Source: Micromonospora cathayae (GTDB taxonomy: Bacteria; Actinomycetota; Actinomycetes; Mycobacteriales; Micromonosporaceae). Taken from it: DNA of 64,000 nt. Of this stretch, positions 1 through 64,000 are shown in pieces. Under the pieces are notes generated by a model. It saw only the letters and a program-made list of their open reading frames with translations. It made no database searches and was not told where the DNA came from. How positions within the stretch are numbered: the stretch's first letter is position 1; each line of letters begins with the position of its first letter. A program made the position numbers and the translations under genes. Location of the stretch: NCBI RefSeq assembly GCF_028993575.1, contig NZ_CP118615.1, positions 4,803,001 to 4,867,000 of the forward strand. Direction: 5' to 3'.

Positions 1-2
1 CG

Positions 3-149
3 GAGCGTCCGGTGACCGACGCCGGGGCGTGGGCGGGCAGCGCGTGGCACCGGCCGGGGACGCTGGCCGGCGTGCCGCGCGTCGGGTTGCCGACCCGTCC
101 GGCCCAGCCCACCGCCGGGGTCGCACCCCGCCGTTTCGTGGCCGTCTGA
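3..149 (+). CDS. C-terminal end of a gene entering from outside the window
   Basis: One frame is open from the first bases to a TGA at 147-149. It reads as 48 residues ending in Arg-Arg-Phe-Val-Ala-Val, and the codons mostly end in G or C as in the real genes nearby. No domain is recognisable in so short a piece. It could be a genuine gene tail or a chance open frame in GC-rich DNA. Confidence 0.3.
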   Translation, partial: ERPVTDAGAWAGSAWHRPGTLAGVPRVGLPTRPAQPTAGVAPRRFVAV

Positions 150-169
150 CCAGACCTGTCCCCGCCGGC

Positions 170-271
170 GACCGGCCGTTGTGACCGGCCGCGCCACCCG
201 CCGGACCGGCCGTCCTGACCCGCCGCGCCATCCGCCGGACCGGCCGTTCTGGCCGGCCGCGCCATCCGCCG
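170..271. repeat. Three tandem copies of a 34-bp GC-rich repeat
   Basis: Units lie at 170-203, 204-237 and 238-271, each beginning GACCGGCCGT and ending in CCGCCG, with a truncated fourth copy from 272. The units differ at a few positions. The array fills the gap between the tail of the first gene and the convergent FKBP gene. No terminator of ordinary form is seen there, so the repeat may fold as an intergenic hairpin cluster; that is inference. Confidence 0.75.
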
Positions 272-332
272 GACCGCGTCCGGGCGGTGAGGGCCGCATC
301 GGCTCCCACCGCCCGGACCGGATCGGCTCGGG

Positions 333-701
333 TCAGCGGACGCCGAGCAGGTCGACGACGAAGACCAGCGTCTCGCCGGGCTTGATGACCCCGCCGGCAC
401 CCCGGCTGCCGTAGCCCAGGTGCGGCGGGATGGTCAGCTTGCGCCGACCGCCGACCCGCATCCCCACCACGCCCCGGTCCCACCCGGCGATGACCTGCCC
501 GCCGCCGAGACGGAACTCGAAGGTCTCGCCCCGGTTCCAGGACGCGTCGAACTCGCGGCCGGTGGAGTGGGCCACGCCGACGTAGTGCACGCTGGCGAAC
601 TGGCCCGGCTCGGCCTCGGGGCCCTCGCCGACCGTGATGTCCTCGGTCACGAGGTCGGCGGGCGGGTCGCCCTCGATCGGGCCCACCTCGGGCTTGTTCA
701 T
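333..701 (-). CDS. FKBP-type peptidyl-prolyl cis-trans isomerase
   Basis: The 122-residue protein matches a single stand-alone FKBP domain, the usual size for actinobacterial cytosolic members, with no signal peptide. The core contains VHYVG, the segment GGGQVIAGWDRGVVGMRVGG, and the C-terminal IPPHLGYG and FVVDLLGV strands typical of the fold. FKBPs catalyse proline cis-trans isomerisation during protein folding. The frame stays open upstream to 836, but the ATG at 699-701 is preferred because GGAGAG lies just before it and homology begins after it. Confidence 0.92.
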   Translation of the reverse strand: MNKPEVGPIEGDPPADLVTEDITVGEGPEAEPGQFASVHYVGVAHSTGREFDASWNRGETFEFRLGGGQVIAGWDRGVVGMRVGGRRKLTIPPHLGYGSRGAGGVIKPGETLVFVVDLLGVR

Positions 702-888
702 CTGGCTCTCCTGCCTCACGGGATCACTGTCCCGACCGATCCTGCCGGATCGTGGAACGCCGATGTCCGGCAGGACGGCCGTCGGCCCCCCCACCGGCCC
801 CGGCACGGTGGCCGGACCGTTCGAGAGGGCGGACACGACGCGGCGGACGCCACCGGGTGGTGACGTCCGCCGTGGTGCCGGTCGCGGG

Positions 889-1473
889 TCAGCGCAGCCA
901 GGGGAGACGCTGGACGATGGGGAGCTTCGCCCAGGCCCGGCCGAGGCCGAGGGTGTCCCCGGCGGCGACCAGCGCGAGACCGGCCAGCAGGGCCGCGTTG
1001 ATCAGGTGCTCGTCCATGAAGGGGTTGTTCTCGGGAGGCAGCACGACCGTCCACATCATCACGTAGAGCAGGCCACCGGCCACCGCCGCGATCCGCATGC
1101 CGATGCCGAGCAGCAGGGCCACGCCGAGGCCGAGCAGTCCGGCCATGAACAGCCAGTCGGCCCAGGCCGCGCCGGCGATCCCCTGGTAGAAGCCCTGGAA
1201 CGGACCTTCCGCGCCGAAGGCCAGGAAGCCCTTGGTCGGGCTGCCACCGTTGATCCAGGCGTTCTTCGCCTCGGTGGCGTGGCCGAGGCCGAACGTCTTG
1301 TCCAGGAAGGCCCAGAGGAACGTCCAGCCCAGCGCGATCCGGATGCCGGCGAAGACGTACCGGGCGGCGCGGGTCCGGGTGGTGCCGGTCACCGGGACCC
1401 CGTTGGTCCGGGTCGCGGTCGGCGCCGCCGGGGTGGTGGTCCGGGCGGTGTTCCGCTCGATCGTCGCGGTCAT
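889..1473 (-). CDS. DoxX-family membrane protein
   Basis: The 194-residue protein has a hydrophilic N terminus of about 35 residues and then four hydrophobic segments, including ALGWTFLWAFLDKTFGLG, LFMAGLLGLGVALLLG, and a final alanine/leucine-rich helix. This is the DoxX/thiosulfate:quinone oxidoreductase-like membrane fold, a family linked to redox and oxidative-stress functions; the specific reaction is unknown. The ATG at 1471-1473 is preceded by AAGGAAGGA. It is divergent from the CBS-BON gene, and the shared intergenic region carries a perfect inverted repeat, which suggests co-regulation, possibly in a hypoxia/dormancy regulon. Confidence 0.82.
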   Translation of the reverse strand: MTATIERNTARTTTPAAPTATRTNGVPVTGTTRTRAARYVFAGIRIALGWTFLWAFLDKTFGLGHATEAKNAWINGGSPTKGFLAFGAEGPFQGFYQGIAGAAWADWLFMAGLLGLGVALLLGIGMRIAAVAGGLLYVMMWTVVLPPENNPFMDEHLINAALLAGLALVAAGDTLGLGRAWAKLPIVQRLPWLR

Positions 1474-1577
1474 GATGTCCACGTCCTTCCTTCGTGCCTC
1501 GCACCGCTTCTCGGTGGCATCTCCATTCCACGCCGCCGGGGACGTCGGGAGCAGGGCCGACCGGTCCCACCGGGGCC

Positions 1578-1627
1578 GGGACCTTCGCCCCCTTCCGTCG
1601 GGACCTGAGGGGGCCGGAGGTCCCGAC
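1578..1627. promoter_or_regulatory. Inverted repeat resembling a DosR/DevR-type operator
   Basis: A perfect 10-bp inverted repeat, GTCGGGACCT at 1597-1606 and AGGTCCCGAC at 1618-1627, lies in the divergent DoxX/CBS intergenic region. A further GGGACC half-site begins at 1578. The dormancy regulator DevR/DosR binds GGGAC/GTCCC palindromes, though with tighter spacing than here. Both flanking families (CBS-domain, DoxX) are plausible members of dormancy regulons. Assignment to DevR is inference. Confidence 0.5.
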
Positions 1628-1708
1628 GCCCGACGGTCCGTTCGCCTCTGCCGGGGCCCGCGCGGCGGTCGTAGCGTCACCGGCGCACCCTCGGAACAGG
1701 AGGACGAG

Positions 1709-2404
1709 ATGAGAACCTGGCAGGTGGGCGACGTGATGACCGTGGACGTCGTGACGGTCGGGGAACAGACCCCGTACCGGGACATCGTCGATCTGCTGCT
1801 GCGGCGGAGGGTCAGCGCGGTCCCGGTGGTGGACGGGTTCCGGCGGGTGCTCGGGGTGGTCTCCGAGGCGGACCTGCTGCACAAGGTCGAGCACTCCGGA
1901 CACCCGGACGAGCGGCGGGTCTTCACCCGTCCGCGCCGGCGGGCCGCCCTGGCCAAGGCGGACGCGATGCTGGCCGGGGAGCTGATGACCGCGCCCGCGG
2001 TCACCACGTACCCGCAGGCGTCCCTGCCGGCGGCGGCCCGGCTGATGGACCGGGAGCAGGTCAAGCGGCTGCCGGTGCTCGACGACCTGGGCCGGCTGGT
2101 CGGCATCGTGACCCGCTCCGACCTGCTGCGGGTGCACCTGCGCAGTGACACCGAGATCCGTGAGGACGTGGTGGGGGAGGTGCTGCGCCGGGTGCTCGCC
2201 GTCCGGGACGGGCTGGTCACCGTGCAGGTCCGGCAGGGCGCGGTGACCCTGGACGGGCGGCTCGACCGTCGTACCTCGGCCGAGTTGGCGGCCCGGCTCG
2301 CCGGGCAGGTCAGCGGGGTGACCCGGGTGGTCAGCACCATCGGGTACGACGTGGACGACGTGGTCGCCCCGGTCCGGGGCCCGGGGGTGACCCCGGTGGC
2401 CTGA
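1709..2404 (+). CDS. CBS-pair protein with C-terminal BON domain
   Basis: The 231-residue protein has two CBS motifs. The first begins at about residue 8 (VGDVMTVDVVTV) and the second at about residue 90 (ELMTAPAVTTYPQ). A BON domain follows at about 155-220 with the strand TVQVRQGAVTLDGRL. CBS pairs bind adenine nucleotides, and BON domains are thought to contact membranes or phospholipid. The ATG follows ACAGGAGGACGAG, an excellent ribosome-binding site. CBS-BON proteins are common in actinobacterial hypoxia or stress regulons, in line with the operator-like repeat upstream. The ligand and partner are not evident from sequence. Confidence 0.9.
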   Translation: MRTWQVGDVMTVDVVTVGEQTPYRDIVDLLLRRRVSAVPVVDGFRRVLGVVSEADLLHKVEHSGHPDERRVFTRPRRRAALAKADAMLAGELMTAPAVTTYPQASLPAAARLMDREQVKRLPVLDDLGRLVGIVTRSDLLRVHLRSDTEIREDVVGEVLRRVLAVRDGLVTVQVRQGAVTLDGRLDRRTSAELAARLAGQVSGVTRVVSTIGYDVDDVVAPVRGPGVTPVA

Positions 2405-2413
2405 GCGGTCCGG

Positions 2414-3142
2414 TCAGCCGGGGTGGGTGAGCCGGCGGGCCAGTTGTGCCCCGAGCACCTCGGGGGCCTCGGCCAGCGACGGGCCGTACCAGGTCAGGTG
2501 CCGGCCGGAGAGCAGCGCGCAGGGCACCCCGGGGAAGGCGTCCGGCCCGTCGTCGGCGGTGAACCGGTACGGCTCGTCCGGCAGCACCACCAGGTCCGGT
2601 CGGCGTCCGCGCAGCTCGGCGAGGTCCGGGCGGGGGTAGCGGTCCGGGTGGTCGGCGTAGAGGTTGCGGACGCCGAGCCGGTGCAGCACGTCACCGGCGA
2701 AGGTGTCCCGACCGAGGACCACCCAGGGACGCCGCCAGACCGGGACGACCGCCCGGTGGGGGCCGGTCGGGGCGGGCGGTGCCGCCCAGGCCCGCCGGGC
2801 GGCGGTCAGCCAGTCCGGTTCCCGGTCCGCGCCGAGTTCGGTCAGCAGCGCGGCCAGTTCGTCGAGGGCCTGCGGCACGGTACGGGGGTAGGTGACCCGG
2901 ACCGGCACCCCGGCGGCGGTGAGCGCGTCGGCGTCCTCCCGGCGGTTCTCCTCGACGTTGCACAGCACCACGTCCGGGCGGAGCGCGCGCACCCGGGCGA
3001 GGTCGGGGTACTTGCTCCCGCCGACCCGGGCCACGTCGAGATCCGCCGGGTGGGTGCACCAGTCGGTCGCGCCGACCAGTACGCCGGGCAGGGTGACCGC
3101 CACCGCCTCGGTCAGCGACGGCACCAGCGAGACCACCCGCAC
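2414..3142 (-). CDS. Helical-backbone metal receptor / cobalamin-binding-type protein
   Basis: This 242-residue protein has the periplasmic-binding-like fold of BtuF/FhuD relatives. It starts RVVSLVPSLTEAVAV, continues with LVGATDWCTHPA and ALRPDVVLCNVEENRRED, and ends in the second lobe with RRPDLVVLPDEPYRF. No signal peptide or lipobox is seen, so it is probably cytoplasmic, as in stand-alone members annotated as cobalamin-binding. The GTG at 3140-3142 is preferred because GAGAGGAGG precedes it and the family N terminus starts here. It is divergent from the dioxygenase gene, and a LacI-type palindrome lies between them. No transporter subunits are adjacent. Confidence 0.78.
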   Translation of the reverse strand: MRVVSLVPSLTEAVAVTLPGVLVGATDWCTHPADLDVARVGGSKYPDLARVRALRPDVVLCNVEENRREDADALTAAGVPVRVTYPRTVPQALDELAALLTELGADREPDWLTAARRAWAAPPAPTGPHRAVVPVWRRPWVVLGRDTFAGDVLHRLGVRNLYADHPDRYPRPDLAELRGRRPDLVVLPDEPYRFTADDGPDAFPGVPCALLSGRHLTWYGPSLAEAPEVLGAQLARRLTHPG

Positions 3143-3220
3143 GTCGACCTCCTCTCCCGTTGCGCCGGACGGCACCGGTCGATGATGCCCGATCGCCGGT
3201 GGTAGCCGTTGCGCCGTCTC

Positions 3221-3232
3221 TACAACGTTGTA
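3221..3232. promoter_or_regulatory. Palindromic LacI-type operator TACAACGTTGTA
   Basis: A perfect 12-bp palindrome with a central CG, as in many LacI-family operators, lies 30 bp upstream of the dioxygenase ATG. The identical 12-mer occurs at 23364-23375 upstream of the GH43 gene. Recurrence of a perfect palindrome at two promoters 20 kb apart argues for a real binding site. No LacI-family gene is in the window. Confidence 0.65.
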
Positions 3233-3262
3233 ATACTCCCGGGTGTCACCCGAGGAGGCGGT

Positions 3263-4120
3263 ATGGCACCCGACCACGACAGCCCGTTCACCACCACCCC
3301 GACCGGCGACTCCGACGACACGGCGGTCGGGGCGCTCGGTGACCTCTACCGGGACGGGATCACCGCCTGCCGGGGCGCGTTCGGCACCGACTGGGTCGAC
3401 CGGGCCCGGGAGGACGTCGAGGCCGCGTACGCCGAGGCCCGGTCGCGTCCGGACGGCGCGGTCGGCCGGGGCCCGCAGCGCTGGTACGTGGAGATCCACC
3501 CCGAGCAGTTCCGGGGCTTCGTGGACCTGGTCACCCACCCCTGGGTGGTGTCCGTCTGCCGGGCGGTGCTCGGCCCCCGCTACGAGATCGTCGAGCTGGG
3601 CTTCGACACCCCGTTCCCCGGTGCCGCGTACCAGCCCTGGCACCGAGACTTCCCGATGCCCGACGAGACCCGGCAGCAGCGCCGGCTCACCTCCCTGGCG
3701 TTCAACCTGACCACGGTGGACACCGTCGAGGAGATGGGTCCGTTCGAGGTCGCCCCCGGCACCCAGTGGGACGACCACGCCGACTTCGACCACGGCATGT
3801 TCCCGCCGGCGTCCCGCCACCCCCGCTACCAGGAACGGGCGGTGCGGAAGTACCCGCAGCGCGGCGACATCTCGGCCCGCTCGGCGCTGACCATCCACCG
3901 GGGCACCCCGAACGTGTCGACGGTGGCCCGTCCGGTGCTGGTGCTCGGCGTCGACGCCCCCGGCGCGGGCAACGCCGATCGGCACGACATGGCGGTCACC
4001 CGCGCCTACTGGGAGAGCCTGCCGCCCCTGGTCCGGGACCATCTGCCCGTCCCGGTGGTGGACACCCTCACCCCCATCCGGCAGAAACACACCATCGAAG
4101 GGCTGGTGATGGGCGTCTGA
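3263..4120 (+). CDS. Phytanoyl-CoA dioxygenase-family Fe(II)/2-oxoglutarate enzyme
   Basis: The 285-residue protein shows the PhyH-type jelly-roll. A metal-ligand H-x-D lies in YQPWHRDFPMPDE (about residues 130-142), and the distal histidine is probably in LTIHRGTPNVS (about residue 213), followed by a conserved arginine. Such enzymes hydroxylate or halogenate small molecules using iron and 2-oxoglutarate; the substrate cannot be read from sequence. The ATG at 3263 has CGAGGAGG before it; an in-frame upstream ATG at 3209 would place the operator palindrome inside the gene and is rejected. The operator suggests control by a LacI-type repressor, possibly sugar-responsive. Confidence 0.85.
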   Translation: MAPDHDSPFTTTPTGDSDDTAVGALGDLYRDGITACRGAFGTDWVDRAREDVEAAYAEARSRPDGAVGRGPQRWYVEIHPEQFRGFVDLVTHPWVVSVCRAVLGPRYEIVELGFDTPFPGAAYQPWHRDFPMPDETRQQRRLTSLAFNLTTVDTVEEMGPFEVAPGTQWDDHADFDHGMFPPASRHPRYQERAVRKYPQRGDISARSALTIHRGTPNVSTVARPVLVLGVDAPGAGNADRHDMAVTRAYWESLPPLVRDHLPVPVVDTLTPIRQKHTIEGLVMGV

Positions 4121-4151
4121 CCCACCCCGTCCGCCCGGCCGGGCGGCGCAC

Positions 4152-4187
4152 CGGCACAGCAGGCACACCCGGCACAGCAGGCACACC
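4152..4187. repeat. Two perfect tandem copies of an 18-bp repeat
   Basis: The unit CGGCACAGCAGGCACACC occurs at 4152-4169 and 4170-4187, followed by a decayed third copy (CGGCGCAGCC). Just upstream, 4131-4146 is a 16-bp perfect palindrome after the dioxygenase stop codon. The region separates convergent genes and is non-coding. Confidence 0.7.
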
Positions 4188-4304
4188 CGGCGCAGCCGGT
4201 CGGGCGGCACAGCCGGCCGGCGGCAGGCTCCGCCCCGTCGGCCGGGGGTCGGCGCGCGGAGCGCAATCGGCCGGGTCGCGCGGCGCAGTCGGGCGGTGGT
4301 GCGG

Positions 4305-5411
4305 TCAGAGCAGCCGGCTGGGCGGTGGCGGGTCGCTCTCGTCGCCCAGCGCCGCGATCGGTACCCCCTCCCGGGCCGCCCAGCGCACCGCCGACCGCAG
4401 GTCCGCCAGCGGCAGCGGTCGCCGGGTGGTCACGGTGACCGCCGCGTGTACCGCGTACTCGACGAACGGGTAGGACCGGGCCAGCCCGGCGACCCCCTCG
4501 GTGACCCGCTGGGCGACCGCCACCGCCTGCTGTTCGGTCAGCGCGGGCAGCACCAGCAGGTACTCCTGCTCGTCGAGGCGTACCGCCCGGTCGACCGGGC
4601 GCAGGGGAGCGGTCACCGCCGCGAGCACCGCCTGCGTCTCCCGGGCGGCGGTCCGGCGACCGATGCGTTCCGGCGCGCCGGCCGGCTCCTCGAGGCGGAC
4701 GCCGACCAGGGCCACCGGCAGGGTGCCCGAGGCGGTGACCCGGCCGGTCCACCCGCCCAGCGACGTCTCGTCGAGCACCGGCGGTTCGGCCGGGCCACCG
4801 TGTCGCCCCGGTGGCGTACCGCCGCGTTCCGCCCGGTCGGCCAGCAACCGCAGTGCGGCTTCCGCACGTGCCTCGCCGGGCGTGGCGGGCAGGTCCCGTA
4901 CCCGGGCGACCACGTCGTCGATGACGGCCAGGGTGCCCGGGGCCAGCCGGTCGGCCAGCGCCGCGCGCAACCGGAGCACCTCGTGCAGCGCCTCGTCACG
5001 GCGGAACCCCCACCAGCCGTCGAACAGCCGGCCCGCCTCGAGGTCCGTCGCCGCCGGATCCACCTCGACCCGGTCGTGGGCCACCAGCGCCGCGCCGAAG
5101 CGGGGCGTCAGCACCACCACCGTCCACTCCCGGGCCAGCTCCTCGGCCTCGTCGAGTGGTACGCCCGCCAGCGTCGCCGGCAGGTCCGGTGCGGTGGGGG
5201 ACACCACGCCTACCACGGTGGCGGCCGCCACCGCCGCGATCCGCTCGTAGAGCGCCCGTTCCCGCGCGAAGTACGGCATCCGCTGGAACAGCGCGACCAC
5301 CACCAGCGGGCCGTCCTCGGCGGCGGCCAGCGCGGCCCGCTCCATCGCGTGCGACACGGTGACGAGGTTCCGCTTGGTCAACCGGTCGAGGGGGCGGCCA
5401 CGGTGCAACAT
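4305..5411 (-). CDS. DICT sensory-domain protein with degenerate GGDEF domain
   Basis: This 368-residue protein begins with a DICT domain (about residues 12-120; LVTVSHAMERAALAA, VVALFQRMPYFARE), a sensory module found with diguanylate cyclase and two-component proteins. A C-terminal region (about 225-355) has GGDEF-like architecture, but the signature is replaced by RLDEQEYLLVLPAL, so cyclase activity is unlikely; it may bind a ligand or act as a scaffold. No transmembrane helix is seen. The gene is divergent from the DUF2726-like gene by about 90 bp. The role in c-di-GMP or light/redox sensing is inference. Confidence 0.75.
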   Translation of the reverse strand: MLHRGRPLDRLTKRNLVTVSHAMERAALAAAEDGPLVVVALFQRMPYFARERALYERIAAVAAATVVGVVSPTAPDLPATLAGVPLDEAEELAREWTVVVLTPRFGAALVAHDRVEVDPAATDLEAGRLFDGWWGFRRDEALHEVLRLRAALADRLAPGTLAVIDDVVARVRDLPATPGEARAEAALRLLADRAERGGTPPGRHGGPAEPPVLDETSLGGWTGRVTASGTLPVALVGVRLEEPAGAPERIGRRTAARETQAVLAAVTAPLRPVDRAVRLDEQEYLLVLPALTEQQAVAVAQRVTEGVAGLARSYPFVEYAVHAAVTVTTRRPLPLADLRSAVRWAAREGVPIAALGDESDPPPPSRLL

Positions 5412-5500
5412 CCGCCGAGCCTAGAAGATCACCGACCGTGCCGGGTGGCGGGTGGGACCGGCGTCCTAGACTCTGGCCGGCACCGAAGGATGGAACACCG

Positions 5501-6406
5501 ATGCTGACGATGACGACCACCGGACCCGACGACAGTTCCGGGCTGCGTCCGTTGCCCGCCGCCGGCCGTGCTCCGGTGCTGGAGCGCGCCGGTCACGTCG
5601 TGCACGCCGCCCGCCGGCTCGGCGAGCTGGTGTCGCGTCGTCCCGCCGGGATCACCGGTCACCAGTGGAGCACGGCCGGTCGGGCCACCCTGGACTTCGT
5701 GGTGTCCGTCGCGGACACCGGTCGGCCCGCGTTCGCCGTGGAGATCGGGCCGCCGGTGGTCACCCCGGAGGCCCGCCGCGAGGTACGGATGCGGGAGGCG
5801 GTCTGCGCGGCGGTCGGCCTGCCGGTGCTGCGGATCGAGTCGACGACGCTGCGGCCGGGCCCGCACGGGCGACGGGTGGTCGAGTACCTCGTCGACGCCC
5901 GCTGCTACGCCGCCGGCACCGTGGAGCGGCTCGATCCCACCGATCCGGAGGATCCGACGGCGGAGGCGCCGGTCGGGTTCCGGGACATCATCGGACGGCT
6001 CCCGGACGGTCGACGCGGTCAGGTCAACGACCTGGGCGCGATCGCCCGCGCCGCCGCCGTCGAGGCGTACGTGGCCCGCCAGCTCGTCGATCCGATCCTG
6101 CGTGGTCTGCACGTGCGCTGGACCGACGGCCCGGCCGAGGGGTGGGGCTGGGTGGAGGTACGCCCCGGCCACTGCCTGGTCGAGCGGGTCCAGCTGCGAC
6201 AGCAGCGGTTCTCCTGCGGGGTCGACCCGGCCCGGCTGGCCCAGGACCTGGCCGCCGCCGCCGTCGGTGAGCGGCTACGGACGCTGGACGCGGAGGAGCC
6301 GACCCTGGTGCCCCGCGCCGAGCTGGGCCGGGACGTCGACCGGTTACGGGCCCGCCGGGACGAGATGGCGGACGGGTTCCCCTTCGACCACCTCACGTTC
6401 GACTGA
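5501..6406 (+). CDS. DUF2726-like protein of unknown function
   Basis: The 301-residue protein carries a segment typical of DUF2726/restriction-endonuclease-like folds (about residues 55-115: LDFVVSVADTGRPAFAVEIG, then AVCAAVGLPVLRIE). The usual basic residue after the acidic pair is not obvious, so nuclease activity is doubtful. The C-terminal half (about 190-300) is alpha-helical with no recognisable domain. The ATG at 5501 follows GAAGGATGG; an upstream in-frame ATG at 5438 lacks a ribosome-binding site. Its job is unknown. Confidence 0.65.
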   Translation: MLTMTTTGPDDSSGLRPLPAAGRAPVLERAGHVVHAARRLGELVSRRPAGITGHQWSTAGRATLDFVVSVADTGRPAFAVEIGPPVVTPEARREVRMREAVCAAVGLPVLRIESTTLRPGPHGRRVVEYLVDARCYAAGTVERLDPTDPEDPTAEAPVGFRDIIGRLPDGRRGQVNDLGAIARAAAVEAYVARQLVDPILRGLHVRWTDGPAEGWGWVEVRPGHCLVERVQLRQQRFSCGVDPARLAQDLAAAAVGERLRTLDAEEPTLVPRAELGRDVDRLRARRDEMADGFPFDHLTFD

Positions 6407-6572
6407 CCGGTCCCGGTCACCTTCTCCCACCGGGCCCCGCCCGTTCCCACCCGGCACCGTCGACCCGCCGTTGAACCTTCCGGGCCGTGGGTCCGTACTC
6501 ACGCGGGAACGGACAGGATCAGCTCGCCCGTGGTGGGCGGGGGCACGGTGGACCGAAAGGGAGAACCCAGCC

Positions 6573-7775
6573 ATGCGCAGGTTCACACGCGCGCGCCGGT
6601 CGACGGGCGGCGCACGGAGTACGAGAGTGGTGGCGGTGGTCGGCACGCTCGCGGTGTTCGGGGGCATCGTCGCGGTGACCCAGATCTCGTCGGCCGAGGA
6701 CCGCCGGACCGTCCCGGCCGCCTCGGCCGCCTGCGTCCCCCCGGCTCCCGGCGCGACCGCTCCGGACGGCCGGGGGACCACGGTGACCCGGCAGAACGGC
6801 CGGGACGTCCGCAGCCACTGGGGGGACGGCCAGATGTCGGTGCCGGAGTGCCGGTCCGGCGGTACCGCCTCGACCCGCGTGGTGAGCTGCCCGGACGTGG
6901 CCGCCGAGCTGCCCGGGGTGCCGGAGCGGGCACGGGCCGAGGTGGACCGGAACCTGGCCCTGCTCCAGACGCAGATCGCCGAGGCGGACCGGCGGCTGGC
7001 CGCCGACGGCGACCGGGGGGAGGAGTTCGTCCGGAACGCCGTCCTGCGGCCACTGGCCGACAAACGTCGGGCCACCCTGGACCGGATCGCCCTGGCCATC
7101 GCCCGGGAGGCCGCCCGGCCGGAGGGGCTGGACCGGCTGGCCGAGTGCCGGGTCACCACGGCCGGCGGTGACGGCAGCACCGGCGGCGACAACGGCAGCG
7201 GCGACGACGGTGGGGGCACCGACAACGGGCTGGACGTGCTCGCCGACGACTGCGACGACAGCCGGCTCCAGCCGCACGACGGTTTCCAGAACGGCCGGCG
7301 GTGCGTCAGCACGGCGTTCGGTGAGGTGGGCAGCGCGGCCGACAACCCGTCGCTGCTGATCACCCGGTTCCCCGACCGGGTCCGCGCCGGCCAGGCGTTC
7401 AGCCTGCGGGTGTCCACCCGGAACCTGGTCCGGGACCGGTTCCTCGCCGCCGGGCAGGGCGGCTACTACGTGGAGAGTTCCCTGCTCAACGAGGCGGGGC
7501 TGGTCCGGGGCCACTTCCACACCGCGTGCCGGATGCTCGGCAGCACCCGGACGCCGCCGGACCCGGCGGCCGTACCGGCGTTCTTCGTGGCGACCGAGGA
7601 CGGTGGCGGCGGTGCCCAACCGGACGAGGTCACCATCCAGGTGCCGGGCCTGCCGGAAGCGGGCATCGCCCAGTGCGCGGTCTGGGCCGGTGACGGATCG
7701 CACCGGCTGCCGATGATGGAGCGGGCCAACCAGACCCCGGCGTTCGACGTGGTGCGGATCCGGGTCGGTCGCTGA
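6573..7775 (+). CDS. Secreted protein of unknown function (possible metal/CBM-like C terminus)
   Basis: The 400-residue protein has an N-terminal signal sequence (basic start, then VVAVVGTLAVFGGIVAVTQI) and a probable cleavage near residue 42. Residues about 110-180 form a charged helical, possibly coiled-coil, stretch. A Gly/Asp-rich linker (about 192-215) follows, then a C-terminal beta-rich domain with several cysteines and the His-containing segment VRGHFHTACRML. Actinomycete secreted proteins of this architecture have no assigned function. GAAAGGGAGAAC provides the ribosome-binding site. Confidence 0.72.
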   Translation: MRRFTRARRSTGGARSTRVVAVVGTLAVFGGIVAVTQISSAEDRRTVPAASAACVPPAPGATAPDGRGTTVTRQNGRDVRSHWGDGQMSVPECRSGGTASTRVVSCPDVAAELPGVPERARAEVDRNLALLQTQIAEADRRLAADGDRGEEFVRNAVLRPLADKRRATLDRIALAIAREAARPEGLDRLAECRVTTAGGDGSTGGDNGSGDDGGGTDNGLDVLADDCDDSRLQPHDGFQNGRRCVSTAFGEVGSAADNPSLLITRFPDRVRAGQAFSLRVSTRNLVRDRFLAAGQGGYYVESSLLNEAGLVRGHFHTACRMLGSTRTPPDPAAVPAFFVATEDGGGGAQPDEVTIQVPGLPEAGIAQCAVWAGDGSHRLPMMERANQTPAFDVVRIRVGR

Positions 7776-7789
7776 ACACCACCCGTGCC

Positions 7790-7826
7790 CCGGTCGGGTC
7801 GCCGTGCTCCCCGGCGGCCCGACCGG
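7790..7826 (+). terminator. Hairpin after the secreted-protein gene
   Basis: A 14-bp stem with one T-G wobble (7790-7803 with 7813-7826; outer half CCGGTCGGG) and a 9-nt loop starts 14 bases after the stop codon. There is no T-tract, as is common for actinobacterial terminators. Confidence 0.6.
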
Positions 7827-8038
7827 ACCACCGCCGCGCGGATCCGCACCGACGCTGGTCCCGGTGCCGACGGGCCACCGGGGGAGCCCGTCGAGCATCG
7901 GATTCGGCCGTGGTCGCCGCCGGGCGCGGCGTGGAAGCAGGCGTGCGGGCCGTGGTGGGGGGTAAAGAGTGGCCCGACCGGCGTGGCCGATTTCCCAGCG
8001 TGACGCGCGGGCTCCCGTTGGTAATCCCGGCAGGCTGG

Positions 8039-8386
8039 TCAGCGGTTCTTGTACGCCTCGACGACCGACACCGGGATGCGGCCGCGCTCGGAAATCTCGT
8101 AGCCGTTCTTGGTGGCCCATTCGCGGATGGCCCGGTTCTGCTCACGATCCATTCCGGAGGTTGCCGGACGGCTGGGGCGACGGGCCCCCCGGTTGCTCTC
8201 GACCACGCCACGACCGATGCGCCGGCCAGCGTTGATGTACGGGTCCAGGGCCTTGCGGAGGACCCCGGCGTTTTCGTCCGACACATCGATGGTGTACATG
8301 ACGCCGTCGAGCCCGAACTCGACCGTCCGGTCGGCCTTTCCGCCGTCGAGGTCGTCCGTGAGAACTGTGATTACTTTCCTGGCCAT
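8039..8386 (-). CDS. lsr2: Lsr2 nucleoid-associated protein / xenogeneic silencer
   Basis: The 115-residue protein matches Lsr2 in full length. It has an N-terminal dimerisation domain ([16 protein letters not shown], then YTIDVSD) and a C-terminal AT-hook-like DNA-binding domain with [18 protein letters not shown], containing the R-G-R core. Lsr2 is the actinobacterial H-NS analogue that bridges DNA and silences AT-rich foreign genes. A strong site, AAGGAGTAATCGACG, precedes the ATG. It stands alone, divergent from lon, with a long AT-richer upstream region. Confidence 0.96.
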
Positions 8387-8789
8387 CGTCGATTACTCCT
8401 TGTGTGGCGCGGGGTGTGGCTAAGAGTTTGACGTATGGCACCGCAAATCCGCAACAATACGCGGCGATCGGCAATGTGTCGGCGCGCCGGAGGGCGGCGG
8501 AATCCGCCCACGGGCGGGAAATCGCCGGTCACGGCCATGCTCCGAAGGTGGGCCGACCAGCGCGGCGAGTGGGTGGCGTCGGGTCGCTTCGTGCTCCGGA
8601 GTTTACGCAACAAGGAAGACGTGATCCCCTTCACGTTCCCGTTATGCAAAACGTGCCACTCCCGTCACCTGTCGCGGTGTCGGTCACTCCGTCGGGTGCC
8701 GGTGCGGCGGGAACGCCGGCCGGGCCGCACCCGACGGGGTGGTATACGTGTCCTGGGTCACAGCCCGGAACAACGCGCCCCGTCCGGGA
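8387..8789. other. Long non-coding region between divergent lsr2 and lon
   Basis: About 400 bp hold no convincing gene. The lsr2-proximal part (8420-8460) is AT-richer than the surroundings and probably contains the lsr2 promoter and upstream elements. A TATACG hexamer at 8743-8748 is a possible -10 box for lon. Open frames through the region have no gene-like codon use. Confidence 0.6.
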
Positions 8790-8810
8790 CTTGAGTCAGG
8801 CACGCTCAAG
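8790..8810 (+). promoter_or_regulatory. HAIR element: HspR operator upstream of lon
   Basis: The sequence CTTGAGT-N7-GCTCAAG matches the HspR-associated inverted repeat (consensus CTTGAGT-N7-ACTCAAG) with one mismatch. Its TTGAGT (8791-8796) could also be the -35 hexamer, with CAACCT at 8813-8818 as the -10. HspR represses dnaK, clpB and lon in Streptomyces, so heat-shock control of this lon is strongly suggested. Confidence 0.88.
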
Positions 8811-8832
8811 TCAACCTGATGGCAGGTGTTCG

Positions 8833-11163
<2,331 letters not shown>

Positions 11164-11168
11164 GAACC

Positions 11169-11207
11169 GTGGACGGGCACCCCGCACGAGCCGGGGTGCC
11201 CGTCCAC
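11169..11207 (+). terminator. Perfect 16-bp stem terminator after lon
   Basis: GTGGACGGGCACCCCG (11169-11184) pairs perfectly with 11192-11207 around a 7-nt loop, starting 6 bases after the lon stop codon. Confidence 0.88.
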
Positions 11208-11308
11208 GCGTCGGCGCGGCACCGTCAGCGCCGGTCGCGGTGACCCCGCCGGCAAGCGCCGGTCGATGCCGACCCGCCGGTCAGCGGCAACCCCGCCGAC
11301 GCCGCTGG

Positions 11309-13138
11309 TCAGCGGCGGTCGCGGCGGTCCCGCCGGTCGCCGCCGTCGAACCGGCGTTCGGTACCACCGTCGAAGCGGCGTTCGCCGCCGCCGTCGTACC
11401 GGCGCTCGGGAGTGCCGCCGTCACCGTCGCGGTCCCGGCGTACCGTCGCCTTGCGGCCCTTGATGGTGCTGTTGCGCAGCCCGGCGATCACCTCGTCGGC
11501 GACCGCCTGCGGCACCTCCACCAGCGAGAACCGGTCCGCGATCTCGATCGAGCCGATGTCCCGCCCGTTGACCCGGGTCTCGCCGGTGATCGCCCCCACC
11601 AGGTCCTGCGGGCGTACCCCGGCCCGCCGGCCCAGCCCGATGAACACCTGGGTGGTGCCCCCGGTGCGGGGCCGGGCCGGACGACGCTCCCCACCGCGTC
11701 CCTCGTACCCGGGCCGCCCCTCGCGGGGGGCCCGGACCGGGACCTGCGGGATCTCCTCGACGTCGTCGGCGCCGGGCGAGGTGGCCTCGTGGGCGAGCTT
11801 CACCGCGGCCAGGGCCACCTCCATCATGTCGAACTCGTCGGAGAGCGACTCGACGATCACCCGGAACGGCTCCAGGTCGTCCTCGAGGAGACTCTCCCGC
11901 AGTGCGGCCTGGGTCAGCTCCAGCCGCCGGGTGCGCAGGTCCGCCACCGTCGGGATCTTGTCGATGGTGATCCGCTGCCCGGTGACCCGCTCGATGGTCT
12001 TGAGCATCCGGTGCTCGCGCGGCTCGGCGAGGGTGATCGCCACCCCCTCCCGCCCGGCCCGGCCGACCCGGCCGATGCGGTGCACGTACGACTCCGGGGC
12101 CGACGGCACGTCGTAGTTGACCACGTGGGTGAGCTGCTCGACGTCCAGCCCTCGGGCGGCCACGTCGGTGGCGACCAGCAGGTCGGCGGTGCCGGCACGC
12201 AGCCGCCCCATCACCCGGTCCCGCTGTTCCTGGCTCATCCCGCCGTGCAGCGCCTCGGCCCGGTAGCCCCGGCCGTTCATCGTCTCGGTCAGCCGGTCGA
12301 CCTCCTCCCGGCTGCGGCAGAACACGATCGCCGCGGTCGGCGACTCGACGTCCAGCACCCGGCCCAGCGCCGCCGGCTTGTGGGCGCGCGCCACGATGTA
12401 CGCGCTCTGCCGGACCTTCGGCGACTCCCCGGCCACCGCCGGCTCCCGGGCGATCAGGATGCGCACCGGGTCGGTCAGGTGCTGGCGGGCCATCCCGTCG
12501 ATCCGGGACGGCATCGTCGCCGAGAACAGCACGGTCTGCCGGTCGGCCGGGGCGTGCTCCAGGATCGCCTCGATGTCCTCGGCGAAACCCATGTCGAGCA
12601 TCTCGTCCGCCTCGTCGAGCACCACGGTGGCGAGGCCGCCGAGGCGCAGGGTGCCCCGGGCGATGTGGTCCAGCGCCCGCCCCGGCGTGGCCACCACGAT
12701 GTCCACCCCGGTGTCCAGGGCCCGCAGCTGCCGGCCGATGGGCTGGCCGCCGTAGATGGGCAGCACCCGTACGCCCAGTTCCCGGCCGTACCGGTGCAGC
12801 GCCTCGGAGACCTGGACGGCCAGTTCCCGGGTCGGGGTGAGCACCAACGCCACCGGGTCACCCGACTCGCGGTCGACGGGCAGCCGGTGCAGCAGGGGCA
12901 GCGCGAACGCGGCCGTCTTGCCGGTACCGGTCGCGGCCTGGCCCAGCAGGTCACGGCCGGTCAGCAGGGGCGGGATCGCCTCGCGCTGGATCGGGGTGGG
13001 CTCCTCGTAGCCGAGCGACGACAACGCGCCCAGCAGCTCGGGACGCAGCCCGAGATCCGTGAAGGCGACCGCCTGGTCGAGGTCGTCCGGAACGGTCGGT
13101 GCGGAGGTTGGTTCTGGCCGTACAGGTGCGGAACTCAT
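11309..13138 (-). CDS. DEAD-box ATP-dependent RNA helicase (DeaD/CsdA-like)
   Basis: The 609-residue protein carries all helicase motifs: Q motif near residue 48, Walker A ATGTGKT, PTRELA, DEAD, SAT, and HRIGRVGRAG. A DbpA-type RNA-binding domain follows (about 470-550, FIGLGRRAGVRPQDLVGAI). The tail is Arg/Asp/Gly-rich with repeats such as ERRFDGG and ends DRRDRRDRR. It likely remodels structured RNA in ribosome assembly or mRNA turnover, for example in cold stress. The ATG is preceded by GGAAGG. The gene is convergent with lon and separated by the lon terminator. Confidence 0.95.
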   Translation of the reverse strand: MSSAPVRPEPTSAPTVPDDLDQAVAFTDLGLRPELLGALSSLGYEEPTPIQREAIPPLLTGRDLLGQAATGTGKTAAFALPLLHRLPVDRESGDPVALVLTPTRELAVQVSEALHRYGRELGVRVLPIYGGQPIGRQLRALDTGVDIVVATPGRALDHIARGTLRLGGLATVVLDEADEMLDMGFAEDIEAILEHAPADRQTVLFSATMPSRIDGMARQHLTDPVRILIAREPAVAGESPKVRQSAYIVARAHKPAALGRVLDVESPTAAIVFCRSREEVDRLTETMNGRGYRAEALHGGMSQEQRDRVMGRLRAGTADLLVATDVAARGLDVEQLTHVVNYDVPSAPESYVHRIGRVGRAGREGVAITLAEPREHRMLKTIERVTGQRITIDKIPTVADLRTRRLELTQAALRESLLEDDLEPFRVIVESLSDEFDMMEVALAAVKLAHEATSPGADDVEEIPQVPVRAPREGRPGYEGRGGERRPARPRTGGTTQVFIGLGRRAGVRPQDLVGAITGETRVNGRDIGSIEIADRFSLVEVPQAVADEVIAGLRNSTIKGRKATVRRDRDGDGGTPERRYDGGGERRFDGGTERRFDGGDRRDRRDRR

Positions 13139-13226
13139 GGGACAAGCCTTCCATCACCCTGCCGGAGCCGTCGCGGCGACCGGGCACATCGGCTCTGCCG
13201 AATGTCCCGGGCCGGCGGCGCTGCGG

Positions 13227-14051
13227 TCAGAGCAGCGTCAGCAGGACGGTGACGCCGACGGCGATGTCGAACACGATGCACCATTCGGCGTACCCGCGCG
13301 GCACCACCCGGTCCCGCCGGTGGTGCCACCCGTCCCAGGCCGCGTGCGCCAGCCAGCCGGCGGCCACCAGAACGGTGGCCAGCGGGTCGGCCACGTGCGC
13401 CGCGACCGCGGCCAGCGCGGTCCAGCCGACCGCGTGGGCCAGTTGCGCGGCCAGCACCCGTCGGTCGGCGAACTGCCGCCGGTACGCGCCGATCAGCAGG
13501 TAGCCGGCCGGCAGGACCAGCAGGAACCACGGGTCCGGCACGGTCGGGGCGAACCACAGGTCGGCCGTCACCAGTACGGCCAGCAGGGTCGGCCAGCGCT
13601 TCCGCAGCAGCGTGCCCAGTCGGCCCGCCGGCGCGTCGTGGCGCACGTCGGCATCCCGCCGTCGCCAGGCCACGGCGACCATCGCGGGCACCATCAGCAG
13701 GTGCGCGCCCAGGGTGAGGGCGTCCGCGTCGATCAGGCCGGCCCACCACGGTACGACCAGCAGCACCAGCGGCACCGCCATCGCGGCGTTCATCTCGGCG
13801 ACCCCGGTCCACGGGTGGCCCCGGTACCGCATCCACACCGTCATGCCGACCGCCATGTCGACGGCCATCACCAGCGCGCCCACCCCGGGGCGGGCCAGCA
13901 CGTCGGACCGGCCGAGGCGGTCGGCGGCCACCGTCCACAGCGGGTCGAGCAGCAGCATCCCGGCCACCATGGCGGCGAGCATCTCCAGTACGTGCCGGAG
14001 CAGCCGGCGGCGGTCGGTCGGTGGGTTCCTCACGAGCGTCGTGTCGGTCAT
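13227..14051 (-). CDS. Polytopic membrane protein of unknown function
   Basis: The 274-residue protein has about eight hydrophobic segments, such as VLEMLAAMVAGMLLLDP, AAMAVPLVLLVVPWWAG and a C-terminal DIAVGVTVLLTLL. Histidines occur near helix ends (GAHLLM, LAHAVGW, WDGWHHRRD). No family signature is recognised. It is divergent from the sensor kinase gene with a 134-bp gap containing a strong inverted repeat, so it could belong to the same regulatory unit. Function cannot be assigned. Confidence 0.7.
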   Translation of the reverse strand: MTDTTLVRNPPTDRRRLLRHVLEMLAAMVAGMLLLDPLWTVAADRLGRSDVLARPGVGALVMAVDMAVGMTVWMRYRGHPWTGVAEMNAAMAVPLVLLVVPWWAGLIDADALTLGAHLLMVPAMVAVAWRRRDADVRHDAPAGRLGTLLRKRWPTLLAVLVTADLWFAPTVPDPWFLLVLPAGYLLIGAYRRQFADRRVLAAQLAHAVGWTALAAVAAHVADPLATVLVAAGWLAHAAWDGWHHRRDRVVPRGYAEWCIVFDIAVGVTVLLTLL

Positions 14052-14121
14052 GCCGTCGAGCGTCCGGCGTACCCGCGCCCGGACGGCACCCGTACCCGGT
14101 CACCGGTCGACCGTGCACAAC

Positions 14122-14178
14122 GCCCGGCGTACCCGTGCGTTCCGGGGTACGCCGGGCGGCGCGGGGCTTGCCTACCAT
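14122..14178 (+). promoter_or_regulatory. Inverted repeat and -10 box upstream of the sensor kinase
   Basis: A perfect 13-bp inverted repeat (GCCCGGCGTACCC at 14122-14134, complement at 14145-14157) covers the expected -35 region of a promoter whose TACCAT -10 (14173-14178) sits 7 nt before the GTG start. The layout suggests a leaderless transcript with a repressor or activator site. A related GGCGTACCCG occurs near 14065. Confidence 0.5.
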
Positions 14179-14185
14179 CGGGACC

Positions 14186-15505
14186 GTGCCCACCGACCCC
14201 ACCACCGCCGACCCGGACCGGTGGCTGCGCCGGGCCCGCACGGTCACCCTGCTCTCCCTGGCCAGCGGCCTGTGGGCGAGCCTGTTCCTGCCCGGCGTCG
14301 GGCTGCTGCGGGAACCCGACCCGCTGCGGCTGGTCGCCGGCGCGGTCGGCATCGTGCTGTTCGCCGCCACCCAGGGCGCGGCGGTGCACGCGGCCGTCAC
14401 CCCCTGGCTGGCCGACCGGGTCCGCCGTCGCCGCCGGCTCGCCTTCGTCGGCGCGGCGGTGCTCAGCGTTCCGCTGGTGGCGCCGCTGGCCGCCGCCCCG
14501 CCGTCGGCGACGACCGGTCCGGGCTGGCCGAGCTGGGCGTGGCTGGGGGCCAGCGTGGTCGGGACCGCGCCCCTGCTGGGGCCGGTACGTGCCCTGCTGC
14601 CGGTCACCGCCGTGACGGTGGCCGTGGCGGCGGGGGTGGCCACCTGGACGGGTGGTTCGGTGGGCCGGCAGGTGGCCGTCGCGGGAGGTGTGGGGCTGGG
14701 CATCGCCGCCGTCAACGGTCTCCAGTTCTGGTTCTGGGACCTGCTGGTGCGGGTCCGGCAGGGACAGGAGGCCCGGGACCGGCTGGCCGCCGCCGAGGAG
14801 CGGCTGCGGCTCGCCCGGGACGTGCACGACGTGCTCGGCCACGCGTTGACCGTCATCGCCCTCAAGGCCGAGCTGGCCGCCCGGCTGGCCCCGGTGGACG
14901 CGGTGCGGGCCGGCCGGGAGGCCGACGAGGTACGCCGGCTGGCCGCCGCCGCCCTGACCGAGGTACGGGAGGCGGTGCACGGGTACCGCGCCGTCGACCT
15001 CGCCGACCAGGTGGAGGCGGTGGGGCAGGTGCTGCGGTCGTGCGGCGTACGGCCGACCGTCGTCCTGCCGGACGGGGACCTGCCGCCGGGTTCGGCGGTG
15101 CCGTTCGCCGCGGTGCTGCGGGAGGCCAGCACCAACGTGCTGCGGCACAGCCGGGCCGGCTGGTGCCGGATCGAGGTGACCGTGACCGGCGGCACGGCCC
15201 GGATGACCGTCGCCAACGACGGCGTCGTCAGCGGTGGCCGGACGTCGACCGGCGGCCCGGCCTCCAGCGCCCGGACGCCGACCGGCGGCCCGGCCTCCGG
15301 TGGCCGTACCGTGGCCGGCGGCCCGCACCGGCTCGGGTCCGTTGACGGCCCGCACCGGCTCGACTCCGGCGGCGGCCCGGACCGGCGCGGCCACGGCCTG
15401 ACCGGGCTGGCCGAACGACTGGCGACGGTGGGTGGGAGCCTCGCCGTCCGGCACACCGACGACGTCTTCACCGTGGAGGCGACGGTGCCGGTGGCCGCCG
15501 CGTGA
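14186..15505 (+). CDS. NarL-system sensor histidine kinase with long ATP-lid insertion
   Basis: The 439-residue kinase has about five to six transmembrane helices (residues 15-185), a HisKA_3 dimerisation domain with the phospho-acceptor in RDVHDVLGHALT (about residue 213), and an HATPase domain with N box REASTNVLRHS (about 312). Between VANDG and GHGLTGLAERL, a Gly/Pro/Ser-rich insertion of about 55 residues replaces the usual short ATP lid; its DNA is internally repetitive. The GTG at 14186 is 7 nt after a TACCAT box. The stop overlaps the regulator start (GTGA), so the two are translationally coupled. Topology resembles DesK-like kinases; the signal is unknown. Confidence 0.9.
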   Translation: MPTDPTTADPDRWLRRARTVTLLSLASGLWASLFLPGVGLLREPDPLRLVAGAVGIVLFAATQGAAVHAAVTPWLADRVRRRRRLAFVGAAVLSVPLVAPLAAAPPSATTGPGWPSWAWLGASVVGTAPLLGPVRALLPVTAVTVAVAAGVATWTGGSVGRQVAVAGGVGLGIAAVNGLQFWFWDLLVRVRQGQEARDRLAAAEERLRLARDVHDVLGHALTVIALKAELAARLAPVDAVRAGREADEVRRLAAAALTEVREAVHGYRAVDLADQVEAVGQVLRSCGVRPTVVLPDGDLPPGSAVPFAAVLREASTNVLRHSRAGWCRIEVTVTGGTARMTVANDGVVSGGRTSTGGPASSARTPTGGPASGGRTVAGGPHRLGSVDGPHRLDSGGGPDRRGHGLTGLAERLATVGGSLAVRHTDDVFTVEATVPVAAA

Positions 15506-16134
15506 GCCCGGTGAGCCCGGTGACCTCCGCGATCCGGGTCCTGCTCGCCGACGACGAGGACCTGATCCGGGCCGCGCTCGCCGCTTTGCTGGACCTGGAA
15601 CCGGACCTGACGGTGGTGGCCCAGGCCGCCGACGGCCGTACCGCCGTGGACAGCGCGCTGGCGCACCGGCCGGACGTGGCCGTGGTGGACCTGGAGATGC
15701 CCGGCCTGGACGGTTTCGGCGTCACCACCGAACTGGCCCGGCTGCTGCCGGACTGTGCGGTGGTGATCCTCACCGGCCACGGCCGCCCCGCCCACCTGCC
15801 CCGGGCGTTGACCGCCGGGGCGCGGGGCTTTCTGCCGAAGGGTTCACCGGCCGGGGCGCTGGCCGACGTGATCCGGCGGGTGCACGCCGGTGGCCGGTAC
15901 GTCGACCCGGCGCTGGCCGCCGACGCGCTGAGCATCCCGCCGTGCCCGTTGACGCCCCGGGAACTGGAGACGCTGCGGCTGGCCGAGTACGGTGCGCCGG
16001 TCGCGGTGGTGGCCCGGCGCGCCCACCTGTCCACCGGTACGGTGCGCAACTACCTGGCCTCGGCGGTGCAGAAACTGGGCGCGGACAGCCGCGCCGAGGC
16101 GGTCCGGATCGCCCGGGACAACGGCTGGCTGTGA
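15502..16134 (+). CDS. NarL/DesR-type response regulator
   Basis: The 210-residue regulator has a receiver domain (about 12-125) with acidic pocket ADDED, phospho-acceptor Asp in VVDLEMPGLDGFG (about 58), conserved Thr in VILTGHG, and Lys in GFLPKGSP. A LuxR-type HTH follows (about 145-205; LTPRELETLRLAEYG, STGTVRNYLASAVQKLG). It starts with GTG overlapping the kinase stop by four bases, marking the pair as a coupled two-component operon. The target gene is unknown; the divergent membrane gene is one candidate. Confidence 0.94.
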   Translation: MSPVSPVTSAIRVLLADDEDLIRAALAALLDLEPDLTVVAQAADGRTAVDSALAHRPDVAVVDLEMPGLDGFGVTTELARLLPDCAVVILTGHGRPAHLPRALTAGARGFLPKGSPAGALADVIRRVHAGGRYVDPALAADALSIPPCPLTPRELETLRLAEYGAPVAVVARRAHLSTGTVRNYLASAVQKLGADSRAEAVRIARDNGWL

Positions 16135-16256
16135 CGAGGCGCGCACCGTGATCAACACCGTTTGCGGCATATCGGGCCTTCACCCTGGCCGGGGACACCC
16201 GGATGCCGCACATCGGGCCGGGCACCCCGCGCGGGGACCGCACTAACCTGGACCGG

Positions 16257-16784
16257 GTGCGGACCGTCGAGCTGCTCTGCTCCCCGCCCCTGGAGAACGG
16301 CGTCCGGGATGCCTGGCAGCGCCTCGCCGCCGTGGGGCTGCCCAGCCTGGCCGGCAACGTCCATCCCACGAACCGGCCGCATCTGACGCTCGCCTCGGTG
16401 GACGGGTTCCCGCCGGGTGTCGAGGGTCGGTTGTCCGCCCTGGTCGACGCCGCGTTGCCGGTGCCGGTGCGGGTGGACCGGGTCACCGTTCTGGACGGTA
16501 GCGCCCCGCTGGTCTGGCTGTTGCGTCCCGAGCCCGCGCTCACCGCGCTGCACGCCGCCGTCTGGGAGACGCTGGTGGACGCCGGTACCGACGGGCTGCT
16601 GCCCTGGCACGCGCCGGGACACTGGATCCCGCACCTGAGCCTGGCGTTGCGGTTCCGGGACGCCGACCGGCGGCTGGCCCGCGCGGTGGCCGCCGTGGAC
16701 CGGCCGTCCGGCGCGTTCGTCGCCGCCCGCAGCTACGACAGCACCACCCGTACGGTCACCGCGCTGGGGCGCATGGCGCACTGA
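16257..16784 (+). CDS. 2H-phosphoesterase / 2'-5' RNA ligase-like protein
   Basis: The 175-residue protein contains the two H-x-T/S-x motifs of the 2H superfamily, RPHLTLASV (about residue 42) and WIPHLSLAL (about 127), in the expected symmetrical arrangement. Family members hydrolyse 2',3'-cyclic phosphates or act on RNA ends; the substrate here is unknown. The GTG at 16257 is chosen because TAACCT lies exactly 7 nt upstream, as in leaderless actinobacterial genes; an upstream ATG at 16203 has no ribosome-binding site. Confidence 0.82.
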   Translation: MRTVELLCSPPLENGVRDAWQRLAAVGLPSLAGNVHPTNRPHLTLASVDGFPPGVEGRLSALVDAALPVPVRVDRVTVLDGSAPLVWLLRPEPALTALHAAVWETLVDAGTDGLLPWHAPGHWIPHLSLALRFRDADRRLARAVAAVDRPSGAFVAARSYDSTTRTVTALGRMAH

Positions 16785-16797
16785 TCCGGTGTGCTCC

Positions 16798-17286
16798 TCA
16801 GCGGTGCGGGGTGCGGTGGGGGCGGCGGGCCCAGGTCAGGAAGCGGTCGGTCAGGTCCACGTCGGCCGGTAGCTCCCTGGCGGCCTGCTGCATCAGCCCG
16901 CCGAGGTACATCAGCAGCGCCAACCGGTCGTCGGCGTGCAGCCTGAGCAGGCGGGACCGGGCCGGCTGACACGGCCACGGCGCGCCGTCGATCCGGCACC
17001 GCCACACCGGCCGGATCGGCAGGTGCGCCCGGGAGGCGGGAACCCGGGTCCAGTGGCCGGCGTTGCGGCCGGGGCGCGGCGGCCGGTACGCCGGGGACGG
17101 CAGCACCCGCCGCTCGGCGCAGGTACCGGTCGGGGCGGCGAGCGGGCCGGGCGGGGTGGGCGTGCGGCGGTCCGGGCAGCGCCACCAGGACGACAGGCCG
17201 CACGAGCAGGCCAACCGCCAGCGCCGCAGCACCGGCCGATGACGGGGAGCGAACGGAACCGGCGTGAACTTCCGTGACCAGAACAT
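16798..17286 (-). CDS. Conserved-looking Cys-containing protein of unknown function
   Basis: The protein of about 162 residues begins MFWSRKFTPVPFAPRHRP and contains LACSCGLSSWWRCPD and a second Cys pair around CRIDGAPWPC, suggesting a small zinc-binding fold. The C terminus is helical (LALLMYLGGLMQQAARELPA). The frame extends to 17373, but the ATG at 17284-17286 leaves the inverted repeats upstream non-coding. It is divergent from a small HTH gene with a shared operator-like region. The function is not known to me. Confidence 0.6.
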   Translation of the reverse strand: MFWSRKFTPVPFAPRHRPVLRRWRLACSCGLSSWWRCPDRRTPTPPGPLAAPTGTCAERRVLPSPAYRPPRPGRNAGHWTRVPASRAHLPIRPVWRCRIDGAPWPCQPARSRLLRLHADDRLALLMYLGGLMQQAARELPADVDLTDRFLTWARRPHRTPHR

Positions 17287-17312
17287 GACTCCACGTTGCC
17301 GGGCGGCGCTGT

Positions 17313-17392
17313 GCTTGTCAAGGTGGCAGTGCCACTTGGTAAAGTTCATAAAAAGGCACTGCCGGTTTGTCAAGTGTTCACACGGCTAGCCT
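17313..17392. promoter_or_regulatory. Divergent control region with large imperfect inverted repeat
   Basis: GTGGCAGTGCCAC (17323-17335, a 13-bp odd palindrome) and GGCACTGCC (17355-17363) form the inner arms of an imperfect inverted repeat whose outer parts are TTGTCAAG-like on both sides (near 17315 and 17367). The centre is AT-rich. A TAGCCT -10 (17387-17392) lies 6 nt before the HTH gene GTG. The TTGTCA hexamers could be -35 boxes of two divergent promoters under one repressor. Confidence 0.55.
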
Positions 17393-17398
17393 AACGCC

Positions 17399-17602
17399 GT
17401 GCCACGACACCTGTACGGAAGTGGTGAACTCCAGCGCCGGTTGGGCGTCTCGCGCCAGCGGGTACGCCAACTCGTCGCGCGTCCGGAGTTCCCCAAGCCG
17501 TACGACGTCCTCGGGATGGGTGCGGTGTGGCGGATCGACGAGGTGGAGGCGTGGATCCGGCAGTACCGGCCGCACCTGGACGCCCCCGACGACCCGGAGT
17601 GA
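17399..17602 (+). CDS. Small HTH protein (MerR/excisionase-like)
   Basis: The 67-residue protein is a single winged-HTH of the AlpA/excisionase type: LQRRLGVSRQRVRQLVARPE, then FPKPYDVLGMGAVWRIDEVEAWI. Such proteins bind promoters or assist integrases. The GTG at 17399 sits 6 nt after TAGCCT, so the transcript is probably leaderless. There is no integrase nearby, so a transcriptional role is more likely than excision. It may act on the divergent control region upstream. Confidence 0.8.
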   Translation: MPRHLYGSGELQRRLGVSRQRVRQLVARPEFPKPYDVLGMGAVWRIDEVEAWIRQYRPHLDAPDDPE

Positions 17603-17750
17603 CCCGGGTCCCGTCCCGCCCGAAACGGCTCCCCGGATTGCGGCCACCGAGCACCAGGCGTAGAAGTTAACCAATTGATCCGTCCGTAACCGGATGCGCG
17701 CGGGGCGTGGTGATCCGTGCTGCCTCCGGGCCGAAACGGGGGTGGGATCC

Positions 17751-18989
17751 GTGGTGCTACGCCGAACCGTCCGGGCCGTCGCCGGCCTCACCCTGACCGT
17801 CCTGGCCGCCGGTTGTGCGCTCACCGGGGGGCCGTCCGACGGGGGCCGGACCACTCTCGACTTCTTCCAGTTCAAGCCGGAGGCGATCGCCACCTTCGAC
17901 CGGATCATCGCCGGCTTCGAGCGGGAACGCCCGGACATCCGGGTCCGCCAGAACCACGTACCGGACGCGGAGACCGCGCTGCGTACCCGGCTGGTCCGCG
18001 ACGACGTGCCGGACGTGCTGGCCCTCAACGGGGACGGTGACTTCGGTGAGCTGGCGAAGGCGGGCATCTTCCACGACTTCGCCGACGACCCGGTGGTGGA
18101 CACCATCGACCCGGGTGTTCTGGAGATCCAGCAGGCCCTCGGCGTGCGGGCCGACGGCGAGGTCAACGGCCTGCCGTTCGCCGCCAACGCCAACGGCATG
18201 CTCTACAACCGGCGACTGTTCGCCGAACACGGGGTCGCCGTGCCGACCACCTGGGCGGAGCTGATCGCCGCCGCGCGCACCCTGAAAGCGGCCGGGGTGA
18301 CGCCGTTCTACTTCACGCTCCAGGAGGCGTGGACCGCGATGCCGGTGTTCAACGCCATCGCCGCCAACACCGCGCCGGCCGACTTCTTCGACCGGCTCCG
18401 CGCCGACCGGACCACCTTCGCCGACGGGTACGCCGAGACCGGTCGTCGGCTGCGGCAGCTCACCGAGCTGGGCCAGCCGGACCGGTTCGCCCGCGACTAC
18501 GCGGCCGGCAACCAGGCGTTCGGCCGGGGCGAGGTGGCCATGTACGCGCAGGGGAGCTGGACGCTGCCGCCGATCCGGGACGTCGGCCCGGACCTCGACA
18601 TCGGGGTCTTCCCGATCCCGGCCGACACGCCGGAGGCGACCCGGCTGGTGTCCGGGGTGGACGTGACCATCACCGTCGGCCGGCAGACCGACCGCCGGCC
18701 CGAGGCGTTGGCGTTCGCCCGGTACCTGCTGCGGCCCGAGGTGGTGGCGGCGTACGCGAAGGAGCAGAGCGCGGTGCCGACGTTGCGCGGCAGCGAACCC
18801 ACCGATCCGGTGCTGCGCGAGGTGCTGCCCTGGTTCCGCCAGGGCCGGGTGGCCGGCTTCGTCGACCACCAGGTCCCGCTGGCCGTGCCGCTCGCGCCGG
18901 TCACCCAGCAGTACCTGATCGACGGCGACCTGGCCCGCTGGCTGCGCACCCTCGACCGGGAGTGGGAGAAGGTGGCCCGCCGTCGCTGA
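17751..18989 (+). CDS. Carbohydrate ABC transporter, solute-binding lipoprotein
   Basis: The 412-residue lipoprotein has a lipobox (TVLAAGC) about 25 residues in and a family 1 extracellular solute-binding fold, with motifs FQFKPEAIATFDRIIAGFE, VPTTWAELIAAARTLKAAG and GEVAMYAQGSW. It captures a sugar or oligosaccharide outside the cell for the two permeases downstream. The GTG at 17751 follows GGGGGTGGG; other GTGs lie slightly upstream. An AT-rich stretch near 17665-17680 probably holds the promoter. The sugar is not identifiable, but the adjacent GH43 gene suggests arabino- or xylo-oligosaccharides. Confidence 0.9.
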   Translation: MVLRRTVRAVAGLTLTVLAAGCALTGGPSDGGRTTLDFFQFKPEAIATFDRIIAGFERERPDIRVRQNHVPDAETALRTRLVRDDVPDVLALNGDGDFGELAKAGIFHDFADDPVVDTIDPGVLEIQQALGVRADGEVNGLPFAANANGMLYNRRLFAEHGVAVPTTWAELIAAARTLKAAGVTPFYFTLQEAWTAMPVFNAIAANTAPADFFDRLRADRTTFADGYAETGRRLRQLTELGQPDRFARDYAAGNQAFGRGEVAMYAQGSWTLPPIRDVGPDLDIGVFPIPADTPEATRLVSGVDVTITVGRQTDRRPEALAFARYLLRPEVVAAYAKEQSAVPTLRGSEPTDPVLREVLPWFRQGRVAGFVDHQVPLAVPLAPVTQQYLIDGDLARWLRTLDREWEKVARRR

Positions 18990-19044
18990 GCCGCCCGTAC
19001 CAGCAGAAAGGGTCGCCGCCCGTCCCGCCCCGAGGAGGTACGCC

Positions 19045-19974
19045 ATGGCCGTCCGCACCGCCCATCCGCCGGACACCGTCGCGGCCCGGCGGCCCCGGCG
19101 GGTCCGGCGACGACGGAGGGTGCCGGCGGCCTTCTACGCGATGGTGCTGCCGGCGTTCCTGCTGTTCTTCGTCTTCCACACCGTCCCGGTGCTCCAGGGC
19201 GTGTTCTACAGCTTCACCAACTACGCCGGTTACGGCGAGTGGGACTTCGTCGGGCTGGACAACTACGCCGCCATGCTGCTCGACGACCGGATCCGGGCGT
19301 CGTACCTGTTCACGTTCCGGTTCGCGATCGTGGCGACGATCCTGGTCAACGTCCTGGCATTGGCGATCGCGCTGGGGCTGCACGCCCGGATCCGGTTCCG
19401 GACCACTCTGCGGGCGGTGTTCTTCCTGCCCAACGTGCTCGCCGTGCTGGTGGTCGGGTACATCTTCAAGTACCTGTTCGGCACCTCGCTGCCGGCGCTC
19501 GGCGAATCCCTGGGGATCGACGCGCTGTCCACCAGCATTCTCGCCGACCCGGAACTGGCCTGGCTCGGCGTGGTGGTGCTCGGGGTGTGGCAGGCCACCG
19601 CGTTCGCGGTCATCCTCTACCTGGCCGGTCTCCAGACCATTCCCGGCGACCTGTACGAGGCCGCCGCGATCGACGGTGCCGGGCGCTGGCGGCAGTTCCG
19701 CAGCATCACGTTTCCGCTGATCGCGGCGTTCTTCACGATCAACATGGTGTTGTCGCTGAAGAACTTCCTGATGGTCTTCGACCACGTGGTCGCGCTCACC
19801 GAGGGAGGTCCGGGCACCAGCACCGAGTCGGTGTCGATGGTGATCTACCGGGGTGGCTTCCAGGGCGGCGAGTTCGCGTACCAGACCGCCAACGCGGTGG
19901 CGTACTTCGTGGTGATCGTGGTCGTCTCCGTGCTCCAACTGCGCGTGCTGCGCCGTCGGGAGGTGTCGCTGTGA
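19045..19974 (+). CDS. Sugar ABC transporter permease (MalF/UgpA type)
   Basis: The 309-residue protein has six transmembrane segments and the EAA loop DLYEAAAIDGAGRWRQFRSI (about 205-225) that docks the ATPase. It forms the membrane channel with the next gene. CGAGGAGG lies before the ATG. The stop codon overlaps the next start (GTGA), giving coupled translation. No ATP-binding gene is present, as is usual for actinobacterial sugar systems that share an MsiK-type ATPase encoded elsewhere. Confidence 0.93.
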   Translation: MAVRTAHPPDTVAARRPRRVRRRRRVPAAFYAMVLPAFLLFFVFHTVPVLQGVFYSFTNYAGYGEWDFVGLDNYAAMLLDDRIRASYLFTFRFAIVATILVNVLALAIALGLHARIRFRTTLRAVFFLPNVLAVLVVGYIFKYLFGTSLPALGESLGIDALSTSILADPELAWLGVVVLGVWQATAFAVILYLAGLQTIPGDLYEAAAIDGAGRWRQFRSITFPLIAAFFTINMVLSLKNFLMVFDHVVALTEGGPGTSTESVSMVIYRGGFQGGEFAYQTANAVAYFVVIVVVSVLQLRVLRRREVSL

Positions 19975-20891
19975 CCGCCGTACCGTCGATGCCGCCGACC
20001 CCGGTGCCGCCATCGCCGACCGGCGCTGCCCCGGGCGGCGGCCCCGACCGGGCCGGGTCGCCTGGACGCCGACGGAGGTCGGGGGTCAACTGGTGGCTCA
20101 CCGCGTTGATGGTGGTCTGCTCGCTGACCGTGCTGGTGCCGCTGTACTTCACCGTGGTCACCGCGCTGAAGTCGCCGGAGGACCTGGGCGGGGCCGGGTT
20201 CGCCCCGCCGACCGACCCGCGCTGGGCGAACTTCGCCGACGCCTGGCGGCTGACCGACTTCCCGCACGCCGCGCTGAACAGCGCGCTGATCACCGTCGGG
20301 GCGGTGCTGCTGACCCTGCTGACCAACTCGATGGTCGCGTACGCGATCGCCCGGAACATGCACCGGCGGATGTTCCGGTGGCTGTACTACTACTTCGTCT
20401 CGGCGCTGTTCGTGCCGTTCCCGATCATCATGCTGCCGGTGGTGAAGCAGACCGCCTGGCTGAACCTGGACAACCAGCTCGGCCTGATCTTCCTGTACGT
20501 CGTCTACGGGTTGGCGTTCAACATCTTCGTCTACGTCGGGTACCTGCGGTCGGTGCCGCGTGAGCTGGAGGAGGCGGCGCTGACCGACGGGGCCGGGATC
20601 TGGACGACGTTCTGGCGGATCGTGTTCCCGCTGCTCGCCCCGATGAACGCCACCGTCGGCATTCTGACCTGCCTGTGGGCCTGGAACGACTTCCTGCTGC
20701 CGCTGGTGATCCTGTCCAGCCCGGACGCGCAGACGCTGCCGCTGGTGCAGTACGTCTTCCAGGGCCAGTTCGACACCAACTACACCGTCGCGTTCGCCTC
20801 TTACCTGATGGCGTTGAGTCCGCTGGTGGTGGTGTACCTGCTGGCCCAACGCTGGGTGATCTCCGGCGTGATGCGCGGCTCGGTGAAGTGA
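19971..20891 (+). CDS. Sugar ABC transporter permease (MalG/UgpE type)
   Basis: The 306-residue protein starts with a Pro/Gly-rich cytoplasmic tail of about 38 residues, then six membrane segments with the EAA loop ELEEAALTDGAGIWTTFWRI (about 195-215). It pairs with the upstream permease. The GTG at 19971 overlaps the previous TGA and is preceded by GGGAGG. A perfect hairpin starts right at the stop codon and ends the operon. Confidence 0.93.
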   Translation: MTAVPSMPPTPVPPSPTGAAPGGGPDRAGSPGRRRRSGVNWWLTALMVVCSLTVLVPLYFTVVTALKSPEDLGGAGFAPPTDPRWANFADAWRLTDFPHAALNSALITVGAVLLTLLTNSMVAYAIARNMHRRMFRWLYYYFVSALFVPFPIIMLPVVKQTAWLNLDNQLGLIFLYVVYGLAFNIFVYVGYLRSVPRELEEAALTDGAGIWTTFWRIVFPLLAPMNATVGILTCLWAWNDFLLPLVILSSPDAQTLPLVQYVFQGQFDTNYTVAFASYLMALSPLVVVYLLAQRWVISGVMRGSVK

Positions 20892-20930
20892 CCACCGGGC
20901 CCTCACGCGGCCTGCGTGAGGGCCCGGTGG
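20892..20930 (+). terminator. Perfect 17-bp stem terminator of the sugar transporter operon
   Basis: CCACCGGGCCCTCACGC (20892-20908) pairs perfectly with 20914-20930 around a 5-nt loop, directly after the permease stop codon. Confidence 0.9.
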
Positions 20931-21015
20931 CCGGTCCGCGTCGCACCCTCGCGGACCGGCCACCGGCGGTACGGACCGGCCGTGTCGCGCCCCGCGCGGA
21001 CCGGCCGTCAGCGGG

Positions 21016-23289
21016 TCAGCGGTGGAAGCGCAGGTAGTCGAAGCGGGCGGTGACCGCCGGCTCCGCGCCGCCGTGCGCGACCAGCCCGATGCGGGGCGTG
21101 GTGTCGGCCGGGAAGGTCCACACTCCGCCCCAGGTCCAGGTGCGACCGTCCCGGCTGGAGCCGGCCCGGAACTCGTGCTCACCGGTGGCCGGGTCGACCC
21201 GGTGCGCCAGCCGCAGCCAGGTGGTGGTGGCCGGGGTGCCGACGATGTTCCCGCCGTACACCGGCTGACCGGCGAACGGCAGCTCGTAGCCGTACTCGAC
21301 CTGCCGGGTATTCCAGATCGCCACCTGGCTCAGCCGGGCGAACCGGTCGTCGTCCACGTACGCCACCAGACCGGCCTGCTGGTAGTTACGGACGGTCTCC
21401 TCGCCCAGGTCCAGGGTCACCTTCGTCTCGACCACGTAGTTGCCGGTCGGGGCGTCGCGCAGCAGCACCCCGGCGGTGTTGCCGGTGCCGGTCAGGTCGG
21501 CCGACTGCACCGGCCAGTGCAGCGCCCCGTCGCGTACGGTGGCCGCCGGGTCGGCGCGGACCCACTCCCAGCCGGCGTCGAGGCCATCGCTGAACTCGTC
21601 GGAGTACCGCTTCAGCAGTCCACCGGCCCGGGGCTCGGGAACGGTCTGCCGGACCGGCCGGTGCAGCCGGGCCACGCTGACGTTGTCGAACCCGGCGGTC
21701 CCGCCGGTGGCGGCCAGCCCGAGCGGGCCGGTGACCGGCCGGTCCAGCCGCAGGCTCACCTCGGCGAGCTGGTCGCCCAGCCGGGCCGGGCTCAGGTCGG
21801 CGGTCAGCCGGTCACCGCGTACCTCGACGGCGAGGTGGTGCCGGTGGGTGGGGTCGAAGCCGGCCGGCAGCGGCGCGACCGCCGTCCGGCCGCCGGCGGT
21901 CCGGGCCACCAGCCGCCCGGCGGTCACGTCGACGCGTACGTCGGCCCGGTCGCCGAGGGTGAGACCGGCGGTGTCGGCGTCGGCCGGGCGCAGGTCGGTC
22001 TCGACGCGCACGTCCCCGCCGAGGACCGGGCGGCTGGTCAGCGTGCCGCTGCCGGTCGCCGCGCCGCCGGTGACCCGCCAGTCGCCGGTACGCCGCCAGT
22101 CGGCCGGCAGGGCCCGGTCGAAGCGCTCGTCCAGCTTTCCGGTGGTGACCGGGGCGGGACGGTCGCCGTCGGACGGGCCGGCCCCGGCGTTCACCACCGG
22201 CCAGCCGCCGACCCAGTCGAGCCGGTCGATCAGCATGGGTCGCTCGTTGATGCCGAACGGCTCGTCCAGGTACGGGTCGGCGCGGTCGATGCCGTGGTAG
22301 ACGATCCAGTCCTGCCCGGACAGGTCGGTGAGGAAGCCGTTGTGCCCGACGCCGATCCAGCGGTTGCCGTTCTGGGTGAGCACCGGTGTGCCGCCGGCCC
22401 GGGACGCGGTCAGCGAGATCCCGTCGGCGTCGACGAACGGCCCGCGTGGGCTGCGGGACCGGCCGACGTGCACGGAGTAGCCGGTGGCCGGCCCGGCGCA
22501 GCAGTTCGCGGTGGAGGCGAAGAGGTAGTACCAGCCGTCGTGGCGCAGCACGTAGCTGCCCTCGAACTTGTTGTCGATCGCCACCGGGGTCGGTTCGCCG
22601 ACCGCGCGCAGCCCGTCGGCGGTGAGCTCGGTGACCGAGACGCCGCCGTAGTAGCTGCCGTAGTAGAGGTAGTGGCGTCCGTCCACGTCGGTGAACTGGC
22701 TGGGGTCGATGGTCCACAGCCAGCCGCCACCGCCGCCGGGGCGGGGCGCGACGACCGGCTCGTCGACGAACGTCCACGGGCCGGTGGGGGAGGGGGCGGT
22801 GGCCGCGCCGACGGCGAAGTCACCGCCGTCGGGGGAGACGGTGGTGTCGGTGACCGTCACGTACATCACCCAGCGGCCGTCGACCCAGCGCACGTCGGGG
22901 GCCCAGAAGCCGGCCCCCTCGGCGGCGTACGCCGGGCGCTGGCCGGGGGTGAACGCGTCCCCGACGTACGTCCAGTCGACCAGGTCGGCGGAGCGGGCCA
23001 TCGGGATGCCGTGGAACGTCTTCTCGCCCTCGCGGAGCGGGTCGGTGGTGCCGTAGGCGTACCAGAGGCCGTCGGGGCCGCGGACGATCACCGGGTCGGC
23101 GAAGGTGTCCGCGAAGGACGCGGAGAGCGGGTTGGCGTAGCGGGCCGGCTGGCCGCCGGACGCGGTCGGCGTGTCGGCGGGGCGGAGCGGACGGTCGTCC
23201 GGCGCGGCGAGGGCCGGCGCGGACGCGGTGGTGGCGAGAAGAAGCCCGAGTACGGCGCTGCACGCGCCGCCGCGGCGGAGGTGTCCCAT
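21016..23289 (-). CDS. Secreted GH43 glycoside hydrolase with two C-terminal beta-sandwich domains
   Basis: The 757-residue protein has a signal peptide (AVLGLLLATTASAPALAAP) and a GH43 five-blade propeller (about 50-375): FADTFADPVIVRGPDGLWYA with the base Asp, TIDPSQFTD, and a Glu in NKFEGSYVLR as probable acid. Two concanavalin-like domains follow (about 390-535 and 555-757), the last with YSDEFSDGLDAGWEWV. GH43 enzymes cleave arabinan, arabinoxylan or xylo-oligosaccharides. The ATG at 23287-23289 follows AAGGCAGG; two copies of an operator lie about 65-85 bp upstream. It is convergent with the sugar transporter, a plausible partner. Confidence 0.92.
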   Translation of the reverse strand: MGHLRRGGACSAVLGLLLATTASAPALAAPDDRPLRPADTPTASGGQPARYANPLSASFADTFADPVIVRGPDGLWYAYGTTDPLREGEKTFHGIPMARSADLVDWTYVGDAFTPGQRPAYAAEGAGFWAPDVRWVDGRWVMYVTVTDTTVSPDGGDFAVGAATAPSPTGPWTFVDEPVVAPRPGGGGGWLWTIDPSQFTDVDGRHYLYYGSYYGGVSVTELTADGLRAVGEPTPVAIDNKFEGSYVLRHDGWYYLFASTANCCAGPATGYSVHVGRSRSPRGPFVDADGISLTASRAGGTPVLTQNGNRWIGVGHNGFLTDLSGQDWIVYHGIDRADPYLDEPFGINERPMLIDRLDWVGGWPVVNAGAGPSDGDRPAPVTTGKLDERFDRALPADWRRTGDWRVTGGAATGSGTLTSRPVLGGDVRVETDLRPADADTAGLTLGDRADVRVDVTAGRLVARTAGGRTAVAPLPAGFDPTHRHHLAVEVRGDRLTADLSPARLGDQLAEVSLRLDRPVTGPLGLAATGGTAGFDNVSVARLHRPVRQTVPEPRAGGLLKRYSDEFSDGLDAGWEWVRADPAATVRDGALHWPVQSADLTGTGNTAGVLLRDAPTGNYVVETKVTLDLGEETVRNYQQAGLVAYVDDDRFARLSQVAIWNTRQVEYGYELPFAGQPVYGGNIVGTPATTTWLRLAHRVDPATGEHEFRAGSSRDGRTWTWGGVWTFPADTTPRIGLVAHGGAEPAVTARFDYLRFHR

Positions 23290-23351
23290 CGGACCTGCCT
23301 TGGGGGTCTTGGCGATGTGTCGAGGGTGGTCGCTGCGGTGCGGTGCCTTTC

Positions 23352-23375
23352 TACAACGTTGGATACAACGTTGTA
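23352..23375. promoter_or_regulatory. Tandem LacI-type operators upstream of the GH43 gene
   Basis: TACAACGTTG at 23352-23361 and the perfect palindrome TACAACGTTGTA at 23364-23375 are spaced exactly 12 bp apart. The same palindrome is at 3221-3232 before the dioxygenase gene. The arrangement suggests cooperative binding of a LacI-family repressor controlling sugar-polymer use. Confidence 0.75.
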
Positions 23376-23620
23376 AAGCCTCCGGCCGCGTGCCCCCGCA
23401 GGTCCGACGCATCGGCTCGGGAGGTGCCGAACCGCCGACCGGGCTGGGCCGTGGTCCACCTTCCGCCCGCTTTACCGGCAAATCGGAGCGATCCTCGCAC
23501 AAACCACCGAAATGGCCGTTACCGTCGGAATCAGGCTCGGCCTGCCGGCCCATGGGTCGACAGCGCACCTGGATCAGCGCGACGTCCGTCCCGTCGTCGT
23601 ACCGGGAGAGAGGACCGCCC

Positions 23621-24706
23621 ATGCGAACGCCCAGTCGAGGTTCCGGCCCGCGCCTGGCCGCCGCCCCCGGCCCGGCCCGCGTCCCGGACGAACCGGTGCC
23701 GCCGGGGCGTAGAGACGAACCGGTGCCGCCGGGCCACCGGGCCGAACCGGTGCCGCCGGGGCGCAGACCGGCCGAAGCCCTCCCACCGGCCCGCCCGGTG
23801 CCGGCCCGACCCGACCTGGACGCCTACCGACCCGACCTGGACGCCTACCGACCCGACCTGGATGCGTACCGGGCCGCCGTGGCCGACCTGCTGGTGGAGG
23901 TGGGCGCGCTCGCCGACCGGCACTGCGTCCAGGCCCGCCAGGCGCTGCTCACCGACCGGCTCGGCGAGCCGGCGCTGGCCGACGTGCTCACGGCCACCCC
24001 GCACGGGCTGGTCAGCGCCCGGGAGACCCTGCTGCTGGAGGTGGCCCGGCACCGGCCCGACCCCCGCCGTCGCGGTGCCGACCTCACCGCGCTGGTGCGG
24101 TTCTTCCTGCTCACCCGGATCGACGTGGCATGGTGGGCGCGGAGCGCCGCCTACCGCACCGACGACCAGGTGCGGCACGACGCCGACCTGGTCGACCTCG
24201 ACGCGCTGCGGCGTCGCGGGCTGCTGCGCTTCCGGTACCGGGCCCGGCCCGCCGGCCCGGCCGGTCGGTTCGCGCACGCCGTCCGGCGGCGGATCGACCC
24301 GCACCGGACGCCGCACCCCGCCGGGATGCCGCTGCCACGGGCCCGTCCCGAGGTGGTGGCGCTGCTCAACCAGGTCGCCGCCGAGTTCGCGCTCGCCGCC
24401 CCGGCCGGTACGCCCCCGCTGCGGGTCACCGGCCTGACCCGCAGCCTGGAGGCCCAGCACCGGCTGCGCCGGCTCGGGGACGCGGCGATCGGGCCCGGCG
24501 CGCACTGTCTGGGCTGGGCGGTGGACGTGGCGGTGCCCCGGTCCCGCCACGACGGTGCCGGGGCGGTGCTGACCACCGTGCTGCTCGGTCGGCAGCACGC
24601 CGGTGAGATCAACGTCGTCGCGCAGGGGCCGGGGTGGCACCTGTGCGTCGCCCCGGCTGCCGTACCCCGGCTGCGCCGGGCGTACGAGGCCGGTCGGGGT
24701 CACTGA
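23621..24706 (+). CDS. DUF5715-like protein with repeat-rich N terminus
   Basis: The 361-residue protein opens with a Pro/Arg-rich region holding repeats of EPVPPG and then three copies of RPDLDAY (about residues 65-85), followed by helical segments. The C-terminal 130 residues resemble DUF5715, a fold related to D,D-peptidase/VanY-type hydrolases (VTGLTRSLEAQHRLRRLGDA, HCLGWAVDVAVP, WHLCV), with His/Asp residues placed as possible metal ligands. No clear signal peptide is seen. The ATG at 23621 follows GGGAGAGAGGA. Function is unproven. Confidence 0.68.
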   Translation: MRTPSRGSGPRLAAAPGPARVPDEPVPPGRRDEPVPPGHRAEPVPPGRRPAEALPPARPVPARPDLDAYRPDLDAYRPDLDAYRAAVADLLVEVGALADRHCVQARQALLTDRLGEPALADVLTATPHGLVSARETLLLEVARHRPDPRRRGADLTALVRFFLLTRIDVAWWARSAAYRTDDQVRHDADLVDLDALRRRGLLRFRYRARPAGPAGRFAHAVRRRIDPHRTPHPAGMPLPRARPEVVALLNQVAAEFALAAPAGTPPLRVTGLTRSLEAQHRLRRLGDAAIGPGAHCLGWAVDVAVPRSRHDGAGAVLTTVLLGRQHAGEINVVAQGPGWHLCVAPAAVPRLRRAYEAGRGH

Positions 24707-24717
24707 CCGGCGACGGT

Positions 24718-24754
24718 GGGCGGGGCACCCTGCGTCACGCAGCGTGCCCCGCCC
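24718..24754. terminator. Hairpin between convergent DUF5715-like and amylase genes
   Basis: GGGCGGGGCAC (24718-24728) pairs with 24744-24754, and an inner CTGCG/CGCAG stem closes on a 3-nt loop after one mismatch. It can serve both convergent genes. Confidence 0.85.
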
Positions 24755-24762
24755 GACGCTGT

Positions 24763-27753
24763 CTAGCGCAGGTACGGGCCGGTGGCGCCGACCTTGCCCG
24801 GGGCCGGGTTGCCCGGCAGGGCGAGGACGTAGACCCGCAGGTTCCCCTGGCCGCTGACGCTGGCGGTCAACGTGCCGTTGCCGACCGTCTTCACGTCACC
24901 GGTGACCACGTCGGTGTACGTGCCGTTCGGGATGCCGGTGAACGTCGCCCCGGCGGAGACGGTGACCAGCGCGAAACTGTCCACGCCGCCGGCGGTGTAC
25001 CGGCGCTTGAAGGCCATGTTGCCGCTGACCCCCTCGGTGGAGTACTGCCCCTTCTGCAGGGCCGGCACCGCCCGGCGGATCTGGTTGAGCCGCTGCACGT
25101 GCTTGACCAGCGGCTTGTCCAGGGTGGCCGCGACCGGGCCGGTGGCCGAGCCGACCACCCCGAAGTCGGTGGCGGTGACGCTGCCCTCCAGGTGCGCGCC
25201 GTAGTAGGCGCGTCCGGTGGTGGCCAGCGGGCAGGTCGGCCCGCAGTCGATCTTCGCGCCCTTCTGGAACTCGATCTCCGAGCCGTAGTAGAGCGTCGGG
25301 ATGCCGCGGAACGTCCACATCAGGCTCATGTTCTCGGCCCACGCGTCGGTGCCGCCGGTGTACCGGGTGTTCGACTTGTTCGGCCCGTAGTCGTGGCTGT
25401 CGACGTAGACCACGTTGTAGGTGGCGTCGTTGTAGCTGTCGTCGGAGTCCTTTCCGTTGTGGAAGGCGTTCGACGCGTCGCCGAAGTTCATGTGCATCCG
25501 CATGTCGATGACGTTCATGCCGGAGAACTTCGAATGGTCCGGGGCGTGGTAGGTGTTGCCGCGTAGGAAGGCGTTGTCGCTGGTCGGCTGGTTGCCGGTG
25601 CCGAGGAGCTGCTCGTAGTCGTACTGCTCGATCGCGGCGCGGACGTCGTCCGGGCTGTACTCCTTGCGTTCCTTCCAGGTGAAGAACTGCGCGGAGTGGT
25701 TCACCGAGCCCCGGTTCCACTTGTCGTTGACGAACGCGGCCACCTCGCCGAAGACGTAGAAGTCCCTACCCTTCTCGCCGTGTTTCGCCACCGCGTGCGC
25801 CTGCAACGCCGGCAGGAACCGGCGGTTCCAGGTGACCCGGGGAATGTGCACGGCGGTGTCGACCCGGAAGCCGTCCACGCCCATGTCGATGAACCGGTTG
25901 TACGCGTCGATCAGGTACTTCTGCACCGTCGGGTTCTCGGTGTTGAAGTCGGCCAGGTCCTCGTGCAGCCAGCAGCTCCGCGAGTCCTCACCCTCCCAGT
26001 TGCCGATCCAGCACTGGTGGTACAGGTCGGCCGGGAAGAGTTTGTTCGTCGGGGACGGCCACTGGCAGTCGTAGAGGGTGAAGCCCTCCGGGCTCCGCCC
26101 GTTGGGGGTGCCCCAGCGCGGGCACTGGTTGCCGGCCGGCGCGGCGGTCGACCAGACGTCGCCGTTGTACGGGCGGCCCTTGGCGAGCGCGTTCTGCGCC
26201 GGGGTCAGCTCCGGGTCGTTCCCGGCGTGCTCGACCATCGGGTCGTACGACCGGCCCGGCTCCTGCCGGCTGTACATCCACTTCCACTGCTCGTCCCGTA
26301 CGCCGTAGACGGTGGGGGTGAACAGGCCCTTCGCGCCCCACCGGGAGCTGTGGTTGTAGACCACGTCCTGGAAGATCTTGATGCCCTTGGCGTGCGCGGC
26401 GTTGATCAGCTCCTGGTAGTCGGCCCCGGGGCTCTCCAGTCGCGGGTCGACCCGGAAGAAGTCCCAGCCGTGGTAGCCGTGGAAGTCGTAGTCGGAGCGG
26501 TTCAGCACCACCGGGGTGATCCAGATGGCGGAGAAGCCCAGCCCCTTGATGTAGTCCAGCTTGTCGACGAGTCCCTGGAAGTCGCCCCGGAACATCGGGT
26601 CGTCGTTGGCCGCGTTGCCGGACTTGACGTGCTGGCTGCCGCCCCGGTTGTTGCTGCTGTCGCCGTCGGCGAACCGGGCGGTCATCACGAAGTAGATGGT
26701 GTCCTCGCGCGGATCGCCGCCGAGCGGGCTGCCGCCGGGCGGGGCCGGGGGAGCGGTGCCGGTGGTGGCCGCCGCCGGGGCGCTCGCCGCCGAGGTGTTG
26801 CCGGCCGCGTCGTACGCCCGGACGGTGTACTCGTACCGGGTGGTCGGGCTGAGGTTGCCGTCGACCAGGCCGGTGCCGGTGGTGGTCAGTGTGACGGTGC
26901 CCTGGCTGCCCCCGGTCCGGGTGACCCGGTAGCCGGTCACGCCCCGGTCGTCGGTGGACGCGCCCCAGGCCAGGGTGACCCGTACCCCGTCGGCGGTGGC
27001 GGTCAGGCCGGTCGGGACGCTCGGCGCGGTGGTGTCCGGGGTCGGCGCGGCGCACGGGGCGGTGGCGTTCGGGGTGACCACGCCGGCCCGTACGGTGCTG
27101 ATCCCGGCGCCGATGCCGTAGTCCGCGCCGTTGTTGTTGTCCCACTGTCCGGAGCCGTTGTTGAACGCCGCCCGCAGCCCGGTGGCGGTGCCCAGGTCGA
27201 CGGTCCTGCGGGCCCAGCCGGCGCAGACGGTCTCCATCGGCACGCCGGGCACGGCGGTCCAGCTTCCGCCGGTGGGCTGGTAGTGCAGGTTGGCGGTGGT
27301 CCAGCCCCGGGTGCCGGTGTGGTACCAGACCTCGGCCGACCGGGCGGCCGGTGGCTCGGTCGCGACGCACGGGTCGCCGGTGCCGATCACGCCACCGGAG
27401 ACGGTCACCACGCCGGTGCCGAGCCGGTAGTTGGCCCCGTTGTTGTTGTCCCAGGTGCCGGTGGTGTTGGTGAAGACGACCTGCGCGCCGGTGGCCGCGC
27501 CGAGGTCGATGGTCCGTTTGCGCCAGCCGGTGCAGGCGGTGTCCATCGGTACGCCGGGCACGGTGGTCCACGCGCCGCCGGTCGGGGCGTAGTGGATGTT
27601 GACGGTGCTGCCCCAGGCGGTCGGGGGCCGGTAGTAGACGGTGACGCTCTGGGCTGCCGACGCGGCGGTCGGCGGAGCCAGGCCGGCGACCAGGCCGGCC
27701 GCGACGGCCAGGGCGGTCCACCGTCGTCGGGGGTGGTGGGTCCTGCTGCTCAT
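24763..27753 (-). CDS. Secreted alpha-amylase with two CBM25 modules and an FN3 domain
   Basis: The 996-residue enzyme has a signal peptide (about 1-34) and two tandem starch-binding CBM25 repeats (about 36-130 and 140-225; each with WDNNNGA). A fibronectin III linker follows (about 240-335), then a GH13 catalytic barrel with nucleophile Asp in VDGFRVDTAVHI (about 629), acid Glu in VFGEVAAF (about 669), third Asp in YVDSHDYG, and a C-terminal beta domain. It degrades starch outside the cell. GAGGAG precedes the ATG. Inverted repeats of the MalR/Reg1 kind lie about 55-95 bp upstream. Confidence 0.95.
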   Translation of the reverse strand: MSSRTHHPRRRWTALAVAAGLVAGLAPPTAASAAQSVTVYYRPPTAWGSTVNIHYAPTGGAWTTVPGVPMDTACTGWRKRTIDLGAATGAQVVFTNTTGTWDNNNGANYRLGTGVVTVSGGVIGTGDPCVATEPPAARSAEVWYHTGTRGWTTANLHYQPTGGSWTAVPGVPMETVCAGWARRTVDLGTATGLRAAFNNGSGQWDNNNGADYGIGAGISTVRAGVVTPNATAPCAAPTPDTTAPSVPTGLTATADGVRVTLAWGASTDDRGVTGYRVTRTGGSQGTVTLTTTGTGLVDGNLSPTTRYEYTVRAYDAAGNTSAASAPAAATTGTAPPAPPGGSPLGGDPREDTIYFVMTARFADGDSSNNRGGSQHVKSGNAANDDPMFRGDFQGLVDKLDYIKGLGFSAIWITPVVLNRSDYDFHGYHGWDFFRVDPRLESPGADYQELINAAHAKGIKIFQDVVYNHSSRWGAKGLFTPTVYGVRDEQWKWMYSRQEPGRSYDPMVEHAGNDPELTPAQNALAKGRPYNGDVWSTAAPAGNQCPRWGTPNGRSPEGFTLYDCQWPSPTNKLFPADLYHQCWIGNWEGEDSRSCWLHEDLADFNTENPTVQKYLIDAYNRFIDMGVDGFRVDTAVHIPRVTWNRRFLPALQAHAVAKHGEKGRDFYVFGEVAAFVNDKWNRGSVNHSAQFFTWKERKEYSPDDVRAAIEQYDYEQLLGTGNQPTSDNAFLRGNTYHAPDHSKFSGMNVIDMRMHMNFGDASNAFHNGKDSDDSYNDATYNVVYVDSHDYGPNKSNTRYTGGTDAWAENMSLMWTFRGIPTLYYGSEIEFQKGAKIDCGPTCPLATTGRAYYGAHLEGSVTATDFGVVGSATGPVAATLDKPLVKHVQRLNQIRRAVPALQKGQYSTEGVSGNMAFKRRYTAGGVDSFALVTVSAGATFTGIPNGTYTDVVTGDVKTVGNGTLTASVSGQGNLRVYVLALPGNPAPGKVGATGPYLR

Positions 27754-27805
27754 CGACTCTCCTCGGGGGAGGCTCCCGCCCGGCGGGGGACGCGCGGGAT
27801 GAACG

Positions 27806-27850
27806 TTCTTGCGGAGGCTGACGCCATGCGCCTGCTTCTTGCTGCAAGAA
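27806..27850. promoter_or_regulatory. TTCTTGC repeats upstream of the amylase gene
   Basis: TTCTTGC at 27806-27812 and the near-perfect palindrome TTCTTGCTGCAAGAA at 27836-27850 flank the probable amylase promoter. Streptomyces amylase promoters carry CTTGCAG-type repeats bound by a LacI-family maltose repressor (MalR/Reg1), so the same control is likely here. Confidence 0.62.
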
Positions 27851-27897
27851 CTTGAAAGGTTGCAGGGAAGTTACCAGTATCGACGTTTGGACACCAG

Positions 27898-28344
27898 ATG
27901 TTCGACCGGCGGACCGGCGGTTACGTCCGGGGACGTCCGGTGTGTCCCCGCCGCCGTCGGGTAAGTCCTCTCGGCGTCCGGGTAGGGCTGCTCGCGGTGG
28001 TCGGCGACGACGAGGTGGGCCGACGGCTGGTCGCCTGCGCCCGTGCCGACGGCATCGACGTCGACCCGGTGATCCACCGGGCCGGCGCGACGACCGGCCT
28101 GATCGTGGACGTGGTCGACGCCGCGGCCCACTGGCGGTACCTGGAGGACCTACCGGAGGCGACCCTGCTCACCGGTGAGCGGCCCGCCGACCCCGCCGCC
28201 GGGCTGCTGCGCGACGAACCGTACGAGCGGGTGGCCCGGCAGGCGGTGGCGGCGGCCGGCGCGACCGTGGGCCGGCCCGGCGGACGACCGGAACTCACCG
28301 CGACGGCGGTCGCCGAGCAGCTCGACCGCATCCCGTCCCGCTGA
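27898..28344 (+). pseudogene. Decayed PfkB-family carbohydrate kinase
   Basis: The 148-residue frame contains an N-terminal PfkB segment, LGVRVGLLAVVGDDEVGRRL then IHRAGATTGLIVDVVDAAAH, which aligns with the ribokinase-like sugar-kinase lid region. It then jumps to what looks like the extreme C terminus (RQAVAAAGATVGRPGGRPEL). The nucleotide-binding centre with the G-A-G-D catalytic motif is missing, as is the usual N-terminal D-x-x-x-D region. The piece is therefore a deletion derivative, most likely non-functional. It lies behind the amylase promoter and ends at a strong terminator. Confidence 0.62.
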
Positions 28345-28357
28345 CCCGCCACGACGA

Positions 28358-28407
28358 CCGGCGGCCTGCCGAGACCATCGACGCTGATGGCTTCGGCAGG
28401 CCGCCGG
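28358..28407. terminator. Strong hairpin between the kinase remnant and DUF2188 gene
   Basis: A perfect 15-bp stem (CCGGCGGCCTGCCGA, 28358-28372, with 28393-28407) encloses a second CCATC/GATGG stem. It sits between convergent units and can act in both directions. Confidence 0.9.
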
Positions 28408-28421
28408 AGTTCGGGGCGGGA

Positions 28422-28643
28422 TCAGCCCGCCGGAGGGTACGGGTCGTCCCGGTAGGTGTACTCGGTCTCGATCCGGCCGTCGGCGGTGTGCACGACGAGC
28501 TGGCTCGGCTCGTTGCCGTGCGCCACCTTGCGTCCGGCGTCGACCGCGTTCTGCTTGGTGTCGTACGTGCCGATCTGGTTGCCGCCCTGCTCGACCTTCC
28601 AGCCCTCACCGCTGGGCACCACGTGGTACTCGTTGCGCGTCAT
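28422..28643 (-). CDS. DUF2188 small protein
   Basis: The 73-residue protein matches DUF2188 along its length: NEYHVVPSGEGWKVEQGG, then the helix TKQNAVDAGRKVA and the strand SQLVVHTADGRIETEYTY. These small beta-alpha proteins are widespread in actinobacteria; their function is not known. The ATG at 28641-28643 follows AAGGGAAGG. It is divergent from the amide hydrolase lipoprotein gene. Confidence 0.88.
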   Translation of the reverse strand: MTRNEYHVVPSGEGWKVEQGGNQIGTYDTKQNAVDAGRKVAHGNEPSQLVVHTADGRIETEYTYRDDPYPPAG

Positions 28644-28754
28644 CGTCACCCACCTTCCCTTCGGTCGTCGTGGTACCCCGACCCGGGCGGGTGGAAACGG
28701 TCGCCATCGGCCACCATGGACAACCCGCCGCCGCTGACCTAGCGTCTTGCAGCT

Positions 28755-29753
28755 ATGCGGAAACCTGCGCTCGTCCTCGGCCTGGCCGTGCTGCTCACGC
28801 TGACCGGCTGCGCGACCTCGACGCCGGCCGGCGGGGACCCGGCCCCGGACCCGACGGCCACCCCGCTGTCCTCGCGGCAGAGCCCCGCCGAGGCCGAGCG
28901 CACCCTGGCGAGCCTGCGTCGCGTCGACGACCTGCCGCTGTACGAGATGACCTACGTCGGCGCGTACGACGCGCAGGCCGGCCTGGACCGGCCCACCCCC
29001 AGCCCGGTCGGCTGCTCGCTGTTCGCCGCCCTCGGCGACCCGGACCGGCCGCTGTTCGCCCGCAACTTCGACTGGGAACCCAACCCGGCGATGGTGCTGC
29101 GCACCGACCCGCCCGACGGGTACGCCTCGATCTCCCTGGTCGACATCTCGTACCTGGGTGTGGGTCCGGACCCGGCCGGCGACCCCCGGCTGCTGGACGC
29201 GCCGCTGCTGCCCTTCGACGGCATGAACGAGCGGGGCCTGGCGGTGGGCCTGGCCGCCGACGACAACGCCCGCGCCGAACCGGTGCCCGGCCGGCCCCGG
29301 GTGGGCAGCGTCCGCATCCTGCGCCTGGTGCTCGACCAGGCGGCCACCGTCGCCGAGGCGGTCCGGGTGTTCGAGCGCTACAACCTCGACTTCGAGGGCG
29401 GCCCGCCGCTGCACTACCTGCTCGCCGACGCGACCGGCGCGTCCGCGGTGGTGGAGTTCGTCGACGGCCGGATGCGGGTGCAGTCCGGCCGGGAGAGCTG
29501 GCGGGCGCTGACCAACGTGCCGGTGATCGACGTGCCGGAGCAGCGTCGCCGCGACGACCACCGGTACGGCGTGCTGGCCGAGGCGCTGACGAAGGCCGGC
29601 GGGACGGTGGACGCGCCGGCCGCCCTGGAACTGCTCGACCGGGTCCGCCAGGGCCACACCCGCTGGTCGGTGACGTACGGGCTGCGCAGCGGCGAGGTCC
29701 GGGTGGTCACCGCCGGCGGCGGGCGGCGGGAGTACCGGCTGCCGGTGGCCTGA
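28755..29753 (+). CDS. Ntn-hydrolase (C45 / linear amide C-N hydrolase) lipoprotein
   Basis: The 332-residue protein has a lipoprotein signal (LVLGLAVLLTLTGC) and a domain related to choloylglycine hydrolases and peptidase C45. The presumed nucleophile Cys lies in PVGCSLFAALGD (about residue 77), followed by FARNFDWEP and MNERGLAVGLA, both hallmarks of the fold. It probably cleaves an amide bond of a small molecule or acyl group outside the membrane; the substrate is unknown. TAGCGT lies 9 nt before the ATG and no ribosome-binding site is seen, so the transcript may have almost no leader. Confidence 0.82.
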   Translation: MRKPALVLGLAVLLTLTGCATSTPAGGDPAPDPTATPLSSRQSPAEAERTLASLRRVDDLPLYEMTYVGAYDAQAGLDRPTPSPVGCSLFAALGDPDRPLFARNFDWEPNPAMVLRTDPPDGYASISLVDISYLGVGPDPAGDPRLLDAPLLPFDGMNERGLAVGLAADDNARAEPVPGRPRVGSVRILRLVLDQAATVAEAVRVFERYNLDFEGGPPLHYLLADATGASAVVEFVDGRMRVQSGRESWRALTNVPVIDVPEQRRRDDHRYGVLAEALTKAGGTVDAPAALELLDRVRQGHTRWSVTYGLRSGEVRVVTAGGGRREYRLPVA

Positions 29754-29811
29754 CCTGCTCCGGCCCGGCCTCCCGCGTACCGGGACCTGGCCCGGCCCCC
29801 GCGTACGCTGT

Positions 29812-29841
29812 GGCCCGGCCCCCGAACACGGGGGCCGGGCC
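29812..29841. terminator. Bidirectional hairpin between convergent genes
   Basis: GGCCCGGCCCCCG (29812-29824) pairs perfectly with 29829-29841 around an AACA loop, between the amide hydrolase and LVIVD genes. Confidence 0.88.
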
Positions 29842-29855
29842 GATGACGCCGGCGG

Positions 29856-31292
<1,437 letters not shown>

Positions 31293-31426
31293 CGGCGACG
31301 TCCTTCGCGTGGTGAGGCTGGTACCGGAAGAGGCGCTCCATGACGATAGCAGTCGATGTGATCGGAGTCGGGGCAGTTAATCTCCTGGATACGATCTGCC
31401 GGACCGCGAGAGAGGAGGGGCCACCG

Positions 31427-32101
31427 ATGACCATCCTGCGTGGACGCATCCTGGCCGTGGCCACGGTGCTGCTTCTGGTGGTGGTGGTCGTCGTGGTGCT
31501 CAGGACGCCCCGGGAGCGTCCCGCCCCGTCGGTCGCCCCGACCCCCGCCGCCGCCACCTCGGACGGGCCTGCGGTGATCGTGCCGGGGCGTCCCGGCGAA
31601 CCGGCGGTGACCCGCCCCGCCGACCAGGTGCGCCCGGACCCCTCGCCCCGGTACAACAGCCCGGACGTCTGGTTCGTACGGATGATGATCCCGCACCACC
31701 AGCAGGCGCTGGAGATGGCGGCCCTCGCCCCGGACCGGGCCGGTGACCGGGCCGTCCGGGCCCTCGCCGACCGGATCCGGGCCAGCCAGGCCCCGGAGGT
31801 CGGGGTGCTGCGCGCCTGGCTCGACACCCGGGGGCTCCCGTTGGAGGCGGCCGGCCACGACCACGCCACCATGCCGGGCATGCAGTCCCCGGCGGCGCTA
31901 CAGCGGCTCGCCGCCGCCCGGGGAGCCGACTTCGACCGGCTTTTCGTGACGATGATGACCGCGCACCACGAGGGCGCGGTCAGGATGGCCACGGACCTGC
32001 TCAGGGCCGGTGCCGATCCCACCCTGTCGGACTTCGCGAACGCGGTCGCGGTCGAGCAGAACGTCGAGATCGACCGGATGCGCGCCCTGGTCGACGGGTG
32101 A
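31427..32101 (+). CDS. Membrane-anchored DUF305 (ferritin-like) protein
   Basis: The 224-residue protein has one N-terminal membrane helix (ILAVATVLLLVVVVVVVL) and an extracytoplasmic DUF305 domain. It carries the paired His motifs VRMMIPHHQQALEMA and VTMMTAHHEGAVRMA, which form a four-helix ferritin-like core likely to bind metal, plausibly copper. A Met/His-rich stretch (GHDHATMPGM) lies between them. The ATG at 31427 follows GAGAGAGGAGG. It is divergent from the LVIVD gene by 134 bp. Confidence 0.9.
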   Translation: MTILRGRILAVATVLLLVVVVVVVLRTPRERPAPSVAPTPAAATSDGPAVIVPGRPGEPAVTRPADQVRPDPSPRYNSPDVWFVRMMIPHHQQALEMAALAPDRAGDRAVRALADRIRASQAPEVGVLRAWLDTRGLPLEAAGHDHATMPGMQSPAALQRLAAARGADFDRLFVTMMTAHHEGAVRMATDLLRAGADPTLSDFANAVAVEQNVEIDRMRALVDG

Positions 32102-32127
32102 CCCCCGCGCCGTCCCCGCCGGGTCGG

Positions 32128-33528
32128 TCAGCCGCCGGCGGTGCCGGTGTCGGTACCACCGCCCCCGCCGGCCGGCGCGGTCGTGGTGCCCGGCTCGGTC
32201 GGGGCGGCGGTGGTCGGTTCCACCGGCGGGGTGGTGGTCGGCGCGGTCGGCGGGGTGGTGGTCGGCGCGCCGGTCGGGTCGTCGGTCGGCACGGGGTCCG
32301 CCGTGGGGCTCGGACCGGGGCTCGGCGTCGCGGTGACGTCGGTCGAGGGCCGCCCGGTGGGCTGACCGCCCCGGTTGGGTCGGGTCGGACCCGCCGCCGA
32401 CTCCTCGACCGTGGCCGACTCCTCGGGCGCCTGGCTGGGCACCGCCGCCGACGTGGACGGCGTCAGGTCGGGAGCCCGCGCGGCGTCGTCGTTGGTGAAG
32501 CCGAGCGCGGCGACCAGGCCGGTCAGGGCCACCAGTACCGCCGCGACCGCGCCGACCAGCGTTCCCCGCCGGCGGTTGGCGGCACCGCCGCCCGGGGCGG
32601 CCGGCACGGCGGGCAGATCGGTGCGGGTGTCCGGTCCGGAGGACCGCAGCGCACCCGGGACCACCACGGTGGGCGTGCCGCCGGCCGTGGTGGTGACGCC
32701 CGAGTCGGTCGCCTCGCGGGCCGCCTCGGCCATCGCCGCACCGGTCGGGTACCGGTCGGCGGGGTCCTTGACCAGTGCCCGGGAGACCAGCTCACGGACC
32801 GGTTGGGGGATCTCGGCGGGCAGCGGCGGCGGCTCGTCGTCCAGGTGCCGGACCGCCACCTGGAGCGGGTTGTCGCCGGTGAACGGGGGGCCACCGGTGA
32901 GGCAGCAGTAGGCCACCGCGCCGAGGGCGTAGATGTCGGTCGCTGCCGAGACCGGCTTGCCGGACGCCTGCTCGGGTGCCATGTAGAGGGCGGTACCCGG
33001 CACCGCGTTGGTGCTGGTGATGCTGGTCACATTGGTGGACCGGGCGACCCCGAAGTCGACCAGGACGACCGCGCCGCTCTCCTGCACCATCAGGTTGCTC
33101 GGCTTCACGTCGCGGTGCACGATCCCGCCGCTGTGCGCCGCATGCAGCGCCTCGGCGGCCTGGGCCACCACCGACATCGTCCGGGCCACGTCGAGCCGGC
33201 CCTCGGCCTCGATCAGTTTGGACAGCGGCTGGCCCTGGACGAACTCCATCACCAGGTAGTCGGCCTTGCCGCCGTCGGGCAGCTCGTCCTCGCCGCAGTC
33301 GTAGACCTGCACGATGCCGGGATGCCGCAACGCGGCCATCATCCGGGCCTCGGCCCGGAACCGGGCGATGAAGTCGGGGTCGGACACCAGCGCGGGCAGC
33401 AGGATCTTCACTGCCACCTGGCGGCCCAGCACCACGTCAGACGCGCGCCAGACCTCGCCCATGCCGCCGGTGGCGACACGTTCGTCCAAGCGGTACCGAC
33501 CGCTGAGTACGACTCCCGAAGACAACAC
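32128..33528 (-). CDS. PknB-type Ser/Thr protein kinase
   Basis: The 466-residue kinase has glycine loop VATGGMGEVWRA, catalytic Lys in VAVKILLP (about 41), HRDVKPSNLM and DFGVAR with full Hanks motifs. A linker and one membrane helix follow (LVGAVAAVLVALTGLVAALGF, about 325-345), then a 115-residue Thr/Pro-rich extracellular tail without PASTA repeats. It phosphorylates cytoplasmic targets in response to an unknown envelope signal. The GTG start lies at the beginning of homology. It is convergent with the DUF305 gene, with only 26 bp between stop codons. Confidence 0.95.
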   Translation of the reverse strand: MLSSGVVLSGRYRLDERVATGGMGEVWRASDVVLGRQVAVKILLPALVSDPDFIARFRAEARMMAALRHPGIVQVYDCGEDELPDGGKADYLVMEFVQGQPLSKLIEAEGRLDVARTMSVVAQAAEALHAAHSGGIVHRDVKPSNLMVQESGAVVLVDFGVARSTNVTSITSTNAVPGTALYMAPEQASGKPVSAATDIYALGAVAYCCLTGGPPFTGDNPLQVAVRHLDDEPPPLPAEIPQPVRELVSRALVKDPADRYPTGAAMAEAAREATDSGVTTTAGGTPTVVVPGALRSSGPDTRTDLPAVPAAPGGGAANRRRGTLVGAVAAVLVALTGLVAALGFTNDDAARAPDLTPSTSAAVPSQAPEESATVEESAAGPTRPNRGGQPTGRPSTDVTATPSPGPSPTADPVPTDDPTGAPTTTPPTAPTTTPPVEPTTAAPTEPGTTTAPAGGGGGTDTGTAGG

Positions 33529-34075
33529 AGCAATACCGTACCCACCGGGGCGTAAGGCTATCCGGGCGCGATCCCCCGCCGCCGTGGGCGCCTCGCAGTG
33601 GTGCCGGCACGATGCGTGACCCTCGACCGGTGGTGGCGACGGGCAATGGACCGGGGTTGGGCCGGCGCTGCCGGAGCCGGTTCCGGGCCGTCGGTCGTAC
33701 GCTGGGGGAATGCCACCGTCGACGGCGGTGGCCGTGACGGCCCCGCGAATCGAGAGCGTCCGTCGGCCCGGCGGCGTTACGGCGACTCGCCGCAGCGCCA
33801 GGTTGATTTAAGTCACTTGTTTCTTCAGTGTTGCCGCCTTGTCGCTACGTAGCTTCACTCCTACCGTTACCCCGACTCGGGCTGGCCCCGACAAAAGGGG
33901 TGGTAACCCGCCAAACCGGGCGGTCCCGTCCCGGTGCGTCGTCCGGCCGCTCCGGCACGGACACGATCGAGCTCAGCGGGGGGCTGATGGCGCGGGTGGA
34001 GGTCCGGTCGGGTGGCGACGTCCCCGACCCCGACGGATCGGACCGGGGCGGGCGCGTGGCAGGATCGACGACCCG
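33529..34075. other. Long non-coding region upstream of the ECF sigma gene
   Basis: Nearly 550 bp contain no convincing gene. An AT-richer patch at about 33800-33850 with TTGATTTAAGTCACTTG is the best promoter candidate. A small hairpin around GACAAAAGGGG lies near 33890. Frames that stay open through the region have poor codon use and no recognisable domain. Confidence 0.5.
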
Positions 34076-34732
34076 ATGACCGGAGAACTGAACGCGGCGG
34101 TGAGCGCCGCGCAGGACGGAGACGAGGATGCCTTCCGCTTCCTCTACCGCACCCTGCAACCAGGTCTGCTGCGCTACCTCACCGCGCTGGTGGGCGCGGA
34201 CGCCGAGGACGTCGCCTCGGAGACCTGGTTGCAGGTCTCCCGGGACCTGCCCGGCTTCACCGGCGGGGAGTTCCGGGCCTGGACGGTCACCATCGCCCGT
34301 AACCGGGCCATGGACCACCTGCGTCGCCAGCGTCGCCGCCCCACCGTGCCGGTGCCCGTGCAGTCCCTGAGCGAGCTGCCCGGCGACAGCGACACCGCCG
34401 AACGGGCCAGCGAGACCCTGGGCACCGAGGCGGCGATCGCGCTGATCGCCACACTTCCACCCCGGGAGGCGGAAGCGGTCCTGCTGCGGGCCGTGATCGG
34501 GCTGGACGCGGAGACCGCCGCCCGGGTGCTCGGCAAGCGCTCCGGCGCGGTCCGCACCGCCGCGCACCGGGGGCTGCGCCGGCTCGCCGCGCTCCTCGAC
34601 CAGAGCGCGGACGCCCGGCCCGCGGCCACCGACACCGCCGCCACCGGCACCGGGCCCACCCCGCCCCGGCCCCGGACCGGCCGCGGTCGCCCCGCCCCGG
34701 CCCCGCCCCACGCCGAACCGGCGGACGGTTGA
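34076..34732 (+). CDS. ECF-family RNA polymerase sigma factor
   Basis: The 218-residue protein has sigma region 2 (about 12-80; FRFLYRTLQPGLLRYLTAL, VASETWLQVSRD, ARNRAMDHLRRQRRRP) and region 4 (about 120-175; LPPREAEAVLLRAVIGLDAE, RSGAVRTAAHRGLRRL). A Pro-rich tail of about 40 residues follows. It directs polymerase to a specific regulon in response to stress. The next gene begins within 17 bp and probably encodes its partner. The start ATG at 34076 has only a weak AGGA upstream. Confidence 0.93.
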   Translation: MTGELNAAVSAAQDGDEDAFRFLYRTLQPGLLRYLTALVGADAEDVASETWLQVSRDLPGFTGGEFRAWTVTIARNRAMDHLRRQRRRPTVPVPVQSLSELPGDSDTAERASETLGTEAAIALIATLPPREAEAVLLRAVIGLDAETAARVLGKRSGAVRTAAHRGLRRLAALLDQSADARPAATDTAATGTGPTPPRPRTGRGRPAPAPPHAEPADG

Positions 34733-34748
34733 CGTGAGGGAGTTCTGG

Positions 34749-35534
34749 ATGCGCTTCCGTCGATCCCGCCGCCCGGACGAGCAGGCCACCGAACGGCTCC
34801 TCGCGGCGGCGGCCGCGCCGCACGCCGACGAGTCGCCCGACCCGGTCGTCCGCCTCCTCGCCGCCGCCTCGGCTCCGGCCGGCCCCGGTGACCTCGCCGG
34901 CGAGGAGGCGGCCCTCGCCGCCTTCCGGGCGGCCCGGACCGAGCGGCCGGCCCCCACCGCCGGTCGGCCCCGCCGCCGACGCACCGTCGGCACCCTGGCC
35001 TGGGTGGCCGGTGTCGCGGTGACCGCGACCGCCGGGGTCGCCGTCGCCACCGTCGGACTGGACCGGCCCGACCCCGCCTCCACCCCGCCACCGGCCACCG
35101 GCACCCCGGGCACCCCGCCGACCGGACAGTCCACCGACCCGTCCGGTCCCTCGCCGTCGGCCGGAACCGCCGCCCCCACCCCGACGCCGACCTCCGGAAC
35201 CGCCGGGCCGGGCCGTGACGCCGGCCGGGCCACCAGCGCCGTACCGGCGTCCCTGCCCGGCCTCTGCAACGCCTACCTGGCGCAACCCGACCGGGCGGAA
35301 CGCGGCCGTTCCCTGCGGAGCCCGGCGTTCCGCGCCCTGGTCGACGCGGCCGGTGGCCCGGCACAGGTCGAGGAGTACTGCCGGGACCTCGCGTCCGAGC
35401 GGACCCCGCCGGCGGCCCCACCATCGGCCGGGCCACCCACCCGCCCGTCGACCGTGCCGTCCGCCCACCCCTCGGCACCGGGCCGGCCCACCGGGCCGCC
35501 AGGTTCCACCCACGGGCCCGCCGGTCGCCCGTAA
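34749..35534 (+). CDS. Probable sigma-factor partner, single-pass membrane protein
   Basis: The protein of about 261 residues has a cytoplasmic N-terminal part of helices with repeated LLAAAAAP-type motifs, one membrane helix (VAGVAVTATAGVAVATVGL, about 90-110), and a long Pro/Thr/Ser-rich extracellular part containing a small Cys-paired helical region (LPGLCNAYLAQP ... VEEYCRDLA). It lacks a recognisable zinc anti-sigma motif. Its position right after the sigma gene suggests an anti-sigma or accessory role. The ATG at 34749 is chosen for GAGGGAG eight bases upstream; a GTG at 34734 is possible. Confidence 0.7.
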   Translation: MRFRRSRRPDEQATERLLAAAAAPHADESPDPVVRLLAAASAPAGPGDLAGEEAALAAFRAARTERPAPTAGRPRRRRTVGTLAWVAGVAVTATAGVAVATVGLDRPDPASTPPPATGTPGTPPTGQSTDPSGPSPSAGTAAPTPTPTSGTAGPGRDAGRATSAVPASLPGLCNAYLAQPDRAERGRSLRSPAFRALVDAAGGPAQVEEYCRDLASERTPPAAPPSAGPPTRPSTVPSAHPSAPGRPTGPPGSTHGPAGRP

Positions 35535-35600
35535 CCTGCGCGCCCACCGATGTTGCCTCGCGCCGGCCGGGCCGCTCTGCTAGGAAGGAGACGAAGGGGC

Positions 35601-35628
35601 ACACCGGAGCCCGACCCGGCTCCGGTGT
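35601..35628 (+). terminator. Hairpin in the leader of egtA
   Basis: ACACCGGAGCC (35601-35611) pairs perfectly with 35618-35628 around a 6-nt loop, 29 bp before the egtA start. It could end the sigma operon or act as an attenuator for egt genes. Confidence 0.55.
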
Positions 35629-35657
35629 CCGCCGGAGCGCGCAGGAGGAGGCCACCT

Positions 35658-36893
35658 GTGGTGACGTCGCCGGAACTGGACCGGGGGGCGATCCTCGGGG
35701 AGGCGGAGGCCGCCGCCGGGCACATCGCCCGGATCTGCTTCAAGACCGGCCCACCCCGGTTCACCGGTGTCGAGCTGGAATGGACCGTGCACGACGCCGC
35801 CGATCCGGCCCGTCCCGTCGACCGGGACCGGCTGCGCGCGGCACTGGGGCGCCACGCCCCCACCACCCTGGACCACACCAGCCCGGCCGAGCGGCTCCCG
35901 CACGGCGGTACCGTGACGGTGGAGCCCGGCGGGCAGATCGAACTCTCCACCGCGCCGCGACGCTCGTTCGTCGCGCTGCACACCGACACGGACGCCGACA
36001 TCGGCGAGTTGACCCGGCTGCTCGCCCCCGCCGGGCTCGTCCTGGGCGGCAGCGGCATCGATCCGTACCGGCCGCCCGGCCCGGTCGTCGACACCCCGCG
36101 GTACCGGGCCATGCGGCACTCCTTCGACCGGGGCGGGCCGGCCGGGCGCACCATGATGTACAGCACCGCCGGCCTCCAGATCTGCCTGGACGCCGGTTAC
36201 CCGGACGACCTGCCGGCCCGGTGGGCGGCGGCGCACGCGGTGGGCCCGCCGCTGCTGGCCGCCTTCGCCACCGCCGGTCGGCACGCCGGCCGGCCCACCG
36301 GCTGGGCGTCGGCCCGGATGGCCGCCTGGCTCGCCATCGATCCGACCCGCACCAGGCCGGCCTGGTCACCGACCGAACCGCCGGCCGACCCGGTGTCGGC
36401 CTGGACCGGGTACGCGCTGGCCGCGCCGCTGCTCTGCGTCCGCGCCGACGGGCCCGACTGGACGGTGCCGCCGGGGATCACCTTCGCCGACTGGATCGAC
36501 GGCGCGCTGCCCCGGCCACCGACCACCGACGACCTCGACTACCACCTGAGCACCCTGTTCCCGCCGGTACGACCGCGCGGCTACCTGGAGATCCGCTACC
36601 TGGACGCGCAGCCCGGACGGGACTGGGCGGTGCCGACGGCGGTGCTCACGGCGTTGTTCGCCGACCCGGCCACCACCCGGTCGGCGGCGGAGTGCGCGAC
36701 CCCCGTCGCCGACCGCTGGTACCGGGCCGCCCGGTACGGGCTCGCCGACGTACCGCTGGCCCGGGTCGCCGCGCAGTTGCTCGACCTGGCGCTGGCCGCC
36801 CTGCCCCGGCTCGACCTGCCCGCCGGGGCGCACCAGGAAATCGTCCACGGCGTACGGCGGCGACGGGCCGCCGCGGAGAGGGGTGCACGGTGA
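35658..36893 (+). CDS. egtA: Glutamate-cysteine ligase EgtA (ergothioneine pathway)
   Basis: The 411-residue protein belongs to the GCS2 glutamate-cysteine ligase family: TGVELEWTV (about 37), then HGGTVTVEPGGQIELSTAP with glutamate-binding residues, and YRAMRHSFDR. It makes gamma-glutamylcysteine, the sulfur donor used by EgtB. GGAGGAGG precedes the GTG at 35658. Its last four bases overlap the egtB start, so the operon is coupled. A hairpin in its leader may regulate the set. Confidence 0.95.
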   Translation: MVTSPELDRGAILGEAEAAAGHIARICFKTGPPRFTGVELEWTVHDAADPARPVDRDRLRAALGRHAPTTLDHTSPAERLPHGGTVTVEPGGQIELSTAPRRSFVALHTDTDADIGELTRLLAPAGLVLGGSGIDPYRPPGPVVDTPRYRAMRHSFDRGGPAGRTMMYSTAGLQICLDAGYPDDLPARWAAAHAVGPPLLAAFATAGRHAGRPTGWASARMAAWLAIDPTRTRPAWSPTEPPADPVSAWTGYALAAPLLCVRADGPDWTVPPGITFADWIDGALPRPPTTDDLDYHLSTLFPPVRPRGYLEIRYLDAQPGRDWAVPTAVLTALFADPATTRSAAECATPVADRWYRAARYGLADVPLARVAAQLLDLALAALPRLDLPAGAHQEIVHGVRRRRAAAERGAR

Positions 36894-38212
36894 CAGCCAC
36901 CGGATCGGACGCGGAGACGCTGCGCGGCCGGATCGCCGCCGAACTGGCCCGGACCCGGGCCCGGACCACCGCACTGACCGAGGCGGTCGACGACGCCGAC
37001 CTGCTGCGGCAGCACTCGCCGCTGATGTCCCCGCTGGTCTGGGACCTCGCCCACGTCGGCAACCAGGAGGAACTCTGGCTGGTCCGGGACGTCGGCGGCC
37101 GGGAACCGGTCCGGCAGGACATCGACCACCTGTACGACGCGTTCCAGCAGCCCCGCCGGGACCGTCCGGCCCTGCCGCTGCTGCCGCCGGCCGAGGCCCG
37201 CGTCTACCTGGCGACCGTCCGGGACAAGGTGCACGACCTGCTGGACCGGGTGCGGTTCACCGACCGGCCGCTGGTCGCCGACGGGTTCGCCTTCGGCATG
37301 ATCGTCCAGCACGAACAGCAGCACGACGAGACGATGCTCGCCACCCACCAGTTGCGTTCCGGGCCGCCGGCGCTCGGTGCGCCGCCGCCGCCCGAACCGG
37401 CCGTCCGGGTCGCCGACGAGGTGCTGGTCCCGGCCGGACCGTTCACCATGGGCACCTCCACCGACCCGTGGGCGCTGGACAACGAACGCCCCGCGCACCG
37501 CGTCGACCTGCCCGGCTACGCCATCGACGCCGCGCCGGTGACCAACGGCCGCTACCGGGAGTTCATCGCCGACGGCGGGTACGACGACCCGCGCTGGTGG
37601 ACCGGCGAGGGCTGGGCGCACCGGCAGGCCGAGGGGCTGACCGCGCCGCTGCACTGGCGGCGCGACGGCGACGGCTGGGCGTACCGCCGGTTCGGCCGGT
37701 GGTCCCCGGTCCGGGACGACGAGCCGGTGGTGCACGTCTGCTTCCACGAGGCCCAGGCGTACGCCACCTGGGCCGGCCGGCGGCTGCCCACCGAGGCGGA
37801 GTGGGAGAAGGCGGCCCGCTGGGACCCGGTCACCGGCCGGTCCCGCCGCTACCCGTGGGGTGACGACGACCCCACCGCCGAGCACGCCAACCTGGGGCAG
37901 CGGCACCTGTGGCCGGCCCCGGTGGGCGCGTACCCGGCCGGCGCGTCCCCGCTCGGCGTGCACCAGCTGATCGGGGACGTCTGGGAGTGGACCTCGACCA
38001 CCTTCCGGGGCTATCCGGGCTTCACCGCCTTCCCGTACCGGGAGTACTCCGAGGTCTTCTTCGGCGACGGCCACCGGGTGCTGCGCGGCGGCTCGTTCGG
38101 CACCGACCGGGCGGCCTGCCGGGGCACCTTCCGCAACTGGGACTACCCGATCCGGCGGCAGATCTTCAGCGGCTTCCGCTGCGCCCGCGACCTGCGGCCG
38201 GACGAACGGTGA
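36890..38212 (+). CDS. egtB: Hercynine oxygenase EgtB (sulfoxide synthase)
   Basis: The 440-residue protein has the DinB-like N-terminal domain with iron ligands in WDLAHVGNQEELW and QHEQQHDETML (H-x3-H), and a C-terminal formylglycine-generating-enzyme-like domain (about 175-435; RLPTEAEWEKAARW, GDVWEWTSTTF, RVLRGGSF). It joins hercynine with gamma-glutamylcysteine using oxygen and iron. The GTG at 36890 overlaps the egtA stop. Confidence 0.97.
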   Translation: MTATGSDAETLRGRIAAELARTRARTTALTEAVDDADLLRQHSPLMSPLVWDLAHVGNQEELWLVRDVGGREPVRQDIDHLYDAFQQPRRDRPALPLLPPAEARVYLATVRDKVHDLLDRVRFTDRPLVADGFAFGMIVQHEQQHDETMLATHQLRSGPPALGAPPPPEPAVRVADEVLVPAGPFTMGTSTDPWALDNERPAHRVDLPGYAIDAAPVTNGRYREFIADGGYDDPRWWTGEGWAHRQAEGLTAPLHWRRDGDGWAYRRFGRWSPVRDDEPVVHVCFHEAQAYATWAGRRLPTEAEWEKAARWDPVTGRSRRYPWGDDDPTAEHANLGQRHLWPAPVGAYPAGASPLGVHQLIGDVWEWTSTTFRGYPGFTAFPYREYSEVFFGDGHRVLRGGSFGTDRAACRGTFRNWDYPIRRQIFSGFRCARDLRPDER

Positions 38213-38222
38213 ACCCCGCCTG

Positions 38223-39005
38223 ATGTGCCGGCACCTGGCGTACCTGGGCCCGCCGGTGACCCTGCGGGCGCTGCTGTTCGACCCGCCGCACTCGCTGGTG
38301 CGGCAGTCCTGGGCCCCCCGGGACATGCGCGGTGGCGGCACCGTCAACGCCGACGGTTTCGGCGTCGGCTGGTACCCGGACGGGGCCGCGCCGGTGCGGT
38401 ACCGCAGCGCGCAGCCGATCTGGAGCGATCCGGCCCTGCCGGGGCTGGCCGACGCCACGGTGACCGGTGCGGTGCTGGCGGCCGTCCGGTCCGCCACGGT
38501 CGGCATGCCGGTGCACGCCGGGGCCGCCGCCCCGTTCGCCGAGGGGCGGTGGCTGTTCAGCCACAACGGGGTGGTGCGGGGCTGGCCGGACTCGGTGACC
38601 GAGCTGGCCGCCGGGCTGCCGGTACGTGACCTGCTCACCCTGGACGCGCCCACCGACTCGGCGCTGCTGTGGGCGCTGGTCCGGCACCGGCTGCGGGCCG
38701 GCGCGCCGCCGGCCGGGGCGGTCGCCGACACGGTGCGGTCGGTCCTCGCGGCGGCCCCCGGTTCCCGGCTGAACCTGCTGCTCACCGATGGCCGTACCGC
38801 CGTGGCGAGCACCGCCGGGCACGCGCTGTCGGTCCGCGCGGACACCGACGCGGTACTGCTCGCCTCCGAACCGTACGACGACGACCCGGCCTGGCGGCCG
38901 GTGCCGGACGGCTCGCTGGTCGAGGCCACCCCGGCGGGGGTACGGGTGACCCCGCTCGCCGCCGGCCGGGCCGGCACATCCACCAACGGGAAGGACCGCC
39001 GATGA
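38223..39005 (+). CDS. egtC: Gamma-glutamyl hercynylcysteine sulfoxide hydrolase EgtC
   Basis: The 260-residue protein is a class II glutamine-amidotransferase-type Ntn hydrolase. Cys2 (MCRHLAYLG) is the nucleophile after Met removal, and the conserved NADGFGVGWY and FSHNGVV segments shape the site. It removes the glutamyl group from the EgtB product. It starts 10 bp after egtB, and its stop overlaps the egtD ATG (ATGA). Confidence 0.96.
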   Translation: MCRHLAYLGPPVTLRALLFDPPHSLVRQSWAPRDMRGGGTVNADGFGVGWYPDGAAPVRYRSAQPIWSDPALPGLADATVTGAVLAAVRSATVGMPVHAGAAAPFAEGRWLFSHNGVVRGWPDSVTELAAGLPVRDLLTLDAPTDSALLWALVRHRLRAGAPPAGAVADTVRSVLAAAPGSRLNLLLTDGRTAVASTAGHALSVRADTDAVLLASEPYDDDPAWRPVPDGSLVEATPAGVRVTPLAAGRAGTSTNGKDRR

Positions 39006-39973
39006 CCGCCGAACCGCTGGAGATCCACCTCGAGGAGCGGGACCTGGCCCGCAGCCTGCGTGACGACGTCCGGACCGGGCTGACCGCGCAGCCGAAGTGG
39101 CTGCCCCCGAAGTGGTTCTACGACGCCCGAGGCAGCGAGCTGTTCGAGGAGATCACCCGGCTGCCCGAGTACTACCCGACCCGGGCGGAGCGTGCGGTGC
39201 TGGTCGAGCGGGCCGACCTGATCGCCGAGCTGACCGGGGCGAAGACGCTGATCGAGTTGGGGTCCGGCTCGTCGGAGAAGACCCGGCTGCTGCTGGACGC
39301 GTTGAGCCGACGCGGCACGCTGGGCACCTTCGTCCCGCTGGACGTGTCGGTCAGCGCGCTGCGCCAGTCCACCGCCGACATCGCCGCCGAGTATCCGCAG
39401 CTGCGGGTGCGCGGCATCGTCGGGGACTTCACCCGGCACCTCGGCCGGTTGCCGGCCGGCGGTCGGCGGCTGGTGGCGTTCCTCGGCGGCACCATCGGCA
39501 ACCTGCTGCCCGACGAGCGGGCCGCCTTCCTCGCCGCGATGCGGGCCGCCCTGGAGGCGGGGGACTGGCTGCTGCTCGGTACCGACCTGGTCAAGGACCC
39601 GGCGGTGGTCGTCCCGGCGTACGACGACGCGGCCGGGGTGACCGCCGAGTTCAACCGCAACGTGCTCCGGGTGGTCAACCGGGAGCTGGGGGCGGACTTC
39701 GTGCCGGCGGACTTCGCGCACGTGGCCCACTGGGACGCCGGGCGGGAGTGGATCGAGATGCGGCTGCGGGCCCGGCGGCCGGTCCGGGTCCGGGTGCCGG
39801 AGCTGGACCTGACGGTCGACTTCGCCGCCGGGGAGGACCTGCGGACGGAGGTGTCGGCGAAGTTCCGCCCGGCCGGGATCGCCACCGAACTGGCCGCCGC
39901 CGGCTTCGCCACCGAACGGTTCTGGACCGACCCGGACGGCCTGTTCGGGGTGACCCTGGCCCGCGCCGAGTGA
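39002..39973 (+). CDS. egtD: Histidine N-alpha-methyltransferase EgtD
   Basis: The 323-residue protein is the SAM-dependent enzyme that trimethylates histidine to hercynine. Diagnostic segments are PPKWFYDARGSELFEEIT, SAM-binding LIELGSGSSEKTRLLL, FLGGTIGNLLPDER and FNRNVLRVVNRELGADF. It is the last gene of egtABCD; a hairpin follows. No EgtE lyase gene is adjacent, as in many actinobacteria where it lies elsewhere or is replaced. Confidence 0.97.
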   Translation: MTAEPLEIHLEERDLARSLRDDVRTGLTAQPKWLPPKWFYDARGSELFEEITRLPEYYPTRAERAVLVERADLIAELTGAKTLIELGSGSSEKTRLLLDALSRRGTLGTFVPLDVSVSALRQSTADIAAEYPQLRVRGIVGDFTRHLGRLPAGGRRLVAFLGGTIGNLLPDERAAFLAAMRAALEAGDWLLLGTDLVKDPAVVVPAYDDAAGVTAEFNRNVLRVVNRELGADFVPADFAHVAHWDAGREWIEMRLRARRPVRVRVPELDLTVDFAAGEDLRTEVSAKFRPAGIATELAAAGFATERFWTDPDGLFGVTLARAE

Positions 39974-39998
39974 GCGCACCCGGAGCGCGGGCCGGAGT

Positions 39999-40021
39999 GA
40001 TCCGGTCCGCCGGACCGGATC
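39999..40021 (+). terminator. Hairpin after egtD
   Basis: GATCCGGTCC (39999-40008) pairs perfectly with 40012-40021 around a 3-nt loop, 25 bases after the egtD stop codon. Confidence 0.72.
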
Positions 40022-40081
40022 GGGTGAGCCCGGCCACCCCGTCAACCGGCAGGTCAGCCGGGTGGGTTAGGCTTGTCGGCG

Positions 40082-40206
40082 CGAAGGGGAGTAGCCCGTA
40101 ACGTCGTGGTCGACACACTGGTGCGTTCCGCACCCGGCCACGCGGCCCCGTCCCCGGGGCGGGCGAGACCTTCGACTCAGGCTGTCGAACAGCCGGGTCG
40201 AGGGCA
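40082..40206 (+). promoter_or_regulatory. yybP-ykoY manganese riboswitch
   Basis: The leader contains the invariant AAGGGGAGTAGC near the 5' end (40085 onward), GACACACTGGTG in the middle (40132 region), and GCGAGACCTTCGACTCAGG (from 40163) before the 3' hairpin, all hallmarks of the yybP-ykoY aptamer that binds Mn2+. The next gene is a UPF0016/GDT1 Mn exporter, a known target of this RNA. A TAGGCT -10 lies at 40068-40073. Binding should switch expression on when manganese is high. Confidence 0.92.
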
Positions 40207-40245
40207 TCCCCGTTCCTCCTCCCGGCATGATCCGGAAGGATGCCC

Positions 40246-40833
40246 ATGGAGGGCTTTCTCGTCGCGCTGGCGGTCAGCTTCGGCGTGATCTTCGTGGCCG
40301 AGCTGGGGGACAAGTCCCAGCTGATGGCCCTGACCTTCGCCACCCGGTTCCGTACCGTGCCGGTGCTGATCGGCATCACCATCGCCACCGCCGTGGTCCA
40401 CCTCGCCTCGGTCGCCATCGGGGTCGGGCTGGGGGCCGCCCTGCCGACCGGGTGGATCTCGCTCGTCGCCGGCCTGGCGTTCCTCGGCTTCGGTGCCTGG
40501 ACGCTGCGCGGTGACACCCTCACCGAGGAGGAGAAGCGCAAGGCCGAGAAGAGCAGCAAGTCGGCGGTGCTGGCGGTCGGGGTGGCGTTCTTCCTGGCCG
40601 AGTTGGGCGACAAGACCATGCTCGCCACCATCACGCTGGCCACCCAGTACGGCTGGTTCGGCACCTGGATCGGGTCGACGATCGGTATGGTCGCCGCCGA
40701 CGCCCTCGCCATCCTGGTGGGCCGGATGCTGGGCCGGAAGCTGCCGGAGAAGACCATCAAGTACGGTGCCGCGGTCCTGTTCGCGATCTGCGGTCTCTGG
40801 CTGATCCTGGAGGCGGTCGCCGAGCTGACCTGA
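40246..40833 (+). CDS. UPF0016/GDT1-family manganese exporter
   Basis: The 195-residue membrane protein has two homologous halves, each with the family signature E-L-G-D-K (VAELGDKSQLMALTF and LAELGDKTMLATITL) in a transmembrane helix, six helices in all and a charged cytosolic loop (TEEEKRKAEKSSK) between. The family exports Mn2+ (and Ca2+ in eukaryotes) through the E-G-D sites. The ATG at 40246 follows GGAAGG by 6 bp; another ATG at 40240 is possible. The riboswitch directly upstream supports a manganese role. Confidence 0.95.
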   Translation: MEGFLVALAVSFGVIFVAELGDKSQLMALTFATRFRTVPVLIGITIATAVVHLASVAIGVGLGAALPTGWISLVAGLAFLGFGAWTLRGDTLTEEEKRKAEKSSKSAVLAVGVAFFLAELGDKTMLATITLATQYGWFGTWIGSTIGMVAADALAILVGRMLGRKLPEKTIKYGAAVLFAICGLWLILEAVAELT

Positions 40834-41008
40834 AGGTGACCCGCCGGGCCGCGGGCCCTCCGCGCCACGCCGGGCCGTCCGCGCCGGGCCGTCGAGCGGG
40901 CCGGGCCCTCCGCGCCGCGCCACGCCGTCCGTGCCCTTTCGGCCGGGCCGCACCCTTCCGGCCGGTCGCCGGATGACTACCGGGGCGGGGCACGGGTAAC
41001 GGTGGCCG

Positions 41009-41377
41009 GTGGGTCCGGAGGATTGGTTGCGCCACGGTGACCAGGTCGCGGTGGGCCTGGTGGAGATCGCCGGCGCGGGAGTGATCTTCTTCGGCGCGGT
41101 CTGGGCGGCGCTGCGGTTCGTGGTCGAGGGGCTACGGCACCGCAGCGCCGCCGTGTTCACCCCGATCCGGCTCTCGCTGGGCCGGTTCCTCGTGCTGGGC
41201 CTGGAGTTCCAGCTCGCCGCGGACATCCTGCGTACGGCGGTCTCGCCGACGTTCGCCCAGATCGGTCAGCTCGCCGCGACCGCCGCCATCCGGACCGCGT
41301 TGAACTACTTCCTGCGTCGGGAGATCGCCCAGGAGCAGGCGCAGGTCGCGCAGGAGCGCCGGCCGGTCCACCGATGA
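41009..41377 (+). CDS. DUF1622 membrane protein
   Basis: The 122-residue protein has three hydrophobic helices: VEIAGAGVIFFGAVWAAL, the DUF1622 signature LSLGRFLVLGLEFQLAADIL, and a third near IRTALNYFLRREI. Function is unknown; the family is typical of small integral membrane proteins. It starts with GTG. Its stop overlaps the next ATG, so the two are translated together. Confidence 0.86.
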   Translation: MGPEDWLRHGDQVAVGLVEIAGAGVIFFGAVWAALRFVVEGLRHRSAAVFTPIRLSLGRFLVLGLEFQLAADILRTAVSPTFAQIGQLAATAAIRTALNYFLRREIAQEQAQVAQERRPVHR

Positions 41378-41667
41378 CCACCATCGTCGCCCTGCTCGGT
41401 GCGATGGCGCTGGGGTGCGCGGCGGTGGTGCTGGTGACCGCCCGGTCGTGGCGGGCGGCGCTGCGGATCCTGCTGGACCTGTTGACGGCGGTCGGGCTGT
41501 TCCGGCTCACCGGCGCCCAGGACTGGGGTGATCTGGCGGGCGCGGCGGCGATCGTGGGGCTGCGGAGGGTGCTCTGGGCGGTGCTCAGGCCGGCGGTGCC
41601 CGCTGTCCGGGCCGGCGACGATCCGCGCCGCGCTGCGGCGGAGACGATCACCCCCTACCGTGGATGA
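41374..41667 (+). CDS. Small membrane protein coupled to DUF1622 gene
   Basis: The 97-residue protein has an N-terminal membrane helix (IVALLGAMALGCAAVVLVTA) and a second helix (ALRILLDLLTAVGLFRL), with a soluble C-terminal tail. The ATG overlaps the previous stop codon (ATGA), so it is co-translated with the DUF1622 protein and likely interacts with it. No family is recognised. Confidence 0.72.
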   Translation: MTTIVALLGAMALGCAAVVLVTARSWRAALRILLDLLTAVGLFRLTGAQDWGDLAGAAAIVGLRRVLWAVLRPAVPAVRAGDDPRRAAAETITPYRG

Positions 41668-41706
41668 GAGAACCGGCAAACCGGAGAAAGCGGGAGGATC
41701 ATCGCG

Positions 41707-41907
41707 ATGAGCAGGCACGACGAACCGAACGAGTACGGCTTCGCCGGTGGCGCGACCGCTCCCGAGCCGCCGCCGGGTAACCGGCCGGACGACCTCGACC
41801 GGGCGGAGCAGGTGGCGGTGCCGGCGGACGACCTCACCGAGCCGGCCACCGACGCGTTGACCGAGGAGACCGACGAGGAACACCCGTTCCACCACCCGGA
41901 CCGCTGA
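41707..41907 (+). CDS. Small acidic protein of unknown function
   Basis: The 66-residue protein is acidic and low-complexity (DDLDRAEQVAVPADDLTEPA, then a His/Pro-rich end). No signal peptide or membrane helix. GGGAGGATCATCGCG before the ATG supports translation. It lies just before a bidirectional terminator. It may be intrinsically disordered; no homology is claimed. Confidence 0.6.
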   Translation: MSRHDEPNEYGFAGGATAPEPPPGNRPDDLDRAEQVAVPADDLTEPATDALTEETDEEHPFHHPDR

Positions 41908-41910
41908 CCG

Positions 41911-41957
41911 GACCGTCGCCGGTGGCGGCCCGGACCGGGCCGCCACCGACGACGGTC
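41911..41957. terminator. Very long hairpin between convergent small gene and nhaA
   Basis: Positions 41911-41933 and 41935-41957 are complementary at 22 of 23 positions (outer arm GACCGTCG; inner GGTGGCGGCCC), leaving a loop of about 5 nt. It fills the whole gap between the two stop codons. Confidence 0.92.
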
Positions 41958-41958
41958 G

Positions 41959-43287
41959 TCAGCCCTGCGGCGCCGGGCGCTGCTGGTAGACGTCCGGCAC
42001 ACCGTCCCGGTCGGCGTCACGCTGTTCCCGTTCGCTGATCCGCCGGTAGACCTTGTTGCGGCGGCTCAGCAGGATCGACGCCACCACGGCGGCGAGCAGG
42101 GAACCGGCGAGCACACCCACCTTGACCTTCTCCTCGGCGGCGGTGCCGGTGCCGAAGGCGAGTTCCCCGATCAGCAGCGACACGGTGAAGCCGATGCCGG
42201 CCAGGCAGGCGACCCCGAGCAGGTCGGACCAGCTCAGTTCGCTGTCGAGTTCAGCCCGGGTGAACCGCGCCATCAACCAGGTCGACCCGAAGATACCGAT
42301 CACCTTGCCCAACACCAGGCCGAGGGCGATGCCGATCACCACCGGGTCGGTGAACAGCCCACCCAGGTCGGTCCCGCGCAGCGACACCCCGGCGGCGAAG
42401 AAGGCGAACACCGGTACCGCGAACCCGGCCGAGACCGGCCGCCACCGGTGCTCCAGGTGCTCGGCCAGGCCCGGCCCGGAGCCCTTGCTGGCCAGCACCG
42501 GTACGGTGAACCCGAGCAGCACCCCGGCGATGGTGGCGTGTACGCCGGAGGAGTGCACCAGCACCCAGGCCGCCACCGCCAGCGGGAGCAGTGCCCACCA
42601 CCAGGTCTTGCGCCGCTGTACCAGCAGGGCGAACGCCGCGATCGGCAGCACCGCCCCGAGCAGCGGCAGCAGGCTGAAGCTGGACGTGTAGAAGATCGCG
42701 ATGATGACGATGGCGAGCAGGTCGTCCACGACCGCGAGGGTCAGCAGGAACGCCCGCAGGCCCTGCGGCAGGTGCGAGCCGATGACCGCCAGCACGGCCA
42801 GGGCGAAGGCGATGTCGGTGGCGACCGGGATGGCCCAGCCGCGCAGCGCGTCGGTGCCGGAGACCAGCATCACCCCGACGTAGAACAGGGCGGGCACGAT
42901 CATGCCGCCCATCGCGGCCACCACCGGCAGCGCGGCCCGGCGCGGGTCGCGCAGGTCACCGGCGACGAACTCCCGCTTGAGTTCCAGGCCGACCACGAAG
43001 AAGAAGATGGCGAGCAGGCCGTCGGCCGCCCACTTGGCCAGGCTCAGGTCGAGGTGCAGGGCCTCGCCGCCGGGCCAGGGGACCCACGCGCCGAGCGCGG
43101 CGTAGCTGCCCGACCAGGGGGAGTTCGCCCAGATCAGGGCGAGCACCGCGCCGAGCAGCAGCAGACCGCCGCCGACCGTCTCGGTGCGCAGGATGTTGCC
43201 CAGGAACCGGGCCTCGGGCCAGGAGGAGCTACGGGAGAACAGGCGGCGGCGGGCCTCGTTCGGGTGCTCGGGGGTGTGGTCGTTCAT
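41959..43287 (-). CDS. nhaA: Na+/H+ antiporter NhaA
   Basis: The 442-residue protein has about 12 helices and NhaA hallmarks: [20 protein letters not shown], and the ion-binding Asp pair in [19 protein letters not shown] (about 190). [12 protein letters not shown] and [20 protein letters not shown] are also typical. It exports Na+ in exchange for protons and controls internal pH. The ATG is followed by a hydrophilic, His-containing N terminus. A C-terminal cytosolic tail of about 45 residues is polar ([19 protein letters not shown]). Confidence 0.95.
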
Positions 43288-43415
43288 CGGCGGGACTCAC
43301 CTCGGGGGCTGGCGCGGGTAGGGACCATCGCCGACCAGACTTCCCGGCACACCGGATCCGACCCTACCGACGGGGACCGGAACCGGCGAGCCGGGAAGCC
43401 TGGGACGACGGTCAC

Positions 43416-45272
43416 TCACCTGGGCAGTGGCAGCGCCGGCAGGGTGCCGGGCTGGCTGCACAGCCCCTCCAGCCACTTGATCACGTCCGCCGGGTCCGCG
43501 TACGGGTCGAGTCCACGGACCTCGTCGGGGTCGAGCGCGGGGACGGTGACGTGCGAGATGAGGGGGTGCAGCGGGCGGGTGTCGGTCTCGTCGACACCGA
43601 AGAGGTCCTCGTGCAGTTTCTCGCCGGGTCGCAGCCCGGTGAAGACGATCTCGGTCGGTCGGGCCGCCTCGGCGGCGAGCCGGCGGGCCACGTCCGCGAT
43701 CCGGACCGGTTCCCCCATGTCGAGCACCAACGCCTCCCCGCCCCGGCCGATGCTCGCGGCCTGGAGGACCAGGTGCACCGCCTCCTGCACGGTCATGAAG
43801 TACCGGGTGACGTCGGGGTGGGTGACCGTCACCGGGCGGCCCGCCTCGAGTTGCGCGCGGAACGCGCCGAGCACCGAACCCCGGCTGCTGAGCACGTTGC
43901 CGAACCGTACGCTCAGGAAGGCGTTGTCGGTGTGGTGCGCGTAGTGCGCGGTGAGTCGTTCGGTGACCCGTTTCGAGTAGCCGAGCACGCTGATCGGCCG
44001 GGCCGCCTTGTCGGTGGAGATGTTGACGAACCGGGCCACGTCCCGGCACGCCTCCAGCACGGCGAGGGTGCCCAGCACGTTGGTCTGGACCGCTTCGCCG
44101 GGGTGCCGTTGCAGCAGGGTCAGGTGTTTGAGCGCGGCGGCGTGGAACACCACGTCCGGCCGCCGGTCGGCGACGATCCGCGCGATGCCCTCCGCGTCGC
44201 GGATGTCGGCGAGGATCAGCTCCGGGCCGTCCAGCAGCGCCCGGCCGTACAGGGACATCTGGAGCGCGTGCAGGGCGGACTCGTCCCGGTCGAGCATCAT
44301 CAGCTCGCCGGGGTCGTACCGGGCGATCTGGCGGCAGAGTTCGGCGCCGATGGAGCCGCCGGCCCCGGTGACCAGCACCCGTCGCCCGGCCAGGCCGCCG
44401 CGCTCGACGGTCAGTTCGGCGGCCCGATGGGCCCGGCCGAGCAGGTCGGTGAGCTGGAGGTCCCGTACGTCGGTGACGGCCACCGGCCGTTCCAGCAGTT
44501 CCCGTACCGGTGGCAGCACCTTGAACTCCGCGCCGGCCTCCAGCGTCCGGCGGCGTACGTCACGCAGGAGTTCCGGGTCGCTGTCGCCGATGGAGAGGAT
44601 CACGGTCTGCGCGCGGGTCCGGCGGACCGTCTCCTGGATCTCGGTCCGGCCGCCGAGCACCCGCAGTCCGTGCAGGCGCAGGGTGTGCTTCTCCGGGTCG
44701 TCGTCGAGCAGCCCGACCGGCAGGTAGCGGCTCCGGGGGTCGCCGAGCAGGGCCCGGACCAGTCGTTCGCTGGCCGCGTCGACCCCGTACACCAGGGTGC
44801 GCGTCGCCGAGCGGACCGGACGGTCACGCCGGTCCCGGTGGTGGCGGTACCCGGCCCGGACCGACACCATGACCAGCAGGGCGAGCGCACCGCCGAGCAT
44901 CGGGGTGCTCGCCGGGAGCGGGCGCTCGACCATCGGTAGGAGCGTCGCCAGCATCGTGACGGTGGCGAGCGAGACGGTGGCCGCCACCGTCCAGGCCTCG
45001 TCGGCGCTGCCCACCGGATGTCGCCCACGGGCGGTGATCCAGCACTGGCTGATGCCGGCGTGCAGGACCGCGCAGACCAGCGCGCCGCCCAGCACGACGC
45101 CGGCCTGCCGGGCCGTGAGGTCGAACTCGAACCGGGTCCAGGCGGCGGCCATGAAGCCCCCGCACCAGGCCACCAGGTCGAGGATGAGCAGGGACACGGT
45201 CGCGGCCCGGCGGGTCACCCAGTCCCGAGGCGGCGTGGCGCGGCCGGGTACGGCCGAGGAAGCGTGATCCAT
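43416..45272 (-). CDS. FlaA1/CapD-like nucleotide-sugar 4,6-dehydratase (membrane type)
   Basis: The 618-residue protein has four or five N-terminal membrane helices (about 25-130), a CoA-binding-like Rossmann region (about 150-270), then a short-chain dehydratase domain. That domain has NAD motif VLVTGAGGSIGAELCRQI (about 300), TDKAARPISVLGYSKRVTER (catalytic Y-x3-K, with Ser/Tyr context) and SVRFGNVLSSRGSVLGAFR. Such enzymes make 4-keto-6-deoxy sugars for cell-surface glycans. GAAGG precedes the ATG. It is divergent from the tyrosine-kinase gene with a 198-bp, AT-richer control region holding GATCA-N8-TGATC at 45286-45303. Confidence 0.92.
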   Translation of the reverse strand: MDHASSAVPGRATPPRDWVTRRAATVSLLILDLVAWCGGFMAAAWTRFEFDLTARQAGVVLGGALVCAVLHAGISQCWITARGRHPVGSADEAWTVAATVSLATVTMLATLLPMVERPLPASTPMLGGALALLVMVSVRAGYRHHRDRRDRPVRSATRTLVYGVDAASERLVRALLGDPRSRYLPVGLLDDDPEKHTLRLHGLRVLGGRTEIQETVRRTRAQTVILSIGDSDPELLRDVRRRTLEAGAEFKVLPPVRELLERPVAVTDVRDLQLTDLLGRAHRAAELTVERGGLAGRRVLVTGAGGSIGAELCRQIARYDPGELMMLDRDESALHALQMSLYGRALLDGPELILADIRDAEGIARIVADRRPDVVFHAAALKHLTLLQRHPGEAVQTNVLGTLAVLEACRDVARFVNISTDKAARPISVLGYSKRVTERLTAHYAHHTDNAFLSVRFGNVLSSRGSVLGAFRAQLEAGRPVTVTHPDVTRYFMTVQEAVHLVLQAASIGRGGEALVLDMGEPVRIADVARRLAAEAARPTEIVFTGLRPGEKLHEDLFGVDETDTRPLHPLISHVTVPALDPDEVRGLDPYADPADVIKWLEGLCSQPGTLPALPLPR

Positions 45273-45470
45273 CTTCTGCCTTCAAGATCATGAGTAATTG
45301 ATCAGAGACGCATTGAGGGGAATGCGGCTGATTGTGGGGATAAATCCACTACATTCGGCGAGACAGTTCGTGCACGACTGAGCGGTCTTCATCCTGTCAC
45401 GGCTTAAGTTCGGTTTGGGGGATTTCGTGCAGTTCATCGACCTGGCGTTCCGGACCCGGAGGCTCGCCTG

Positions 45471-46919
45471 ATGGATCTCGGCAGCTACTTCCAGCTCGTC
45501 CGCCGACAGTGGTGGATCGTGCTACTGACGATCATCGTCGCCCTCGGGGCGGCGGGTTACCTCACCGTGCAGGCCCAGCCCCGGTACGTGGCGTCGGTGA
45601 CCTTCTTCGTCACCAGCCCCAGCCAGGGCGTCACCGACGCCTACCAGGGCAACCTCTGGCTCCAGCAACGGGTGAAGTCCTACGCGGACCTGCTCCGCAG
45701 CGAACGGCTCGCCCGTACCCTCGCCGAGGACCGTGGGCTCGGACTCACCGCCGACGGCGTGCAGGGCCGGCTGGACAGCTCGGTCGAGACCGGCACGGTC
45801 CTGCTGCGGGCCTCGGTCACCGACACCGACCGGACCCGGGCCCTACGGGTCGCCGAGGCGCTGTCGACGAAGTTCGTCGACCTGGTGCAGGCCGTCGAGA
45901 CCCCACCGGACGGTCAGGCCTCGGTCAAGCTGGAGGTCATCAACGGTCCCCGGGTCGGCACCGAGCCGGTCTCGCCCCGTCCGGCCCGTAACCTGCTGCT
46001 CGGTGGCCTGCTCGGCCTGCTCGCCGGCATCGCGCTCGCCGTCGGCCGGGGCCTGCTCGACACCCGGCTGCGCGACACGGAGACCCTTCAGCGCACCACC
46101 GGGAGCCCTCTGCTCGGCGAGATCCCCTTCGACGCCGAGGCCCGTACCGCTCCGCTCATCGTCGGTGACTCGGCCACCTCGGCCCGTGCCGAGGCGGTGC
46201 GGAAGCTCCGGACCAACCTGCGCTTCGTCGATGTGCACGAGCCGGCCCGGATCATCGCGGTCACCAGCGCGTTGCAGGGGGAGGGCAAGACCACCCTCTC
46301 CTGCAACCTGGCCATCGCACTGGCCGAGGCGGGCTGGCGGGTGCTGCTGGTCGACGCCGACCTGCGGCGTCCCCGGGTGGCCGACTACCTCGGCCTGGAG
46401 TCGGCCATCGGACTGACCGACGTGCTCCTCGGCGACGTCCCCGTCGGTGACGCGGTGCAGCGGTGGGGGGACCGGTCGCTGCTCGTGCTGCCCAGCGGCT
46501 CGAACCCGCCGAACCCCAGCGAGCTGCTGGGTTCCAAGGCGATGGCGGACCTGCTGACGACGCTGCGCGAGTCGGCGGACATCGTCATCATCGACACCGC
46601 GCCGATCCTCGCGGTGACCGACGGGGTCGTGGTGGCCGTGCAGGCCGACGGCGCGCTCATGGTCAGCCAGCAGGGGCGTACCTCCCGGACCCAGGTGGGC
46701 GCGGCGGCCCAGGCGCTGCACTCGGTGTCCGTCCGGGTGCTCGGCTGCGTGCTGAACATGGCCAAGGTGGCCAAGAGCGAGGCCTACCAGTACGAGGCGT
46801 ACCGGGTGGTCGTGGGTGCCCGGCCGGTACCGACCGACCGGGCGTCGTCCCGGCGTACCGAGGGCGAGCGGGCTCCTGCCGGAAACTCCACGCAGGAACT
46901 CACCCGGCTGCCGCGATGA
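45471..46919 (+). CDS. Wzc-like chain-length regulator / BY-type tyrosine kinase
   Basis: The 482-residue protein has a Wzz domain with two membrane helices (WWIVLLTIIVALGAAGYLTV at 14-34; LLLGGLLGLLAGIALAVGRG at about 175) around an extracellular loop. A cytosolic BY-kinase follows: Walker A SALQGEGKTT, A-prime LLVDADLRRP, and Walker B IVIIDTAP. The tail contains tyrosines (EAYQYEAYRVVV) likely autophosphorylated. It controls polymerisation and export of surface polysaccharide. Its 3' end overlaps by 20 bp the convergent phosphatase gene, its likely antagonist. Confidence 0.93.
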   Translation: MDLGSYFQLVRRQWWIVLLTIIVALGAAGYLTVQAQPRYVASVTFFVTSPSQGVTDAYQGNLWLQQRVKSYADLLRSERLARTLAEDRGLGLTADGVQGRLDSSVETGTVLLRASVTDTDRTRALRVAEALSTKFVDLVQAVETPPDGQASVKLEVINGPRVGTEPVSPRPARNLLLGGLLGLLAGIALAVGRGLLDTRLRDTETLQRTTGSPLLGEIPFDAEARTAPLIVGDSATSARAEAVRKLRTNLRFVDVHEPARIIAVTSALQGEGKTTLSCNLAIALAEAGWRVLLVDADLRRPRVADYLGLESAIGLTDVLLGDVPVGDAVQRWGDRSLLVLPSGSNPPNPSELLGSKAMADLLTTLRESADIVIIDTAPILAVTDGVVVAVQADGALMVSQQGRTSRTQVGAAAQALHSVSVRVLGCVLNMAKVAKSEAYQYEAYRVVVGARPVPTDRASSRRTEGERAPAGNSTQELTRLPR

Positions 46920-47457
46920 GTGTCCCGATGGGTGCCACCGCCCGCTCGATCTCCCCGGCGCACCGGGTGAAGTCCAGCACGGTGCCCCCGAGGGGGTCCG
47001 GCAGGTCGTCGGAGTCGGAGTCGGGGACGGGCTGCAGGCGGGCCCGGCCGCGGGCGGCGGCCTCCACCACCGCCCGCAACGGCCGGTCCCCGGTCCCGGC
47101 CGGTGGGTCGGCCACCGCGACCAGCCGGGCGAACTGGCGCAGCGTGAAGGTCCTGGGCAGGGCGGCCGGGGCCAGCGCGGCGCAGACCGACCGCTGGCGC
47201 CGGGTGGCGGTCAGCACCAGGGCGGCCCCGGTGAGGAGCCCGGCGGAGAGCCGCCGGCTGCGGAACCCGGTCGGGTCGGCGCCCCCGGACGCGACGACGA
47301 ACGCCGCGTACGGGTGCATCGGCCGGCCGGCGACCGCGTCGGTGCCGGCGCTCGCCACCGACACCGGCCAGGCGGCGAGCAGCCGGCGGGCGACGTACTC
47401 CGCCATCGGTGACCGGCACAGGTTGGCGTGGCAGACGAACAGCACCTGGTCTGTCAT
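46900..47457 (-). CDS. Low-molecular-weight protein tyrosine phosphatase
   Basis: The 185-residue protein has the CX5R signature in FVCHANLCRSPMAEY (Cys about 9, Arg 15), and a late acid/base Asp in LPDPLGGT (about 155). Members dephosphorylate BY-kinases such as the Wzc protein encoded opposite it, and the 20-bp tail overlap keeps the two physically linked. The ATG at 47455-47457 is preceded by GAGAGGGA. Divergent from the glycosyltransferase gene by 144 bp. Confidence 0.93.
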   Translation of the reverse strand: MTDQVLFVCHANLCRSPMAEYVARRLLAAWPVSVASAGTDAVAGRPMHPYAAFVVASGGADPTGFRSRRLSAGLLTGAALVLTATRRQRSVCAALAPAALPRTFTLRQFARLVAVADPPAGTGDRPLRAVVEAAARGRARLQPVPDSDSDDLPDPLGGTVLDFTRCAGEIERAVAPIGTLIAAAG

Positions 47458-47601
47458 GGCAGTCCCTCTCGTACACCGGGTTCCGGGGTCGGCCCCGCCG
47501 GGCGACGGCCGACCGGTGGGTGAGGGGGTGTCGGCATCGTATGCGGGCGGCCGGCCGGGCCGCCGGGACGCCGCGCCGGCCGGCGGGACGGTGACCCGGC
47601 G

Positions 47602-48822
47602 ATGAGGATCGGCATCCTGTCGTACCACTTCCCGCCGGAGCCGGCGTTCGTGCCCGGCAGCCTCGCGGAGGAACTGGCCGCCCGGGGGCACGAGGTGCGG
47701 GTGGTCACCGGTTTCCCGCACCATCCGGGCGGCCGGATCTACCCGGGGTGGCGGCAGCACTGGCGGTACGAGACGCACAGCGAGCGGCTGACGGTACGGC
47801 GGGTGCCCCGCTATCCCACGGCCGACTCGTCGGCGGCGGCCCGGCTGGCCGGGCACGTCTCGTTCGCCAGCGCCGCCGCGTTGACCGCGCGGCGTTTCCT
47901 GGCCGGCATCGACGTGCTGCACGTCTGTCAACTGCCGGCGGTGACCCTGGCCGCGGCGGCCCTGCGCCGCGCGCTGGGCCGGGTCCCCACCGTGCTGCAC
48001 GTGCAGGACCTGTGGCCGCGCGAGGAGTCGACCGGCGACCTGGTGGGCAGCCGGACGGCGGCGGCGCTGCGCCGGCTCTACGCCGAGGCCGACGCGGTGG
48101 CGGTCACCGCCCCGTCGATGCGGGACCTGGTGGTCGGCGCGGGCGCCGACCCCGCCCGGGTGCACCTGGTGCTCAACTGGACCGACGAGCGGATCTTCCG
48201 GCCGTCGCGGCCGAGCCCGACCGCCCGTCGCCTGGTCGGTGGGGACGGGCGCTGCGTGGTGATGCACGCGGGGACGATGGGGCCGCGTCAGCGGTTGGAG
48301 ACCGCGGTGCACGCGGCGGCCGCGGTCGCGGACCGGATGGACCTGGTCCTGGTCGGCTCGGGCGCGGAGGAGCCGCGCATCCGGGCGTTGGTGACCGGTT
48401 GGAACGTGCCCAACGTACGGTTCGTCGAGCGCCGCTCGCCGGTCGAGATGGCGGATCTCTACGCCGCCGCGGACTACCAGCTCGTCGCCTCCCGGGATCT
48501 GCCCGAGCTGCGCGGGGTGGTGCCGACGAAGCTCCAGGCCGCCTTCTCCTGCGCGGCCCCGGTGGTCGCCTCGGCCGCCGGGGACACCGTGACGATGGTG
48601 GAACGGGCCCGGGCCGGACTCTCCTGTCCGCCGGAGGACTGGTCCGCGTTGGCCGACCGGTTCTGGTTGGCCGCCACCATCCCGGCCGACGCCCGAGCGG
48701 AGATGGGCCGGCGGGGTCGTGCGGCGTACCAGCGGCACATGTCGCTGCGCGCGGGGGTGGACCGGATCGAGCGGATTCTCTCCGACGTGGCCGCCGGTCA
48801 GGCGTCCGCTCCGGGCCGCTGA
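47602..48822 (+). CDS. Glycosyltransferase family 4 (WcaI-like)
   Basis: The 406-residue enzyme has GT-B architecture. The N-terminal acceptor lobe opens RIGILSYHFPPEPAFVPGSL, and the C-terminal donor lobe includes VVMHAGTMGPRQRLETAV, VLVGSGAEEPRI, MADLYAAADYQLV and an E-containing LPELRGVVPTKLQAAFSC. It transfers a sugar from an activated donor during polysaccharide assembly. Donor and acceptor are unknown. No ribosome-binding site stronger than GGCGGGACGG is seen. Confidence 0.93.
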   Translation: MRIGILSYHFPPEPAFVPGSLAEELAARGHEVRVVTGFPHHPGGRIYPGWRQHWRYETHSERLTVRRVPRYPTADSSAAARLAGHVSFASAAALTARRFLAGIDVLHVCQLPAVTLAAAALRRALGRVPTVLHVQDLWPREESTGDLVGSRTAAALRRLYAEADAVAVTAPSMRDLVVGAGADPARVHLVLNWTDERIFRPSRPSPTARRLVGGDGRCVVMHAGTMGPRQRLETAVHAAAAVADRMDLVLVGSGAEEPRIRALVTGWNVPNVRFVERRSPVEMADLYAAADYQLVASRDLPELRGVVPTKLQAAFSCAAPVVASAAGDTVTMVERARAGLSCPPEDWSALADRFWLAATIPADARAEMGRRGRAAYQRHMSLRAGVDRIERILSDVAAGQASAPGR

Positions 48823-48948
48823 CCGAATCCGTCTCATGAATCGCCCATAAGGCTGATTAATCTCCTAAAAGCTCCATAAGCGTACTGATTGCGATAGAAA
48901 GCGGTAGCGCAGAGTGCACGTACCCGAGTGTTGGTCCAGGAGTGTCTT

Positions 48949-50730
48949 GTGAGGACAGGCGAAGCGCCGCGAGCGCGCCGTGGCCGACGGAAGGGCCGGG
49001 TGCGGCTGCACCGGGGCCTGCTGGCCGGCCTGGTGGTGGTCACGCTGTTGCTGGCCACCGTCGGCTGGGTCGGGTTCCGGGCCCGGCAGACCCGGGGCTA
49101 CCTGCTCAGCGCCGCAGAGCTGGCCCGCGACCTCGGCGGCCAGGTGGTCGGCGGCGATGCCGACCGGGCCCGACGGACCCTGGCGGCCCTCCAGGAGCAG
49201 GCTGCCGCCGCCCGCGCGGCCACCGAGGGTCCGAGCTGGTCCCTGGGCCGGCGGGTGCCGGTCGCCGGGGACGACCTGACCGCCGTCCGGCAGATCGCGG
49301 TGGCCGTGGACGAGTTGGCCCGGCGGGCGTTCCCCCGGCTGCTCGGCGTCGAGCTGACCACCCTGCTGCCCCGGGACGGTCGACTCGACCTGTCCGCGCT
49401 CCGGTCGGCGGAACGGGAACTGGCCGGGGCGGACGCCGTCGTGCGGGAGAACGTCACCCGACTGCACGGGGTGTCCACCGGGGGACTGGCCGCCGACGTC
49501 CGGTCTGCGTTGACCGGGTTGCGCGGCGAGGTCGACCGGCTCGCCGGGGTGACCGGCGCGGCCAGCCGGGGTGCCGCCCTGCTGCCCCGACTGCTGGGTG
49601 CCGACGAAGCCCGCGACTACCTGCTGGTGTCGCAGAATCTGGCCGAGCTCCGGGCCACCGGCGGGATGTTCGGCGCCTACACGGTGATCCGGGCGGAGGG
49701 CGGACGGGTCCGGATCGTGAAGCAGGGCACCGCCGCGCAACTGGGCCCCTTCACCCCGCCGTTGCCCGGGATCAGCCCGGAGATGCGCGGCCTCTACACC
49801 GACCTGCCCGGCATCTACCCCGCCGACGTGAACCTGACCCCGCACTTCCCGACCGCCGCCGCGCTGTACCGGGACATGGTGCGCCGCCGGACCGGTACCA
49901 CCGTGGACGGGGTGCTGGCGATCGACCCGGTGGCCCTGTCGTACCTGCTGGCCGCCACCGGCCCGGTCCAGGTGCCCGGGTTCGGGCAGCTCACCGGCGG
50001 CACCGTCGTCCGGGAACTGCTCGCCGACAGTTACCTGCGGCTCGACCTGAACGAGCAGGACGACTTCTTCGCCCGGTCGGCGGCGGCGATCTTCGATGCC
50101 TTCCTCACCCGGGCGGTGGAACCTCGGGGTCTTTTGTCGGCATTCAACCGATCTATTGCCGAAAGACGGATATTGTTATGGAGTGCCCATCCGGAGGAAC
50201 AGCGGGAAATCGGCGAGAGCCGGATTGCCGGGACGCTTCCGGAGCGGGAGGACCGACCGACGGTCGGCGTGTTCCTCAATGACGGCAGTGGCGCGAAGCT
50301 CGGTTACTACCTGAAGCCGAACGCGTCGCTGACGGTCGGCGGGTGCCGCCCCGACGGTCGGCGCGAACTCCGGCTGACCGTGTCACTGCGCTCCTCGGTG
50401 CCCCGGTCGGGGCTCACGTCCTCGGTGCTCGGCCTTGCCAGGGCGGGCGATCCGTACGTCGTCCGCACCCTGGTCAACGTCTTCAGTCCGGCCGCCGGAA
50501 CCGTGGTACGGGTCCGGTTGGACGGCGCGGAGACGCCGGTCGGCAGTGGTACCGAACGCAGCCGGCGGGTCGTCATCGCCAATGTCGAGGTCGCGCCGGG
50601 GCGTACCCGGATCCTCGAGGCCGACCTGTTGACGGCCCCGACGGAGATCGGAGAGGCCGAGCTGTGGCTGACCCCGACCGCCACCCCATGGACCACCCAC
50701 ATCCAATCCGCATCACGCTGTGACCAGTAG
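48949..50730 (+). CDS. DUF4012 membrane-anchored protein of polysaccharide clusters
   Basis: The protein of about 593 residues has a basic N terminus, one membrane helix (GLLAGLVVVTLLLATVGWVGF, about 20-40), a helical extracellular stalk (about 50-220), and the DUF4012 domain (about 225-360; YLLVSQNLAELRATGGMFGAY). A beta-rich C-terminal region follows. DUF4012 proteins occur with exopolysaccharide genes and resemble LytR-type ligand-binding folds; function is unproven. The GTG at 48949 follows CCAGGAG; an upstream GTG at 48928 is possible. Bases 50130-50290 are less GC-rich than the rest. Confidence 0.82.
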   Translation: MRTGEAPRARRGRRKGRVRLHRGLLAGLVVVTLLLATVGWVGFRARQTRGYLLSAAELARDLGGQVVGGDADRARRTLAALQEQAAAARAATEGPSWSLGRRVPVAGDDLTAVRQIAVAVDELARRAFPRLLGVELTTLLPRDGRLDLSALRSAERELAGADAVVRENVTRLHGVSTGGLAADVRSALTGLRGEVDRLAGVTGAASRGAALLPRLLGADEARDYLLVSQNLAELRATGGMFGAYTVIRAEGGRVRIVKQGTAAQLGPFTPPLPGISPEMRGLYTDLPGIYPADVNLTPHFPTAAALYRDMVRRRTGTTVDGVLAIDPVALSYLLAATGPVQVPGFGQLTGGTVVRELLADSYLRLDLNEQDDFFARSAAAIFDAFLTRAVEPRGLLSAFNRSIAERRILLWSAHPEEQREIGESRIAGTLPEREDRPTVGVFLNDGSGAKLGYYLKPNASLTVGGCRPDGRRELRLTVSLRSSVPRSGLTSSVLGLARAGDPYVVRTLVNVFSPAAGTVVRVRLDGAETPVGSGTERSRRVVIANVEVAPGRTRILEADLLTAPTEIGEAELWLTPTATPWTTHIQSASRCDQ

Positions 50731-50743
50731 GAAAGGACCCATC

Positions 50744-51523
50744 ATGCGGCTATCCCGCATCTTTACGGCCATCGCGGTCGGGCTGGCCGTCGTGGCCGTG
50801 CCGACCGCGGCGGGGGCGGCACTGTCCCAGCCGCAGCCCCCGCCCAACTCGCCGCAGTACCCGCCACAGCCGCCGCCCTACCCGCCCTACCCGCCGACGG
50901 GCCCGAACCTGACGGTCACCCCGAGCACCGTGGTGGTCGGCGAGACCGTCACCGTGACCGGCACCGGATTCGCACCGAACGAGCTGGTGGAGATCACCAT
51001 CACGACGAATCCGCAAGCCGCCGGGCTCGGTGGGTCGGACGGGACCGGCCAGCGTCTCGACGGCAGCACGGTGGCGATGGCCCCGGTCGCGTACCAGCGG
51101 CGGGACACGTCGCAGCCCGGGGGCCGGCCGGAGCACAAGGGCGGCCTGCCGGAGCACAAGGGCGGCACCTGGGACGGCTCCACCGACTGCACGCCGCAGA
51201 GCTTCGGTATCCGGGCCGACGCGCAGGGCTCCTTCGAGTTCACCTTCCGGCCCCGCTGCCCGGGAGAGGTGGTCATCACCGCCCGGGGCCTGGAGTCCGG
51301 ACGTACCGCGACGGCCGTGCTGACCGTCCTCAAGTACCACCACGGCGGTGGCAAGCCCGGTGACGGCAAGCCCGGTGGCGGCAAGCTGCCGGTGACCGGC
51401 AGCAGCAGCATGGACCTGCCGCTGAAGGTCGGTGGCGCGCTGGTCGGTGCCGGTGCGGTGATGCTGCTGGGGACGTTCCTCTGGCGGCGTCGTGACCGGT
51501 TCGGCTCGGGAGCGGCGAGCTAG
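50744..51523 (+). CDS. LPXTG-type sortase-anchored surface protein
   Basis: The 259-residue protein has a signal peptide (FTAIAVGLAVVAVPTAAGAA), a Pro/Tyr/Gln-rich linker, an Ig-like beta domain (about 60-210; LTVTPSTVVVGETVTVTGTG), a Gly/Lys-rich spacer, and a sorting signal: LPVTG, a hydrophobic helix and a basic tail (WRRRDRF). It should be attached to peptidoglycan by a sortase encoded elsewhere. It lies 14 bp after the DUF4012 gene with GGAAAGGA before the ATG, so both are likely one transcript. A duplicated PEHKGG motif is seen. Confidence 0.86.
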   Translation: MRLSRIFTAIAVGLAVVAVPTAAGAALSQPQPPPNSPQYPPQPPPYPPYPPTGPNLTVTPSTVVVGETVTVTGTGFAPNELVEITITTNPQAAGLGGSDGTGQRLDGSTVAMAPVAYQRRDTSQPGGRPEHKGGLPEHKGGTWDGSTDCTPQSFGIRADAQGSFEFTFRPRCPGEVVITARGLESGRTATAVLTVLKYHHGGGKPGDGKPGGGKLPVTGSSSMDLPLKVGGALVGAGAVMLLGTFLWRRRDRFGSGAAS

Positions 51524-51540
51524 TCCGTACCTCCCCGGGT

Positions 51541-51578
51541 GGTGCCGCCCGCCGGACCCCGGTCCGGCGGGCGGCACC
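51541..51578. terminator. Perfect hairpin between convergent LPXTG and UvrA-like genes
   Basis: GGTGCCGCCCGCCGGAC (51541-51557) pairs perfectly with 51562-51578 around a CCCG loop and serves both genes. Confidence 0.92.
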
Positions 51579-51584
51579 GGCACG

Positions 51585-53858
<2,274 letters not shown>

Positions 53859-54030
53859 GGTCCCCCCATTTCCGGGCAGGACGGGACCCGCCCGAGCTGT
53901 CGACGAGCTGTGGCGGGATTACATTCTCCCATTCATCTGCACGTGGAGGGTTTTCCGATGCGGCCCCGGCGTTCGCGGACACAATGCCCCGTAAAGTCTC
54001 AACTGCTGGTGAAGCCGGTACGGTGACCGG

Positions 54031-54753
54031 GTGGCAGCCTCGCGCCGACTGCGCGCCGTCGACCTCGCGGCGAGCGCCGGGATCTCGGTCCAACAGGTCC
54101 GCAACTACGTCGACTCCGGGGTGCTCCCACCGGCCGAGCGCACCCCGGCCGGCTACCGGGTCTTCACCGCCGAACACGCCGAGGCGCTGACGGTGGCCCG
54201 CCGGATGGCCGAGGGCCACGGTTGGGCCCGGACCCGGGAGGTGATGGCCGCGGTGCACACCGGGGACCTGGCGTCGGCGCTGGCCGCGATCGACCGCGGA
54301 CACGCCGAACTGGACCGGGAACGCGCCGAGATCAGCCGGGCGCTCGGCGCGTTCGAGACCGTCCTGGCCGGCCCGGCGGTCACCCTGCCGGCCCGGCGAC
54401 GCGCGGTCCGCATCGGCGCGGTGGCCGACCTGGTCGGCGTCCGCACCCCGCTGCTGCGGCTGTGGGAGCGCCGGGGCCTGCTGCGCCCCGGCCGGGAGCG
54501 GGGCACCTCCTACCGGGTGTACGACGACACCGAACTGCGGGCCGCGCAGGTCGTGGCGTTGCTGCGGCGCGGCGGGTACCCGTTCGACATCGTCGCGTCG
54601 GTGCTCGACGAGCTGCGGACCACCGGCAGCCCGCAGCGGGTCCGGGCCGAGCTGGCCCGACGGGAACAGGACCTGCGCCGGCGCGGTCTGGCCCGCCTGG
54701 CCGCCTCCGCCGCCCTGCACGGCTACCTGCGGTACCGGGGACTGGTCCGCTGA
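54031..54753 (+). CDS. MerR-type regulator with two HTH domains (TioE-like)
   Basis: The 240-residue protein holds two MerR-like winged-HTH units in one chain: LRAVDLAASAGISVQQVRNYVDS (about 7-30) with RVFTAEH, and VRIGAVADLVGVRTPLLRLWE (about 129-150) with SYRVYDDTEL. A helix-rich dimer region lies between. It lacks the metal-binding cysteines of metal sensors. TACGGT lies 6 nt before the GTG, suggesting a leaderless transcript. The divergent UvrA-like gene is its probable target, as in drug-resistance modules. Confidence 0.86.
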   Translation: MAASRRLRAVDLAASAGISVQQVRNYVDSGVLPPAERTPAGYRVFTAEHAEALTVARRMAEGHGWARTREVMAAVHTGDLASALAAIDRGHAELDRERAEISRALGAFETVLAGPAVTLPARRRAVRIGAVADLVGVRTPLLRLWERRGLLRPGRERGTSYRVYDDTELRAAQVVALLRRGGYPFDIVASVLDELRTTGSPQRVRAELARREQDLRRRGLARLAASAALHGYLRYRGLVR

Positions 54754-54814
54754 CCGCGCATCCGGTGCGGTCGACCCGGCATCGGCGGCACCGGCGCTGG
54801 TATCGTCCGGGCCC

Positions 54815-55303
54815 GTGCGGATCCGGGAGTTCACCGACAGCGACTGGCCCCGGGTGTGGGAGATCGTCCAGGAGGTGGTCCGGGCGGCGAAGACCTTCAC
54901 GTACGACCCGGAGCTGACCGCCGACGAGGCGTACCGGACCTGGGTGGAGGCACCACCGGGGCTGACCGTCGTCGCCGTGGACGACGATGACCGGGTGGTG
55001 GGCACCGCGAAGATGGGTACCAACCGGCCCGGCCCCGGGTCGCACGTGGCCACGGCGAGTTTCATGGTCGCCGCCGACAGCCGGGGCCGGGGCGTGGGCA
55101 CCGCGCTGTGCCGCTTCGCGGTGGACTGGGCGACCCGGCGCGGCTACGCCGGCATGCAGTTCAACGCGGTGGCCGCGACGAACACCACGGCCGTGGACCT
55201 CTACCGGCGGCACGGCTTCCAGGTGGTCGGCACCGTGCCGGGCGCGTTCGCCCACCCGAACCGGGGGCGGGTCGGTCTGCACGTGATGTACCGCGAGTTC
55301 TGA
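54815..55303 (+). CDS. GNAT-family N-acetyltransferase
   Basis: The 162-residue protein is a full GNAT domain: IREFTDSDWPRVWEIVQE at the start, acetyl-CoA-binding loop VAADSRGRGVGTALCRFA (about 87-104), and ATNTTAVDLYRRHGFQVVGT (about 125-145). It acetylates an amine of unknown substrate. TATCGT lies 8 nt before the GTG, so the gene is probably leaderless. It follows the double-HTH gene by 61 bp on the same strand and might belong to the same resistance module. Confidence 0.9.
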   Translation: MRIREFTDSDWPRVWEIVQEVVRAAKTFTYDPELTADEAYRTWVEAPPGLTVVAVDDDDRVVGTAKMGTNRPGPGSHVATASFMVAADSRGRGVGTALCRFAVDWATRRGYAGMQFNAVAATNTTAVDLYRRHGFQVVGTVPGAFAHPNRGRVGLHVMYREF

Positions 55304-55336
55304 CCCGCTCTGCCCGGCCCGCTCAGCCCGGCCCGC

Positions 55337-56878
55337 TCAGCCCGGTCGGTCGGTCCGGTCGGAGGTCCGGTACGACCAGGACGTGCCGGTGCCCCGGTAC
55401 CGCGACACCGGGACCAACTCCGCCCCCGGTGGCATCCGGTCCCGGTACAGCCGGCCCTCCAGGTGGTCGATCTCGTGGGCCACCAGCCGGGCCAGTCCGT
55501 CCCGGAACTCGGTGATCACCGTCTGGCCGTCGACCTCCTGGTGGGCCACCTCGATCCGGACCGGCCGGCGGACGAGTCCCCGCACGTCGAAGAAGCTCAG
55601 GCAGCCCTCGTACTGCTCATCGGTCTCCCGGGACTCGTCGATCACCCGGGGGTTGAGCAGGACCAGCTCCGTACCGTCCGGGGTGCGGACGACCGCCGCC
55701 GACCGGCCGATGCCCACCTGGGGGGCGGCCAGCCCCATCCCCTTGGCGAACAGGTGCACCGCCGCGACCCGCGCCATCGTGGCGAGCAGGTGGGCCACCA
55801 CCCGCCGGGCGTCGTCGGCCTCGTCGGGCAGCGCGAACGGGGCGGCCCGCTCGCCCAGCACCGGTGCCCCCTCCTGGGCGATGCCCAGCTCGATCATGCG
55901 TTGGCTCGGTGTCGGCATGTCTTCGTCGCTCCTGTCGCCCCGGCGGGGTGCTGCCTTGAACGTCCACTCGATCCGGTACCGCGCGTGCAGCGGTGGGTTC
56001 TCCGTCGACCAGCCGAAGACCACCCGGTCCCCACGATCGTCCCGGCTGAAGTCCCGGGGAAAGGGTGACGGCTCGGCCGACATCGAGCTGCGCAGTCCCC
56101 ACACCACCGGACGCAGCGCCGCCGGGAAGTCGAGGGCGAGCGTCAACCGACGGGTGGGCAGCCGGATCGCCCGCTGCCACCACGGCCCCCACTTGCGCTC
56201 CGGTACCGAATAGGAATACGTGATCCACCGCCGGTCGCCGGGGTAGAGCGGGAACCGCCGTCCGCCGTTCTCGAAGAGCAGCCAGATCTCCTTGAAGGCG
56301 TCCCGGTCGTGCTGGACGTGGTGATCCATCCGCTCGTCGAGGCAGTAGGCGGCGAGTCGGGTCTCGGCCATGGTGAGGGGGTCCTCACGGTAATAGGCGT
56401 TGGACGCCGCCGGGTCACCGGGGAAGCGGTCGACCGAGATGCGGATCAGGTAGCGGGTCACCGGCTGGTCACCACGGTTGTGCAACTGCCGGCGCACCTC
56501 GGTGTGGAACGCGCCGTCGCGGTAGGTCAACCGGGCCATCTCGTGCTCCACCACGACCTCGGTGCCCGGCCAGGACTGCGGGTCGCCCACCGCCGGCCCG
56601 TGCCGGGGCGCCGGGGCGGTGGTGGCGGCCAGGTGCGTCGTGTGCAGGTCCTGCCAGCGGTGCACGATCGCCCGCCCGGCCTGCAACGACTGGTCCGCCC
56701 CCTCGGCGAACTCCCGGCTGGGCAGCAGCACCCCACCCTCTACCTTGGACACGTACGACGGGGTGTAGCCGACCAGTTTCGCCAGCGCCTTCTGGGACAG
56801 TCCGGCCACCTCCCGACGGTGCCGCAGTTCGGCGACGAAGGCCGCGACAGCCTCCCGGGTGGCGTCGTCGAGTTCCAT
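55337..56878 (-). CDS. HTH-XRE / sensor domain / peptide deformylase fusion
   Basis: The 513-residue protein joins three parts. An XRE-type HTH (about 15-65, with LSQKALAKLVGYTPSYVSKV) is followed by a middle domain (about 100-320, rich in Trp/Tyr/Arg; YLIRISVDRFPG, WLLFENGGRRFP) of no known function. The C-terminal peptide deformylase (about 325-505) keeps all three motifs, GMGLAAPQVGIG (380), EGCLSFFDV (422) and AHEIDHLEG (466), with normal spacing, so it should bind metal and be active. The combination suggests a regulator whose enzymatic module senses or removes formyl groups. The ATG at 56876-56878 precedes the HTH directly. An internal start at 55918 could yield the deformylase alone. 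Confidence 0.86.
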   Translation of the reverse strand: MELDDATREAVAAFVAELRHRREVAGLSQKALAKLVGYTPSYVSKVEGGVLLPSREFAEGADQSLQAGRAIVHRWQDLHTTHLAATTAPAPRHGPAVGDPQSWPGTEVVVEHEMARLTYRDGAFHTEVRRQLHNRGDQPVTRYLIRISVDRFPGDPAASNAYYREDPLTMAETRLAAYCLDERMDHHVQHDRDAFKEIWLLFENGGRRFPLYPGDRRWITYSYSVPERKWGPWWQRAIRLPTRRLTLALDFPAALRPVVWGLRSSMSAEPSPFPRDFSRDDRGDRVVFGWSTENPPLHARYRIEWTFKAAPRRGDRSDEDMPTPSQRMIELGIAQEGAPVLGERAAPFALPDEADDARRVVAHLLATMARVAAVHLFAKGMGLAAPQVGIGRSAAVVRTPDGTELVLLNPRVIDESRETDEQYEGCLSFFDVRGLVRRPVRIEVAHQEVDGQTVITEFRDGLARLVAHEIDHLEGRLYRDRMPPGAELVPVSRYRGTGTSWSYRTSDRTDRPG

Positions 56879-57017
56879 CCGTCGGCCTCCGCAGGGGGTG
56901 TGAGTGGATTGAACGGTGCGTGACCGCTGATCACCCTGTTGTCCACCGGTGCGGCCGGGTTCTGCTGGAGGCCGGCCGGTCAGCCGGGCGGCCGTGACAC
57001 GCGGTGGGAGGTCCGTG

Positions 57018-57505
57018 ATGAGCAGGAGGCGTACCCGGGCAGGCACCCCCCCCGGACGACGACGGCGGCGGCGGCCGGGGGCCGGGCGAACCGGTCGCAG
57101 ATCGTCGTAGCCGCAGCGGCCATCGCGGCCATGCTGGTCGTGGCCATGCTCGGCGTCGGGACCGACGACGGTTCGACGCCAGCGGTGATCGCGGCCATCG
57201 GCAGCCTCGGGATATCGGCGATCGATCTGGTCGGGCTGATTGTCCGCCGCCGCGCACGCGGACCACGACGGCGACCGCTGTCGGGTTTCCGTCACCGACG
57301 GTCGTCGGCCGGTCGCCGGCGGCGGACGCCGGTCACCCGACCGCCCGCATCGACAAGCACCGCCCTCCTCCATAGACTGCGATCTTTCCACTTCAGGCTG
57401 TCCAGGGAGGACCCGTGCCGCGCACACCACGACCACGATCCGTTGCCCCGTCGCCGGGGCGGCAGGGGTCGGCGACCTCCATCCGGCTGCTCGGCGGCGC
57501 GTTGA
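57018..57505 (+). CDS. Possible frameshifted small membrane protein
   Basis: An ATG at 57018 is preceded by a near-ideal GGGAGG (57007-57012), but its frame (MSRRRTRAGTPP) soon ends. Directly after it, a C8 run (57046-57053) leads, in the -1 frame, into a convincing two-helix protein (QIVVAAAAIAAMLVVAMLGV, and AAIGSLGISAIDLVGLIV followed by basic residues). The reading frame then continues without a clean stop to 57505, past the next gene start. One missing C in the run, or slippage at it, would restore a single gene. The true end is unclear. Confidence 0.4.
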
Positions 57506-58197
57506 TCGCCGGGGCGCTGCTCGCCGGGGCCGGGGTGGCCGCGCCGGCCGGTGCCGCCGCGCCGGCCCGGACCACGCCCGGCCCGTGCGGGTACACCGCC
57601 ACCCCCGAGGACCCGGCCGCCCGGCCGGTGCCGCTGCCGCCGGACCCCCGCCGCACCCCCGACCGGGGGACCGTCCGGGTGACCCTGCGCACCAACTACG
57701 GGCCGATCCCGTTGACCCTGGACCGGGAGCAGGCCCCCTGCACGGTGCAGAGCTTCCTGCACCTGACCCGGCACCGGTTCTACGACGACACCTCCTGCCA
57801 CCGGCTCACCGCGTACCCGACGTTGACCGTGTTGCAGTGCGGCGACCCGTCCGGCACCGGCGCGGGCGGCCCCGGCTACCGGTACGCCGACGAACTGCCC
57901 ACCGACCTGCCGCCGGCCCCGACCGACCCGACCGGGGTGCGCCGCCTCTACGCCCGGGGCACCCTGGCCATGGCCAACGCCGGCCCGGACACCAACGGTA
58001 GCCAGTTCTTCCTGGTCCAGGCCGATTCGGCGCTGCGCCCCAACTACACCGTGTTTGGCTCGATCGACCCGGTCGGCCTGGCCACCCTGGACCGGATCGC
58101 CGCCGCCGGCATCGCCCCCACCCCGGAGGACCCGGCCCCCGTCGACGGCGCGCCGGCCGCCCCCGTCGACATCGACCGGGCGGTCCGCCGCCACTGA
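57415..58197 (+). CDS. Secreted cyclophilin-type peptidyl-prolyl isomerase
   Basis: The 260-residue protein has an N-terminal signal sequence (IRLLGGALIAGALLAGAGVAAP) and a cyclophilin domain (about 80-255): TNYGPIPLTLDREQAPCTVQ, FYDDTSCHRLT, GDPSGTGAGGPGYRY, and TLAMANAGPDTNGSQFFLVQ. The catalytic Arg/Phe region departs from the consensus (HRLTAYPTLTVLQ), so activity may be lower. It would help fold exported proteins. GGGAGG precedes the GTG at 57415. TAGACT (57374 region) may be its -10 box. Confidence 0.9.
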   Translation: MPRTPRPRSVAPSPGRQGSATSIRLLGGALIAGALLAGAGVAAPAGAAAPARTTPGPCGYTATPEDPAARPVPLPPDPRRTPDRGTVRVTLRTNYGPIPLTLDREQAPCTVQSFLHLTRHRFYDDTSCHRLTAYPTLTVLQCGDPSGTGAGGPGYRYADELPTDLPPAPTDPTGVRRLYARGTLAMANAGPDTNGSQFFLVQADSALRPNYTVFGSIDPVGLATLDRIAAAGIAPTPEDPAPVDGAPAAPVDIDRAVRRH

Positions 58198-58323
58198 CCC
58201 GGTCCGCCACATCGGTCGCCGTCCTCGGGTGGACCGTCCGCGATATCCGTTGCGGACGGTCCACCCTGCCCCTACCGTGAACCGGACAAGCCCACCCCGA
58301 CGACCGTTGACCGGGAGCGCACC

Positions 58324-58443
58324 GTGACCCGCCAGGCCCGTACCGGAACACCACGCCCGTCGCGGCGTGGCCCGGTCGTGCCGTCGGCGCTGTTGTGCCG
58401 CACCGGCAAAGGCCGGTATCTCCCGCCGGGGTGGTGGCGCTGA
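58324..58443 (+). CDS. Short ORF in the rtcB leader (possible leader peptide)
   Basis: GTG at 58324, preceded by GGGAG at a 7-nt distance, opens a 39-codon frame ending GRYLPPGWWR-stop, with tandem Trp codons at 58432-58437. Two small hairpins (58351-58370 and 58402-58417) lie inside it, and a terminator-like stem follows 24 bp after its stop. The layout is that of a leader peptide and attenuator before rtcB. No homologue is known to me; it could instead be a small functional protein. Confidence 0.45.
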   Translation: MTRQARTGTPRPSRRGPVVPSALLCRTGKGRYLPPGWWR

Positions 58444-58467
58444 CCGCGTCCGTGTGACGGCACGTCC

Positions 58468-58501
58468 GCCGCCCACCCCTGCCGGGTCGGGCGGCTTCTT
58501 T
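58468..58501 (+). terminator. Rho-independent-type hairpin upstream of rtcB
   Basis: GCCGCCC (58468-58474) pairs with GGGCGGC (58489-58495), with an inner ACCC/GGGT extension, followed by TTCTTT. It lies 49 bp before the rtcB ATG and after the short ORF, so it could end or attenuate transcription. Confidence 0.75.
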
Positions 58502-58549
58502 GTGCCCGGCCGGCCCACCCCTCAGCCAGCCGACCTCCAGGAGGCGACC

Positions 58550-59749
58550 ATGAGTTTCACCCCGCTGCCCGGCACCCGGGCCCCGGTCCGGGTCTGGACC
58601 GACCCATACGCCATCGAGGCGCAGGCCCTGCGCCAGCTCCGCAACATCGGCGCGCTGCCCTGGGTACAGGGTGTGGCGGTGATGCCCGACGTGCACTTCG
58701 GCAAGGGCGCCACCGTCGGTTCGGTGATCGCGATGCGGCAGGCGGTCTCCCCGGCGGCGGTCGGCGTGGACATCGGCTGCGGCATGTCGGCGGTGCGTAC
58801 CTCGCTGACCGCGTCCGACCTGCCCGACGACCTCGCGCCGCTGCGCAGCGCCATCGAGGCGGCGATCCCGGTCGGGTTCGCCAAGCACGACCGGATGGTC
58901 GACCCGCGCCGGGTACGGGGGCTGGAGCAGCGCGGCTGGGACGACTTCTGGGGCCGGTTCGACGACCTGGACCGGCGGGTGCGGCAGCTCAAGGACCGGG
59001 CGCAGCACCAGCTCGGCACCCTCGGCGGCGGCAACCACTTCATCGAGGTCTGCCTGGAGCAGGGCGGCGACGACGAGGGCCGGGTCTGGCTGATGCTGCA
59101 CTCCGGTTCCCGCAACATCGGCAAGGAACTGGCCGAGCGGCACATGGCGGTGGCCCGGGGCCTGCCGCACAACACCGACCTGCCTGACCGGGACTTGGCG
59201 GTGTTCCTGGCCGGCACCCCGGAGATGGACGCCTACCGGCGGGACCTGTGGTGGGCGCAGGAGTACGCCCGCCGCAACCGGGCGGTCATGCTGGCGCTGC
59301 TGTGCAACGTGGTCCGCGAGCACCTGCCGCAGGTCAGCTACGACGAGCCGATCTCCTGCCACCACAACTACGTCGCCGAGGAGACCTACGACGGGGTGGA
59401 GGTGCTGGTGACCCGCAAGGGCGCGATCCGGGCCGGGGCCGGTGACCTGGGCATCATCCCCGGCTCGATGGGCACCGGCTCGTACGTCGTGCGCGGGCGG
59501 GGCAACCCCGACGCGTACTGCTCGGCGTCGCACGGGGCGGGCCGGCGGATGTCGCGGGGGCAGGCCAAGCGGACCTTCACCACCGAGGACCTGGCCGCCC
59601 AGACCGCCGGGGTGGAGTGCCGCAAGGACCCGGGGGTGGTCGACGAGATCCCCGGCGCGTACAAGGACATCGTCGAGGTGATGGCGCAGCAGGAGGACCT
59701 GGTCGAGGTGGTCGCGCACCTCAAGCAGGTGGTCTGCGTGAAGGGCTGA
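58550..59749 (+). CDS. rtcB: RNA-splicing ligase RtcB
   Basis: The 399-residue protein is a full RtcB: VMPDVHFGKGATVGSVI, metal-binding Cys in VGVDIGCGMSAV, GGGNHFIEV, CHHNYVAEE, and the guanylylated His in SASHGAGRRMSR (about residue 330). RtcB joins RNA 2',3'-cyclic phosphate and 5'-OH ends using GTP and Mn2+, for RNA repair. CCAGGAGGCGACC precedes the ATG. A short ORF and terminator-like hairpin upstream suggest regulated expression. No archease or RtcA gene is adjacent. Confidence 0.95.
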   Translation: MSFTPLPGTRAPVRVWTDPYAIEAQALRQLRNIGALPWVQGVAVMPDVHFGKGATVGSVIAMRQAVSPAAVGVDIGCGMSAVRTSLTASDLPDDLAPLRSAIEAAIPVGFAKHDRMVDPRRVRGLEQRGWDDFWGRFDDLDRRVRQLKDRAQHQLGTLGGGNHFIEVCLEQGGDDEGRVWLMLHSGSRNIGKELAERHMAVARGLPHNTDLPDRDLAVFLAGTPEMDAYRRDLWWAQEYARRNRAVMLALLCNVVREHLPQVSYDEPISCHHNYVAEETYDGVEVLVTRKGAIRAGAGDLGIIPGSMGTGSYVVRGRGNPDAYCSASHGAGRRMSRGQAKRTFTTEDLAAQTAGVECRKDPGVVDEIPGAYKDIVEVMAQQEDLVEVVAHLKQVVCVKG

Positions 59750-59758
59750 GCCGGTACG

Positions 59759-59788
59759 CCGGGCGGCGGAGAAAGTCCCGTCGCCCGG
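59759..59788 (+). terminator. Hairpin after rtcB
   Basis: A 10-bp stem with one G-T wobble (59759-59768 with 59779-59788; CCGGGCG outer arm) begins 10 bases after the rtcB stop codon. Confidence 0.62.
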
Positions 59789-59838
59789 CCCCGGCCGGCC
59801 GGACGGATAGCGTGCCCCCTGATCAAAGCCGACTTCTC

Positions 59839-60402
59839 TTATGGCTGTGCAGGCTCCGACACCGGTTGCAGCTGAACCAGGATCATCCGGCTATCACCAT
59901 CGGCAAGGTACGCCGCCCGGACCCGGTGCTCGCCCGGGTGCAGATCGATCACGAGGTGGTTGTCGGGCTCCAACTCCGCTCCGGGCCACGCCGAATCGAA
60001 CATCACGACTGACCCGTCCACCACCCAGCGGACATCCTCGTCCGCGTCCCACTGAACGCCATCATGTACCGCTCGACGTGCAGCGCTCACCAGGTCGTCT
60101 TCCTCGTATGCCGCCGCCCACCGCAGGAACAGCCGTTCCGCGGGCAGGTACGTCGTCATCGCCGGCTCGTCGCCCAGCACAAGCGCCTGCCACGGACCGA
60201 CGGCGACCAGGCCAACGAAACCGTCGATCGCGCACGCCCGGCCGTAGTCGCCCCAGCTCTCCACGGGGCCATCCGTGCTATCGACACCGGCCCACAGCGA
60301 TAGCGCCGATCGCGGAGCGACGAGCAGCGGCCCGCCCGCCGACGAAACCCAGGTATACTGCAACGAAGCCACCTCCCCCACATCTGGTCTTACCACTGTC
60401 AT
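59839..60402 (-). CDS. Imm21-type immunity protein
   Basis: The 187-residue protein resembles Imm21 immunity proteins: YTWVSSAGGPLLVAPRSALS, YGRACAIDGFVGLVAVGPWQ, ALVLGDEPAMTTYLPAERLF and a beta-rich end. Immunity proteins neutralise polymorphic toxins delivered between cells. No toxin gene is seen in the window, so this is an orphan, as is common in defence stockpiles. The start is uncertain: the frame begins at 60402, but GGGGAGGTGGCTTC near 60370 may point to a TTG nearer the fold. Confidence 0.75.
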   Translation of the reverse strand: MTVVRPDVGEVASLQYTWVSSAGGPLLVAPRSALSLWAGVDSTDGPVESWGDYGRACAIDGFVGLVAVGPWQALVLGDEPAMTTYLPAERLFLRWAAAYEEDDLVSAARRAVHDGVQWDADEDVRWVVDGSVVMFDSAWPGAELEPDNHLVIDLHPGEHRVRAAYLADGDSRMILVQLQPVSEPAQP

Positions 60403-60472
60403 GAGCCACTACGGTCTGGCGGGGCGGTGTGACCACACACCACGACGAACCAGCCGATCGAGTTAGTCCACC

Positions 60473-60815
60473 AGTCGGTTTCGTCGCGACGCAGTCGGCG
60501 CCATGTGGGACTGCGTAGTTGTCGGCCCTGTCTCACATTCGGCGTGCAGGTGCGTGTCGGTGGCCGGGCGGCTGGTGGTGAGCGCAGCCAGTAGCGCGGC
60601 GGTTATCTCGGCGTGGGTACAGCCGAGGAGCACCAGGGTGCTGTCCCGCACCCGAGGCACCAGGCCGACGCGGGTCCTGGCGGGCCAAGGCTTCGGCGAC
60701 CAGGGTGTGCACCCCGGCAGTGGCGCCCAACGCGGTCGCGGTGACCAGCGGCCGGAACCGGGCGAAGTCCGCCGGAACACCCGAGGCCGTCGCCGACGCG
60801 ACCGACCAGGACGGG
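60473..60815 (-). pseudogene. Frameshifted coding remnant of unknown origin
   Basis: On the minus strand, one frame reads PADFARFRPLVTATALGATA then GVHTLVAEALARQDP, and after a +1 shift near 60675 another reads VPRVRDSTLVLLGCTHAEIT then AALLAAL. Both have gene-like third positions, while each alone is broken. The pieces suggest a decayed gene. The second resembles a racemase-like LLGCTH motif only superficially, so no family is assigned. Confidence 0.4.
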
Positions 60816-60816
60816 C

Positions 60817-61830
60817 ATGGTTGATCATTGGGCGGTGATGAACCCTGACACGCTGCCGGCAGACGCCGGCGCTTTCACGTTGGCGACTCCGCCGCTGTTT
60901 GCCGCGCTGGCTCCGGCGAGGAACGTCCTCATCGCCGGAGCTGGGGGAGGGTTCGACGTGTATGCCGGCCTGCCCTTGGCGCTCGCGCTGTGGCGCGGTG
61001 GCGCACAGGTGCATCTGGCCAGCCTGTCGTTCTCCGAACTCGAGTTGATCGACCGGGAAGCGTGGGTAGCGGAGCACGTCGCGGCGGTGCAGCCGGACAC
61101 TGCCAGTCCGGACTGGTACTTCCCCGAGCGGACGCTCGCCCGGTGGCTGGCAACTCAGGAACTGCCGTCGACCGTGTATGCCTTCCCGCCGCTCGGTGTC
61201 CAGCCGTTGCGGGCGGCGTATCGGCACCTGGTCGAGCAACTCGACATCGATGCGGTGGTGCTGGTCGACGGTGGCACCGATGTCCTGCTGTGCGGAGACG
61301 AAAGTAATCTCGGTACCCCGGTGGAGGACATCACCAGCCTGGCCGCCGTGGCCGCGCTGGACGTACCGGTCAAGCTGGTGACCAGTCTTGGCTTCGGCAT
61401 CGACGCCTACGACGGCGTCAACCACGTCGAGGTGCTGGAGAACCTTGCCGCACTCGACCGCGACGGCGGCTACCTCGGCGCCCTGTCCATCCCCGGTTCC
61501 AGCCGGGAGGCCGTGCTGTACCGCGATGCTGTCGCCGACGCTCAGGCCGCCACCCCGAACCGGCAGAGCATCGTCCAAGGGCAGATCGCCGCCGCCACCA
61601 CCGGCGCGTTCGGAGACATCCGGTTCACCCGGCGCACCGGCAGCGGTGACCTGTTCGTCAATCCGCTGATGGCGATCTACTTCACCGTCGACCTCGACAA
61701 ACTCGCCGCCCGATGCCTGTACCTCGACCGCATCGAGAACACCATCGGCAGGCGACAGGTCATCACACGCATCCAAGCGTTCCGCGACGAACTCCGCAAC
61801 GCCCGTGTCCCCCGTAGATTTCCCCACTGA
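60817..61830 (+). CDS. DUF1152 protein
   Basis: The 337-residue protein matches DUF1152, starting PPLFAALAPARNVLIAGAGGG then FDVYAGLPLALAL, with AVVLVDGGTDVLLCGDE (about 160) and VTSLGFGIDAYDGVNHVEVL. The Rossmann-like AGAGGGFD turn suggests nucleotide or cofactor binding; function is unknown. The ATG at 60817 is preceded by CAGGACGGG; another ATG at 60838 is possible. It lies in the accessory segment and its codon use is less GC-extreme than the core genes. Confidence 0.82.
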   Translation: MVDHWAVMNPDTLPADAGAFTLATPPLFAALAPARNVLIAGAGGGFDVYAGLPLALALWRGGAQVHLASLSFSELELIDREAWVAEHVAAVQPDTASPDWYFPERTLARWLATQELPSTVYAFPPLGVQPLRAAYRHLVEQLDIDAVVLVDGGTDVLLCGDESNLGTPVEDITSLAAVAALDVPVKLVTSLGFGIDAYDGVNHVEVLENLAALDRDGGYLGALSIPGSSREAVLYRDAVADAQAATPNRQSIVQGQIAAATTGAFGDIRFTRRTGSGDLFVNPLMAIYFTVDLDKLAARCLYLDRIENTIGRRQVITRIQAFRDELRNARVPRRFPH

Positions 61831-62120
61831 ACACCCAGACCGCCGGTCATCGATGTGGTGGGCAGCCTTCGTTCTGTCGCGCCCGTGAAGGCAGCCATTT
61901 GTAGCGTCGAACGTGTCGAGTTAGCACGGGAGCGCGCCGCAGCCACTCTCGGTCCCAGGTACCCTCAGGGGCGATGGGCAGCGCGCAGGGTAATGACTCC
62001 CCAACCACGCCGTGCCCGCCCGTTCGCAATGCATTGGAGTGCCATGGTTGCAGCGGAGAGTTTGCGACCAAAGTGAACGAAGCTGAGCCAGTTGATCTTT
62101 AGAACGCCAGTTCAGGAAGT
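61831..62120. other. Non-coding stretch before the CRISPR repeats
   Basis: No gene, tRNA or repeat is recognised. The last 60 bp before the first CRISPR repeat are AT-richer (GTTGATCTTTAGAAC), as a leader might be. Confidence 0.45.
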
Positions 62121-62209
62121 CTGCTCCCCGCGCACGCGGGGGTGATCCCACACCCGACTGGCGGGCGGCGAGCCGGCGGCGCTGCTCCCCGCGCACGCGG
62201 GGGTGATCC
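62121..62209 (+). CRISPR. Two-repeat type I-E CRISPR remnant
   Basis: Two identical 28-bp repeats (62121-62148 and 62182-62209), each beginning CTGCTCCCCGCG and ending GGGGGTGATCC, are separated by one 33-nt spacer (62149-62181). The CCCCGCG/CGCGGGG hairpin and the 61-bp period match actinobacterial type I-E arrays. No cas gene is in the window, so this is an orphan or the last relic of an array, next to transposase debris. Confidence 0.9.
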
Positions 62210-62329
62210 TTCCTGGTATATCCCGTCGATGCTCTTGCCATATATATGGCGCACAGCGTCTTGCGGTGGGCGTGGCTGGTCGTATGCCGCCCCAGCTCCC
62301 AACCGCTGACCATGGTCGGGGTAACGCCG

Positions 62330-62733
62330 GAGTGCCCGCCGGGCCTGGTAGTGGTCCAGGCCGACCTCGGTCCTGGCGTTCTGGAAACACTCCCCGATCG
62401 CCCACCGGGTTCCCGCGACGCGGATCAGGGTCTCGTGAGGCTCCAGCCGTTCTTGACCACCAACGGCGACAGCAACCCTACCAGGTAGCTGAGCGCCTGC
62501 CGGCGGGGCTCCGCACGACCGAACCGGTGCGCGATCCGGGCGAGCAGGTCGTCCAGACTCGCCCGCCACCCGACGATCTCATCGACCAACACACAGCGCA
62601 AGAGCCTGCCCCGGCCTCCGACCGACCACAACAGACTCGCGGTGCGATCGATCAGCCAACGGGCGCGTAGCATTGACATCGACAGCTGCCCTATCGGCGG
62701 CACTTCGGCACGGATCATGCCATGAGCTGGCAA
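62330..62733 (-). pseudogene. Deleted IS701-type transposase
   Basis: An N-terminal segment (LDDLLARIAHRFGRAEPRRQ, LVGLLSPLVVKNGWSL) on the minus strand runs directly, with a frame change near 62435, into a C-terminal segment (RVAGTRWAIGECFQNARTEV, then GLDHYQARR). Both are typical of IS701-family transposases, but the catalytic DDE centre of some 250-300 residues is missing. The gene is dead. It lies between the CRISPR repeats and the exporter gene. Confidence 0.75.
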
Positions 62734-62781
62734 TACTCCAGATCACAGCTACGACTGGAATAATGGGAGGCCAGATCTTGT

Positions 62782-62820
62782 CAACCCTGGGTTGTCGCTA
62801 GATCGGCTTCTGGATAGATT
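62782..62820 (+). promoter_or_regulatory. Promoter with overlapping palindromic operator
   Basis: TTGTCG (62792-62797), a 17-bp spacer and TAGATT (62815-62820) form a good promoter, 6 nt from the exporter ATG. The palindrome CAACCCTGGGTTG (62782-62794) overlaps the -35 box, where a repressor such as a TetR- or MarR-type protein could block polymerase. No repressor gene is visible in the window. Confidence 0.72.
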
Positions 62821-62826
62821 CGATGC

Positions 62827-64000
62827 ATGGCGGTGCCCGCTCCAACCATTCGCGCCGCCCTGCCGAGCCTTCTCACGCTCATGGCAGCAACGTTCGTCGC
62901 CGTGACGACGGAGATGTTGCCGATCGGCCTGCTGCCGCTGATCGGCGACGAGTTCCTCGTCAGCGAGAGTCAGACGGGGCTCCTCATCACGCTCTTCGCG
63001 GTCATGGTCGCCGTGCTGGCGGTTCCGGCCACCCTGCTTACCGCTCGGCTGCCGCGGAAGCCACTTCTGCTGGCATGCCTCGCGTGCTACGGCATCAGCA
63101 ACGCCTGCGCGATGGCAGCACCCAACCTCGCTCTGATCGCCGTGGGACGGGTCCTGGGGGGACTCACGCACGCACTGTTCTTCTCGGTGTGTATCGGCTA
63201 CGCAGCACGCCTCGTCGCACCGGGATTAACGGGACGAGCCCTCGCCATCGCGTCCGCGGGCGTCTCCGCCGCCTTCGTCCTAGGTGTGCCACTCGGCGTT
63301 TCATTGGGGACGCTTCTTGGCTGGCGCGGGGCGTTCGCCATGGTGTCCGGGTGCGCAGCGCTGACCCTCCTGCTCGCGGCGACAACAATCCCTCCCGTCC
63401 CGGTTACCCGAGGCCGGACATCGAACCGGGCAGGAACGTGGAGACGCTTCGCCACGGTGCTCACATCGAACGGACTCGTCTACCTCGGGCACTACCTGCT
63501 CTTCACCTACATCACCGTGCTGCTTCTCACCGGTGGCGCATCAACCGCCGCACTCGGCCCCCTCCTCTTCGGCTTCGGCGGCGGCGGGCTGGTGACTCTG
63601 ATCGTCGCCGGCCGCCACTTCGATGCCGCTCCACGACGAAGCCTGCTGAGCATCGTGACTGTCATGGCCGTCGGCATGGCCGCTGCCGCCGCGCTACATC
63701 CCGCCCTGATCGCGACCGTGGTTGCCTGCGCGGTATGGAACGCCGCCTTCGGCGCGGTCTCTCCCATCTACCAGGCCGCCGCCGTCACGGCAGATGCGAC
63801 GACACCCGAGCTCGCGGGTGCCTGGGTCAACGCGACTTGCAACGCCGGCATCGCCCTCGGGGCAGCGATCGGCGGGTTCGTTCTGGACAGGTACGACATC
63901 GCCGCCGTGGGATGGACTGCGGCAGTCATCACAGGCGTGGCCCTCGCTATCGCCGCAGTCGCGAAGCTCTCTTTCCCTCCCCGGGCTCCCGCTCAGGCCG
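62827..64000 (+). CDS. MFS drug-efflux transporter (partial, runs off the end)
   Basis: The frame stays open for 391 codons to the window edge. It has about twelve hydrophobic segments and DHA1-family features: FVAVTTEMLPIGLLPLIGDE, IAVGRVLGGLTHALFFSVCI and AFVLGVPLGVSLGTLLGWRG. It is an H+-coupled exporter of the AraJ/Bcr type, probably for drugs or metabolites. The ATG at 62827 lies 6 nt after TAGATT, so the transcript is probably leaderless; another ATG at 62823 is out of frame. The 3' end lies outside. Confidence 0.88.
   Translation, partial: MAVPAPTIRAALPSLLTLMAATFVAVTTEMLPIGLLPLIGDEFLVSESQTGLLITLFAVMVAVLAVPATLLTARLPRKPLLLACLACYGISNACAMAAPNLALIAVGRVLGGLTHALFFSVCIGYAARLVAPGLTGRALAIASAGVSAAFVLGVPLGVSLGTLLGWRGAFAMVSGCAALTLLLAATTIPPVPVTRGRTSNRAGTWRRFATVLTSNGLVYLGHYLLFTYITVLLLTGGASTAALGPLLFGFGGGGLVTLIVAGRHFDAAPRRSLLSIVTVMAVGMAAAAALHPALIATVVACAVWNAAFGAVSPIYQAAAVTADATTPELAGAWVNATCNAGIALGAAIGGFVLDRYDIAAVGWTAAVITGVALAIAAVAKLSFPPRAPAQA

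What the first reader, a model, noticed from the sequence alone, without database searches (positions are those of the whole stretch)
55337..56878. HTH-sensor-peptide deformylase fusion
Seen: one 513-codon frame links an XRE-type HTH, a 220-residue unassigned domain and a deformylase whose three motifs (GMGLAAPQ, EGCLS, HEIDH) are intact and normally spaced. Known: deformylases are normally stand-alone enzymes acting on nascent chains. Inference: the enzymatic domain may sense or process formylated peptides and switch the HTH, or the deformylase may be activated in a regulated way, for example as a self-resistance copy.
Basis: partly seen in the sequence, partly recalled or inferred. Interest (0 to 1): 0.75.

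Follow-up and report, generated by a model that had tools for sequence, protein, structure and literature searches.

The report
Self-regulating HTH–peptide deformylase switch protein
A widespread actinobacterial protein joins a DNA-binding domain, a sandwich-shaped middle domain and an intact-looking peptide deformylase, and relatives carry a conserved DNA motif in front of the gene, which suggests that an enzyme of protein maturation has been recruited into a local gene switch.

Summary
Window 55337-56878, minus strand, encodes 513 aa: XRE HTH (14-73), an unassigned middle domain, and a peptide deformylase (PDF, 333-484). It belongs to a large actinobacterial family; Q387, C426, H468, E469 and H472 are kept in 296 of 296 PDF-bearing rows. 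The middle domain has the β-sandwich fold of ribophorin I and the M1-aminopeptidase N-domain (structure only). In a Streptomyces-type clade the gene is split into HTH-middle and PDF genes with a GTGA overlap (11 of 12 loci; 9 of 9 new split loci), so a covalent link is not essential. New here: outside Micromonosporaceae-type copies a conserved element (TGAR-N5-7-YTCAYNCAY plus repeats) lies just upstream: 25 of 32 loci against 0.28% of background windows; 12 of 12 further readable genus loci. It is nearly confined to this promoter in the genomes searched. In 12 of 13 plasmid records opened the gene is divergent from its neighbour, usually a small enzyme operon. Best reading: a local autoregulator whose PDF is trigger enzyme or regulated output. 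Binding, activity and sensing are inferred. The window copy is a diverged accessory member.

The parts
55337..56878 (-). HTH-middle-PDF gene, 513 aa (P0001)
56660..56839 (-). XRE-type HTH (HTH_31), residues 14-73
55913..56581 (-). middle domain with linker, residues 100-322; beta-sandwich with the fold of ribophorin I / M1-aminopeptidase N-domain
   Evidence: structure; no sequence support for M1_N
55427..55882 (-). peptide deformylase domain, residues 333-484
55718..55741 (-). PDF motif 1 GMGLAAPQ, residues 380-387
   Evidence: conservation
55595..55609 (-). PDF motif 2 EGCLS, residues 424-428
   Evidence: conservation
55463..55477 (-). PDF motif 3 HEIDH, residues 468-472
   Evidence: conservation
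56900..56934 (-). putative operator: GTGATCAGCGGTCAC inverted repeat followed by GCACCGTTCAATCCACTCAC; not matched by the family pattern at <=1 mismatch (2 by my count), so assigned by eye
   Evidence: not found; GTTCAATCCACTCACACC, which overlaps it, is the only such site in the own genome at <=3 mismatches
55916..55933 (-). possible internal start (AGGAG, then ATG of M321) near the place where split relatives start their separate PDF; weak lead
57415..58197 (+). divergent neighbour: secreted-looking cyclophilin-type PPIase, 536 nt away; a link is not shown

Best explanation
The protein is a local, self-regulating transcription factor with an active enzyme built in. The HTH-middle part binds a TGAR-N6-YTCAYTCAY element with further TCAC repeats just upstream of its own start codon and, where a gene starts divergently close by, controls that operon too. 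The PDF domain is catalytically competent and works as a trigger enzyme: N-formyl-peptide load or inhibitor occupancy at the PDF, passed through the beta-sandwich domain, changes DNA binding and so adjusts the supply of this accessory deformylase and of the neighbouring operon. Shown by sequence: architecture, active-site conservation, a conserved near-unique upstream element in relatives, divergent layout, a coupled split form. Inferred: HTH binding to that element, the sign of regulation, PDF activity, and PDF as input.
For: Catalytic residues invariant in 296 of 296 PDF-bearing rows. Composite element within 110 nt upstream in 25 of 32 non-Micromonosporaceae-type loci against 71 of 25252 background windows (75 of 81 loci had a start that could be placed). 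With the pattern fixed: 4 of 6 plasmid loci not looked at before (one of the four, L160, is a 99% copy of a seen locus, so 3 of 5) and 13 of 13 readable of 14 loci of a genus sample (200-nt windows; L189 is identical to L077, so 12 of 12 new). The exact core occurs once in 5 of 6 genomes, each time about 40-50 nt before the HTH-PDF start (coordinates); 3 further sites have 2 mismatches, and the reversed control gave 2 sites. The window's own site is unique at <=3 mismatches. Upstream gene divergent in 12 of 13 plasmid records opened and in 19 of 20 loci with a heuristic gene call (gaps -25 to 2301 nt, some calls doubtful). HTH-middle and PDF trees agree broadly by eye. Split forms keep element and coupling. 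The own genome has three stand-alone PDFs, one followed by what reads as a methionyl-tRNA formyltransferase (by eye), so this PDF is accessory. PutA and BirA are precedents for enzymes that repress their own operons (PMC6978683, passages).
Against: No binding or activity data. The 43 Micromonosporaceae-type copies (41 by genus plus two MAG loci grouped with them by me) lack the element (0 of 43), although the HTH recognition region of the own paralogue resembles that of a split Streptomyces form that has it. The window copy itself misses the pattern at <=1 mismatch, sits on a long branch and faces a cyclophilin 536 nt away, not a biosynthetic operon. PDF-less HTH-middle proteins exist (4 of 4 opened from genus g213), so the PDF is no obligatory input. 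In split forms the PDF is a separate polypeptide. Full-length model pTM 0.54: no trusted contact between domains. Apart from the two copies, the test loci are 73-93% identical in DNA to seen ones over the best stretch, so part of the conservation is descent.
Confidence: 0.45

Rival explanations
1. Regulated accessory deformylase: HTH-middle senses some other signal and the PDF is simply the output, made with the regulator from one promoter and needed when housekeeping PDF is limiting or inhibited.
For: Stable split form with GTGA overlap and a Shine-Dalgarno-like stretch; a 4-nt overlap is annotated independently in the plasmid records; PDF-less HTH-middle relatives keep HTH and middle domain; natural PDF inhibitors such as actinonin exist (PMC12130866, abstract and passages).
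Against: 68 of 80 loci keep middle domain and PDF in one frame; I recognised no inhibitor-biosynthesis genes among the neighbours read; no resistance context among 7 window neighbours.
Confidence: 0.3
2. The PDF acts on a formylated intermediate or product of the adjacent operon (tailoring or activation enzyme), with the HTH as pathway-specific regulator.
For: The gene is divergent from small enzyme operons on plasmids.
Against: The operons differ (glycosyltransferases; QueD/QueE/FolE; D-Ala ligase/M55; methyltransferase/deoxyribosyltransferase; radical SAM/creatininase), and one neighbour is a MazF-like pair; a shared N-formyl product is unlikely.
Confidence: 0.1
3. The upstream element is a core-promoter, leader or RNA feature, not bound by this HTH; the protein regulates something else.
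For: The element lies mostly 45-63 nt before the start; Micromonosporaceae-type copies, one with a similar recognition region, lack it.
Against: Close copies are almost confined to this gene's promoter in the genomes searched, so it is no general promoter or leader part.
Confidence: 0.13

Closest known systems
Peptide deformylase (PF01327 / TIGR00079)
   Same: Fold match to solved PDFs, all three motifs and active-site residues
   Different: C-terminal in a 513-aa regulator; below the curated NCBIfam equivalog cut-off (98.3 against 103.95 bits); its clade is far from the genome's stand-alone PDFs
Trigger enzymes / enzyme-repressors (PutA, BirA)
   Same: An enzyme and a DNA-binding domain in one chain; here with a conserved element in front of the gene in relatives
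   Different: No PDF example was listed by the searches; ligand dependence untested
M1 aminopeptidase N-terminal beta-saddle, ribophorin I/OST1, DUF3857
   Different: 6-14% identity; hhalign probability 0.2% against M1_N; weak DUF3857 hits in 3 of 20 members; no M1 catalytic domain in Pfam
XRE regulators coupled or fused to ImmA/IrrE metallopeptidases (recalled)
   Same: XRE HTH coupled to an HExxH metalloenzyme, fused or in adjacent genes
   Different: The enzyme here is a PDF; no ImmA/IrrE Pfam match

Membership tests
Peptide deformylase | Pfam PF01327 above the curated cut-off | tested here: met
   120.2 bits against 22.8
Peptide deformylase | Metal ligands and catalytic residues (Q, C, H, E, H) | tested here: met
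   296 of 296 rows
Peptide deformylase | NCBIfam equivalog TIGR00079 cut-off (stand-alone Def) | tested here: not met
   98.3 against 103.95 bits; so not filed as an ordinary Def
Peptide deformylase | Deformylase activity | not testable with these tools
   needs an assay
XRE regulator (HTH_31) | HTH domain above the curated cut-off | tested here: met
   48.8 against 27 bits
XRE regulator (HTH_31) | Sequence-specific binding at a promoter | tested here: inconclusive
   conserved near-unique upstream element in relatives, absent in 43 of 43 Micromonosporaceae-type copies; no binding data
Trigger enzyme / autorepressor | Enzyme and DNA-binding domain in one chain or complex | tested here: met
   one chain in the window; overlapping genes in the split clade, where a complex is untested
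Trigger enzyme / autorepressor | DNA binding depends on the enzyme's ligand | not testable with these tools
   needs EMSA with ligand
M1 aminopeptidase N-domain (PF17900) | Sequence-profile match | tested here: not met
   no Pfam hit; hhalign probability 0.2%
M1 aminopeptidase N-domain (PF17900) | Fold | tested here: met
DUF3857 | Sequence-profile match | tested here: inconclusive
   3 of 20 members, best E 0.0011; window member none
Self-resistance PDF of an inhibitor cluster | Inhibitor biosynthesis genes next to it | tested here: inconclusive
   none among 7 window neighbours scanned; wider neighbourhood not scanned
ImmA/IrrE-XRE | PF06114 metallopeptidase domain (accession recalled) | tested here: not met
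   no such match among Pfam hits at E<=1

The most novel reading that the evidence does not exclude
Peptide deformylase, an essential enzyme of nascent-chain processing, has been recruited across Actinobacteria as the signal-input module of a self-contained transcription switch (HTH, ribophorin/M1N-like sandwich, PDF) that travels on plasmids and integrative elements and gates small biosynthetic operons in response to formyl-peptide load, i.e. to the state of translation.
Probability: 0.33. Interest if true: 0.88.

Novelty: new variant of a known kind. Interest (0 to 1): 0.7.

Why it matters
Where a source names these proteins, the name is mostly plain 'peptide deformylase'. If they are regulators, a large family is misread, a concrete promoter element makes the claim testable in one gel, and PDF, a drug target with natural inhibitors, gains a signalling role. 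The gene may also mark small mobile enzyme operons next to which it lies.

Tried and rejected
Universal protein partner: rejected; neighbours differ by lineage. A frameshift joining the split ORFs: considered because ORF2 lies in the -1 frame; rejected because 11 of 12 loci have a GTGA stop-start with an SD-like stretch before it, and in the twelfth (L079) an indel moves the ORF1 stop while the GTG is kept. Internal initiation in fused genes as a rule: rejected; 5 of 63 loci have SD plus start, and only the window's beats its synonymous shuffles clearly (0 of 300; L001, L002, L005 do not, L034 0.08), modest after 63 tests. M1_N homology by sequence: not supported. A TGTCAAG-type element for Micromonosporaceae copies: cannot be judged, 24 hits in the own genome at <=1 mismatch against 24 in the reversed control. 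Defence system: only weak HTH matches in PADLOC. Phage carriage: none of 140 phage records with a match covers 80% of the query. Literature: ten searches (empty) listed no paper that is about this fusion; I saw listings and the passages only, and subscription papers are mostly not held.

Other rootings of the PDF tree were not tested; the root rests on three long-branched stand-alone PDFs. Rows dropped: alignment A3 lost L007, L008, L024, L031, L038 and L061 after stop-codon errors or by choice, and ends of locus rows were cut; L030, L037, L046, L064, L065, P0195 and P0242 had no junction match, and the L079 PDF start was set wrongly there, so it fell out of the PDF tree. The promoter tests used 75 of 81 loci; L195 was unreadable.

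Full report
WHAT IS THERE. The frame is real and on the minus strand of 55337-56878: 513 aa, HTH_31 at 14-73, PF01327 at 333-484, nothing in Pfam between. The protein search found 1676 homologues at E<=1e-3 among the 7994 candidates scored (120 listed), and 112 loci in genome contigs of which 80 were kept, all actinobacterial by title. Of 142 proteins held after searches matched my expression for motif 1, 136 for motif 2 and 135 for motif 3; of the 11 with a miss, six are truncated, frameshifted or PDF-less and five are full length but miss one expression. On a profile alignment of 301 PDF-bearing rows, 296 (280 distinct) covered at least 12 of 13 positions: G380, G382, Q387, E424, C426, S428, H468, E469 and H472 were invariant; G425, R438 and D471 varied in one row each and L427 in six.

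DISTRIBUTION AND COPIES. The own genome has five PDFs: three stand-alone, one followed by what reads as a methionyl-tRNA formyltransferase, and two fusions. In the window's family 123 of 150 sampled genomes carry the middle domain; in a phylum sample 5 of 296, two of them weak (at most 10 candidates per listed genome were scored); in a Streptomyces-like genus (name inferred) 13 of 121. The own paralogue (L085) groups with Micromonosporaceae copies; the window copy groups with Streptosporangiaceae and other proteins on a long branch. Its GC3 was 0.86, measured on an over-long 699-codon frame, against 0.88-0.96 in six window neighbours: at most a hint of acquisition.

FUSED, SPLIT AND PDF-LESS FORMS. 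Twelve of the 80 loci have separate HTH-middle and PDF frames; 11 share a GTGA stop-start, and in the twelfth the GTG is kept while the ORF1 stop has moved. The other 68 have middle domain and PDF in one frame, 58 of them with a recognisable HTH in it. In the genus sample, of 14 matches 10 are split (all ten GTGA, all with both PDF motifs tested in ORF2), 3 fused and 1 unreadable; one of the split ones, L189, is identical to L077, so nine are new. Two plasmid records show the same 4-nt overlap in public annotation. Split forms are monophyletic: 100/98 in the PDF tree (11 rows), 100/99 in the HTH-middle tree (16 rows, with four 324-328-aa proteins that are probably ORF1 alone), and nested among fused forms when rooted on the three own stand-alone PDFs; the long outgroup branch makes this root soft. 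PDF-less HTH-middle proteins occur in Micromonospora and in 4 of 4 opened loci of genus g213, with no PDF motif in the 3.0-3.5 kb fetched. In two loci of g241 PDF motifs lie in a separate gene on the other strand.

THE PROMOTER ELEMENT. Reading upstream regions showed repeated TCAY units. Pairs of TCAYTCAY units (one mismatch allowed) 10-13 nt apart were found in 24 of 32 non-Micromonosporaceae-type loci, 0 of 43 Micromonosporaceae-type, and 8 of 24574 background windows. A composite TGAR-N5-7-YTCAYNCAY (<=1 mismatch) was found in 25 of 32, 0 of 43, 9 of 12 plasmid loci, and 71 of 25252 background windows. Six of those plasmid loci had been looked at before the pattern was written; of the six not looked at, 4 had it, and one of the four (L160) is a 99% copy of a seen locus, leaving 3 of 5. 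The three plasmid misses, all Nocardia, carry an ACTCAC repeat variant by eye. With the pattern fixed, 13 of 13 readable loci had it (200-nt windows); without L189, 12 of 12. Apart from the two copies, the test loci are 73-93% identical in DNA to seen ones over the best stretch (L195, unreadable, 95%), so rows are not independent; composite hits span at least four named families (Streptomycetaceae, Thermomonosporaceae, Streptosporangiaceae, Pseudonocardiaceae). The window's own site is missed by both tests and assigned by eye. In six genomes the core CAYTCACGGTTCAYTCAY was found exactly once in five, each time about 40-50 nt before the HTH-PDF start, and not in the sixth (L043's); three more sites have two mismatches, and the reversed control gave two. 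GTTCAATCCACTCACACC of the window is unique in its genome within 3 mismatches. The Micromonosporaceae absence is the main result against a single HTH-operator code.

NEIGHBOURS. In plasmid records 13 cover at least 80% of the query. I opened 11 of these (not H2, H8) and two weaker ones (H14, H15): in 12 of 13 the upstream gene is divergent, 134-443 nt between annotated starts, and usually heads a small enzyme operon: glycosyltransferases, QueD/QueE/FolE, methyltransferase/uracil-DNA-glycosylase-like, D-Ala ligase/dehydratase/peptidase/M55, radical SAM/creatininase/arylsulfotransferase, dTDP-glucose dehydratase/ATP-grasp/DegT; one faces a MazF-like pair, and one is not divergent. On chromosomes a heuristic gene call gave 19 of 20 divergent (21 loci tried, one without an upstream call), and Pfam named similar enzymes, an integrase and a pSAM2-type replication protein among chosen neighbours. 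In the window the divergent gene is a cyclophilin 536 nt away.

READING. The plainest account is a local autoregulator that carries or co-produces a deformylase with an intact active site. Whether the PDF is input (trigger enzyme, like PutA or BirA; PMC6978683 passages) or output is open. The fusion and the invariant active site favour a functional link; the split clade and PDF-less relatives show the regulator core is separable. No call tests activity, binding or sensing. Eight literature searches naming the deformylase listed no paper about this fusion; absence from print is not claimed.

Noticed in passing
window 59839-60402 (-): Immunity protein 21 (Imm21) family gene, 4.1e-59; its toxin partner was not looked for.
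   Followed up: no
window 54031-54753 (+): A protein with two MerR-type HTH matches in one chain.
   Followed up: no
window 51585-53858 (-): An ABC-type ATPase that reads as UvrA-like, with a weak DnaJ-type zinc match (the name UvrA is by eye).
   Followed up: no
window 58553-59749 (+): RtcB RNA ligase next to a secreted-looking cyclophilin.
   Followed up: no
window 50720-51523 (+): Proline-rich secreted-looking protein with a C-terminal LPVTG-like sorting signal, by eye.
   Followed up: no
L122-L125 (genus g213): HTH-middle genes without PDF; some keep a TGTCAAG..TGTC-like upstream stretch seen in Micromonosporaceae fused copies.
   Followed up: partly
L126, L128 (genus g241): PDF motifs in a separate gene on the strand opposite to an HTH-middle gene.
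   Followed up: partly
L068-L071: MurC-like and MurF-like ligases beside split HTH/PDF genes, with D-Ala-ligase-like, PALP and C39-like genes in some: a possible cell-wall-precursor cassette.
   Followed up: partly
L151, L158, L159: Plasmid QueD/QueE/FolE operons beside HTH-PDF genes; two of the three also show phosphoribosyltransferase, thymidylate-kinase and radical-SAM genes.
   Followed up: no
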